NCBI RefSeq assembly: GCF_002585305.1
Contig: NZ_NUNF01000044.1
Span: 23,025 to 64,917, forward strand
Reading direction: 5' to 3'
DNA: 41,893 nucleotides
From: Bacillus sp. AFS037270
GTDB taxonomy: Bacteria; Bacillota; Bacilli; Bacillales_B; DSM-18226
The notes under the pieces were generated by a model, which was given only the letters and a program-made list of their open reading frames with translations, ran no database searches and was not told the origin of the DNA. Shown in pieces: positions 1-41,893 of the stretch; position 1 is the stretch's first letter, and every line of letters starts with the position of its first letter. A program made the translations under genes and the position numbers.

Positions 1-26
1 TAGGCGCTGAAGCTGGACGTCGACAG
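1..26 (+). repeat. Right end of a dispersed intergenic repeat (partial copy)
   Basis: The first bases of the window (GGCGCTGAAGCTGGAC) match the right end of the repeat seen whole at 17764-17884, where it reads GGCGCTGGAGCTAGAC. The rest of this copy lies outside the window. Assignment is by eye to other copies in the window. Confidence 0.6.
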
Positions 27-77
27 TCCTTTTATTAACAGTTATCCACAAGCGAAAATTTTATAATTTTCTAAACG

Positions 78-109
78 AAAAAAGAGCCAGCCCTATCTAG
101 GACCAGCCC
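78..109 (-). terminator. Intrinsic terminator of pta
   Basis: Read on the minus strand just after the pta stop codon, a 12-bp stem including several G-U pairs (GGGCTGGTCCTA with TAGGGCTGGCTC) is followed by TTTTTT. This is a normal rho-independent terminator ending the pta transcript. Confidence 0.8.
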
Positions 110-117
110 ATTCTTTA

Positions 118-1089
118 TTATAATCCTTGTGCAGCCGTAATTAACGCAAGCTTGTATACATCTTCTTCGTTACAACCGCGGGATAGATCGTTTACCGGTG
201 CATTTAAACCTTGTAAAATCGGACCTACCGCTTCAAATCCGCCTAAACGCTGTGCAATTTTATAACCGATGTTTCCTGCTTCAAGGCTTGGGAAAATAAA
301 CACGTTGGCATCCCCTTGTAGCACAGAACCAGGTGCCTTGCTTTTTGCAACAGAAGGAACAAACGCTGCATCAAACTGGAATTCTCCGTCCAATACAAGC
401 GATGCATCGCGGCGTTTTGCTTCTGCCACTGCCTCCGCGACACGCTCAGTTTCCGGTGATTTAGCTGAGCCTTTTGTAGAAAAACTTAACATCGCAATCC
501 GCGGCTCGATATCAAACATTTCCGCTGTTTTCGCACTCTCAATCGCAATCTCCGCTAAATCATTGCTATCTGGAGCAATATTAATCGCACAATCTGCAAA
601 TACATATTTCTCATCTTCACGAACCATGATGAACACACCAGACGTTTTCTTCACGCCTGCTTTAGTTTTAATAATCTGCAGCGCAGGGCGAACCGTATCA
701 GCCGTAGAATGAGCCGCACCGCTGACAAGACCGTGTGCTTTATTTAAATAAACAAGCATGGTGCCAAAATAATTTTCGTCCAGCAAAATTTTGCGGGCAT
801 CCTCTTCCGTTGCCTTTCCTTTGCGGCGGTCAACGAATGCAGCTACTAACTCGTCCATTCCTGCATATGTAGCAGGGTCATAAATTTCTGCAGACTCTAA
901 AGAAACGCCAACCTCGTTTGCCTTTGCCTGCACTTGTTCAATGTTCCCTACCAAAATAGGTGTAATTAAATTTTCTTCAGCCAAACGGCTGGCTGCACGA
1001 ATAATCCGTTCATCTAATCCCTCTGGAAAAACAATCCGCAAATTGCGGCCAGAAATCTTTTGTTTTAAACCTTCAAATAAATCACTCAC
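118..1089 (-). CDS. pta: Phosphate acetyltransferase
   Basis: Pta converts acetyl-CoA and phosphate to acetyl phosphate and CoA in the cytosol, the first step of overflow acetate formation with acetate kinase. The 323-aa protein matches my memory of Bacillus Pta nearly end to end, including FPEGLDERI near the N terminus, the SGAAHSTADTVRPALQ block and the C-terminal GPILQGLNAPVNDLSRGC block. I chose the GTG start at 1089 because AAGGGAGG precedes it at normal distance, while the longer frame's ATG at 1128 falls inside the predicted -10 element. It is divergent from hemQ, as in B. subtilis. A CcpA-type cre site lies upstream, as expected for this catabolite-activated gene. Confidence 0.97.
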   Translation of the reverse strand: MSDLFEGLKQKISGRNLRIVFPEGLDERIIRAASRLAEENLITPILVGNIEQVQAKANEVGVSLESAEIYDPATYAGMDELVAAFVDRRKGKATEEDARKILLDENYFGTMLVYLNKAHGLVSGAAHSTADTVRPALQIIKTKAGVKKTSGVFIMVREDEKYVFADCAINIAPDSNDLAEIAIESAKTAEMFDIEPRIAMLSFSTKGSAKSPETERVAEAVAEAKRRDASLVLDGEFQFDAAFVPSVAKSKAPGSVLQGDANVFIFPSLEAGNIGYKIAQRLGGFEAVGPILQGLNAPVNDLSRGCNEEDVYKLALITAAQGL

Positions 1090-1123
1090 GACAATATCCT
1101 CCCTTAGAAAAACTACCTCTTCT

Positions 1124-1151
1124 AGCATACTTTACCAAGGTGAAATTTCAA
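1124..1151 (-). promoter_or_regulatory. Sigma-A type promoter of pta
   Basis: On the minus strand, TTGAAA (1146-1151) and TATGCT (1124-1129) are separated by 16 bp. Transcription would begin near 1117, leaving a short leader with AAGGGAGG before the GTG start at 1089. Confidence 0.65.
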
Positions 1152-1165
1152 GCAATGTACGTCAC

Positions 1166-1180
1166 AGGTAGCGGTTTCAT
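1166..1180 (-). promoter_or_regulatory. CcpA cre site upstream of pta
   Basis: The minus-strand 15-mer ATGAAACCGCTACCT fits every fixed position of the cre consensus WTGNAANCGNWNNCW. Its centre is about 56 bp upstream of the predicted pta transcription start. In B. subtilis, activation of pta by CcpA works from a cre at about this distance. Activation here is inferred from match and position. Confidence 0.7.
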
Positions 1181-1296
1181 TAAAAAGTTTTTGTTTTCAA
1201 AAAATTACACTCTCACTCTTACTATTTACCCTTTTTTATAAAAATATCCACTTCTCTACATTTAGGGTTTTATTAAGGCGGCACTTGGTCAAACTA

Positions 1297-1305
1297 TGAT
1301 ATAGT
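1297..1305 (+). promoter_or_regulatory. Extended -10 promoter of hemQ
   Basis: TGATATAGT gives a TGN extension and a TATAGT -10 hexamer about 45 bp before the hemQ start. No good -35 is visible 17 bp upstream, which is usual for extended -10 promoters. The call is tentative. Confidence 0.4.
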
Positions 1306-1348
1306 TAAGATTGGAAATAAGAAGAATGATTATTTAGGAGTGATTATA

Positions 1349-2092
1349 ATGAGTGAAGCAGCACAAACGCTTGATGGCTGGTATTGCCTTCATGATTTCC
1401 GTACCGTTGATTGGACAACTTGGAAAATGCTTCCGAGTGATGAGCGCGAGGCCGCCATTCACGAGTTTTTAAGTCTTGTTGAAAACTGGAACGAGACACA
1501 AGCACGCAAAGAGGGCAGCCATGCTTTATATACAATCGTCGGTCAAAAGGCTGATTTTATGATGATGATCCTTCGTCCAACGATGGAGGAACTAAACGAA
1601 ATCGAAACCCAATTCAATAAAACAAAATTAGCAGAGTTTACGATTCCTGCTCATTCCTATGTATCCGTTGTTGAACTGAGCAACTATCTGCCAGCAGGTG
1701 AGGACCCATACCAAAATCCACAAATCCTTGCACGCCTTTACCCAACATTGCCAAAAGCAAAGCATGTCTGCTTCTACCCAATGGACAAGCGCCGTCAAGG
1801 CAATGATAACTGGTACATGCTGCCGATGGAAGAGCGCCGCAGCTTGATGCGCAGCCACGGTATGATCGGACGTACATATGCTGGCAAAGTAAAACAAATC
1901 ATCACCGGTTCTGTTGGTTTCGACGATTACGAATGGGGTGTTACCCTCTTCGCAGAAGACGTGCTCCAATTTAAAAAGCTCGTCTACGAAATGCGTTTTG
2001 ATGAAGTCAGCGCCCGTTATGGCGAATTTGGTGCCTTCTTCGTTGGCAATCTGCTAGAGGAAGAACGCGTACCAAGATTCCTTCACGTTTAA
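1349..2092 (+). CDS. hemQ: Coproheme decarboxylase HemQ (chlorite-dismutase-like family)
   Basis: HemQ removes two carboxyl groups from coproheme III to give protoheme, the last step of the coproporphyrin-dependent haem pathway of Gram-positive bacteria. The 247-aa product has the family's YPM-D-K block, whose Tyr143 corresponds to the catalytic tyrosine described for bacillar HemQ, and His170 in [11 protein letters not shown], which corresponds to the axial haem ligand. The start is the ATG at 1349, 8 bp after AGGAG; the GTG three codons upstream overlaps the Shine-Dalgarno. The divergent hemQ/pta pair is the known Bacillus arrangement. Haem supply matters here because the fdh and nos operons encode cytochromes, but hemQ is a housekeeping gene in this family. 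Confidence 0.95.
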
Positions 2093-2164
2093 ATTAGAAA
2101 ACTTCAGTGCCTTGATTAGACACTGAAGCTAGACTGTTACCGAGGTTCAATAATTATATTTTTT

Positions 2165-2203
2165 AAAAAGTTCTCGAGGCTTTGGCTTCGAGAACTTTTT
2201 TCT
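2165..2203 (+). terminator. Intrinsic terminator after hemQ
   Basis: AAGTTCTCGA and TCGAGAACTT form a perfect 10-bp stem, flanked by A and T tracts, 75 bp after the hemQ stop. The A/T flanks would allow termination in both directions. Confidence 0.85.
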
Positions 2204-2421
2204 GTTTTAAACAGCAGTTCATTCAGTCATAATTCAATCTTTTTTCTCATACTTATTAAACAGCGAGTCTCAAGATTAAGCTCCGAAAGTCTCATCAAAA
2301 AGAGGTGAGAAAAGAGCCAAAAAAACTGTCACGATTTTGGGTTCAAAGGAGTATGAATAGAATTGTTAGGTCATTCGTCTATCCACAATACTATTGAATG
2401 AGTTTTATAGGAGGGAAAAAG

Positions 2422-2895
2422 ATGAGCCAATATTACAATCCACAAGGATTCCAGCCTTATACAGGGGCGGCCGGCCAGCAGGGTGCACAGCCAATCGCAG
2501 GCGGTCAAGGTTTCATGCCTGGTCAACAAGGTTTTCCACAATTTCCGCCGGCAGGAGCCGGAAGTGTTCCAACAGCACCGCCCCAAGGCGCTGCAGCAGC
2601 ACCTGGCATGCTGCCAATCGAACAGTCATACATTGAAAATATTCTCCGCTTGAACAAAGGAAAATTAGTAAGTGTTTTTGCAACCTTTGAAGGAAACAAT
2701 CAATGGAATGCCAAAGAATTTAAAGGAATCATTGAAGCAGCTGGTCGGGACCACGTGATTTTAAGCGATCCGCAAGTCGGCACACGATACCTCATACCAA
2801 TGGTAGCTGTCGACTATATTACCTTCTCCGAAGAAATAGAATATGAATATCCATACGGTGCCGGACCTTCTTTAGGAACATACCCGCCAAGATAA
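2422..2895 (+). CDS. gerQ: Spore coat protein GerQ
   Basis: GerQ is an inner spore-coat protein needed to place the cortex-lytic enzyme CwlJ for germination, and is cross-linked by transglutaminase Tgl in B. subtilis. The 157-aa product has the family's Gln/Gly/Pro/Ala-rich N-terminal third (about residues 1-62) and a conserved C-terminal domain from about residue 63 (PIEQSYIENILRLNKGKL onward) ending in a YPYGAGPSLGTYPPR tail. The ATG at 2422 follows GGAGGG; the upstream in-frame start at 2398 lacks a ribosome binding site. B. subtilis transcribes gerQ from a mother-cell sporulation promoter; I could not confidently place a sigma-E promoter here. The DUF423 and YwdI-like genes following match the B. 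subtilis ywd neighbourhood. Confidence 0.93.
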   Translation: MSQYYNPQGFQPYTGAAGQQGAQPIAGGQGFMPGQQGFPQFPPAGAGSVPTAPPQGAAAAPGMLPIEQSYIENILRLNKGKLVSVFATFEGNNQWNAKEFKGIIEAAGRDHVILSDPQVGTRYLIPMVAVDYITFSEEIEYEYPYGAGPSLGTYPPR

Positions 2896-2923
2896 ATAGA
2901 ACAGGCGCGGGAAGCTGGATAAT

Positions 2924-2960
2924 AAAACAGGCATTGGGGCTTTCCCCAATGCCTGTTTTT
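2924..2960. terminator. Bidirectional terminator between gerQ and the DUF423 gene
   Basis: A perfect 16-bp stem, AAAACAGGCATTGGGG with its complement, has a 4-nt loop and ends in TTTTT on the plus strand and A/T-rich sequence on the other. It separates the convergent gerQ and DUF423 genes. Confidence 0.9.
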
Positions 2961-2964
2961 CCTA

Positions 2965-3336
2965 TTAAAAGTTCTTTACTGCTCCAACGATCATTAACAC
3001 CCAAGCTGCCAAAAAGCAAACTCCGCCAATCGGTGTAATCGCTCCTAAAACTCCAACCTTTGTTAAGCTTAAAAGATACAAGCTGCCGCTGAAGAAAATA
3101 ATCCCCACGAGCATTAACCACCCGGACCAATTAAAAAGGGAGCTCATTGGCACTTTGCCGAGAAGCAGCGCAATAATAAGAATTCCGGTGGCATGGAACA
3201 TTTGATACGTAACACCCGTTTTCCAAATCTCTAAATAATGGGCATCCAGTCTGTCCTTTAGACCATGTGCACCGAATGCTCCGAGCGCCACCGCCAAAAA
3301 GGCGTTAATGGCCCCAACAATAATAAATGCTTTCAT
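2965..3336 (-). CDS. DUF423 family membrane protein (YwdK-like)
   Basis: A 123-aa integral membrane protein with four hydrophobic segments (about residues 5-20, 44-62, 70-88 and 96-118). The N-terminal VGAINAFLAVALGAFGAHGLKDRL and the MFHATGILIIALLLG block are characteristic of the DUF423/YwdK family, whose function is unknown. The ATG at 3336 follows GGGGGA. It is convergent with gerQ and downstream of the YwdI-like gene by 17 bp, so these two are probably one transcript. The synteny with B. subtilis ywdI-ywdK-gerQ supports orthology. Confidence 0.88.
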   Translation of the reverse strand: MKAFIIVGAINAFLAVALGAFGAHGLKDRLDAHYLEIWKTGVTYQMFHATGILIIALLLGKVPMSSLFNWSGWLMLVGIIFFSGSLYLLSLTKVGVLGAITPIGGVCFLAAWVLMIVGAVKNF

Positions 3337-3353
3337 ATCAAAATTCCCCCATC

Positions 3354-3662
3354 TTAAAAATCAAATAGTGAATCTCCGTTTGCCTCATCATCCATTTCGA
3401 TCTTTTTATGCTGCTGTATGGACGGGCCTTGCTGAAATACTTGTTGATTCATTAATGGCTGTTGATAAACCTGCTGTGGGATTACCGGCTGAGCTGTTGC
3501 TGCAGCAGGCTTCACACTCACCTGCTTTTCATCTAGTATGAGTTCGCATAATATTTTAATAGAGTAAATCTTTTCCCGCAAGTTTTCTTCCTTTGCGCTT
3601 GTTTTTGCTAATCTTAATTCCTCTTCTATTTTGGCCAGTAATTTCTCAACAGATATATTCAT
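3354..3662 (-). CDS. YwdI-like family protein of unknown function
   Basis: A 102-aa soluble protein. Residues 1-50 form a predicted helical region rich in charged residues (KLLAKIEEELRLAKTSAKEE, then YSIKILCELIL). The second half is low-complexity, rich in Gln, Pro and Val, and the C terminus is acidic (MDDEANGDSLFDF). The ATG at 3662 follows AGAGGTG. Position next to the DUF423 gene and gerQ matches B. subtilis ywdI. No catalytic motif is visible and no function is proposed. Confidence 0.75.
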   Translation of the reverse strand: MNISVEKLLAKIEEELRLAKTSAKEENLREKIYSIKILCELILDEKQVSVKPAAATAQPVIPQQVYQQPLMNQQVFQQGPSIQQHKKIEMDDEANGDSLFDF

Positions 3663-3746
3663 GTGCGACACCTCTAAGTTCAATCTCATATTTATTCTAC
3701 ATGATTATCGGCTATTTTACGAAAAAATAGACCTTATCCGCTATTC

Positions 3747-3770
3747 GACATGTTTCACGTGAAACATGTC
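3747..3770. promoter_or_regulatory. parS site (Spo0J/ParB binding)
   Basis: TGTTTCACGTGAAACA at 3751-3766 matches the B. subtilis parS consensus TGTTNCACGTGAAACA exactly. The palindrome extends without a mismatch to 24 bp (GACA on the left, TGTC on the right). Most Bacillus parS sites lie in the origin-proximal part of the chromosome, so the window probably does too. Confidence 0.93.
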
Positions 3771-3825
3771 ATATTCTAGGTTGAATATCCACCCCTTGAG
3801 GGCAATTAAGAAACCAAATACCATA

Positions 3826-3919
3826 TTTTGTAGAATAAGTTGGGGGTTTTGTAGAATCACTAGTTCCTGGCGTAGAATTATGCCTGCTTTTGTAGAATCC
3901 AACCTTATTTTTGTAGAAT
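3826..3919. repeat. Five GTAGAAT repeats at about 21-bp pitch
   Basis: GTAGAAT occurs at 3830, 3851, 3872, 3892 and 3913, spacings 21, 21, 20 and 21 bp. Four of the five are preceded by TTTT, giving TTTTGTAGAAT; the middle one reads GGCGTAGAAT. Sequence between units is not conserved, so this is a phased motif ladder rather than a simple tandem duplication. Function unknown. Confidence 0.85.
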
Positions 3920-3937
3920 TCCCTGTCAAACCACTTT

Positions 3938-3963
3938 AAAACCCGAACCATTCCTGGTCCGGG
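3938..3963 (-). terminator. Intrinsic terminator after moeB
   Basis: On the minus strand CCCGGACCA pairs with TGGTTCGGG (9 bp, GGAA loop) and is followed by TTTT. It begins a few bases beyond the moeB stop and ends the Moco gene run. Confidence 0.85.
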
Positions 3964-3970
3964 CTCCCTT

Positions 3971-4990
3971 TTAACCTAATATTCTTTGATAGATTGACTT
4001 GGCGTGGATCAAATCTTTTGTTCCGTGGATGAGCGCGCGGCCATCTTGAAAAATAACCATCCGTTCCGCGCCCATTTCAACCGATATCAAGTATGGATTG
4101 CCTTTAACTTGGTAACCTAGCTGACTTAGCTGTCCCGCAAGCTTCTCGAGCGAAACATCTCCATAACTAGACGGCCGGATCTGCACGGTGTCGCGGCCGC
4201 ACAGGACGGAGGTCTTTGTCATGTTTTCTTGGTCCAAATAAGGATAGGACCGCTCCTCGCCGCACGACAAGCAGCCGTGAAATTTAGCTTTGGACATTTT
4301 TAGGCTTGTGTATTGATTCCGCCATAAATCAAAGCTGACAAAGGTGGTCCGGACTGCTTCCCAGTCCTCGACCAGCATCTTCAAAGCCTCAGCGGTTTGG
4401 TGGGCGATGACCATTTGCACAGCGGGCGATATAATTCCTCCCGTATCGCAAGTCATTCCCTGAAGCGGGATGGTCCGCAGTAAACAATTCAAACATGGAG
4501 TTTTCCCGGGAATAATCGAAAAACTCATCCCAAAGCTGCCGACGCAGGCACCATAAATCCACGGAATATTGTATTTCTGGGAAACATCGTTCATAACCAT
4601 CCGGGTTTCAAAATTATCGGTCGCATCCATCATCAAATCAATACCAGCAACCAATTCTTCCAGCAGCTCCGGGGTAGCGTCGCCGATTATTCCCTGTATC
4701 TCTACATCTGAGTTAATTGCCCGGAGCCGTTTTTCCGCTGCAGCCGCTTTTGGCAGTTTTTCCGCTACATCCTCTTCGGTATACAGTTGTTGACGCTGAA
4801 GATTGCTCTCTTCCACATAATCTCTGTCAACGATGGTTATTTTTCCGACCCCAGCCCGTGTCAACACCTCGGCGCTCCCAGAGCCTAAGGCCCCTGCCCC
4901 AATGATGAGGACATGCTTTTGACTAATCTTTTTTTGCCCTTCCTTGCCGATTCCAGAAAAAAGGACCTGCCGTGAATAGCGCTCGTTCAT
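3971..4990 (-). CDS. moeB: MoeB/ThiF-type adenylyltransferase
   Basis: E1-like enzyme that adenylates the C-terminal glycine of the small sulfur carrier MoaD for molybdopterin synthesis; family members can also serve ThiS. The 339-aa protein has the nucleotide-binding GAGALGSG loop near residue 30, the DRDYVEESNLQRQ block, the MDATDNFETR block, a CDTGG motif with a conserved cysteine, and two CxxC pairs (CLNC and CLSC) for zinc. It has no rhodanese domain but an approximately 75-residue C-terminal extension usual for Bacillus homologues. The ATG at 4990 follows GGGGGGAGA. A hairpin lies between moaD and this gene, so it may be partly uncoupled from the operon. ThiF remains possible; the moaD/moaE context favours MoeB. 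Confidence 0.88.
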   Translation of the reverse strand: MNERYSRQVLFSGIGKEGQKKISQKHVLIIGAGALGSGSAEVLTRAGVGKITIVDRDYVEESNLQRQQLYTEEDVAEKLPKAAAAEKRLRAINSDVEIQGIIGDATPELLEELVAGIDLMMDATDNFETRMVMNDVSQKYNIPWIYGACVGSFGMSFSIIPGKTPCLNCLLRTIPLQGMTCDTGGIISPAVQMVIAHQTAEALKMLVEDWEAVRTTFVSFDLWRNQYTSLKMSKAKFHGCLSCGEERSYPYLDQENMTKTSVLCGRDTVQIRPSSYGDVSLEKLAGQLSQLGYQVKGNPYLISVEMGAERMVIFQDGRALIHGTKDLIHAKSIYQRILG

Positions 4991-5015
4991 AAAATCTCCC
5001 CCCAATCGATAAGAA

Positions 5016-5039
5016 AAACTCGCCTTACTTGGCGAGTTT
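5016..5039 (-). terminator. Hairpin terminator or attenuator between moaD and moeB
   Basis: AAACTCGCC and GGCGAGTTT form a 9-bp stem with a 6-nt loop; on the minus strand it runs into GTTTTTCTT. It sits inside the moaD-moeB gap and may reduce read-through into moeB. Confidence 0.65.
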
Positions 5040-5063
5040 CATTTTAGTTGAGCTGGTTTTACA

Positions 5064-5297
5064 TCAACCGCCGCTTACCGGTGGAATAAAAGCAACCTCA
5101 TCGCCTTCACGAATCACCTCATCATTTGAGGCAAACTCCTCATTAATAGCGGTCATCACGGTGTCCATCCGCGGCAAATCATATTTAGCCGCTAATTCCG
5201 CTTTCAATTCAGCAACCGTTTTTCCAGCTGCCTCTAGCGACAAAAACTCTTCACCAACAACATCACGCAAATGCGCAAAAAACAAGACCTTATTCAT
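5064..5297 (-). CDS. moaD: Molybdopterin synthase small subunit MoaD
   Basis: A 77-aa ubiquitin-fold sulfur carrier. Its C terminus ends PPVSGG: the terminal Gly-Gly that is adenylated by MoeB and thiocarboxylated before sulfur is given to precursor Z with MoaE. The FFAHLRDVVG start and EVAFIPPVSGG end are typical of the family. The ATG at 5297 lies 8 bp inside the end of moaE, so the two subunits are translationally linked. Confidence 0.95.
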   Translation of the reverse strand: MNKVLFFAHLRDVVGEEFLSLEAAGKTVAELKAELAAKYDLPRMDTVMTAINEEFASNDEVIREGDEVAFIPPVSGG

Positions 5298-5757
5298 CTA
5301 AATCACCCGCCTCCGGTTTACCGCTCGGATACGCAACCGTTTCAAGCTGATTGCCCATCCACTCTTCGCCATCCTCCCAATGTTCCTTCTTCCAGATCGG
5401 GACGATTTCTTTAATTCGTTCAATCGCATAGCGGTTAGCTTCATAAGCATCAGCGCGGTGCGGCGTCGAAACGGCAATCACGACCGCCACATCGGTAATA
5501 TCTAAACGGCCGACACGGTGCGTAATCGCCACCTTACAGCCTTCCCAGCGTTCCTCTATTTCCCGGCCAATCTGCTCCAGCTTCTTAACAGCCATCGCTT
5601 CATATGCCTCATAGATCAAAAACAAGGTTTTCTTGCCCTTCGTAAGTTCCCGGACGGTCCCGATAAAGGTTGTAATCGCACCGGCTTCACGTTGGATTAC
5701 TTTATCAATCACCGCTTGAATATCAATCGGTTCCTTTGAGATTTCATACAGCTTCAT
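5290..5757 (-). CDS. moaE: Molybdopterin synthase catalytic subunit MoaE
   Basis: The large subunit of molybdopterin synthase, which inserts two dithiolene sulfurs into cyclic pyranopterin monophosphate. The 155-aa protein shows AGAITTFIGTVRE near residue 30, the AVSTPHRADAYEAN substrate-binding block, and the IWKKEHWEDGEEW block with the active-site lysine. The ATG at 5757 overlaps the moeA-fusion stop codon (ATGA), and its end overlaps moaD, showing tight operon structure. Confidence 0.95.
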   Translation of the reverse strand: MKLYEISKEPIDIQAVIDKVIQREAGAITTFIGTVRELTKGKKTLFLIYEAYEAMAVKKLEQIGREIEERWEGCKVAITHRVGRLDITDVAVVIAVSTPHRADAYEANRYAIERIKEIVPIWKKEHWEDGEEWMGNQLETVAYPSGKPEAGDLDE

Positions 5758-7691
5758 TCTTTCACCTCTTCTGTTAAACGCTTAGGCACGGCGTTCTCCA
5801 CCACTTGGTAGCCGCCAATCTTCTCGACCTGTTCTTTAAAGACAGGTGATTGGATGAGCTTTATAAGCTGCCGGCCGCTGTCACTTTCAAAAAACTCTAG
5901 TTTCATCAATAAATCATATTCTTCATCGGCAACGGGAATAAAATCTAACCCCATCGCCTTTGCTGCTGGATAAATTCCTAATCCTGCAACAGACACATCA
6001 CCCTTCACTTCCGCCGCCACTGCTAGATGCGAAAACATCTCGCGCTCATAGCCAGTAATCTCCTCAGCAGTAAGGCCTGCCTCATCTAAAAGTAAATCAA
6101 ACAAAATGCGGGTACCAGCTCCTTTTTGCCGGTTTACAAAGTTGGCGTCAGTCCGAACTAAGTCTGTGACGGATTCAATTCCAAGCGGATTTCCCTGTGG
6201 CAGAATCCAGCCTTGCTTCCTTTTTAAAAAAGGATATAAAACAACATCTTGACCTGCCAAAAATTTATTTACATAAGATATATTGTACTGTTTTGTACTT
6301 GGGTCTAGCAAATGAATCCCCGCTACGTGGGCCTCACCTTTTCGAATCGCCATGATGCCAGCCATACTGCCGACATGGGAGGAGACGATTTTCATCTCTG
6401 TCCGTTCACGCTTCAGCTGAGATGATAACAAATCGATGGTTAGGTCATGGCTGCCGTTGAACACTATTGCTTTCTTGATTTCTTCAAGCGGTCGTAATAA
6501 TTCGACCTCGGCAGTATCTCCCTGTTCATAACCGCTGATATGAGGCGGAACAATTAACAGGCCGTCTGCTCTGACATAGGACATGGTGACCCCTGCTGCC
6601 CGTGTGAGCGGGTTGGCCACAAATTGTCCATTCACATAGCCGATATTCATTCGGATAAAATCCTCTGCCCCCATCGACGAAACGATACGGCGGCCAAGCT
6701 TGACCATTACCGTTTGCCGCTTAGGAACAGGAATACCTAAATACTTACAGATTAAAGGCTGGACAAACCATTCATGCGCCAAATAAGCTGACACCGGATA
6801 GCCCGGAACACCGACAACGATTTTTCCGTTTATTTTCCCTAAAATAACAGGTTTGCCAGGCCTTGCTGCGACCCCATGGGTAAACACTTCGCCAATTTCA
6901 GCAATGATGTGGACGGTAAAGTCCTTTCGTCCTGCCGAAGATCCGGCATTAATGACAATGATATCGGAGGTTTCCGCTGCTTCCAATAGGACTTCCTTAA
7001 TTTTTTCAGGCTCGTCCTTAACGATGCTAAGGAGACGCGGCTCGCCTCCCCAATCCTTCACAAATCCGGAAAAAACCGTGCCGTTAAACTCGATAATTTT
7101 CCCAGGTGCTAATTCAGAATGGGCCTCAACCAGTTCATTCCCCGTTGGAATAATCGTGACAACCGGTTTCTTAACAACTGGTACCGTCAGCTGCTGTGCC
7201 GCCAACAACACGCCTAAATCAGCTGGTCTTAACAAATGGCCTTGCGGAAACAGCATCTCTTCCTGCACAATATCCTCGCCAATCGGGCGGATATGCTGCC
7301 ATGGGGTGGCCGGTTCAATAATTTCAATTGTTTCTTCGTCAACGATATGAACATGCTCAATCATAATCACCGCATTAAAGGGTGCAGGAATCGCATTGCC
7401 CGTATCGACAAAACAAAATTGTTCACCAATCTTAAGGTATTGAGGATTTTGTTCGTGTGCCTGGTAGGTGCTTTCTGCTATAACAGCAATCCCATCCATT
7501 GCGGAGGCATGGTAGTGCGGCATGGATACATGTGCAAAAATTGGCTCGGCGGTCACACGGCCTAATGTCTCAACCGCTGGAATCATTTCCATTTCAGAGG
7601 TCTGCAGAAAAGCTGCAAGAATCTCATCTCTTGCTTCCGCCCGGGGTTTATCTTCTAAATAAATTTTACGTTGATATTGTTTTTGTTCCAT
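5754..7691 (-). CDS. MoeA fused to a periplasmic-binding-protein-like domain
   Basis: A 645-aa two-domain protein. Residues 1 to about 400 are MoeA-like (molybdopterin molybdotransferase), including GRVTAEPIFAH, the SAMDGIA block, GSSAGRKDFT and the PGKPVILG / GVPGYPVSAY blocks. Residues about 405-640 form a separate domain like the substrate-binding domain of molybdate-responsive LysR/ModE-type regulators and ABC binding proteins (IVFNGSHDLTIDLL; RKGEAHVAGIHLLDP; RKQGWILPQGNPLGI; RQKGAGTRILFD). This fusion is known in other bacteria and archaea, but its role is not settled; molybdate or cofactor sensing or delivery is an inference. There is no signal peptide, so the domain works in the cytosol. 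It follows a canonical moeA by 13 bp. Confidence 0.9.
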   Translation of the reverse strand: MEQKQYQRKIYLEDKPRAEARDEILAAFLQTSEMEMIPAVETLGRVTAEPIFAHVSMPHYHASAMDGIAVIAESTYQAHEQNPQYLKIGEQFCFVDTGNAIPAPFNAVIMIEHVHIVDEETIEIIEPATPWQHIRPIGEDIVQEEMLFPQGHLLRPADLGVLLAAQQLTVPVVKKPVVTIIPTGNELVEAHSELAPGKIIEFNGTVFSGFVKDWGGEPRLLSIVKDEPEKIKEVLLEAAETSDIIVINAGSSAGRKDFTVHIIAEIGEVFTHGVAARPGKPVILGKINGKIVVGVPGYPVSAYLAHEWFVQPLICKYLGIPVPKRQTVMVKLGRRIVSSMGAEDFIRMNIGYVNGQFVANPLTRAAGVTMSYVRADGLLIVPPHISGYEQGDTAEVELLRPLEEIKKAIVFNGSHDLTIDLLSSQLKRERTEMKIVSSHVGSMAGIMAIRKGEAHVAGIHLLDPSTKQYNISYVNKFLAGQDVVLYPFLKRKQGWILPQGNPLGIESVTDLVRTDANFVNRQKGAGTRILFDLLLDEAGLTAEEITGYEREMFSHLAVAAEVKGDVSVAGLGIYPAAKAMGLDFIPVADEEYDLLMKLEFFESDSGRQLIKLIQSPVFKEQVEKIGGYQVVENAVPKRLTEEVKE

Positions 7692-7704
7692 TGATTAAGA
7701 CCCC

Positions 7705-8937
7705 TTACCTTGATGGAATCACAGGAATCCATTCACCCTGTGAAACTCCTTCTTTTTCTGAACTAATCTCGACGAGACAATCGCTTTTTACCAATGTGGT
7801 AATCAAGCCGGATTTTCCGATAATCGGCTCAGCCCACCATTCGCCCTCTTTTTCAAACAGACGGGCGCGGATGTAATCGGCCCGGCCCATGGAGGATGGG
7901 ATATTTTTTGTTATTTTTGCAAATATCCGCTCCGGTTTACGGTCGCACTTTTCTCCTTTTAGCTTGCGGAGGACCCGTTCACCGAACAATTTAAAAATAA
8001 TCATCGCGCTGGCAGGATGTCCAGGCAGACCAATGACAGGCTTTCCATTTGCTAACGCCAGAATAGTAGGTTTTCCCGGTTTAATGCTTACTCCGTGGAC
8101 GAATACTCCCGGATCACCTAACGATTGAATGACATCTGTTGTATAGTCCTTCGCTCCAACAGAACTGCCCCCCGAAAGGATTAAACAATCGGCCTCATCA
8201 TATAGAGCGCGGGCACGCTCTTGAAACTCGTCAAAATCGTCACGGACAATCCCGCCGTACACAACCTCCACATTCCACTCCCGGGCTAGTCCTGCGATAG
8301 TTAGATAGTTAATATCGCGGATTTGCCCTTCTCGCAATGTTTCAGTTTGGTAAGGGACAATTTCATCACCGGAAGACAGATATCCGACCTTTAATTTTCT
8401 AAAGACCGTCACATGTGTAATACCTAAGGAGGCAAGAGCGCCTAATTCCTGCGGCCTAAGCTTAGTACCGCGGCCTAGAAGGATCTCCCCTTCTCGAATA
8501 TCTTCACCCGCCCGAATCACATTTTCACCGGGTGCAATCTGCCTGTATGTATTGAGGAGCGTATCGACATCCTCACAGTGTTCAATCATGATAACGCTGT
8601 CACTACCCTTTGGGAGCATGCCTCCAGTCGGCACATAAACGGCAGTTCCTTGGGTTACTTCCGCTGTTGGGACCTCGCCCATTTTCACCTCACCAGCAAC
8701 AGTCAAAAAGCCGGGCATGGATTCTGAGGAACCATATGTATCTTTCGCACGGACGGCGTAGCCATCAACAGTCGAGCGGTCAAAACTCGGCACATTTTCC
8801 TTGGCAGTCACCGGACTCGCTAAAATATAATGAAGGGCACGAGAGAGCTCTCTAATCTCTGTTTGCTCGATTGCCGGAATTTTTTCATCTATCAAGGTAA
8901 ATGTCTCTTCAACTGTTTTGACTTTGAAAAATTGCAT
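7705..8937 (-). CDS. moeA: Molybdopterin molybdenumtransferase MoeA
   Basis: MoeA inserts molybdate into adenylylated molybdopterin to give Mo-cofactor. The 410-aa length is standard. Family blocks visible include FDRSTVDGYAVRAKDT near residue 50, GEDIREGEILLGRGTKL, LSSGDEIVP, the GGSSVGAKDYT motif, VSIKPGKPTILA and GLPGHPASA. The ATG at 8937 lies 27 bp after mobA. It is the first of two adjacent moeA-type genes; the second carries an extra C-terminal domain, so their roles may differ. Confidence 0.95.
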   Translation of the reverse strand: MQFFKVKTVEETFTLIDEKIPAIEQTEIRELSRALHYILASPVTAKENVPSFDRSTVDGYAVRAKDTYGSSESMPGFLTVAGEVKMGEVPTAEVTQGTAVYVPTGGMLPKGSDSVIMIEHCEDVDTLLNTYRQIAPGENVIRAGEDIREGEILLGRGTKLRPQELGALASLGITHVTVFRKLKVGYLSSGDEIVPYQTETLREGQIRDINYLTIAGLAREWNVEVVYGGIVRDDFDEFQERARALYDEADCLILSGGSSVGAKDYTTDVIQSLGDPGVFVHGVSIKPGKPTILALANGKPVIGLPGHPASAMIIFKLFGERVLRKLKGEKCDRKPERIFAKITKNIPSSMGRADYIRARLFEKEGEWWAEPIIGKSGLITTLVKSDCLVEISSEKEGVSQGEWIPVIPSR

Positions 8938-8964
8938 GGTTCCCTAACTCCCCCTTAAGTAGTT

Positions 8965-9573
8965 CTACATGTTTGTAAAATCAGACTCAGCCCACTTTTT
9001 GGCCTCTGTATATTCCTCTGGATGGTTCATATTAAAAAAGACTTTAGCTAACTCGATATGACTGTAAGTTTCTAATTCCTTTTCGGTTAGGTACAAAACG
9101 TTCAAATGGTCGAGCAAATGTTTCATCCGCAGCTGACCTGCTTTAATCCGTTCCTCCACAATTGTCGCTGCTTGCTTTTTAAAAACAGCAAATAGCGGAT
9201 GCTGTTTGCCATTAATCACAGGTATGACCGCATCATAGTGCAAGGCATTGTTAACCAAGGCTTCGGCCAGCTCTCCAGAAACAAACGGCATATCACAGGC
9301 CACAATAAAATTAACATCGTAGGCTGACGCCATAAGGCCTGCGTGTACTCCGGCGAGAGGCCCCATGCCAGGGTATTGATCCGGGACCATTCGTACACCT
9401 AAAAATTCATATTGTTCAGAATCATTCGTTACTAGAATTATATCATCAAAAAGAAGTTTTAGCCTATCTGCTATTCTTTCAATATTCGTTTTTTCATTTA
9501 TTTTCAGCAAGGCTTTGTTGGTGCCCATCCGGCTGGATTTCCCGCCTGCTAGAATAATGGCTGCAGCTTTCAT
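8965..9573 (-). CDS. mobA: Molybdenum cofactor guanylyltransferase MobA
   Basis: MobA joins GMP from GTP to Mo-molybdopterin, producing the guanine-dinucleotide cofactor used by DMSO-reductase-family enzymes such as formate dehydrogenase. The 202-aa protein opens with the nucleotidyltransferase signature LAGGKSSRMGTNKALL (residues 8-23) and has PDQYPGMGPLAGVHAGL and the metal-binding VACDMPFV block. It lies 11 bp downstream of fdhE, which fits its use for the FdhA cofactor. Confidence 0.95.
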   Translation of the reverse strand: MKAAAIILAGGKSSRMGTNKALLKINEKTNIERIADRLKLLFDDIILVTNDSEQYEFLGVRMVPDQYPGMGPLAGVHAGLMASAYDVNFIVACDMPFVSGELAEALVNNALHYDAVIPVINGKQHPLFAVFKKQAATIVEERIKAGQLRMKHLLDHLNVLYLTEKELETYSHIELAKVFFNMNHPEEYTEAKKWAESDFTNM

Positions 9574-9584
9574 AAATTACCCTC

Positions 9585-10388
9585 TCAATGAACGACTTTT
9601 TTCTCCCTTACCGGAGAATATCCATTATCTTGAGCAACAATGTCAAGGTGAATGGATAAAAGATCTAATAAAGCAACTGAAGGCTTTGTTATAAATTGTT
9701 TTGTATCTATAATTTTAATATAGCCGTTACATTGTTCGCAAACCTGGATTTGCATAGCAGATTCGCCCTCAATTGATAAAAAGTGAATTGTTGTATGGTC
9801 TTCATTACCACAGTGTGAGCACTCTAAGCGTTTGGCATGCCAGTGGGCATGACAGCGCGGGCATTGAATGACCTTTTTTCCTTCCTCATCAAGTGTCGCA
9901 AGTCTCACCGGCTCAAAACAAACAGGACAGTATTCACTTATATTCATTCTTTCAACTTCTGGCTGAGCCTTTTCTGCAATTAATTGTAGGAAGGGACGGA
10001 GAGCAACCTCAGCAAGGAATTGCGGGAGTGATTCTAAGATTTCATGTTCTTCGGCGAATCGCTTAAAATAGGTATAGTCAACAAAAAAGGCCTCTCCAAA
10101 CCAATTAATTAGGGTTTCTTCCGTTAACAGACTGGGGATTTTTGATAGCTCTAATTCTAATTCGGGTTTAAATTCAATCATCAAATCTATTAATTCCATT
10201 ATCCACCGTTTGTATCTTGGCATATCCAACTCAAACTCGGCTAATTCAGCTATAGGAGCCCCAGCTTCTGCTTTATCAAAGTTAATTTTGAAGGGCCTCC
10301 ATTCTATTTGAAGCTTCCATTGTTCTTGAAGCTTGATAATTTCCTTTTGCAGTTCCTGGTATTCATTTGAAACAACGGATTTAATCAT
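9585..10388 (-). CDS. fdhE: Formate dehydrogenase accessory protein FdhE
   Basis: FdhE proteins bind iron and are needed for maturation of respiratory formate dehydrogenases. The 267-aa product has the family's cysteine layout in its second half: CPVCFEP, then CPRCHAHW, CSHCGNED and CEQCNGY, four CxxC pairs consistent with the rubredoxin-like metal sites of FdhE. I chose the ATG at 10388 (AGAGGTG upstream); the in-frame GTG at 10397 overlaps the ribosome binding site. It stands between fdhI and mobA and may start its own transcript, because a strong hairpin precedes it. Confidence 0.9.
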   Translation of the reverse strand: MIKSVVSNEYQELQKEIIKLQEQWKLQIEWRPFKINFDKAEAGAPIAELAEFELDMPRYKRWIMELIDLMIEFKPELELELSKIPSLLTEETLINWFGEAFFVDYTYFKRFAEEHEILESLPQFLAEVALRPFLQLIAEKAQPEVERMNISEYCPVCFEPVRLATLDEEGKKVIQCPRCHAHWHAKRLECSHCGNEDHTTIHFLSIEGESAMQIQVCEQCNGYIKIIDTKQFITKPSVALLDLLSIHLDIVAQDNGYSPVREKKVVH

Positions 10389-10427
10389 CGTTTGCACACC
10401 TCTTATATTAAATAGTTTTTGTGAGAA

Positions 10428-10459
10428 GAAATGGCTGTCTTATATCCGACAGCCATTTC
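10428..10459. terminator. Hairpin between fdhI and fdhE
   Basis: GAAATGGCTGTC and GACAGCCATTTC form a perfect 12-bp stem with an 8-nt loop. The plus-strand flank is T-rich (CTTTTCTTAACTTTT); the minus-strand flank has only TTTCTTCTC. It could attenuate transcription from the structural fdh genes into fdhE and the Moco genes. Confidence 0.6.
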
Positions 10460-10496
10460 CTTTTCTTAACTTTTATACTTAGTTTACTGTCTATCT

Positions 10497-10532
10497 GCAG
10501 CGCTTAGAGGCTCAAGGCGCTTCCGCTTTTCG
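10497..10532 (-). repeat. Short copy of the dispersed AGCGGAAGCGCC repeat
   Basis: On the minus strand this reads AAAAGCGGAAGCGCCTTG and then, after a short spacer, AAGCGCTGCAG. It is an internally deleted form of the element at 17764-17884, keeping both ends, and it begins 4 bp after the fdhI stop codon. Confidence 0.65.
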
Positions 10533-10536
10533 ATTA

Positions 10537-11250
10537 TTAAGCACCCCGTTTATGCTTAGGATCATCCAAGTTAGGGAAGTTGCCCTTTTTCACTTCTTCA
10601 TCATACCAATCCTCATAGTGTCCTTTTGCCCACCATGCCGGAACCTTACCTGTTACAACACCGGAATAACCTGGTCTAGAGTGTTTGTGAACAACAGACA
10701 GGTAAATGTGTCCGACAATAACCGCAATTCCTAAGCCAAAGCCAATGTTATGAAGGACGTAACCCCATTGAACAAGTGCTCTCGGGAAATATTCAGGAAA
10801 CCACATCGTAAAGCCTGAAGCGATAACCAAAATTGCACAGAAAATTTGCAAAATGGAGTTAATCTTTTCACCTGCATTAAAGAATGTTTGTCTTATATGC
10901 CCAAACTTAAAGCCAAACAATTCTTTGACGAAATTACCGAAAAATTCGAGATCACGCTTTTTCCATGTGACTAATTCTTTCATCCAAAGAAAAAGGAACT
11001 TCGGACTAAAAATTAACAAGATGAATGTAGGCGTTATGAACGCTACTGCGAAAATTCGGTGCAATAGCCGTGCCATGGCTGGTCCGCCGAAAACGGGATA
11101 CAGCCAGTCAAAGAATTCGGTATACATTGGAAGGGCCGTGATGTATAGGGCAAAGAAGGCAATTCCATTAATGGCATGTGCCCAAACAAATGCCTTTGGG
11201 AAGCGGCGAATTTGCTCATTAGCTTTCGGATGCTTCTGATTATTACTCAT
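10537..11250 (-). CDS. fdhI: Formate dehydrogenase cytochrome b subunit (FdnI/FdoI type)
   Basis: Membrane anchor that carries two b haems and passes electrons from the iron-sulfur subunit to the quinone pool. The 237-aa protein has four hydrophobic segments (about residues 20-42, 55-80, 125-148 and 160-185 in FVWAHAINGIAFFALYIT, LLHRIFAVAFITPTFILLIF, ILQIFCAILVIASGFTMWF and YVLHNIGFGLGIAVIVGHIYLSVVH) with histidines in helices 1, 2 and 4 placed as in FdnI. The ATG at 11250 overlaps the end of fdhB by 8 bp and has GGAGGTGA upstream; a longer in-frame start within fdhB is not credible. Confidence 0.93.
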   Translation of the reverse strand: MSNNQKHPKANEQIRRFPKAFVWAHAINGIAFFALYITALPMYTEFFDWLYPVFGGPAMARLLHRIFAVAFITPTFILLIFSPKFLFLWMKELVTWKKRDLEFFGNFVKELFGFKFGHIRQTFFNAGEKINSILQIFCAILVIASGFTMWFPEYFPRALVQWGYVLHNIGFGLGIAVIVGHIYLSVVHKHSRPGYSGVVTGKVPAWWAKGHYEDWYDEEVKKGNFPNLDDPKHKRGA

Positions 11251-12067
11251 GGCCCTCACCTCCGTCTTCATGACCTTGTGTTTTTTTACTGATAATGGTA
11301 TTCGTAATAAATGCTCCGACAATTGCCATGGTTGTTGCACCTAGCATCATTTTGCCGACTGGCTGTGCATAGTCTTTCCAAACAACCGCAGAGGTTGGAA
11401 CCTTAGGGTTTTCCGGAAGGCCATATACACTTGGTTTTTCAGCTAGTAAATAGATCGTATGCGTGCCGCCAACACCCTGCGGATTATAGATATTCGCATT
11501 TGGAAAACGGTCTTTCACTTCACTTAAGCGTTTTTGTGCTATGGCAAGCATGTCATCTTTTTTGCCAAACTGCATCGCGTCTGTATGGCAGGTTGTTACA
11601 CAGGCAGGCTGCAAACCTTCTTCAAGACGATCGGTACACATCGTACACTTTTGAGATTTTTGATATTCTTTACCCTTCTTATCTTTGTAAGTCTTTAATG
11701 AGATGACTTCAAATGGACAGTTTTGTACGCAATAGCCGCAGCCTACGCACTTATCATGGTCAATTACAACAGACCCAAATTTTGAGTAGCTGATGGCGTT
11801 CTCAGGACATACCTTTTCACAGGCTGCCGTATCACAATGGAAGCAGGATGAGTGACGGAAGAGGTATTCTAAATCGCCTTTTCCGTTTTCATGCTCTACA
11901 TATTGGAGAACATTCCATGTATCAGCACTAGTCTTTGGATGTGATTGAGCACTTCCTTGGAATGCGGTTACTTCTGCCGGAAGGTCATTCCAGTTTTTAC
12001 AGGCAACCATACAGGCCTTACAGCCATCACATCTGGTAACGTCAACGTATTTTACGTATTCAGCCAT
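11243..12067 (-). CDS. fdhB: Formate dehydrogenase iron-sulfur subunit (FdnH type)
   Basis: Electron-transfer subunit linking FdhA to the cytochrome b. The 274-aa protein has sixteen cysteines in four ferredoxin-type groups: CDGCKACMVAC (residues 13-23), CFHCDTAACEKVCP, CVGCGYCVQNCP and CTMCTDRLEEGLQPACVTTC, giving four [4Fe-4S] clusters. A single C-terminal membrane helix (AQPVGKMMLGATTMAIVGAFITNTII) anchors it, as in E. coli FdnH. AAGGAGGG precedes the ATG at 12067. It starts 2 bp after the fdhA stop codon. Confidence 0.95.
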   Translation of the reverse strand: MAEYVKYVDVTRCDGCKACMVACKNWNDLPAEVTAFQGSAQSHPKTSADTWNVLQYVEHENGKGDLEYLFRHSSCFHCDTAACEKVCPENAISYSKFGSVVIDHDKCVGCGYCVQNCPFEVISLKTYKDKKGKEYQKSQKCTMCTDRLEEGLQPACVTTCHTDAMQFGKKDDMLAIAQKRLSEVKDRFPNANIYNPQGVGGTHTIYLLAEKPSVYGLPENPKVPTSAVVWKDYAQPVGKMMLGATTMAIVGAFITNTIISKKTQGHEDGGEGHE

Positions 12068-12069
12068 CG

Positions 12070-15054
12070 TTAAGCCCTCCTTATGTCACATAGGAATGCT
12101 TTATATTCCGGAATCATCGTGTTGGCATCCCCAATATGTGGAGTCAGGCGGTTGGCTGTAGCTCCTGTTGCATACCCTTTGTATCCAAAATTCCATGGCA
12201 TTCCAATTTGATGCACCTTTTTGCCTTTAACCGTAAACGGCTTGTAGCGCTTTGTGACCAATGCATAGGCTTCAATTTTGCCGCGCGCAGAGGTAACAAT
12301 GACTTTGTCCTTATTTGTGATGCCTTTCTCTTTAGCCAATTCTTCACTTATTTCCACATACATATATCGTGCAATCTCTGCCAGCCATTCTTGGTTACGT
12401 GTCATCGAACCTGACTGCCAGTGTGCTTCGACCCGATAGGTGGTTGCAACAATCGGGTAGTCCACCTTGAAGCCGCGTTTGTTAAAATCTCCATCATTAA
12501 TGACAATTGCAGGGTTATATTCTACTGATGAGAATGCATTTGGTACTGGGCTTTCATATGGCTCATAGTGTTCTGGGAATGGGCCGTCATTCATAGTTGG
12601 AGCAAATAATAATGCAACACCGTCTTTGTTCATCATGAAAGCACCTGTTCCGCCTGGATCAGTTGGGGCTGTAACTGCTTTAAAGTCAGGGACATCATTT
12701 CCGACCCATTTTTTTTGAGCAGCATCCCACCAAATCACTGCTTTTTCCTGGCTCCATGGCTTACCGCTAGGATCAGCTGCTGCGCGGTTGTAAAGAATTC
12801 GGCGGTTTGCCGGCCATGCAAAGGACCAGTTTAAGAAGTTTCCGCCGCCTGTATCCTTATTATCACGGCGTTGGGAAAGATTTTTTCCCTCTTCGGGATA
12901 GAAGCCGGAATAAATCCAGTTACCGCTTGAAGTTGTGCCATCATCTTTTAAATCACCAAAGGTCTTTAATAATTTGCCAGTTTTAAGATCGTAGCCATTG
13001 ATTTCTTTGGCAATTTGGTCTAAATCTGGCGCTTCGCCCATGCCATAATTCCAATCAAGTGCTAAGAATGGCTTGTCAGCAGATTTTGGACTGTTTGCAT
13101 ATAGCTTTTTAAGCTTCACAGCCAGCTCATGGACGATATCAAGGTCCGGACGAGACTCGCCTTTTGGCTCAATCGCTTTCCAGCGGTATTGCATCCAGCG
13201 GGAGCTGTTTGAAATACTTCCTTCTTTTTCAAAAGAAGAACAGGCTGGAAGCAGGAAGACTTCTGTATTGATCTTGGCTGGGTCATTGCCGGCTTCTTTT
13301 TGCCAGAAGGCTGACGTTTCAGTCTCCCATAGGTCAACCGCTATCAGCCATTTGAGGTTACCAAGAGCTTCCTTTTCCTTGCCGGCGTTCGGTCCGCCGA
13401 CAACAGGATTGGTGCCCCAAAGGAACGCACCCTCAAGTTCATTGTTGTACATGGCCTTAAATAAGTTAATATGTGAGTAGTTCTTATTCCCCTTCGGCAG
13501 GAAGTGGTACCCAAACTCATTATCCTTCGTTGCATTGGTGCCATACCAAGATTTCAATAGGCTGACAACAAATTTAGGTTTGTTGCTCCAATAGCCTGAT
13601 GGCGGAGTTTCTTTTTTCAAGTATCCGGCAAGTGTAGCATGTTCAGGAACCGTTGCTTTTGGCGCAGCAAGGTAGCCCGTTAAGTTATCCCACAGTAAAC
13701 CGAAATCGGTAGAACCTTGAACGTTGGATTCGCCGCGCATTGCATTGATTCCTCCGCCTGGCAGCCCAATATTACCTAAGAGAAGCTGCAGGATGGCAAA
13801 GATTCGGACGTTTTGAGAACCAACTGTATGCTGAGTAGTCCCCATCGCGTAGAGAATCGTACCTGATTTACCCACTTTTCCTGTTTCACAAAAGGCTTTA
13901 CAAACCTTCATGTAATCTTCTTTTGGTGTTCCTGTTACGGCTGTTACGGTATCCACATCGTAGCGGGAATAGTGTTGTTTCATTAATTGAAAGACCGAAC
14001 GAGGATGCTGTAACGTTTCATCCTTCACCGGTTTTCCATCAGGAGTGGTTTCAATCACCCATTTTGTTTTATCGTAAACTCGTTTTGCTTCATCATAACC
14101 GGAGAAAAGACCATCTTTAAAATCGTAGCCCTCCTTCACGATAAAAGAAGCATTCGTATATTTCACAACATACTCTTTATGAATGAGATTGTTTTCAATA
14201 GCATATTTAATCATACCGCCAACAAACGGAATATCCGTTCCAGAACGAAGCGGGGCATAGAGATCAGATACCGCAGATGTACGTGTATAACGTGGATCCA
14301 CGCTGATAATTTTTCCGCCTTTTTCTTTCGCCTTTGTCAGCCATCTAAAACTGATTGGATGATTTTCAGCAGGATTTGCTCCCATAATGAGGGCACAATC
14401 TGTCCACTGAAGGTCATTCCAGTGATTTGTCATTGCTCCACGACCAAATGTAGGTGCCAGACCGGCAACCGTAGAACTATGTCATATTCGTGCCTGGTGC
14501 TCTAAGTAAGTCACACCAAGCCCTCTCATTAATTTTGATACTAGATAAGTTTCTTCGTTATCAAGTGCCGCGCCGCCAAGGCTGGCAATCTTTTCTGTTT
14601 TGTTTACGATGATGCCTGCTTCTTTCTCAACAAATGAAGCATCACGTGTATCTTTCGTACGTTTGGCAATGGTGTCAAGCATCCATTCCCAATCTTTTTC
14701 TTCCCACTTATTGCTCCCAGGAGCACGATATAGTGGTTTTGTCAGCCGTTTTTCAGATGTATATATTTGGCGTAATGTCGTTCCTTTACTGCATAGCTTA
14801 CCTTCGTTAATTGGGTTATCCGGATCCCCTTCCGTATAAACCACGGTATTATTTTTGGTGTGGACGAGTATCCCGCATCCTACACCACAAAAGCAGCAAA
14901 TGGTTGGTGTTACAGTAGCTTTGGCAATCTTGAAATCTTTTGTTTTTGCATAGGCTTTTTTATCATTAAAACCTAGTTCAACTACTGCAAGGGTAGCAGC
15001 CGTTGCACCAGATAGTTTTAAGAATTGCCGGCGGTTTAAGTTCATTTCAACCAT
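12070..15054 (-). CDS. fdhA: Selenocysteine formate dehydrogenase catalytic subunit
   Basis: Catalytic subunit oxidising formate to CO2 with a molybdopterin-guanine-dinucleotide, one [4Fe-4S] cluster and selenocysteine. The coding region contains an in-frame TGA at 14482-14484 (residue 191) in the context HQARI-Sec-HSSTVAGLAPTFGRGAMTN, the position of Sec196 in E. coli FdnG. Upstream and downstream parts are in the same frame (994 aa including Sec), and a SECIS-like hairpin follows the TGA. An automated caller would split this into two genes or call a pseudogene. A twin-arginine signal (NRRQFLKLSG, residues 7-16) predicts export. Cysteines 53, 56, 60 and 88 bind the cluster. The ATG at 15054 follows AAGGAG. 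Both C-terminal blocks of the molydopterin-binding domain are present, so I see no decay. Confidence 0.95.
14453..14484 (-). promoter_or_regulatory. SECIS-like element in fdhA
   Basis: Starting 11 nt after the UGA, the mRNA reads GGUUGCC-GGUCU-GGCACC. UGCC pairs with GGCA, flanking GG pairs with CC, one U is bulged and the apical loop is GGUCU. E. coli fdhF SECIS has the same bulged U and GGUCU loop, the features recognised by SelB. This makes selenocysteine insertion, not termination, the expected reading. Confidence 0.9.
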
Positions 15055-15100
15055 CACTATTCTCCTTCCCAAAAATGATTAGACATCCCTCTATAAGCTT

Positions 15101-15138
15101 AAAGCGCCTCTCCCTTTGGGCTGGCAGCTTACCGCTTT
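15101..15138 (-). other. Possible structured leader between fdhD and fdhA
   Basis: AAAGCG (15101-15106) and CGCTTT (15133-15138) can pair, enclosing a GC-rich loop with internal CCC/GGG. No T-run follows, so it is not an obvious terminator. It lies about 50 bp upstream of fdhA in the fdhD-fdhA gap. It may be a processing or leader hairpin; no known RNA family was recognised. Confidence 0.3.
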
Positions 15139-15176
15139 ATCTCTCTATTATTCTGCCTTTAGTTTTTCTCTGTTTG

Positions 15177-15953
15177 TTAATTCCCCCCTTCAACGGTTCT
15201 CTCAAAGTCTATTTCTTGGGTAATATCATTTTTGACTCTTCCTGAAGAGGTATAAATGACAGCCATTTTTCCTCTTAAATAGCCGATTACCTCTATATTT
15301 AAAAATTTCGCCAGCTGCACAGCCTGTTTGGTAGCGGCCGTACGGGAGCCGATTACAGGAAAGCCAAATTTCGCCGCCTTTGAGAGCATTTCATATGAAA
15401 CCCTTCCAGTTGTAAGTAAAATCAACCGTTCAGGAGGTAAACCCTTTCTTAGTGCATAGCCAATAATTTTATCCACCGCATTATGGCGGCCGATATCCTC
15501 ACGGATCGTGATTGCGCCATCCTCCTCCACAATACAAGCGCCATGCATTCCACCGGTTTCTAGATAAAGAGACGATTTTCCAGCAAATTCACTTCTCTTT
15601 TTTAATAGATAACTTAAGTCATATTTTTGACCTGAGGACACTTCGGCAAAGCCTTTGACATCCGTCATTGAGAAGAAGGTGACACCTCTGCCGCATCCGG
15701 CCGTATAGTGTTTCTTTTTCGAAAAAAATTGGTCTTCATCAAAATGGGAGTGAAGGGTAACGTGGATTGCTCCCATATTTTCATCTATGTTGACAGCTTC
15801 AATATCGTTTGCATCCTGAATAAATCCTTCAGAAAACAAATATCCGTATGCCCAATCTTTCAGGTCATATTTCGTTAATTGAAAAACAGCTATTTCGCAG
15901 CTGTTTAGATGTAAGGATATTGGATATTCATCGGGACAGCTCTTACGGTTCAT
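15177..15953 (-). CDS. fdhD: Formate dehydrogenase accessory sulfurtransferase FdhD
   Basis: FdhD transfers sulfur from a cysteine desulfurase to the Mo-cofactor, which formate dehydrogenase needs for activity. The 258-aa protein matches the family from DLKDWAYGYLFSEGFI through ITIREDIGRHNAVDKIIGYAL and LTTGRVSYEMLSKAAKFGFPVIGSRTAATKQAVQLA. Two departures: the N-terminal segment before the first strand is short, and the usual CxxC loop is TAGCGRGVTF with one cysteine in place of E. coli's CGVCG. The ATG at 15953 follows GAGGAGGAGGG; the longer in-frame start uses the ribosome binding site itself. It is the first gene of the fdh run. Confidence 0.9.
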   Translation of the reverse strand: MNRKSCPDEYPISLHLNSCEIAVFQLTKYDLKDWAYGYLFSEGFIQDANDIEAVNIDENMGAIHVTLHSHFDEDQFFSKKKHYTAGCGRGVTFFSMTDVKGFAEVSSGQKYDLSYLLKKRSEFAGKSSLYLETGGMHGACIVEEDGAITIREDIGRHNAVDKIIGYALRKGLPPERLILLTTGRVSYEMLSKAAKFGFPVIGSRTAATKQAVQLAKFLNIEVIGYLRGKMAVIYTSSGRVKNDITQEIDFERTVEGGN

Positions 15954-16415
15954 ACATTCCCTCCTCCTCAAGGATATTTTCCGTATTTATTATTGTAAAA
16001 ATAGGACCCATGTCACTCAGCGATTTAAGTCACAGCATTAAGAGGAACTGCCTATTGAAAGCGAGATATTAGTAATAAAAGTATTTAGACTCCCGTAAAA
16101 AATCCCGGCATTACCACACTGTGATTATTTGTGTCAGATTTCTAACAAATTAACTCTTGTCGCTAGATATGATATTCACCTCAGAAAACGGTTACATTTT
16201 TAGACTACGTTGCTTTTGTATTTATCGTACTTCTCTACCAATATTTTGAAAGTAATATTTATCACTTGGGATGGTTTCTAATAGTACTATTGGTCTATTT
16301 GTCATTTTTTTGTAACTATTAACTGCAAACGATTTGTCCATTGTCGATTCATGTTATATTTTTTATTTTGATTTATAATAAGGAAGGAGTTATTTTTCAA
16401 AAGGAGGTTTACATA
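15954..16415. other. Intergenic region between fdhD and pdxK (divergent promoters)
   Basis: About 460 bp without a credible gene, AT-rich, separating divergent fdh and pdxK transcripts. A weak FNR-like site, TGTGA-N6-TCGCT on the minus strand at 16019-16034 (8 of 10 fixed bases), lies about 65 bp before fdhD. Near pdxK, TTGTCC (16334-16339) and TATATT (16355-16360) could be a promoter but have only a 15-bp spacer. Nothing else is recognised. Confidence 0.45.
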
Positions 16416-17249
16416 ATGACTATAAAAAAGGTACTAACAATAGCTGGTTCCGATTCAAGCGGCGGCGCCGGGCTTCAAGCGGATTTAAAAACATTCCAGG
16501 AGCTTGGCGTATACGGAATGACAGGGATTACCTGTATCGTGACCATGGACCCAAGGGGCTGGCATCATAACGTGTTCCCGATTGATGTCAATATCCTGGA
16601 AAAGCAGCTGGATACGATTCTTTCCGTTGGGATTGACGGGATGAAAACAGGTATGCTTGGCACCGTTGAAATCATCGAGCTAGTAGCACGAAAGATTGAT
16701 GAACATCAATTAAAGAATGTTGTCATTGACCCTGTTATGGTTTGTAAAGGGGAAGATGAAGTGTTAAATCCGGAAACCGCTGACGCTATGAGGGAACTGC
16801 TTCTTCCACGCGCCTATGTGGTCACACCAAACCTGTTTGAGGCTGGTCAGCTAGCAGGAATGAAGACACCAAAAACAATCGAAGAAATGAAAGAAGCAGC
16901 TGCAAAAATTCACGATCAAGGGGCTAAGTTCGTGTTGATTAAAGGCGGCAGCAAGCTTCAAACAGAAGAAAAGTCCATTGACCTTCTATTTGATGGGAAA
17001 GAATTTCAGATTTACGAATCCGAGAAGATTGAAACAAACTATACCCATGGTGCAGGCTGTACGAATTCTGCGGCAGTCGCAGCGGAGGTTGCTAAAGGTA
17101 ATTCCGTTTATGATGCCGTCGATGTTGCGAAGAGATTTGTTTCTGCCGGTATCCAGCAAGGTTTCCCTTTAAACGAATATGTAGGTCCAACCTGGCACGG
17201 TGCCTACCGCAATAAGAAAGCAGTCACAGAGTATTGTGAGGACTGCTAG
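16416..17249 (+). CDS. pdxK: Pyridoxal/pyridoxine kinase PdxK (ThiD-like ribokinase family)
   Basis: ATP-dependent B6-vitamer kinase that makes pyridoxal 5'-phosphate in the salvage pathway. The 277-aa protein strongly resembles B. subtilis PdxK (once annotated ThiD): LTIAGSDSSGGAGLQADLKTFQE at the N terminus, DGMKTGMLGTVEIIELVA, VVIDPVMVCKGEDEVL, VTPNLFEAGQLAGM and the anion-hole/catalytic block YTHGAGCTNSAAVAAE. AAGGAGG precedes the ATG at 16416; the upstream extension to 16341 looks untranslated. An HMP-phosphate kinase (ThiD) role cannot be excluded, but MDPRGWHHNVFPID is typical of the PdxK branch. Confidence 0.88.
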   Translation: MTIKKVLTIAGSDSSGGAGLQADLKTFQELGVYGMTGITCIVTMDPRGWHHNVFPIDVNILEKQLDTILSVGIDGMKTGMLGTVEIIELVARKIDEHQLKNVVIDPVMVCKGEDEVLNPETADAMRELLLPRAYVVTPNLFEAGQLAGMKTPKTIEEMKEAAAKIHDQGAKFVLIKGGSKLQTEEKSIDLLFDGKEFQIYESEKIETNYTHGAGCTNSAAVAAEVAKGNSVYDAVDVAKRFVSAGIQQGFPLNEYVGPTWHGAYRNKKAVTEYCEDC

Positions 17250-17267
17250 GAATAACTCCCATTTAAT

Positions 17268-17300
17268 AAGGTCGAACGAATTGTTCGGCCTTTTCTTTTT
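17268..17300 (+). terminator. Intrinsic terminator after pdxK
   Basis: AAGGTCGAAC pairs with GTTCGGCCTT (10 bp with one G-U, loop GAATT) and is followed by TTCTTTTT. Confidence 0.85.
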
Positions 17301-17416
17301 CGATAAGCACGCTTTTCGCATTTTTCAAATCATTTTAGTATGATAAATACATTATTAACAACAATACTGATTAGTTATCATCCATTTTTTCAAGAGCGAA
17401 AGGAGGCAGCATTTTT

Positions 17417-17764
17417 TTGGAAGCCATTGATGTTAAACAGGTTCAAGAAACGATTAACCGTTTTGCCGATAAGGATGTCTATATTCACCTTGAAACAACC
17501 AACGGTGCCTACGCATCCCATAACGACCAATCCTTCTTTTCTGCCGGAGCTTACATTCGCAATGCCCTTGTCCGTTATGAACTAGGGAAGATTACGGGCA
17601 GCGGACCTTATCGGGTTGGTTTAAAAATAAACCTCGGCTGGATTTACGCAGAAGGCATCACCCATTTTGAGATTGATGAAGAAAACCACCTATTACTTGC
17701 CGGTCATGACCATGACGGAAAGCTTGCCGTTGCATTAGAAATTAGTGCTGTACCATTTGAATAG
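17417..17764 (+). CDS. yojF: DUF1806 family protein YojF
   Basis: A 115-aa protein matching B. subtilis YojF over its length: KDVYIHLETTNGAYASHND, FSAGAYIRNA, ITGSGPYRVGLKINLGWIYAEG and LLLAGHDHDGKLAVALE. Biochemical function is not established; yojF normally sits beside bshB2, which suggests a link to bacillithiol metabolism. It begins with TTG at 17417 after AAAGGAGG, 10 bp away. Here a 120-bp dispersed repeat separates it from bshB2. Confidence 0.9.
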   Translation: MEAIDVKQVQETINRFADKDVYIHLETTNGAYASHNDQSFFSAGAYIRNALVRYELGKITGSGPYRVGLKINLGWIYAEGITHFEIDEENHLLLAGHDHDGKLAVALEISAVPFE

Positions 17765-17884
17765 AAAAGCGGAAGCGCCTTGAACAGGGGCGACAGGCAT
17801 ATGACGAGCCGGCGAGAAGGTTGTTCTTTAACCTCCTTGACGGATTGGCTTAGACCTAAGAGCCCCTAGGCGCTGGAGCTAGAC
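17764..17884 (+). repeat. Full-length dispersed intergenic repeat, type A
   Basis: An approximately 120-bp element with ends GAAAAGCGGAAGCGCCTTG and CTAGGCGCTGGAGCTAGAC, which are loosely complementary (GCGCC / GGCGC), so the element can fold back. Shorter or diverged copies occur at 1-26, 10497-10532, 19268-19410 and 35131-35179. No open frame, target duplication or transposase is seen. Confidence 0.75.
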
Positions 17885-17917
17885 ATTTCATAATTTACAT
17901 GAAAGGAGAATGATTTT

Positions 17918-18586
17918 ATGGAAAAACAACGCCATGTTTTAGTCGTTTTCCCTCATCCGGATGACGAGGCGTTTGGGGTATCTGGCACCATTGCCACCCA
18001 TGTCGAGAACGGAACTCCCGTCACCTATGCCTGCTTAACCTTAGGGGAAATGGGACGCAATATGGGAAATCCCCCGTTTACGAATCGTGAAGAACTTCCG
18101 AAAATTAGAAAAGAAGAATTAAAGGCTGCTGCGGAAGCATTAGGAATCCAAGACTTACGGATGCTTGGATATCGTGATAAAACGATTGAGTTTGAAGATG
18201 ATGAGAAACTGACAAACCGGATTGCAGACATTATTGATGAGGTAAATCCTTCTTTGATTATCACCTTCTATCCTGGTTATTCGGTTCATCCTGACCATGA
18301 TGCCACTGGTGCGGCGGTCGTACGGGCGGTTGAAAAAATGCCCGCAGCTGCACGGCCAACCTTACACTGTGTAGCCTTCTCCAAAAATTGCATCGATGAA
18401 CTTGGCGAAGCCGACATCATTCATAATATTACGCCTGTAGCTGATAAGAAACTGGCCGCGATTCAGGCACACCGCTCGCAAACAGAGCATTCGTTTAAAG
18501 ATACGATGAAAAAACTAAAAAATCAGGATCCGCAGCTTATGGTTTGGCTTAACAACGAACGGTTCTGGACCTATAAATTCTCATAA
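17918..18586 (+). CDS. bshB2: Bacillithiol biosynthesis deacetylase BshB2
   Basis: Zinc-dependent LmbE/PIG-L family N-acetylglucosaminyl-malate deacetylase, second step of bacillithiol synthesis, and possibly bacillithiol-conjugate amidase. The 222-aa protein has the metal site PHPDDEAFG (His13, Asp16) and the second ligand block YPGYSVHPDHDATG. AAAGGAG precedes the ATG at 17918. The yojF-bshB2 order is the B. subtilis yojF-yojG order. Confidence 0.93.
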   Translation: MEKQRHVLVVFPHPDDEAFGVSGTIATHVENGTPVTYACLTLGEMGRNMGNPPFTNREELPKIRKEELKAAAEALGIQDLRMLGYRDKTIEFEDDEKLTNRIADIIDEVNPSLIITFYPGYSVHPDHDATGAAVVRAVEKMPAAARPTLHCVAFSKNCIDELGEADIIHNITPVADKKLAAIQAHRSQTEHSFKDTMKKLKNQDPQLMVWLNNERFWTYKFS

Positions 18587-18589
18587 GAA

Positions 18590-18616
18590 AAGTCCTTCAC
18601 TCGAAGGGCTTTTTTG
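18590..18616 (+). terminator. Intrinsic terminator after bshB2
   Basis: AAGTCCTTC pairs with GAAGGGCTT (9 bp, one G-U, 4-nt loop ACTC) and continues into TTTTTG, 4 bp after the bshB2 stop. Confidence 0.9.
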
Positions 18617-18649
18617 TTTCCTAATTTCCCTCCATAAAAAGTGATGAAA

Positions 18650-18721
18650 TTCACAAAACGTTCAAATATCTCGAAGCCCGATATCACTCATCTTTTTCAA
18701 CCACTTCACAAAACGTTCAAA
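18650..18721 (+). promoter_or_regulatory. Paired 17-bp direct repeats upstream of the nos operon (ResD-like)
   Basis: TTCACAAAACGTTCAAA occurs identically at 18650-18666 and 18705-18721, 55 bp apart. On the other strand each contains TTTTGTGAA, close to the B. subtilis ResD motif TTTGTGAAT. A looser half site (GTCACAATTTT) follows near 18749. They lie 95-165 bp before nosC, where an oxygen-responsive activator would bind. ResD as the binder is an inference. Confidence 0.55.
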
Positions 18722-18814
18722 AACTTATTTAAAAATGTGCTCCACGTCACAATTTTCCCTGTACCCTGCATTTACGATGAAGATGTTCATTTGATTAATA
18801 GGAGGGGGAAAATC

Positions 18815-19267
18815 TTGCAAAAAGCAGTCATTAGCTTTGTTATTTGTGCACTAATTGGGTTTGGCCTTGGCTACCTGGTTTTTGGTGTCATAATGGGTGC
18901 CTCTGAAAAACAGCCGCAAGTTGCACAAACAGAGACAAATGCTACAAACTCAGCCACAACAGAATCGAAAGAGACAAAAGAATCGGCGGCGACTACTTCT
19001 GCTGTCAGTGAGGACAACATACTAAACAAAAAAGGATGCCTCAACTGTCACAGCGTTGAATCGCTTAATTTAAAGGGCGGAGCAGTAGGACCAGACCTTT
19101 CACAAGCGTTCATTAACGTGGAAGGAAAGCATGGCAAGCCGATTGAGGAATTCTTGAAAGCGCCTACTTCAGCAGTCATGTCAGGTGTTATTGGTAAAAA
19201 CCCATTAACAGATGAAGAGCGCCAACAAGTATTAGATTTCCTTAAACAAGCGTCAGAAACCAAATAA
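18815..19267 (+). CDS. nosC: Membrane-anchored c-type cytochrome of the nos operon
   Basis: A 150-aa protein with one N-terminal membrane helix (about residues 3-28), a low-complexity Ser/Thr/Glu-rich linker to about residue 68, and a small cytochrome c domain with haem motif CLNCH (Cys75, Cys78, His79). Met122 in PTSAVMSGVI is a likely distal ligand. It would sit on the outer face of the membrane and bring electrons to NosZ. I chose TTG at 18815, 6 bp after GGAGGGGG; the open frame upstream to 18641 overlaps the regulatory repeats. The name follows similar small cytochromes in other nos clusters; it could be any class I cytochrome. Confidence 0.85.
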   Translation: MQKAVISFVICALIGFGLGYLVFGVIMGASEKQPQVAQTETNATNSATTESKETKESAATTSAVSEDNILNKKGCLNCHSVESLNLKGGAVGPDLSQAFINVEGKHGKPIEEFLKAPTSAVMSGVIGKNPLTDEERQQVLDFLKQASETK

Positions 19268-19410
19268 GTGGAAGCGCCTGTTTAGCGACGTATGGATTGG
19301 ATCCGCTCCGAATGAGATAAAGGAAACACGGAGCTCCAGTCGATTCGATGTTGACTTATCGTAGGAGGAGAGGGCCAATACACTAGTCGCTAGGTGCTGG
19401 AACTGGATAG
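19268..19410 (+). repeat. Dispersed intergenic repeat, type B, between nosC and nosZ
   Basis: It begins GTGGAAGCGCCTG right after the nosC stop and ends CTAGGTGCTGGAACTGGA, the same ends as the type A repeat. The middle (GATTCGATGTTGACTTATCG, about 19344-19363) differs from type A. It interrupts the nos operon but leaves the nosZ ribosome binding site intact. Confidence 0.65.
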
Positions 19411-19459
19411 TAATCGAAGTTATTTGTTTTATCTAATTATTATAAGGTGGTGTAGTGTA

Positions 19460-21325
19460 ATGAAAAAATGGATTCCGATTGCATCGGGATTACTTGCTGG
19501 TTTTGTTGCCGCAACGATTTCGTTTGCGGACTTTTCAGCAAAAACAAATACAGAGGCTGCTGCCAGCAACAAGAGCGATGCCGAAAAGGTTTACGTACCA
19601 TTTGGTGAAAAAGATGACTATTACCTATTTGCATCTGGCGGCCATTCAGGGCAAATGTTTATTTATGGAGTGCCGTCCATGCGAAAAATTAGAACGATCC
19701 CTGTCTTTTCGCCTGATCCTGCAACAGGATATGGCTTTGATGAGGAATCAAAGAAAATGTTGGGGAACTATACATGGGGTGACCTTCACCATCCAGCCTT
19801 CTCTGAAACAAACGGTGACTATAACGGAAAATATATGTTTGCCACAGATGTCGGTAACAGCCGTGCAGCCGTCGTCGATCTTAAAACATTTACAACCAAA
19901 GACATCATTCAAGTACCGAATACCGCAGGGCCGCACTGCGCTGCATTTGTAACAGAAAATACAGAGTACATGTTCCTGCCAACCCGGTTTGCCGTCCCAG
20001 TTGGTCAAAAATATGAATCGCTCGACAACTATAGCAAAGAGTACCGCGGTGTGATGTCTGCTGTTACGTTTGATGAAAAGAATGAAAAGCTCGGGATTGC
20101 CTATCAGGTTGCCCTGCCGCCATGGTCCTATGATCTTTCAGATGCAGGTAAAAAAGGTTCAGCCGATTGGGCCGTTATGACCACCTACAATACAGAAGAA
20201 GCAACCACCAATCAAGAAATAAATGCCTCCCAGGCCGACCGTGATTATATTGTTCTTTTTAACTGGAAAGAGCTTGAGAAAATGGTCAAGGAAGGCAAGT
20301 ACGAGAATGTTGGCGGCCAAAAGATGATTTACCCTGAAAAACAAAAAGGCGGCATTTACTTAGTCCCTGTCGCGAAGTCGCCGCACGGCGTAGATGTTAC
20401 ACCGGACGGCAAATACTTTATTGCTTCTGGTAAACTTGCCCCTTCTATGACTGTATTTTCATTTGAAAAAGCCTTTAAAGCCGTCGAAAATAAGGATTTT
20501 GCCGGAGAACGCAACAGTATTCCCATTCTTAACTACAAATCCGTCATGGAACGAGAAGTTAACCCTGAGAATGCCCTAGGACCGCTTCATACGCAATTCG
20601 ATGATAAAGGCATGGCCTACACCACCATGTTCATCTCATCTGAAATCGTTAAATGGAATCCAAAAACGGGCGAAACATTGGACCGTGTACCAGTTCAATA
20701 TTCTCCAGGACATTCAGTGTCTGCTGAAGGTGACACCGTTGCCCCTGACGGCAAATGGCTCGTCGCTTTGAATAAGATTGCCAAGGACACCTATTTATCC
20801 GTCGGTCCGTCCCATCCTGAATCGATGCAATTAATTGATATCAGCGGCAAGATGAAAGTTATCCAATCTGCACCTGTTGATCCTGAGCCGCATTATGCGC
20901 AGATGATTAAGGCTGATAAGATCAAGACCATTAATGTCTACCCTAAAGATGAAAAGAATAAGGACGCCGTCTATAAAAAGGATGATACGAAAATTGTCCG
21001 TAAAGGCAATGAAGTTCATGTCTACGGTATTGCGATGCGTTCCAAGTTTATCTTTGATTCAGAAGCAAAACGTCCTGACGTCATTGAAGTCAACCAAGGA
21101 GATCATGTCTTTATCCATTTGACCAATATTGATTTTGATGAGGATATTACCCACGGTTTTGCGATTAATAGCTACAACTTAAACATGGAAGTTCAGCCAG
21201 GTCAAACCAATACATTGGAATTTACAGCAAACAAAGCAGGTACGTTCCCGCTGTATTGTACTAACTTCTGTTCTGCTCTGCACCAAGAAATGAACGGTTA
21301 CTTCCTGGTAAAACCGAAGAATTAA
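19460..21325 (+). CDS. nosZ: Nitrous oxide reductase NosZ, clade II type
   Basis: Copper enzyme reducing N2O to N2 outside the membrane. The 621-aa precursor starts with a Sec-type signal (KKWIPIASGLLAGFVAATISFA) and no twin-arginine pair, a mark of clade II NosZ. A seven-bladed propeller follows with candidate CuZ histidines in GDLHHPAF, AGPHCAAF, KSPHGVDVTPDG, PGHSVSAEGD and PEPHYAQM. The C-terminal cupredoxin domain carries the CuA site CTNFCSALHQEM (Cys600, Cys604, His608, Met611). AAGGTGG precedes the ATG at 19460. All expected ligands are visible, so it appears functional. Confidence 0.96.
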   Translation: MKKWIPIASGLLAGFVAATISFADFSAKTNTEAAASNKSDAEKVYVPFGEKDDYYLFASGGHSGQMFIYGVPSMRKIRTIPVFSPDPATGYGFDEESKKMLGNYTWGDLHHPAFSETNGDYNGKYMFATDVGNSRAAVVDLKTFTTKDIIQVPNTAGPHCAAFVTENTEYMFLPTRFAVPVGQKYESLDNYSKEYRGVMSAVTFDEKNEKLGIAYQVALPPWSYDLSDAGKKGSADWAVMTTYNTEEATTNQEINASQADRDYIVLFNWKELEKMVKEGKYENVGGQKMIYPEKQKGGIYLVPVAKSPHGVDVTPDGKYFIASGKLAPSMTVFSFEKAFKAVENKDFAGERNSIPILNYKSVMEREVNPENALGPLHTQFDDKGMAYTTMFISSEIVKWNPKTGETLDRVPVQYSPGHSVSAEGDTVAPDGKWLVALNKIAKDTYLSVGPSHPESMQLIDISGKMKVIQSAPVDPEPHYAQMIKADKIKTINVYPKDEKNKDAVYKKDDTKIVRKGNEVHVYGIAMRSKFIFDSEAKRPDVIEVNQGDHVFIHLTNIDFDEDITHGFAINSYNLNMEVQPGQTNTLEFTANKAGTFPLYCTNFCSALHQEMNGYFLVKPKN

Positions 21326-21329
21326 GAAA

Positions 21330-21387
21330 TAAGTTGAGGAGATTGGGAACGGGTATCGGATGGACTGATATCCGCTCCTCCTTCAAC
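21330..21387 (+). repeat. Imperfect hairpin between nosZ and the next nos gene
   Basis: GTTGAGGAG near 21335 can pair with CTCCTTCAAC near 21385 (one bulged T), and an inner CGGAT/ATCCG stem forms between them. There is no U-run, so it is unlikely to be a strong terminator. It may stabilise nosZ mRNA and lower expression downstream. Confidence 0.5.
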
Positions 21388-21417
21388 CAAAAAAACACTA
21401 TTAAAGGTGTGATTAAC

Positions 21418-21987
21418 TTGTATGCTAAAACGAAAAAATTATCAGTTGTGAGCTCATTCCTGATTACTCTCTCTGCCTTGCTGCTTATTGCTTCATTATT
21501 TTTCCCATGGTGGAAGATGATCTTCTTTGCTCCCCAATACCCGGAGGGGTTAAACATTATCGTTTATCCTAATAAATTGGAAGGGCAAATTGACATCGTA
21601 AACGGGCTTAACCACTATATCGGCATGGCTAATTTTAGTAAAGCCAATTTCCCGGAATTATCCTACTTATCCTATCTCGTTGGCGGACTGGCTGCAATCA
21701 TCCTATTAACAGCCATCCTGAGAAAAAAATCAGTCCTTTACGGGGTGATTAGTATTATGGCAGCGGGCGGTATCCTCGGTGTACTTGACCTAAGAAAAGC
21801 CCTGCATGATTTCGGGACCAATCTCAGCCCACAGGCACCTATTAAAATAGATCCATTTGTTCCACCGATTCTGGGCCATAATACCGTCGCAAATTTTGTC
21901 ACCAATAGCGTTCTTGGCACAGGTTCCTATCTATTGATCGCAGCCTTTTTATTATTGTTGATTCCGTTATGGAAGGACCGAAAGTAA
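21418..21987 (+). CDS. Four-helix membrane protein of the nos operon (NosB-like)
   Basis: A 189-aa integral membrane protein. Helices are predicted at about residues 9-32 (ending FFPWWKM), 82-100, 105-123 and 164-184. The extracytoplasmic loop between helices 1 and 2 holds APQYPEGLNIIVYPNKLEG. Clade II nos clusters often carry a membrane protein of this kind between nosZ and nosD (called NosB), of unknown mechanism; I assign it by size, topology and position, not by sure recognition. The TTG at 21418 follows AAAGGTG by 8 bp; a GTG three codons earlier overlaps that site. Confidence 0.65.
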   Translation: MYAKTKKLSVVSSFLITLSALLLIASLFFPWWKMIFFAPQYPEGLNIIVYPNKLEGQIDIVNGLNHYIGMANFSKANFPELSYLSYLVGGLAAIILLTAILRKKSVLYGVISIMAAGGILGVLDLRKALHDFGTNLSPQAPIKIDPFVPPILGHNTVANFVTNSVLGTGSYLLIAAFLLLLIPLWKDRK

Positions 21988-21988
21988 T

Positions 21989-23329
21989 ATGAAAAAGTTC
22001 TCTCTCTTTCTACTTGTTTTTTCGCTCATGATCCTAATCAAACCAGAAAAAAATATCGCCGCTGAAAACCTGCAGGCAATGATTGACAACCTGAAAGAGG
22101 GAGCGGTATTAAAACTTAAAGATCAAACCTATGAAGGTAATATTGTTATTGATAAAAGCATGAAGATTATTGGTTCAGAAAGAACGGTGATTAAAGGAGA
22201 CGGAACAGGTAACGTGATTTCCATCAAGGCTCCTCATGTGAAACTGAGCCATCTGACAGTCAGCCATAGCAGTATGGACCGGAACTCGTCAGAGGAATAT
22301 GCGGCGATTAAGATTTATAGCAATCATAATGTGGTAGACCATATTACCATCCGTGATTCCTTTCACGGAATCTATTTAAGCCAGGCACATCATAATATCA
22401 TCCGTTCTAACCAGATAACGGGCTTAGGAAACGGTGAGATTGCCTCGCAGGGAAATGGCATTCATGTTTATTACGCCAATCACAATCGATTAGAACAAAA
22501 CACAATTGAAGGCACCCGTGACGGGATGTTCTTCGACTATGCAAACAACAATCACAGCATTGGAAATAAAATAAGCCATACCCGTTATGGCCTGCATTAT
22601 ATGTTTTCCGATGAAAATAGTTTTAAGAATAATATCTTTACGATGAATACGGGCGGCGCAGCCATCATGAATTCCAATCATCTCAAACTCGAAGATAATC
22701 AATTTATCGTTAACTATGGAAATCAATCGTTTGGCCTCTTACTTTTACAAGCCAACGATAATTATATAGCAAATAATACGTTTTACATGAACCAGCGCGG
22801 CCTCTACATTGATCAGGCCACCCGAAACACCTTGAAGGGCAACCACATTAGCCAAAACCAAATAGGGATTGAACTGTGGGCGAGCTCCAGCCGGCAAACC
22901 TTTACGCAAAACCATATTACAGACAACACCATTCCAGCTGTAACCTTAGGCGGCCAAGGCGGGCACAATACCTGGAGCCAGAATGGAAAAGGCAATGATT
23001 GGGGTGCAGCCTTTCCACTGACAGATTTAAATCAGAACGGGATTGGAGACTTCCCGGTTACCTATCATTCTTCCCTCCATCAACTAATTGAAGACCAAGA
23101 ACTAACAGGCTTATTTTTAAAAAGTCCTGCCATTCCAATCTATGAAAAAATAAATCAGACGCTGAAAAACGATGAAATCATGTTTCAAGACCTGCACCCG
23201 TTAGCAGCAAAAAAAGGTAATGATTCTTCGATTCTATTTGTTGGGCTTGGGCTAGTGATTGGCTTGATTTTACTAAAAGGGAGACATCTGCTATGCATTA
23301 CATTTGGAAGGAATGGAAGGAAAACTTAA
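21989..23329 (+). CDS. nosD: NosD, parallel beta-helix copper-site maturation protein
   Basis: NosD is an exported right-handed beta-helix protein required to build the CuZ site of NosZ together with the NosFY transporter. The 446-aa product has a signal peptide (residues 1-25), then many short carbohydrate-binding/CASH-type repeats with the pattern N-x-I-x-x-N (for example about residues 120-300: HHNIIRSNQI, NHNRLEQNTIEG, NNNHSIGNKIS, NDNYIANNTFY, TRNTLKGNHIS), and a C-terminal hydrophobic helix (ILFVGLGLVIGLILL) that probably anchors it. It begins 1 bp after the previous stop and overlaps nosY by 37 bp. Confidence 0.93.
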   Translation: MKKFSLFLLVFSLMILIKPEKNIAAENLQAMIDNLKEGAVLKLKDQTYEGNIVIDKSMKIIGSERTVIKGDGTGNVISIKAPHVKLSHLTVSHSSMDRNSSEEYAAIKIYSNHNVVDHITIRDSFHGIYLSQAHHNIIRSNQITGLGNGEIASQGNGIHVYYANHNRLEQNTIEGTRDGMFFDYANNNHSIGNKISHTRYGLHYMFSDENSFKNNIFTMNTGGAAIMNSNHLKLEDNQFIVNYGNQSFGLLLLQANDNYIANNTFYMNQRGLYIDQATRNTLKGNHISQNQIGIELWASSSRQTFTQNHITDNTIPAVTLGGQGGHNTWSQNGKGNDWGAAFPLTDLNQNGIGDFPVTYHSSLHQLIEDQELTGLFLKSPAIPIYEKINQTLKNDEIMFQDLHPLAAKKGNDSSILFVGLGLVIGLILLKGRHLLCITFGRNGRKT

Positions 23330-24090
23330 GAGGGAAAGGGCTCTGGCTTTCTTTAAGTATTATTGTCATCCTAACGATCAGCATTTTGTTTCGATCCTCT
23401 GCCCTTTCATATGATCAAGGCTTTTATATTCTTTTAATCAATTTATTGGATTCACTTATCTACTTCATCCCGATTCTCTGTTTATTTATAGGGGCTTTTT
23501 CAATTTTTCAAGAAAAAGAACAAAAAACCTTAATCATGCTGTTAACCAAGAAGGACCATTATTCAAGCTTTTTTCTTAAGAAAAGCCTTGCTCTGTTTAT
23601 AGTGGTGTTAGTCCCGCTTGTAACCTGGTTTTTCCTATATCTATTACTAATAAAATTTAATTTCCAGCTGGATATAAAAAGCTATTTACTTTTTGTCCTC
23701 GCCATGGTCGTGATGTCACTTGTATTCTTGCAAATGGGGGCGGCCATTGGCAGCTTCAGCCGATCACGGATGCAAATTATTGGCTATACGATTTTTGTGT
23801 GGTTTTACTTTTTCTTCTTGCACGATTTTATCTTGCTGTCTTTTTTACCAGATGTCACTCATGAAAATGTAAAGCTATTTTCTTTTATTTATTTTTTAAA
23901 TCCGCTTCAAGCAGTAAGAATGTTCCTAGAAACCGGGATGGGTGTTTATTCCTTTGGCCATATGTCGAGATTAATGCAAGCCTTTATGTGGACGAAACCG
24001 ATCATCTTTTTAGCCGGTAATCTTTTGATTTGGCTTGGGATTTCAGTTGGAACAGCCATCGTGTTTAATCGGAAGGAGGGCTACGAATGA
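23293..24090 (+). CDS. nosY: NosY, ABC transporter permease
   Basis: Membrane partner of NosF; together with NosD the complex is thought to move a sulfur species or copper-related cargo for CuZ assembly. The 265-aa protein has about six hydrophobic segments, starting with GLWLSLSIIVILTISILF after a short cytosolic N terminus, and the ABC-2 permease EKEQKTLIMLLTKKDHYSSFFLKKS coupling region. Its ATG lies within the end of nosD after AAAAGGGAG. Its stop overlaps nosF (ATGA), so translation is coupled. Confidence 0.92.
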   Translation: MHYIWKEWKENLRGKGLWLSLSIIVILTISILFRSSALSYDQGFYILLINLLDSLIYFIPILCLFIGAFSIFQEKEQKTLIMLLTKKDHYSSFFLKKSLALFIVVLVPLVTWFFLYLLLIKFNFQLDIKSYLLFVLAMVVMSLVFLQMGAAIGSFSRSRMQIIGYTIFVWFYFFFLHDFILLSFLPDVTHENVKLFSFIYFLNPLQAVRMFLETGMGVYSFGHMSRLMQAFMWTKPIIFLAGNLLIWLGISVGTAIVFNRKEGYE

Positions 24091-24764
24091 TTGAGGTCAC
24101 CCATTTAAACCAATCCTTTGGTAAAAAAACGATATTAGATTCCGTGACTATTAAAATCAATAAGAATGAGATTTGTGCACTCGTCGGCCGGAATGGTGCC
24201 GGCAAATCCACATTTATTCATAGTCTTTTAGGGCTATTGCCTGTAAAGCAAGGTTCAATCGCCATTAATGGCATTGAGGTCAAGAAAAAAAATAATGACT
24301 GGAAGCGTTCGATTGCTTATTTACCGGAAAAATTTATGCTTTACCCCATGCTGACCGGATTGGAGAATATGAGCTTTTTTGCAGAGGCTGTATCCAAAAC
24401 AGCCGATCTGCAGAAGATCGAGCAAGTCTTGAAGTCCGTTCGTTTATGGGAGGACCGCGATGTTCAGGTAAAAAAGTATTCAAAAGGGATGCTGCAGCGG
24501 CTTGGCCTTGCGATTACTCTTTATCAGGATGCTAACATTCTCATTTTGGATGAACCAACAAGTGGGATTGACCCAATGGGCAGAAAGGAAATCTTACAAG
24601 TGCTGAAGTCTCTACATGATAAAACTATCCTGCTCTCTTCTCATCATTTAGATGAAATTAAACAGATCTGCTCCCATGTTGTCTATTTACAGGATGGAAA
24701 AATGGAGAAATATACGGTGGCAGATTTTTTGAATACCCATCATTTAGGAGGTAGCGGGGCATGA
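24087..24764 (+). CDS. nosF: NosF, ABC transporter ATP-binding protein
   Basis: ATPase of the NosFY maturation transporter. The 225-aa protein has Walker A GRNGAGKST (near residue 34), the signature YSKGMLQR in place of a strict LSGGQ, Walker B ILILDEPTSGID and the H-loop LLSSHHLDEI. These match the copper/antibiotic-type ABC-2 ATPases to which NosF belongs. It is coupled to nosY at ATGA and to the next gene at its own ATGA. Confidence 0.93.
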   Translation: MIEVTHLNQSFGKKTILDSVTIKINKNEICALVGRNGAGKSTFIHSLLGLLPVKQGSIAINGIEVKKKNNDWKRSIAYLPEKFMLYPMLTGLENMSFFAEAVSKTADLQKIEQVLKSVRLWEDRDVQVKKYSKGMLQRLGLAITLYQDANILILDEPTSGIDPMGRKEILQVLKSLHDKTILLSSHHLDEIKQICSHVVYLQDGKMEKYTVADFLNTHHLGGSGA

Positions 24765-25663
24765 AAAAATCAGTGTGGTTGTTGTTCTCCTTGTTGCTTG
24801 TCATGCTTGCAGGCTGCAAGGCCGAACCTGATTATCAAGTAAAATTCACAAAGGAACTTTATTTTCAAAAAGAAACAAAGATGCCCTTTGAAATTCAAGT
24901 AACAGAAAATCAAAAGGCAGTTACAGGCCTAAAGGTGTCCATGGAATTCATGATGACCACTATGGATCATGGAACCTATGATGTCCAACTCGTTGAAGGA
25001 AAGAAGGGCACCTATAACGGAAAAGTGGCACTGCCAATGAGCGGTAAATATGAGGCCGCTTTTACGTTAGAAAAAGATGGGAAGAAGACTGAAAAAGTCA
25101 TTAATATAAATGTGACTCAACCTAAAGGGGTTGCAAGAATAAATGGTGAATGGATTACCAATGAGGATGTTGCCTTTTATAAAATCATTAATCAACTTCA
25201 GCTAGTAATGAACCGTGAGGCCGCCAAGCAAAAATACAGCGGAAAGCAGCTAGAGGAAGAGCTTGCTTATTTGGAAAGTCAGGAAAAAGCAAGTGATGAA
25301 AAAAACCAATTGTTAACCCAAATCATCCGCCTGCGCTCGATGGCATTGCTTGCCGGGGAAAAGGGGCATAAAGTCACGAATACTGAGGTTGCAGCGGCTG
25401 TCAATAAAGTCCGTGAACAATATAGCCATTATGAAGGAACGAAGAAGTTAATCAGCGAGTATGGTGAAAATAAGTTTTGGGCGACGGAACAAGAACAATA
25501 TAAGCTAATTGTCCTTACCCAAAAGGTCCAAAAGGACATTATGGAAAAAGTCCAAAAGGAAAATCCAAATGCCGGACAGCACGAACTCTACTATCAGGCC
25601 CAAACAGAGTATGAAGACCTGCTCATTTCACAAGTTAGTGCGCTGGAGATAGAGGTTCTTTAG
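24761..25663 (+). CDS. Lipoprotein with YtkA/FixH-like and SurA-N-like domains, nos operon
   Basis: A 300-aa predicted lipoprotein (LVMLAGC, lipid on Cys19). Residues about 25-118 look like a YtkA/FixH immunoglobulin-like domain, with a run of methionines and a histidine (MEFMMTTMDH, residues 61-70) that could bind copper. Residues about 122-290 resemble the SurA/PrsA N-terminal chaperone region (ARINGEWITNEDVAFY then long charged helices), without a parvulin isomerase domain. It is translationally coupled to nosF, placing it in NosZ assembly. NosL, the usual copper chaperone lipoprotein, is not seen in the window, so this protein may take that role; that is inference. Confidence 0.75.
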   Translation: MKKSVWLLFSLLLVMLAGCKAEPDYQVKFTKELYFQKETKMPFEIQVTENQKAVTGLKVSMEFMMTTMDHGTYDVQLVEGKKGTYNGKVALPMSGKYEAAFTLEKDGKKTEKVININVTQPKGVARINGEWITNEDVAFYKIINQLQLVMNREAAKQKYSGKQLEEELAYLESQEKASDEKNQLLTQIIRLRSMALLAGEKGHKVTNTEVAAAVNKVREQYSHYEGTKKLISEYGENKFWATEQEQYKLIVLTQKVQKDIMEKVQKENPNAGQHELYYQAQTEYEDLLISQVSALEIEVL

Positions 25664-25666
25664 GAG

Positions 25667-25738
25667 ATGGGGGTACGGGGAGGCAGATGAAGGACACTTC
25701 GGCTCCTGACTCGTACTGATCTGTCCTTCATCCCCCAT
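25667..25738 (+). repeat. Large hairpin at the end of the nos operon
   Basis: GATGAAGGACA (25686-25696) pairs perfectly with TGTCCTTCATC (25722-25732), and outside it ATGGGG (25667-25672) pairs with CCCCAT (25733-25738) across a 13-nt bulge. No T-run follows. It may act as an mRNA-protecting or weak bidirectional terminator between convergent genes; I class it as a structural repeat. Confidence 0.6.
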
Positions 25739-25753
25739 TAGTCCCTTCCTTCC

Positions 25754-26608
25754 CTATAAAACCTCTATAATCGCCTGTGCTACACCATGTTCATCATTCG
25801 TATCGGTAATCACATCACAAAGTGCTTTAATTTCATAGCTGGCATTCCCCATTGCAACCGATCTCCCGGCCCGCTCGAACATGGAGACATCATTCAAGTT
25901 ATCGCCTATTGCCATCGTCTCAGCCATGTCAATTCCTTTAGCTTTTGCAAATGCCTCTAGAGCAAGACCTTTTTGAGCCTGTTTATTGGTGATTTCGAGA
26001 TTCTCGTGGCCTGAAGAGGTAATATCCAAGTCCGACAACTCATGAAGGTCTTCACCTGCTGCTTTGAGTTTACTGCGATCAAAGCAAAATGCCAGCACCT
26101 TATAGATTTGATAATTTTCATCCGCAAAAAGAAGCTCATAGTCGTCGGTTTGGTGAATTAAGCCATCACGGATCCTTGCCCCCGCTGCATGTCTAATTTC
26201 TTCAGGATCCATCTCAGGATTAGCGCTGACGACAATGTCCACCAAGATGGAAACGGCTTTATCTGGATCAAGTGTGTACGCACCTTTATCAGTATAAACC
26301 TCGTAATAGACATCATGTTCGCTCAGTTTAGCTGCAACCGCTCTCGCAAGCGGTTTACTAATCGGGGTAGAAGATAAAACTTCCCCTTCCTTTGAGCGGA
26401 CCTCTGCCCCATTCACACAAATTACAGGACAGGTTAAGCCAGCCTGTGATAACACATAGGAAGCCTCCTGATAGGACCGGCCTGTTGCCACCACAAATTC
26501 TATTCCTTCAGCCTGTGCTTTTAGGATAGCTTGTTTATTTTCTTCACTGATTTGTTGAACTGAATTTAATAATGTTCCATCCATGTCTGAAGCAATACAT
26601 TTAATCAT
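25754..26608 (-). CDS. HAD-superfamily phosphatase, Cof/YxeH type
   Basis: A 284-aa cytosolic sugar-phosphate-type phosphatase of the HAD Cof subfamily (class IIB). Motif I is SDMDGTLLNS (nucleophile Asp near residue 8), motif II VATGRSYQEA, motif III includes KGLALEAFAKAKGI, and motif IV is GDNLNDVSMF. The cap region lies between about residues 85 and 200. Substrate cannot be told from sequence. I chose ATG at 26608, preceded by AAAGGTGG; the ATG at 26626 lacks spacing. It is convergent with the nos operon. Confidence 0.9.
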   Translation of the reverse strand: MIKCIASDMDGTLLNSVQQISEENKQAILKAQAEGIEFVVATGRSYQEASYVLSQAGLTCPVICVNGAEVRSKEGEVLSSTPISKPLARAVAAKLSEHDVYYEVYTDKGAYTLDPDKAVSILVDIVVSANPEMDPEEIRHAAGARIRDGLIHQTDDYELLFADENYQIYKVLAFCFDRSKLKAAGEDLHELSDLDITSSGHENLEITNKQAQKGLALEAFAKAKGIDMAETMAIGDNLNDVSMFERAGRSVAMGNASYEIKALCDVITDTNDEHGVAQAIIEVL

Positions 26609-26687
26609 GTTGTCCACCTTTTCCATTTTTTCTGCCTACAATATTGCCATTCTAACATAGATTAGCAGCCTTTAAAGAATGGTAAGC

Positions 26688-27362
26688 TCACTCCAAATGC
26701 TTACTGCCTTCGCGAACACTTAGGGGAGCTAACTTATGGGCTTCGATAAATTCCTTTACAGATGCAGGATTTGTTTTTGAATACTCTCTCAACGCCCAGC
26801 CGATTGCTTTTTGAATAAAAAATTCCTTACTATCAGCATTTTCCATTATGTATCGATAAAGCAGGTCTTCATTCGTCTTTTCTTTATATTTCAGTTGAAA
26901 AAGAATCGCGGCCCTCCGCAGCCACATATTTTCATGAATGGCCCAGCCATCAATCGTTTCCTCAATCACCTCTGGAAAATTATCAGCAATTTTCCCCACC
27001 GGTTTGGGAGCAATCGCATCAACGGTATCCCACCAGGATTTGGTCGTAATCAGCCATTCCATGAACGGCAGGTCACTTTTTTGCAGCTTCTTCAAAGACT
27101 TTTCCATATAAGTTAAGGTCGTATACTGATATTCTCGTTCTTGCTTATTCCAAAGTTCCTCTATTAGCACTTTATTAAAAGGCTCTTTTAAGATTCCTGT
27201 TTCCTTAAAAAATTGTTTTTCTAATTCCTTACGTAACGGGGACTTAATTCCCAAGAAAGGGAAATGGCCTTTCATATAATTTTGCATGGGTTCAGCGTTG
27301 CCAGCATTGCGATTTTCCTCAAACAGCTTTGTTAATGATGTGATCTTTGTTAACACCAACAT
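26688..27362 (-). CDS. AlkD-like DNA alkylation repair protein
   Basis: A 224-aa all-helical HEAT-repeat-like protein of the AlkC/AlkD family, DNA glycosylases that excise positively charged alkyl bases. Family blocks: PFLGIKSPLRKELEKQF near residue 36, LPFMEWLITTKSWWDTVDAIAPKPVG (the WWDTVD motif carrying the catalytic-site aspartate in AlkD), ENMWLRRAAILFQL and FFIQKAIGWALREYSKTNP. The start is ATG at 27362 with AAAGGAT just upstream, rather close. It appears monocistronic. Confidence 0.88.
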   Translation of the reverse strand: MLVLTKITSLTKLFEENRNAGNAEPMQNYMKGHFPFLGIKSPLRKELEKQFFKETGILKEPFNKVLIEELWNKQEREYQYTTLTYMEKSLKKLQKSDLPFMEWLITTKSWWDTVDAIAPKPVGKIADNFPEVIEETIDGWAIHENMWLRRAAILFQLKYKEKTNEDLLYRYIMENADSKEFFIQKAIGWALREYSKTNPASVKEFIEAHKLAPLSVREGSKHLE

Positions 27363-27481
27363 CTATCCTTTCACAAATCCATTCCATTACTTGTTCTACT
27401 ATTTCCCATTTTTCCCTTCATTTTATCCGGATAATCCACTGTTTCGATGACACAATAATAGCAGATAGGGGGGATACATAG

Positions 27482-27637
27482 ATGACAAAGAAATTTAATA
27501 AAGGCAGCCGTAATCAAAATTCACCGCAAGCAGGGCACTCAGAAGCTGAATTTGGCACCGAGTTCGTCAGCGGTGATAACAGTAAGGGGAATAAACGCAA
27601 TAAAGGACAGCAAAGTAAGACCAATCCGCATAAATAA
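27482..27637 (+). CDS. Small 51-aa hydrophilic protein of unknown function
   Basis: The ATG at 27482 follows a GGGGGG ribosome binding site by about 8 bp and the frame runs 51 codons to a stop right before a strong terminator. The product is highly charged and polar (Asn, Lys, Gln, Gly, Ser), without Trp, Cys or hydrophobic stretch; it contains a central EAEFGTEFVSGD segment and a basic tail NKRNKGQQSKTNPHK. It resembles small acid-soluble or other minor spore proteins in composition, but I do not recognise the family. Confidence 0.6.
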   Translation: MTKKFNKGSRNQNSPQAGHSEAEFGTEFVSGDNSKGNKRNKGQQSKTNPHK

Positions 27638-27638
27638 T

Positions 27639-27668
27639 ATGCCGGGGATTTCCCCGGCATTATCCTTT
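27639..27668. terminator. Terminator between the 51-aa gene and the tandem ATPase gene
   Basis: ATGCCGGGG pairs with CCCCGGCAT (9 bp, 4-nt loop ATTT). It lies 1 bp after the small gene's stop and just beyond the stop of the convergent gene. The plus-strand tail TATCCTTTT is weakly T-rich. Confidence 0.8.
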
Positions 27669-28771
27669 TATTGAACCTTACTCGCAGTCAAATCATTTAT
27701 TTCCTCAGCAATTCTCGCTTGAATTTTTTCAACAACCGAGAAATCCATTGCGGCTACATAAATCTCTTCCAGCTTATCATGCAGTGATTTGGCTTTAGCC
27801 AAGAAACTAGTTGCTTCCGTCATTTTGTTTTTATATTTATCGGCAATGTTACTGATAAAATCAGCATATAGCTCATCGGTACCAGGCTCAATCAATAGCT
27901 CATACATATCAATGATCTCATCACCGTCTCTGCTTGGGAAATATTCATGCGGCGCCGTACTGTCAAAAATCGCTACACCCATCTCCCTGAAAATAACCAT
28001 ATCAAGGCTGTGCGGGTCAAAACCGCAATGATAGACTTCTACATCAATGCCGCGCTCTTCACCTGCAGCTGCCAGCTTTTTCAGCATAGTTGATTTCCCT
28101 GAGCCTGGACGCCCTTTGATAAAATAGCGTTTTGGTATTTCCTCGGTTAGATTTGGGACAAAATCAACGGCTCCCTGCGGCGTAGCAGCCCCTAAAAAGC
28201 GATGGCGGACATCCGGGGTCTTATTTAACTTTATTTTTCCGAAGAAGGAATCAATCAATTTTATTGTCAATTGGTCCGCTTTTATAAAATCCATACTGTT
28301 AATATAAATTGTTTCCCACTCATCATGAATCTCCAATGCTTCATTAAACGTTGCATAGGCCTTCTGAAAGGAGTAACTGATCTGATTGGTCAGCTTCACA
28401 ATCACATGTTTTTGTACATTCAGGGCGCGGGAGTCCCAAGCCTCACCAAGATTTATATATTCTTCAACTGCACCGGGTGCCTTAGGCTCAATCACATGCG
28501 GCGCCGTACCGTCTACAATACCAACCTTTAAAGCTGGAATGATCACACCATCGATCGAGTTATTATCAGAAGAACAATGAAGCAACTCAATATTGTAGCC
28601 CTTTTCAACCCACTCCTGGCCAATTTTCTTCATAAGTGAGGATTTACCGGTTCCCGGTCCGCCTTTTAAAATAAACAATCTCTCTAATCCTTGTAGGTTG
28701 GAGTCATAAAGACTATAAAAACCTCTGGCAGTATTACCGCCGGCAAAATAATTTTTGATTTTTCCTGCCAC
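27668..28771 (-). CDS. Duplicated two-P-loop ATPase of unknown function
   Basis: A 367-aa cytosolic protein made of two similar halves. P-loop 1 is KGGPGTGKSS (about residues 36-45), P-loop 2 KGRPGSGKST (about 219-228). After each come matching blocks: LLHCSSDNNSID and VYHCGFDPHSLD, then GIVDGTAPHVIEP and AIFDSTAPHEYFP, then EEYINLGEAWD and IDMYELLIEPG. The offset is about 183 residues. I recognise it as a conserved bacillar/clostridial family of hypothetical ATPases (PRK06851-type); no function is established. The GTG start at 28771 follows AAAGGGAG. No operon partner. Confidence 0.85.
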   Translation of the reverse strand: MAGKIKNYFAGGNTARGFYSLYDSNLQGLERLFILKGGPGTGKSSLMKKIGQEWVEKGYNIELLHCSSDNNSIDGVIIPALKVGIVDGTAPHVIEPKAPGAVEEYINLGEAWDSRALNVQKHVIVKLTNQISYSFQKAYATFNEALEIHDEWETIYINSMDFIKADQLTIKLIDSFFGKIKLNKTPDVRHRFLGAATPQGAVDFVPNLTEEIPKRYFIKGRPGSGKSTMLKKLAAAGEERGIDVEVYHCGFDPHSLDMVIFREMGVAIFDSTAPHEYFPSRDGDEIIDMYELLIEPGTDELYADFISNIADKYKNKMTEATSFLAKAKSLHDKLEEIYVAAMDFSVVEKIQARIAEEINDLTASKVQ

Positions 28772-28988
28772 CCATCAACACTCCCTTTTAACAAATCAAC
28801 TTCGCCTTTTCCTTAAGAGGTATTAGACTAGTTTTCTAACAAGCAAAGGTTATCTAAAGCTTAAAAGTCAACCCTTATGCAGTTGCTTTCACTTTTCAGA
28901 TTATCTTATGCTTTTTTGTTTTTTAGGTGAGTGCCTATGAAAAAATTTATCTTACATGATTGCTCAAGGAAGATTGTCAGTCCTTCGT

Positions 28989-29465
28989 TCATTTAGTCAC
29001 TGAGATAAATTCAGCCTTTGTAACTTCCTGTAATTTATTTGGTTCAAGCACGATCTGAACACCAATTTTACCGGCACTTACGACCATTGATTCCATCCCT
29101 CTGCTGCTTTCATCAAGGAATGTCCTATACTCTTTTTTCATGCCAATCGGTGAGCAGCCGCCGCGGATATAGCCTGTCCACTTTTGTATATCCTTCATGG
29201 GCAGCATCTCCATGCTTTTTTCCCCCGCCGCTTTGGCGGCCTTTTTCAAATCCAGTTCCTCCGCTACGGGTATGACAAATACAAAAATATTTTTACTAGC
29301 ACCTTGGGCCACAAGGGTTTTATAGACCTCCTTAGGATCCTTTCTAATCTTTTCAGCTACCGATATTCCGTCAATTTTCCCATCTTTATGATTGTATGTA
29401 AGCATTTCATACTCGACCTTTTTTGCGTCAAGTATCCGCATCGCATTTGTTTTTGCCTGTGCCAT
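28989..29465 (-). CDS. ybaK: YbaK/EbsC-type Cys-tRNA(Pro) deacylase
   Basis: Cytosolic editing enzyme of the YbaK/ProX family, which hydrolyses mis-acylated tRNA (Cys-tRNA(Pro) in the YbaK group). The 158-aa product shows ILDAKKVEYEMLTYNH, DPKEVYKTLVAQG (the conserved lysine of the active site is in YKTLV), FVIPVAEELDLKKAAKA and IRGGCSPIGMKK. Three close ATGs are possible (29474, 29471, 29465); 29465 has AAAGG at the best spacing. The function is from family knowledge. Confidence 0.88.
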   Translation of the reverse strand: MAQAKTNAMRILDAKKVEYEMLTYNHKDGKIDGISVAEKIRKDPKEVYKTLVAQGASKNIFVFVIPVAEELDLKKAAKAAGEKSMEMLPMKDIQKWTGYIRGGCSPIGMKKEYRTFLDESSRGMESMVVSAGKIGVQIVLEPNKLQEVTKAEFISVTK

Positions 29466-29568
29466 CGCCATCATCCTTTAAACCATTTATATATTGGCAT
29501 TATATCATTTGCCATTTTGGATTGAAAAACCTTGACATACACAAAATCATCCAATATCTGTCACCCGT

Positions 29569-29597
29569 TTGTCACTCTATTAAGCAACTATTATAGT
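29569..29597 (+). promoter_or_regulatory. Sigma-A type promoter of the radical SAM gene
   Basis: TTGTCA (29569-29574) and TATAGT (29592-29597) with a 17-bp spacer. The resulting leader would be about 155 nt, containing a small hairpin (GGG..ATGG / CCAT..CCC around 29638-29672). No known riboswitch was recognised in it. Confidence 0.6.
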
Positions 29598-29758
29598 AAA
29601 CTAAAATTAAGATCATACCGTAACTACATTGAGATCGGGCAGATGGCCGCTACCAAGCCATATATATCCCTGTGAAAACAATCACATTTTTACTTTAACT
29701 CGCGCAAATTTTTTATTTAAAAAAAGTATTCCCCCATAAATTGACTGAGGTGAAAACG

Positions 29759-31564
29759 ATGAAATACGATTTAGTGTTATTACATGCCCCTAGTGTATAT
29801 GACTTTAGAAAGAACTCGTTACTTGCCGGTCCCATTAGTGATGTGGTCCCATCCTCACCCGTGTTTGAGATGTACCCGATTGGGCTGACAAGTATTGCCG
29901 ATTATTTAGAACAGTATGGCCTAAAGGTAAAAATTATTAATATTGCGAACCGCATGCTGATGAGTGACAAATTTGATGTCGAAGCAAAGCTGCGAAAAAT
30001 AAAAACGAAGGCATTCGGAATCGACCTTCATTGGCTGCCGCATGCACACGGAAGTATTGAACTCGCAAGGATTGTAAAAACCCTTCATCCTGAAACGCCC
30101 ATTATCTTTGGCGGCTTATCGGCCACTTATTATCATAAGGAGCTAATCGAATATCCATTTATTGAATTTGTTATGCGCGGTGACTCAACCGAAAAGCTGA
30201 TGCTTTTACTCATGAATAAAATCGAAGCAGGTAATACCCATTATGCTGATATTCCTAATCTTACTTGGAAAAAAGGAAAAGAATGCGGTTACAACCCCAT
30301 CACCTACGTTCCAAGAGACTTGGATGACATTGATGTTCCAGGCTATCGCTATACCATTCGATCTGTGTTTAAATATCGCAACTTCCTTGATCCGCTGCCA
30401 TACAATGGCTGGCTTCAGTATCCTAACACGGCCTTGTTAACGGCGAGAGGCTGTACCCAAAACTGCTTAATCTGCGGTGGATCGAGAGAGGCATATGACC
30501 AAAACTGTAATCGGAATTCACTGGCATTACGTTCTCCGAAGAAGCTTGCCAGTGATATTCAATTCATTTCACGTTTCAGCCGCGCCCCTATTTTTATCCT
30601 GCATGACCTTCGTCAAGGCGGGCGGGAATATGTCCGAGAATTTTTCAGCCGGTTAAAAGAACTCCATTTAAAAAATGAAATTGTGTTTGAATTATTCCAA
30701 TATACTGATGAAGAATATTTTAAAATGATAAATGAAAGCGTTCCAAAATATAGTATTGAGATCACCCTTGAAACATATGATGAAAAAATCAGACGCTATA
30801 ATGGCAAATTTAGCTGCACTAATCAAAAGGTGATTGATACCCTTAATTTTGCTTTAAAACATAATTGTGCAAAGATTGACCTATTCTTCATGGTAGGAAT
30901 CCCAGGGCAGACCTACACAAGTGCTGTCGAAAATATCGATTTCTGTGAAACCATTCATCTGGCCTGTAATAAGGATCCGAGAATCTTTTACTTTGTAGCG
31001 CCACTGGCGCCGTTCCTTGACCCTGCTAGCCCTGCCTTCGAGCATCCAGAAGTACACGGGCTTAAGAAGTATTGCCACACTCTTGAGGACCACCGCAAGG
31101 CGATTACTCAGCCATCATGGAAGCATATGTTAAGCTATGAAACAAAGGATATGACACGTGATGATATTGTCAATTCCACTTACGAAGCAGCTGAACGTCT
31201 TAATGACTTTAAATTAGAGTACAACTTGATTAATAAAGAGGACTACTATGATATCAGGGAGAAAATTGAAAAATCAAAGGAATATATTAAGAAGATTGAC
31301 CATGCACTGTCTCTTCCTGCTGATGAGCAAGCGTTTAAATTAGCCAGAATTCAGGAAGAAATCGAGGAGTTAAATAAATATAGTATCTGCGGAAAAAATG
31401 AATTGAAGTGGGAGGTACAAAAGAATTACGCTAACTTTTTTTCTCTCGCTTTGGTCGGTATCGAACAGCTATATGAGGATTATGTTAACAAAATCAGGCA
31501 TTTTTTAAGCCCAAAACGCCGCCAGCAATTTAAACTTGATACAGAATACCAGAAAATAAAATAA
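29759..31564 (+). CDS. B12-binding radical SAM protein of unknown substrate
   Basis: A 601-aa cytosolic protein. Residues about 1-165 resemble a cobalamin-binding Rossmann domain (YPIGLTSIADYLEQYGLKVKIINI; IIFGGLSATYYH; EFVMRGDSTEKL). The radical SAM core has CTQNCLIC, a CxxxCxxC motif (Cys232, 236, 239), followed by GGSREAYDQNC. Later blocks include FFMVGIPGQTYTSAVENI and PLAPFLDPASPAFEHPEVHG; the last 120 residues are helical and charged. It belongs to the class E-type B12 radical SAM group, possibly the family known from Thermoplasma Ta0216, but no substrate is known. ATG at 29759 follows GAGGTG. It stands alone, so context gives no hint. Confidence 0.85.
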   Translation: MKYDLVLLHAPSVYDFRKNSLLAGPISDVVPSSPVFEMYPIGLTSIADYLEQYGLKVKIINIANRMLMSDKFDVEAKLRKIKTKAFGIDLHWLPHAHGSIELARIVKTLHPETPIIFGGLSATYYHKELIEYPFIEFVMRGDSTEKLMLLLMNKIEAGNTHYADIPNLTWKKGKECGYNPITYVPRDLDDIDVPGYRYTIRSVFKYRNFLDPLPYNGWLQYPNTALLTARGCTQNCLICGGSREAYDQNCNRNSLALRSPKKLASDIQFISRFSRAPIFILHDLRQGGREYVREFFSRLKELHLKNEIVFELFQYTDEEYFKMINESVPKYSIEITLETYDEKIRRYNGKFSCTNQKVIDTLNFALKHNCAKIDLFFMVGIPGQTYTSAVENIDFCETIHLACNKDPRIFYFVAPLAPFLDPASPAFEHPEVHGLKKYCHTLEDHRKAITQPSWKHMLSYETKDMTRDDIVNSTYEAAERLNDFKLEYNLINKEDYYDIREKIEKSKEYIKKIDHALSLPADEQAFKLARIQEEIEELNKYSICGKNELKWEVQKNYANFFSLALVGIEQLYEDYVNKIRHFLSPKRRQQFKLDTEYQKIK

Positions 31565-31566
31565 TT

Positions 31567-31605
31567 AAAATGGTATCGGATTCTATTCCGATACCATTTT
31601 TGGTA
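31567..31605. terminator. Bidirectional terminator between the radical SAM gene and livF
   Basis: AAAATGGTATCGGA and its perfect complement (14 bp, loop TTCTAT) followed by T-run on the plus strand and by TTTT on the minus strand. It serves the convergent radical SAM and liv transcripts. Confidence 0.92.
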
Positions 31606-31617
31606 TAGCTTCAAAAT

Positions 31618-32325
31618 TTAGTGGCCGCCTAAATAAGCAGCTCTAATTTGATCACTCTGGCTCAGTTCTTCAGCTGATCCGGAAGCAACAATTTTTCCCG
31701 TTTCAATAACATAGGCACGATCAGCAATAGACAGGGCCATATTAGCGTTTTGCTCAACAAGAAGAATGGTCGTTCCTGTTTTATTGATTTCCTCAATAAT
31801 TTGGAAGATGGTTTTTACTAATAGCGGTGCAAGACCCATGGAAGGCTCGTCCAACAGCAAAAGTCGAGGTCTCGCCATTAAGGCACGGCCCATAGCAAGC
31901 ATTTGCTGCTCCCCGCCGGATAAAGTACCCGATAACTGCTTACGGCGCTCCTCCAAACGTGGAAATAACTGATAGACCTTTTCAAAATCTTCCTTGATTC
32001 CTTTTTTATCTTTACGTAAGTAAGCACCCAGCTCAAGGTTTTCCTCTACTGACATGTTTGCGAAGACACGGCGGCCTTCCGGAACATGTGAGATTCCTCG
32101 TTTTACGATCGATTGAGCAACTTTTCCTGCTACATGTTCATTTTCAAATATGATTTCGCCAGTTTTTGGTTTCAATAATCCAGAAATGGTTTGCAGAAGT
32201 GTACTTTTTCCAGCACCGTTTGCGCCAATCAATGTAACGATTTCCCCTTGATTGATTTCCAGGGAAACTCCCTTTAAGGCGTGGATGTTGCCGTAATATA
32301 CATTTATATTATTGATTTTAAGCAT
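31618..32325 (-). CDS. livF: Branched-chain amino acid ABC transporter ATPase LivF
   Basis: One of two ATPases of a Liv-type importer for leucine, isoleucine and valine. The 235-aa protein has Walker A GANGAGKST (about residue 35), the LSGGEQQML signature, Walker B LLLLDEPSMGLAPL and an H-loop TILLVEQNANMAL, where the Q of LivF-type loops replaces the usual H. GISHVPEGRRVFANMSVEENLELGAY is diagnostic for LivF. Its ATG follows livG directly at the livG stop codon, so the two are cotranslated. Confidence 0.95.
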   Translation of the reverse strand: MLKINNINVYYGNIHALKGVSLEINQGEIVTLIGANGAGKSTLLQTISGLLKPKTGEIIFENEHVAGKVAQSIVKRGISHVPEGRRVFANMSVEENLELGAYLRKDKKGIKEDFEKVYQLFPRLEERRKQLSGTLSGGEQQMLAMGRALMARPRLLLLDEPSMGLAPLLVKTIFQIIEEINKTGTTILLVEQNANMALSIADRAYVIETGKIVASGSAEELSQSDQIRAAYLGGH

Positions 32326-33096
32326 TTAAGAAACCTCCTCGCCTAGATACGCTTCGATGACTTTTGGATTACTTCTGATTTGTTCTGGTGTACCCTCGGC
32401 AATTAATTGACCATGGTCGAGCACATAAATTCGTTCACATACTCCCATGACTAGAAGCATATCATGTTCAATTAAGAGGATGGTAAGATTGAATTTTTCG
32501 CGGATTAAGGCAATTAAATTCATCAGCTCTTCCGTTTCCTGTGGGTTCATCCCCGCTGCTGGTTCATCAAGCAATAGGAGCTTTGGATTCGCAGCTAAGG
32601 CCCGGGCAATTTCCAAACGGCGCTGCTGCCCGTATGGTAAGTTTTTTGCCTTCTCATGTAATACATTATCAAGCTTAAAGATTTTCAAAAATTCAATTGC
32701 CTTTTCTTCCATTTCCTTTTCACCAGAAAAGTGAGCAGGGAGGCGGAAGATCGAACTTAAAATCGAATGCTTCGCAAGCGCATGATACGCCACTTTAACA
32801 TTGTCAAGAACCGAAAGTTCACTAAATAAACGAATATTTTGGAATGTCCGGCTGATACCCTTTTTTGTTATTTTAAACGGCGCGAGGCCATTTAGTTTTT
32901 CACCGTCTAAGGATATACTTCCTTCTGTCGGAACATACACACCTGTTAACAGATTAAAGAACGTTGTTTTCCCGGCACCATTTGGTCCAATTAAGCCGAC
33001 AAGTTCTCCTTTTTTCAATTCCAAATTCACATCAGAAACAGCCTTTAAGCCGCCAAATCGGATTCCGGCATTTTCTACTTTAAGTAACTGTGTCAT
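32326..33096 (-). CDS. livG: Branched-chain amino acid ABC transporter ATPase LivG
   Basis: Second ATPase of the importer. The 256-aa protein has Walker A GPNGAGKTT, the GISRTFQNIRLFSELSVLDNVKVA block typical of LivG, the LPYGQQRRLEIARALA signature, Walker B LLLLDEPAAGMNPQE and ILLIEHDM as H-loop. Overlap with livM is ATGA. The ligand class (leucine family) is by homology of the whole system; other hydrophobic amino acids or amides are possible. Confidence 0.95.
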   Translation of the reverse strand: MTQLLKVENAGIRFGGLKAVSDVNLELKKGELVGLIGPNGAGKTTFFNLLTGVYVPTEGSISLDGEKLNGLAPFKITKKGISRTFQNIRLFSELSVLDNVKVAYHALAKHSILSSIFRLPAHFSGEKEMEEKAIEFLKIFKLDNVLHEKAKNLPYGQQRRLEIARALAANPKLLLLDEPAAGMNPQETEELMNLIALIREKFNLTILLIEHDMLLVMGVCERIYVLDHGQLIAEGTPEQIRSNPKVIEAYLGEEVS

Positions 33097-34046
33097 GCTG
33101 CATTCCTCCCTTTAGCCGATTTACCAACCTTAAAGAATGATGTGATTTCTTTTGTGCCCATTAAACCTTGTGGGCGGTAAAGCATCATTACTATCAATAC
33201 TAAACTATAGATAACCATCCGCAGTTCCGGATAGCTTTGAAGATACGTTGAAATAATCGTTAAAAGAATAGCCGCAATAACCGCACCTGACATACTGCCT
33301 AAGCCGCCAAGAACAACAAAAATTAAAATATCAAATGATTTCAAAAATCCGAAGTTGGTCGGCTGGATAATATAAAAGTTATGAGCGTACAAAGCACCGG
33401 CAATACCGGCAAAAAAGGCACCAAGTGCAAAGGCAGCAACTTTATAATAAGTTGTGTTAATACCCATTGCATCGGCTGCTATTTCATTTTCACGGATTGA
33501 AATACAAGCTCTGCCGTGCGTTGAATTTGTGAAGTTAACAATCACGATGATTGTTAATAATACACAGCCGATTAACCAAGGCCATGTTGTTAAATGGGAG
33601 ACCGTCATACCGCTTGCCCCGCCAACATAGTCAATGTTTAAAAACACGATTCTCACAATTTCACCAAAACCAAGTGTTGCAATGGCCAGATAGTCACCTC
33701 TTAAACGAAGTGTTGGAATCCCAATAATAAGACCTGCTACTGCTGCAGCTATACCACCGACAATTAAAGCGACCGGAAACGGCATGCTTAATTTCATCGT
33801 CATAATCGCTGAAGCATAGGCACCAACTGCAAGGAAACCGGCATGTCCAATCGAGAACTGTCCGGTAATCCCAATAATCAAATGAAGACTAACTGCGAGA
33901 ATAATATTAATTCCAATAAAGAATAATGTATTTACATAAAACTGGTTGATGGAACCACCAGCAATTAGAAATTGCATGACCACTGCAAAAACAACGGCTA
34001 AAACGACTGATGTCCAGAAAAACTTTGCTTGTCCTAAAATTTTCAT
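33093..34046 (-). CDS. livM: Branched-chain amino acid ABC transporter permease LivM
   Basis: Membrane subunit with about eight helices over 317 aa, for example VLAVVFAVVMQFLIAGG, FIGINIILAVSLHLIIGITG and ILIFVVLGGLGSMSGAVIAAILL. GQFSIGHAGFLAVGAYASA, IAIATLGFGEIVRIVFLN and NEIAADAMGINTTYYKVAAF are family marks; the last is the coupling region. It lies 15 bp downstream of livH and overlaps livG. Confidence 0.94.
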   Translation of the reverse strand: MKILGQAKFFWTSVVLAVVFAVVMQFLIAGGSINQFYVNTLFFIGINIILAVSLHLIIGITGQFSIGHAGFLAVGAYASAIMTMKLSMPFPVALIVGGIAAAVAGLIIGIPTLRLRGDYLAIATLGFGEIVRIVFLNIDYVGGASGMTVSHLTTWPWLIGCVLLTIIVIVNFTNSTHGRACISIRENEIAADAMGINTTYYKVAAFALGAFFAGIAGALYAHNFYIIQPTNFGFLKSFDILIFVVLGGLGSMSGAVIAAILLTIISTYLQSYPELRMVIYSLVLIVMMLYRPQGLMGTKEITSFFKVGKSAKGRNAA

Positions 34047-34061
34047 CGTAGAAGCCTCCCC

Positions 34062-34940
34062 TTAAACCTTTTCCCTAATATTTTTACCAAATAATCCTGC
34101 TGGACGGAAAATTAAAATTAAAATAAGGACTACAAACGCAACGCCATCCCGCCATAATGAGTAACCTGCGGCGCTGACGAGTGCTTCAATCACACCTAAT
34201 AATAATCCGCCGGTCATTGCCCCCGGGATAATTCCGATTCCGCCTAAAACGGCTGCAACGAAGGCTTTTAAGCCTGGAATAATTCCCATTAACGGCTCAA
34301 TTTTTGTATAGTACATTCCAAAGATTACCCCAGCTGCACCTGCCAAAGCAGAACCAATCGCAAAGGTAGCTGAGATGGTGTTATTAACGTTAATCCCCAT
34401 TAATCTAGCAGCATCCATATCATGTGATACGGCACGCATCGCTTTTCCAATCTTTGTTTTGTGAACAATAAATTGTAAGAGAATCATTAAGACAATGGAA
34501 GTCCCTAAAATCAAGATCGACTGACCGCTGATTTTTACTCCAAAAACATCTAGGTCCTTTAATGGTACTAAATTGCTTGGATAAGCTTCTGGCTGTGCAC
34601 CGCGAAGATAAATCGTTCCATATTCAATAAACAGCGATACGCCAATAGCTGTAATAAGCGCCGCAATTCTAGTGGCATTCCGTAATGGCTTATAGGCAAT
34701 CCGCTCAATGATTACACCAAAGAGGGCACATACTGCCATTGATATAAGTAATGACGGAAAAAATCCTAAATGAAGAATGGTAATAGAATAAAAACCAATA
34801 AATGCACCTACCATGAAGACATCTCCATGGGCAAAATTAATTAATTTAACAATACCGTAGACCATAGTGTATCCTAAAGCAATCAAAGCATAAATGCTGC
34901 CTAAGGATATCCCATTCACAAGCTGCTGTATTAACTCCAT
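34062..34940 (-). CDS. livH: Branched-chain amino acid ABC transporter permease LivH
   Basis: Partner permease of LivM, 292 aa with about eight membrane helices. GISLGSIYALIALGYTMVYGIVKLINFAHGDVFMVGAF at the N terminus and DMDAARLMGINVNNTISATFAIGSALAGAAG (coupling region) are diagnostic of LivH. It follows livK after a 242-bp gap with two hairpins, which would set livK expression above that of the membrane genes. Confidence 0.95.
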   Translation of the reverse strand: MELIQQLVNGISLGSIYALIALGYTMVYGIVKLINFAHGDVFMVGAFIGFYSITILHLGFFPSLLISMAVCALFGVIIERIAYKPLRNATRIAALITAIGVSLFIEYGTIYLRGAQPEAYPSNLVPLKDLDVFGVKISGQSILILGTSIVLMILLQFIVHKTKIGKAMRAVSHDMDAARLMGINVNNTISATFAIGSALAGAAGVIFGMYYTKIEPLMGIIPGLKAFVAAVLGGIGIIPGAMTGGLLLGVIEALVSAAGYSLWRDGVAFVVLILILIFRPAGLFGKNIREKV

Positions 34941-34991
34941 CTGTTTACACTCCTTCTGGTGAACTCCTGTTTTTCTTTTTTTAAATTGCAG

Positions 34992-35024
34992 TTTACAAGT
35001 TTTGTTCGTTAGTTAACTTGTAAA
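34992..35024. repeat. AT-rich hairpin in the livK-livH gap
   Basis: TTTACAAGTT (34992-35001) and AACTTGTAAA (35015-35024) are a perfect 10-bp inverted repeat with a 13-nt loop. No terminator T-run follows. Probably an mRNA stability or processing element. Confidence 0.5.
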
Positions 35025-35040
35025 TCTCATACAAATTGGA

Positions 35041-35064
35041 ATAGGGAACGTCAACGCTCCCTAT
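35041..35064 (-). terminator. Hairpin downstream of livK
   Basis: ATAGGGAACGT and ACGCTCCCTAT form an 11-bp stem with one A-C mismatch and a tiny loop. Without a strong T-run it may be an attenuator, allowing partial read-through into livH. Confidence 0.5.
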
Positions 35065-35130
35065 CCCTTTGGCAAACTATAAAATTTGTCAAATAATCAC
35101 ATGTTCAAGGTGCTTCTGTTTTTTCTAGTT

Positions 35131-35179
35131 GTCTAATTGTCCAGCTCCGGAGCCCTGTTCAAGGCGCTTCCGCTTTTCT
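35131..35179 (-). repeat. Deleted copy of the dispersed repeat between livK and livH
   Basis: On the minus strand it reads AAAGCGGAAGCGCCTTGAAC then, after losing the middle, CCGGAGCTGGACA. These match the two ends of the element at 17764-17884. A diverged fragment (CAGAAGCACCTTGAAC) follows immediately at about 35103-35118, suggesting two nested insertions. Confidence 0.65.
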
Positions 35180-35182
35180 AAT

Positions 35183-36355
35183 TTACGGGTTTACTTTTGT
35201 CTTATATTGTTGTTGACCGTTCACGTATTCCAGAATAACGGCGGCTTTAATTGGGTCATGATTCTTATCTAGCTTTACCTTGCCTGATACAAGTTCAAGA
35301 CCATCTGTTTCTGCAAGTGCCTTTTGGATTTTCTTAGGATCGCTGCTTCCTGCGCGCTTAATCGCATCTGCAAGGAAGTATACCGTATCATACCCTAATG
35401 CACCGAAGGCATCCGGTGATTTACCAGCATACTTTGCTTTAAATGCTGAAACAAAGTCTTGAACCTTTTTGTCACTATCACCTGAGGAATAGTGATTAGT
35501 AATATATGTGTTCTCTAATGACGCAGCACCAGCTATATCTACTAGTTTAGGAGAATCCCAGCCATCGCCGCCCATAAATGGTACGGTTAGACCAATCTCG
35601 CGGGCCTGTTTGACAACGAGACCCACTTCTTCATAAAAACCAGGCAGGAAGACGTAATCTGGATTTGCGGCTTTGATCCGTGTTAAGGTAGCATGGAAAT
35701 CTGTATCTTTTGCCACATAGGCTTCTTCGGCTACAATTTTGCCGCCATTGGCTTTAAATGCCTTTTTAAAAGAAGCTGCAAGACCTTTTGAGTAGTCGCT
35801 TGAGCTGTCAATTAAAACAGCTGCACTTTTAGCCTTTAAATCATTGGTTGCAAAGTTTGCTGCAACTGTGCCCTGGAATGGGTCAATGAAACAGGTTCGG
35901 AAAACAAAGTCATTCAATTTTCCATCTTTAAACGTAATCGTAGCGTTGGTTGCAGTTGGTGTAATTAGTGGAATTTTATTATCTTGGGCAATCTGTACTT
36001 GGGCAAGGGTGTTTGTACTTGTTGCTGCACCAATCATGGCTACAACTTTATCTTGGGTAGCCAGTTTTAGCGCCCCGCTTGTAGCTTCTGCTGCATCTGA
36101 TTTATTGTCGACCGTCACTAATTCTAGTTTTTTGCCGTCAATACCTTTTTTGTTAATTTCCTCAATTGCTAATTCAATACCTTCCTTGGCTGATTGACCA
36201 TACGAGGCTACTCCGCCTGATAGTTCCAAGTTGGCACCAATCTTGATGGTACCGCCTTTTTCTCCATCACTGCTTGCGCTTGAATTACATCCTGCCATCA
36301 CACCTGCTGCCACCATAAAAGACATAAAAATTCCAGCTAATTTCCTCTTCCTCAT
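35183..36355 (-). CDS. livK: Branched-chain amino acid binding lipoprotein LivK
   Basis: The substrate-binding lipoprotein of the importer, on the outer membrane face. The 390-aa precursor has a lipobox VMAGC (Cys23), then the type I periplasmic-binding fold: IKIGANLELSGGVASYGQSAKEGIELAIEEIN, MIGAATSTNTLAQVQIAQDNKIPLITPTATN and ALGYDTVYFLADAIKRAGS. I chose the ATG at 36355, preceded by GGGGG; the upstream in-frame start at 36391 has no ribosome binding site. A CodY-like box lies 57 bp upstream of the start. Confidence 0.93.
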   Translation of the reverse strand: MRKRKLAGIFMSFMVAAGVMAGCNSSASSDGEKGGTIKIGANLELSGGVASYGQSAKEGIELAIEEINKKGIDGKKLELVTVDNKSDAAEATSGALKLATQDKVVAMIGAATSTNTLAQVQIAQDNKIPLITPTATNATITFKDGKLNDFVFRTCFIDPFQGTVAANFATNDLKAKSAAVLIDSSSDYSKGLAASFKKAFKANGGKIVAEEAYVAKDTDFHATLTRIKAANPDYVFLPGFYEEVGLVVKQAREIGLTVPFMGGDGWDSPKLVDIAGAASLENTYITNHYSSGDSDKKVQDFVSAFKAKYAGKSPDAFGALGYDTVYFLADAIKRAGSSDPKKIQKALAETDGLELVSGKVKLDKNHDPIKAAVILEYVNGQQQYKTKVNP

Positions 36356-36411
36356 CCAACTACCCCCTATTTTTTCAAAAAAATGACCCAAGACCTATCA
36401 AACACTTTTAT

Positions 36412-36426
36412 AATATTCTGAAAACA
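36412..36426 (-). promoter_or_regulatory. CodY-like box upstream of livK
   Basis: AATATTCTGAAAACA matches the CodY consensus AATTTTCWGAAAATT at 12 of 15 positions. It lies 57 bp before the livK start. CodY represses branched-chain amino acid uptake genes in Bacillus when these amino acids and GTP are plentiful, so function fits. Not tested. Confidence 0.6.
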
Positions 36427-36621
36427 TTGTACATAATATTTAGGGGTTCGTCTAGTCCTATTATACAGTTATTTTAAAATAATTTAAAGAATAAGAAAAT
36501 TAAAACGTTTTCTTTTATAAAACGCTTTATTGCAATAAAGTGACGATGAAATATTTTTTCCTCACAAAAGCAATCTATTTTTATTATTTTGTCTAAATAT
36601 ATTCCCATGTTCGGTACAACG

Positions 36622-36649
36622 AAAAAAGGATTCCTTTTTTGGAATCCTT
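36622..36649 (-). terminator. Intrinsic terminator after niaP
   Basis: On the minus strand AAGGATTCC pairs with GGAATCCTT (9 bp, AAAAAA loop) and runs into TTTTTT. It ends the niaP transcript ahead of livK. Confidence 0.85.
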
Positions 36650-36661
36650 AAGAAGTAAATA

Positions 36662-37867
36662 TTATACCAATTCTTTATTTTTCGTTTCTTTACCTAAGAT
36701 AAAGACAGCAAACGCCCCAATTAAAATCGAAATACAGAAGATCATAAAGATGGTTGAGATTGATACCTTCTGGGCAACCAGGTTCCCAACTAACAATGGC
36801 CCCAGGACACCGCCAATACGCCCTACTGCGGCCGCAAAGCCTGTACCGGTCCCGCGGATAATGGTTGGATACTGTTCCGGTGAGTAAGCATATAATCCTC
36901 CCCAGGCACCGAGGTTAAAGAATGATAACAGAATCCCAGCTGTCATCAACATGGCCGTAGTGTCCGCTGTCCCAAATAAATAAGCACTTACCGCTGTCCC
37001 AATTAGATAAACGACTAAGACAAATTTCCGGCCCAATTTTTCAATAAACCATGCCGCTGTAAAATAACCTGGCAGCTGGGCGATTGTCATAATAAGTACA
37101 TATTGGAAGCTCTTGATTAGGCTAAATCCTTTCATGACCATGACACTTGGGAGCCATAAAAACATTCCGTAGTAGGAAAAGACGACACAAAACCAAACAA
37201 TCCAAAGCATGGCCGTTTGACGTCCGTATTCCTTTGAGAATAATTTCTTCAAATTTTCAAGCATAGAAGTCTTCTGCTTTTCTTTTACTGCAGTAAAACG
37301 AGGTGAGTCAGGAAGCCCTATTCTCAGGTATAACGCATATAGGGCAGGAATCGCACTAATAATTAGGGCAATCTGCCATCCAAATCTTGGGATAATAAAG
37401 TAAGATATGACAGATGCCACTAACCAGCCGCCAGCCCAAAAACTTTCGAGCAAGACGACGATCCGGCCGCGGTTCTCGGCAGAAACACTCTCCGATACAA
37501 GGGTAGAGGCAACTGGAAGCTCACCGCCCAAGCCTGCCCCAATAAAGAACCTTAAGACTAAAAAGGCTGCTAATGATGTAGTAAGTGCGGAGGCGCCGCT
37601 CCCTACTGAAAATAGTAGTAATGTAATGATAAAAACATTTTTCCGGCCAATTCGATCAGCCATTAATCCAAAAATAAGTGCCCCAACAGCCATCCCGATG
37701 GAATTGACACTTCCTATCCAGCCCATCTGACCTGGTGTTAAATCCCATTCTACCTTCAGGGCTGCAATAATAAAGCTGAGCATCCCGACATCCATGGCGT
37801 CAAACATCCAGCCCATTCCGGCAATTCCAAGCAGTCTTCGGGTGGATATTTCCTTATTATTTTTCAT
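36662..37867 (-). CDS. niaP: Niacin transporter NiaP (MFS family)
   Basis: A 401-aa major-facilitator permease with twelve predicted helices. It matches my memory of B. subtilis NiaP (YceI) closely: RRLLGIAGMGWMFDAMDVGMLSFIIAAL, IGSVNSIGMAVGALIFGLMADRIGRKNVFI, GAGLGGELPVASTLVSE, WFCVVFSYYGMFLWLPSVMVMKGFS and AYSPEQYPTIIRGTGTG. NiaP takes up nicotinic acid for NAD synthesis, so a role in NAD supply is expected. It is monocistronic. A palindrome TGACA-N2-TGTCA about 105 bp upstream could be an operator, perhaps for NiaR. Confidence 0.88.
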   Translation of the reverse strand: MKNNKEISTRRLLGIAGMGWMFDAMDVGMLSFIIAALKVEWDLTPGQMGWIGSVNSIGMAVGALIFGLMADRIGRKNVFIITLLLFSVGSGASALTTSLAAFLVLRFFIGAGLGGELPVASTLVSESVSAENRGRIVVLLESFWAGGWLVASVISYFIIPRFGWQIALIISAIPALYALYLRIGLPDSPRFTAVKEKQKTSMLENLKKLFSKEYGRQTAMLWIVWFCVVFSYYGMFLWLPSVMVMKGFSLIKSFQYVLIMTIAQLPGYFTAAWFIEKLGRKFVLVVYLIGTAVSAYLFGTADTTAMLMTAGILLSFFNLGAWGGLYAYSPEQYPTIIRGTGTGFAAAVGRIGGVLGPLLVGNLVAQKVSISTIFMIFCISILIGAFAVFILGKETKNKELV

Positions 37868-37971
37868 GATGATCCCCCTATGTACAACATGTATTTACAT
37901 TATTCCCCAAAACCCTTTTTTTAGGTATGGTTCTTAATACTATTAAACATAAGGTATTCTATCAGTTGTCT

Positions 37972-37983
37972 TGACATCTGTCA
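37972..37983. promoter_or_regulatory. Palindrome upstream of niaP
   Basis: TGACATCTGTCA is a perfect 5-bp half-site palindrome with a 2-bp centre. NiaR, the niacin repressor of Bacillus, is known to control niaP in related species, but I do not match its consensus here with confidence. Confidence 0.35.
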
Positions 37984-37995
37984 TTAAATAATTGT

Positions 37996-38030
37996 AAAAA
38001 AAGAGAATGCACTCTTATCAGCTCATTCTC
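37996..38030 (-). terminator. Intrinsic terminator of the ABC exporter operon
   Basis: On the minus strand GAGAATG pairs with CATTCTC across a 14-nt loop, followed by TTTTTTT. It lies 110 bp beyond the stop codon of the second exporter gene. Confidence 0.65.
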
Positions 38031-38139
38031 ACGTTATCTTATGGCAACCTTATTGACGACACTCAGTCCAAGATATGATAACACTCCTATATCGAGGACA
38101 ATGTCCCTCATTTTTGCAGAAGCAACGAAACCCTTTACC

Positions 38140-39987
38140 CTAACCAATTGCCTCATCAACATTTTTAAATTGATTAAAAAACATATGGTAGTACCGGCCT
38201 TTAGCGTCCATTAAATCCTCATGGCTTCCTTTTTCGATGATCTGTCCATTGTCAATCACCATAATCATATCGGCATCACGAATCGTATTTAGGCGGTGGG
38301 CTATGATAAAGCTAGTCCGCTCCTCCATCAATTTAAGCAAGGCTTCCTGAATGTGAAGCTCTGTCCTTGTATCGATGCTGCTTGTAGCCTCATCTAAAAT
38401 CAGCAGCGCCGGTCTTGCTAGTATCACCCGGGCAATTGCTAGCAGCTGACGCTGGCCTTGGCTAAGATTGCCGCCATTTTCCGATAGAACCGTTTCATAT
38501 TGGTTTGGCAAGCGTTTAATAAACACGTCAGCATTGGCCATTTTTGCTGCCTGCTCTACTTCTTCATCCGTGGCATCAGGCTTGCCATATTTTATATTTT
38601 CCTTAATCGTTCCGGAAAATAAATACGTATCCTGAAGGACAAACCCAAAGCATCTTCGCAAACTGTCCCTTGTATAATCGCGAATATCACGTCCATCGAG
38701 CAGGATCCTGCCTTCAGTGACATCATAAAATCTCGTCAGCAAGTTGACGACGGTTGTCTTTCCAGCACCTGTCGGACCAACTAGGGCCGTACTGCTGCCA
38801 ATTTGAGCTTCAAAGCTGATGTTCTTTATAATTGGGACATCGGGACGGTAGCCGAAGCTTACATTTTCGAAGACCACATGTCCTTTTGGATTTTTCAACT
38901 CAACTGCTTGAGGCGTGTCCACTACCTCTTCTGGTTCATCAATGATTTCAAAAACCCGTTCAGCGCCCGCTACACCTGACTGAAGGATATTAAAAATATT
39001 GGCAAGGTCATTCAGCGGCCTGACAAATTGCCGAGAATAGGTGATAAAACTCGCAATCGCACCAACTGTAACAAGGCTTTTCACCGCCAAAATCCCACCA
39101 ATAACTGCAACTATCGCAAAACCAAGATTATTAATGACATTCATAATCGGCATTAAAAAACCAGACCAGATTTGCGCCTTAAGGCCGACATCACGAAGCT
39201 TTGTATTCACCGTTTCAAACTCTTCAATCACCTGGGCTTCATGATTAAAAGCCTTTACGACTTCGATGCCAGAAATCGTTTCTTCAATATGACCATTTAA
39301 TTTTCCAAGCTGTACCTGTTGATTTTTAAATAAAACGCTCGTTCGTTTAGCAATTGTCTTGGTCAGTAAAAAAACAAGCGGCACCGTAATCAAGCTTGCC
39401 ACCGTTAAGACCGGGCTGAGAATAATCATCATAATTAACGAACCAGCAATCACAATCAGGCCGGACATTAATTGCGTCGTCGACTGTGAGATGGTATTAC
39501 TGATATTATCAACATCGTTGGAGAGGCGGCTCATCAGTTCACCATGGGTCCTTGCATCAAAAAACGAGACAGGCAGCTTTTGGAGCTTCCAAAAGATCGC
39601 CTCGCGAAGATGCTTGACTACCCTTTGCGCCACACCAGCCATCAGCCAGCCCTGTAAAAAGGTCAGAGCTGCATCTGCCACATAAGCAATTGTTAATACG
39701 ATAATCATGATTTCAAGTAGATTAAAATCGACTTTACCACGGTTAAGGCTCATTGCATCAACGGCCTTTCCGATTAAGTACGGGGCAAGCAGCATTAAAA
39801 CGGCATCAACGATAATGAAGAGAAAGATTAAGCTCAACATCTTTCGCTCATTTCCAAAATAATGCCACAAGCGTGTTAATGTAGCCTTAAAGTTTTTTGG
39901 TTTGACAACAGGGCCGCGGAAGCGATGGGCACCTCCCGGTCTAAGGGGAGGAGGGGCACTCCGTGTTTGTTCAGTTTCTTTTGCCAT
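38140..39987 (-). CDS. yfiC: ABC exporter half-transporter, canonical-site subunit (YfiC-like)
   Basis: A 615-aa protein with six membrane helices (residues about 60-340) and a C-terminal ATPase. The ATPase has Walker A GPTGAGKTT, Walker B LLILDEATSS (catalytic Glu present) and H-loop AHRLNTI, but a changed signature, LSQGQ. Together with the partner gene it forms a heterodimer with one degenerate and one normal ATP site. The basic N-terminal region (APPPLRPGGAHRFRGPVVKPKNFK) is typical of YfiC. The start is immediately after the partner's stop. Drug/lipid export is expected; substrate unknown. Confidence 0.85.
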   Translation of the reverse strand: MAKETEQTRSAPPPLRPGGAHRFRGPVVKPKNFKATLTRLWHYFGNERKMLSLIFLFIIVDAVLMLLAPYLIGKAVDAMSLNRGKVDFNLLEIMIIVLTIAYVADAALTFLQGWLMAGVAQRVVKHLREAIFWKLQKLPVSFFDARTHGELMSRLSNDVDNISNTISQSTTQLMSGLIVIAGSLIMMIILSPVLTVASLITVPLVFLLTKTIAKRTSVLFKNQQVQLGKLNGHIEETISGIEVVKAFNHEAQVIEEFETVNTKLRDVGLKAQIWSGFLMPIMNVINNLGFAIVAVIGGILAVKSLVTVGAIASFITYSRQFVRPLNDLANIFNILQSGVAGAERVFEIIDEPEEVVDTPQAVELKNPKGHVVFENVSFGYRPDVPIIKNISFEAQIGSSTALVGPTGAGKTTVVNLLTRFYDVTEGRILLDGRDIRDYTRDSLRRCFGFVLQDTYLFSGTIKENIKYGKPDATDEEVEQAAKMANADVFIKRLPNQYETVLSENGGNLSQGQRQLLAIARVILARPALLILDEATSSIDTRTELHIQEALLKLMEERTSFIIAHRLNTIRDADMIMVIDNGQIIEKGSHEDLMDAKGRYYHMFFNQFKNVDEAIG

Positions 39988-41721
39988 TTACAAAACCTCC
40001 TTGCCCATCTGTGATTGATAGATTTCCTGATAGACCCGGCAGTCCGCGAGTAACTCGCTGTGGGTACCAAATCCAACAAGTTCCCCATGATCTAAAACAA
40101 CTATTTTATCCGCATCCATAATGGAAGTAATCCGCTGGGCAATTAAGAGACAGGTTAGGCCTTTGGCGTATCTCTTTAAGGCCGATTTAATTTTTGCCTC
40201 TGTCGCAACGTCTACTGCACTAGTACTATCATCTAAAATTAAAATACTCGGTTTTTTTACGAGGGCTCTCGCAATCGAAATCCGCTGTTTCTGCCCGCCG
40301 GAAAAATTAACGCCGCCCTGGCCAATCATCGTTTCATAACCTTCCGGCGCGGTAGCAATAAAATCATCAGCACCAGCAATCACGGCAGCCGTCCTCACTT
40401 CCTCACCCGAGGCATCTTCTTTTCCCCAGCGGATATTTTCTGCTACCGTACCAGTAAACAGAATATTCTTTTGCGGAACAATCGCGATTTTGTCTCTAAG
40501 CATTTGTGGATCAAGACGAGAGATATCTTGACCATCTACTTTAATCGTCCCGCTCGTCACATCATAAAAACGAGGGATTAGCCCGACGAGGGTACTTTTT
40601 CCCGAACCGGTAGAACCGATAATCCCTACCGTTTCCCCGGGAAGGATGGTTAAACCAATATGTTTTAAGACGGGTTCACCACTTGTTCCTTCATAGGAAA
40701 AAGAAACATCTTCAAAATCAATTCTTCCGGTTTCTTGAACGTGCGGCGGCGGTACGGCCTTTGTTTCTTTTATGAAACCATCCTCTTGTAAAAATACTTC
40801 ATTAATCCTGCCGGCAGATGCTTTGGCCCTGACAAACATATTAAAGACCATCGAAATCACCATAAGCGAGAATAGAATTTGCGTCATATAGTTGGTGAAG
40901 GCAATAATATGGCCCACCTGAATGGTGCCTGATTCTACCCCTAGGCCGCCAATCCAAAGGACAACGACAATGCCAAGATTCACCGTCAGCATAATCAATG
41001 GACTAAAGGTGGCCATTAGACGCCCTGCGGCGACGGACTGATCCTTAAAATGTTCATTCGCATTCGCAAACTTGCCAATCTCCACATCAAAGCGGTTAAA
41101 GGCTTTGACAACACGGACACCCGATAAATATTCCCTCATTACGGAGTTGACCTTGTCTAAAGCATTTTGAACCTTAGAAAAGAGAGGAAAACCTAGGCGC
41201 AGGTTAAGAATAATTAATAACGCAACAATCGGCACGACCACTGCTAAAACAACGGATAGGTGCAGATTAAGGCGTGTGGCCATAACAAGTCCGCCAATTG
41301 CGAGAAGAGGGGACTTAACAAAGATCCGCATCAGACCATTCACAAATACTTGCACTTGTGTAACATCGTTCGTTAAACGAGTAATCAAGGAGGCGCGGTT
41401 AAACTTATCGAGATTCTTAAACGAAAGCGTTTGAATTTTTTTAAATAAATCGGAGCGAAGTTCTGTCCCAAAGTTTTGTGAGACAATGCTGGCGATTACA
41501 CTGCGTGTAGAGGCACTTATGGCACCAAAGGCCGTAATTAAAAGCATCACACCGCCCATTTTTAGAACATAATGAATATCCCTGTTAACAACTCCTTGAT
41601 CGATGATTTTTGCCATAATCGTTGGCTGCATCAAATCACTGATTGCCTCAAAGGTGAGAAACAGTACTGCTATACTAAAAGACTTCCAATATTTCTGAAC
41701 ATATTTAGATAAAAACTTCAT
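39988..41721 (-). CDS. yfiB: ABC exporter half-transporter, degenerate-site subunit (YfiB-like)
   Basis: A 577-aa protein with six membrane helices and a C-terminal ATPase. Its own site is degenerate: Walker B ends LILDDSTSAVD (Asp in place of the catalytic Glu) and the H-loop has AQRITSI (Gln in place of His). Its signature FSGGQKQ is normal and completes the partner's site. These complementary defects are what heterodimeric exporters such as BmrCD and YfiBC show. The ATG at 41721 follows GGTGAGGG and a good promoter. Confidence 0.87.
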   Translation of the reverse strand: MKFLSKYVQKYWKSFSIAVLFLTFEAISDLMQPTIMAKIIDQGVVNRDIHYVLKMGGVMLLITAFGAISASTRSVIASIVSQNFGTELRSDLFKKIQTLSFKNLDKFNRASLITRLTNDVTQVQVFVNGLMRIFVKSPLLAIGGLVMATRLNLHLSVVLAVVVPIVALLIILNLRLGFPLFSKVQNALDKVNSVMREYLSGVRVVKAFNRFDVEIGKFANANEHFKDQSVAAGRLMATFSPLIMLTVNLGIVVVLWIGGLGVESGTIQVGHIIAFTNYMTQILFSLMVISMVFNMFVRAKASAGRINEVFLQEDGFIKETKAVPPPHVQETGRIDFEDVSFSYEGTSGEPVLKHIGLTILPGETVGIIGSTGSGKSTLVGLIPRFYDVTSGTIKVDGQDISRLDPQMLRDKIAIVPQKNILFTGTVAENIRWGKEDASGEEVRTAAVIAGADDFIATAPEGYETMIGQGGVNFSGGQKQRISIARALVKKPSILILDDSTSAVDVATEAKIKSALKRYAKGLTCLLIAQRITSIMDADKIVVLDHGELVGFGTHSELLADCRVYQEIYQSQMGKEVL

Positions 41722-41756
41722 GCCCTCACCTAACCCTTAGCAACATTAATAAGGCT

Positions 41757-41786
41757 ATTATAATTTCGATTACCGGAATAAAACAA
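41757..41786 (-). promoter_or_regulatory. Promoter of the ABC exporter operon
   Basis: On the minus strand TATAAT (41757-41762) is preceded at 18 bp by TTGTTT (41781-41786). It lies about 40 bp before the yfiB-like ATG. Confidence 0.65.
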
Positions 41787-41807
41787 TTTTTAAGCATAGA
41801 AAAACTA

Positions 41808-41838
41808 AAATGGCCCATTTATAGTAAATGGACCATTT
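41808..41838 (-). terminator. Possible terminator of a gene beyond the window edge
   Basis: AAATGGNCCATTT occurs twice with a 5-nt gap and can form a 13-bp stem (one mismatch). On the minus strand TAGTTTTTC follows. It probably ends a transcript entering from the right of the window. Confidence 0.5.
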
Positions 41839-41893
41839 AACGATATTTCTTATTAGATAAGATTAGATAAGAGAGTATAAAAGTTTTTGACTT

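Follow-up and report, generated by a model that had tools for sequence, protein, structure and literature searches.

A formate dehydrogenase-N gene with an in-frame UGA codon probably read as selenocysteine

A gene on the minus strand of a 41,893-nucleotide stretch of DNA from Bacillus sp. AFS037270 (the window, hereafter) contains a UGA at codon 191 which, judging from its sequence and those of its relatives, is almost certainly read as selenocysteine (Sec), and it would thereby encode the alpha subunit of formate dehydrogenase-N in one piece. As a selenium-containing formate dehydrogenase the gene is unexceptional and of an already known kind. Its predicted product would carry molybdenum and serve as the alpha subunit of a formate dehydrogenase-N that is exported by the Tat route and bound to the membrane. 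The hairpin just 3′ of the UGA would bind SelB, which would deliver Sec-tRNA(Sec) to the ribosome and outcompete release factor 2 at the UGA. From established knowledge of the family, the Sec side chain would ligate the active-site molybdenum, and formate oxidation would feed the quinone pool.

The frame runs over 995 codons from the ATG at 15054 to the TAA at 12072-12070, and the TGA at 14484-14482 is its sole internal stop. The other five frames across 12070-15054 contain 37, 39, 48, 49 and 86 stops; the openness of one frame on both sides of the TGA is therefore not a matter of chance. An earlier note on this DNA had placed the TGA and the two flanking parts in one frame and had foreseen that gene callers would break the gene into pieces of 196 and 787 residues. 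Both statements were borne out, and the open reading frame listing gives exactly these two pieces. The translation from the ATG at 15045, with Cys substituted for Sec, scored 1278 bits against the formate dehydrogenase-N alpha model TIGR01553, whose cut-off is 814.2, over residues 3-989, that is, over its whole length. PF04879 (Fe4S4), PF10518, PF00384 (in the long piece) and PF01568 all exceeded their cut-offs. Codon numbers in the comparative tests described below also start at the ATG at 15045, which makes the TGA codon 188 there. The features of the gene and its neighbors are collected in Table 1.

Table 1 Features of the formate dehydrogenase gene and of neighboring genes in the window.
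Feature	Position	Strand	Remarks
fdnG/fdhA, formate dehydrogenase-N alpha subunit (predicted)	12070..15054	-	994 residues, Sec at 191
Shine-Dalgarno sequence AAGGAG	15062..15067	-	7 nt before ATG 15054; found by eye
Twin-arginine (Tat) signal	14983..15042	-	PF10518 27.1 bits, cut-off 22.7
In-frame UGA, predicted Sec codon	14482..14484	-	TGA in 75/78 relatives; aligns with X of 1h0h
SECIS element of the Rfam SECIS_3 (RF01989) type	14429..14487	-	61.0 bits, E 6e-14 in 401 bases searched
Minimal SECIS helix, 6 pairs, bulged U, GGUCU loop	14453..14470	-	starts 12 nt after the UGA
Iron-sulfur beta subunit, fdnH-like	11243..12067	-	TIGR01582 222.3 bits, best of 71 families, below cut-off of 334.7
Cytochrome b gamma subunit, fdnI-like	10537..11340 (ORF as listed)	-	TIGR01583 82.2 bits, below cut-off of 115.85
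FdhE-like accessory protein	9585..10397	-	TIGR01562 62.5 bits, below 187.65; PF24860 32.0, above 27
FdhD, formate dehydrogenase sulfurtransferase	15177..15971	-	TIGR00129 166.4 bits, cut-off 140.9; PF02634 224.5
mobA-like, moeA-like, moeA fusion, moaE-like and moeB/thiF-like genes (molybdenum cofactor)	3971..9573	-	best NCBIfam names

The genes around the alpha subunit appear to be of matching types. In the beta-subunit gene the 4Fe-4S domains exceed their cut-off, and in the gamma-subunit gene PF01292 does so with 58.5 bits (cut-off 30.1); the true start of the latter probably lies near 11250. Within 3971..9573 the families above cut-off are NF011068 (5754-7691), NF009123 (3971-5005) and TIGR00177, the last in both MoeA-like proteins, while the MobA and MoaE matches fall below cut-off. 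The MoeA-like protein at 5754-7691, with 720.2 bits to NF011068 (cut-off 534), adjoins the second MoeA-like gene. Elsewhere in the window, the gene at 19463-21325 matches TIGR04246, a nitrous-oxide reductase family, at 895.9 bits (cut-off 625); the “Sec-dependent” in the name of that family refers to Sec secretion, not to selenocysteine.

Downstream of the UGA, the match to SECIS_3 spans the whole model, at 2 bits under the Rfam gathering score of 63, and no Rfam family was reported when the window was scanned in full at gathering scores. Since the gathering score was missed, we call the element a SECIS of the SECIS_3 type and not a formal member of the family. The SECIS_2 model (RF01988) also matched over its whole length at the same place, with 20.9 bits compared with a gathering score of 70. 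Read from 14470 to 14453, the letters are GGU-U-GCC-GGUCU-GGC-ACC, in agreement with the hairpin with a bulged U and a GGUCU loop that had been described at SECIS distance. Folding of the mRNA after the TGA had been proposed earlier as a check. The 55-nt segment alone folds at -16.9 kcal/mol with a z of -1.42, and 18 of 200 shuffles fold equally well or better, which is unexceptional; in its minimum-energy structure the GCC:GGC half of the minimal helix forms, but the full helix is absent. It is the covariance model, together with the relatives' sequences, that makes the hairpin convincing; the fold in isolation is weak.

For this comparison, a genome scan found 106 relatives of the gene, 80 of which were kept. 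The SECIS alignment comprised 76 sequences, 48 of them distinct. Across the distinct sequences, the minimal helix was paired in 96.2% of 288 cells, compared with 34.0-50.3% in slid controls. Two of the six pairs showed changes on both sides, as did 2 to 3 pairs in slid controls. For the full Rfam structure, 83.3% of cells were paired and both-sided changes occurred at 5 pairs (5 to 6 in slid controls); the outer helix was weak, with 73.6% of cells paired and one pair unpaired in 45 of the 48 sequences. Support from covariation is thus thin and no better than in slid controls, but the pairing itself holds. RNAalifold recovered five of the six minimal-helix pairs from the 76-sequence alignment, with a covariation term of -0.02. 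When 57 distinct, longer sequences were folded to a consensus, an upstream GGCA paired with the UGCC of the SECIS and displaced the SECIS helix. At the codon level, codons 192-196 (numbered from the ATG at 15045), which lie in the SECIS, were invariant in all 66 loci with 60% identity or more and ranked first for synonymous conservation among 237 windows of five codons; only 8 of the 418 scorable positions were invariant across all 66 loci.

The machinery for selenocysteine is widespread among the relatives. SelB was above cut-off in 48 of 50 genomes (exceptions G032 and G038), tRNA-Sec in 49 of 50 (exception G038), and SelA and SelD each in 16 of 17. Every SelD match over cut-off contains one TGA, which suggests that SelD itself is likely a selenoprotein. 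Of 14 well-known control genomes, 2 were above cut-off for SelB, 5 for tRNA-Sec, 1 for SelA and 2 for SelD; the tRNA model alone is therefore not specific. ARAGORN predicted 17 tRNA-SeC genes with a TCA anticodon, in 12 of the 14 relatives' loci. The consistent exception is the metagenome-assembled genome (MAG) G038 (locus L049), in which the TGA-containing gene is present but SelA, SelB, tRNA-Sec and SelD all fail to reach their cut-offs. This gap may be evidence against the Sec reading, or it may be an artefact of the bin, through a mis-binned contig or an incomplete bin. In genome G044, the SelB match contains one TGA and the SelA match two, and the formate dehydrogenase is split over two frames; the internal stops are likely draft errors. 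From established knowledge of these families, the genome of the window presumably carries the sel genes and would insert Sec at the UGA, the direct observations being the frame, the TGA, the SECIS match, its conservation, the enzyme family and the sel genes of the relatives.

The family of the nearest relative (G026) gives a broader picture. SelB was found in 170 of its 193 genomes and the enzyme in 121, counted at E up to 1e-200 with fragments and distant copies included. The two occurred together in 119 genomes and were both absent from 21; 51 genomes had SelB but not the enzyme, and 2, the MAGs G032 and G118, had the enzyme but no SelB. SelB therefore accompanied the enzyme in 119 of 121 genomes and occurred in 51 of the 72 without it (Fisher p 1.6e-8, the genomes not being independent of one another). 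Sec use is common in this family, contrary to the earlier description of it as patchy in Bacillaceae. In the open-access literature that we searched, no paper turned up on selenocysteine in Neobacillus or on “selenocysteine utilization” in Bacillaceae, which has little bearing on what is in print generally.

As a separate observation, five relatives (L101, L102, L103, L104 and L109) have a second tRNA-Sec gene, separated from the first by some 1 to 16 kb. When 10 open reading frames of L102 and L103 were scanned, a phage integrase was found to adjoin one tRNA-Sec copy in L103, and a SIR2-domain protein and an ABC-3C-type-domain protein lay between the copies in L102. With such neighbors, selC looks like an insertion site of mobile elements.

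The UGA could instead be read as Cys, Trp or Ser, via suppression or a reassigned code. Such decoding would be compatible with the sequence alone, and misinsertion under selenium scarcity is conceivable. We nevertheless consider it very improbable, given a SECIS at the expected place, tRNA-SeC genes with the TCA anticodon in the loci of relatives, and a gene that holds a single internal TGA.

The codon itself was covered in 78 of the 80 relatives (L054 and L068 begin past it), being TGA in 75 and a Cys codon in three (L042, L065 and L071). Cysteine is the usual substitute for selenocysteine. The genome of L042 also contains a second copy of the enzyme, with one TGA. The original interpretation of the gene as a selenoprotein formate dehydrogenase is upheld in the position and number (191) of the codon, the read-through, the letters of the hairpin and the predicted splitting by gene callers. 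A single base change separates the Cys codons TGC and TGT from TGA, and with Cys present in three relatives the TGA might be taken for a mutation in a pseudogene, or for a Cys codon miscalled in sequencing. Retention of the TGA at the same codon in so many relatives, the invariant SECIS codons and the conservation of the downstream part as protein make this even less probable than decoding as another amino acid. After the TGA, the sequence differs from that of L036 at 298 nucleotides; 264 of these differences are at third positions and 26 amino acids change, indicating that this part is constrained as protein. Just as improbable is the separate synthesis, each from its own open frame, of a Tat/Fe-S peptide of 190 residues and a protein of 787 residues begun at an internal ATG at 14433. 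The codon at 14433 is ATG in all 66 loci and lies inside the PF00384 domain; the break cuts this domain, leaving profile positions 99-351 in the long piece and 1-74 in the short one (below cut-off, 21.8 vs 24).

With the UGA taken as a Sec codon, the codons upstream of it can be considered as well. The five codons before the UGA (14485-14499) ranked fifth of the 237 windows for synonymous conservation, the top four being in the SECIS. Immediately before the UGA, 65 of the 66 loci with 60% identity or more have ATA. Elsewhere in these genes ATA accounts for 198 of 3073 Ile codons, fewer than any other Ile codon, and its share does not exceed 7.7% at any of the 19 further positions with a conserved Ile. 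The nine TGA-containing loci of less than 60% identity have ATC (5), ATA (2) or CTC (2) at this place; of the three loci with Cys, two have ATC and one has CTC. The conservation of ATA may come partly from shared descent. A tentative possibility, which we rate as rather unlikely, is that the recoding signal in this group reaches 5′ of the UGA and that the preceding codon is held at ATA. SelB may then be favored over release factor 2 by a P-site AUA that is decoded slowly, by the A that directly precedes the UGA, or by RNA pairing upstream. An outer pairing, CACGA:UCGUG, was rejected as an explanation of the upstream conservation: among 57 distinct sequences, its two synonymous-site pairs are present in 39 and 47, and compensatory change is not clearly seen. 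A general rule of ATA before Sec UGA codons was also rejected, as SelD has GGT there in both of the loci, out of four, that yielded its frame (L098 and L100).

For annotation, these results mean that the gene and its relatives are each to be recorded as one selenoprotein, neither as a pseudogene nor as a pair of fragments. The 121 enzyme-bearing genomes of the family also offer a natural alignment in which to ask whether the codons upstream of the Sec UGA are under selection.

The closest known counterparts are in Neobacillus, Mesobacillus and their relatives, whose gene has both the TGA and the SECIS in common with the present one and a protein identity of up to 97%. The nearest is that of N. 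cucumis V32-6 (97% protein identity), followed by that of Bacillus sp. ISL-18 (95%). At the nucleotide level, over 2970 compared bases, the present gene differs from these two at 363 (L036) and 315 (L001) positions. Differences of this number suggest that the source of the window is probably a species distinct from its nearest relatives, and we infer a placement in a Neobacillus-like species. Solved formate dehydrogenases were matched over their full length, several of them named as selenocysteine-containing by their depositors (6sdr and 1h0h among the Sec-containing ones). Residues 38-991 matched the Sec-containing 1h0h at 1052.3 bits, and the X in its ARIXHS motif aligns with the UGA residue of the present gene. 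E. coli FdnG (1kqf) was matched by residues 1-991 at 953.3 bits, and its Sec presumably sits at the site of the present UGA. The adjoining beta and gamma genes best match TIGR01582 and TIGR01583 of the formate dehydrogenase-N complex, both below the NCBIfam cut-offs.
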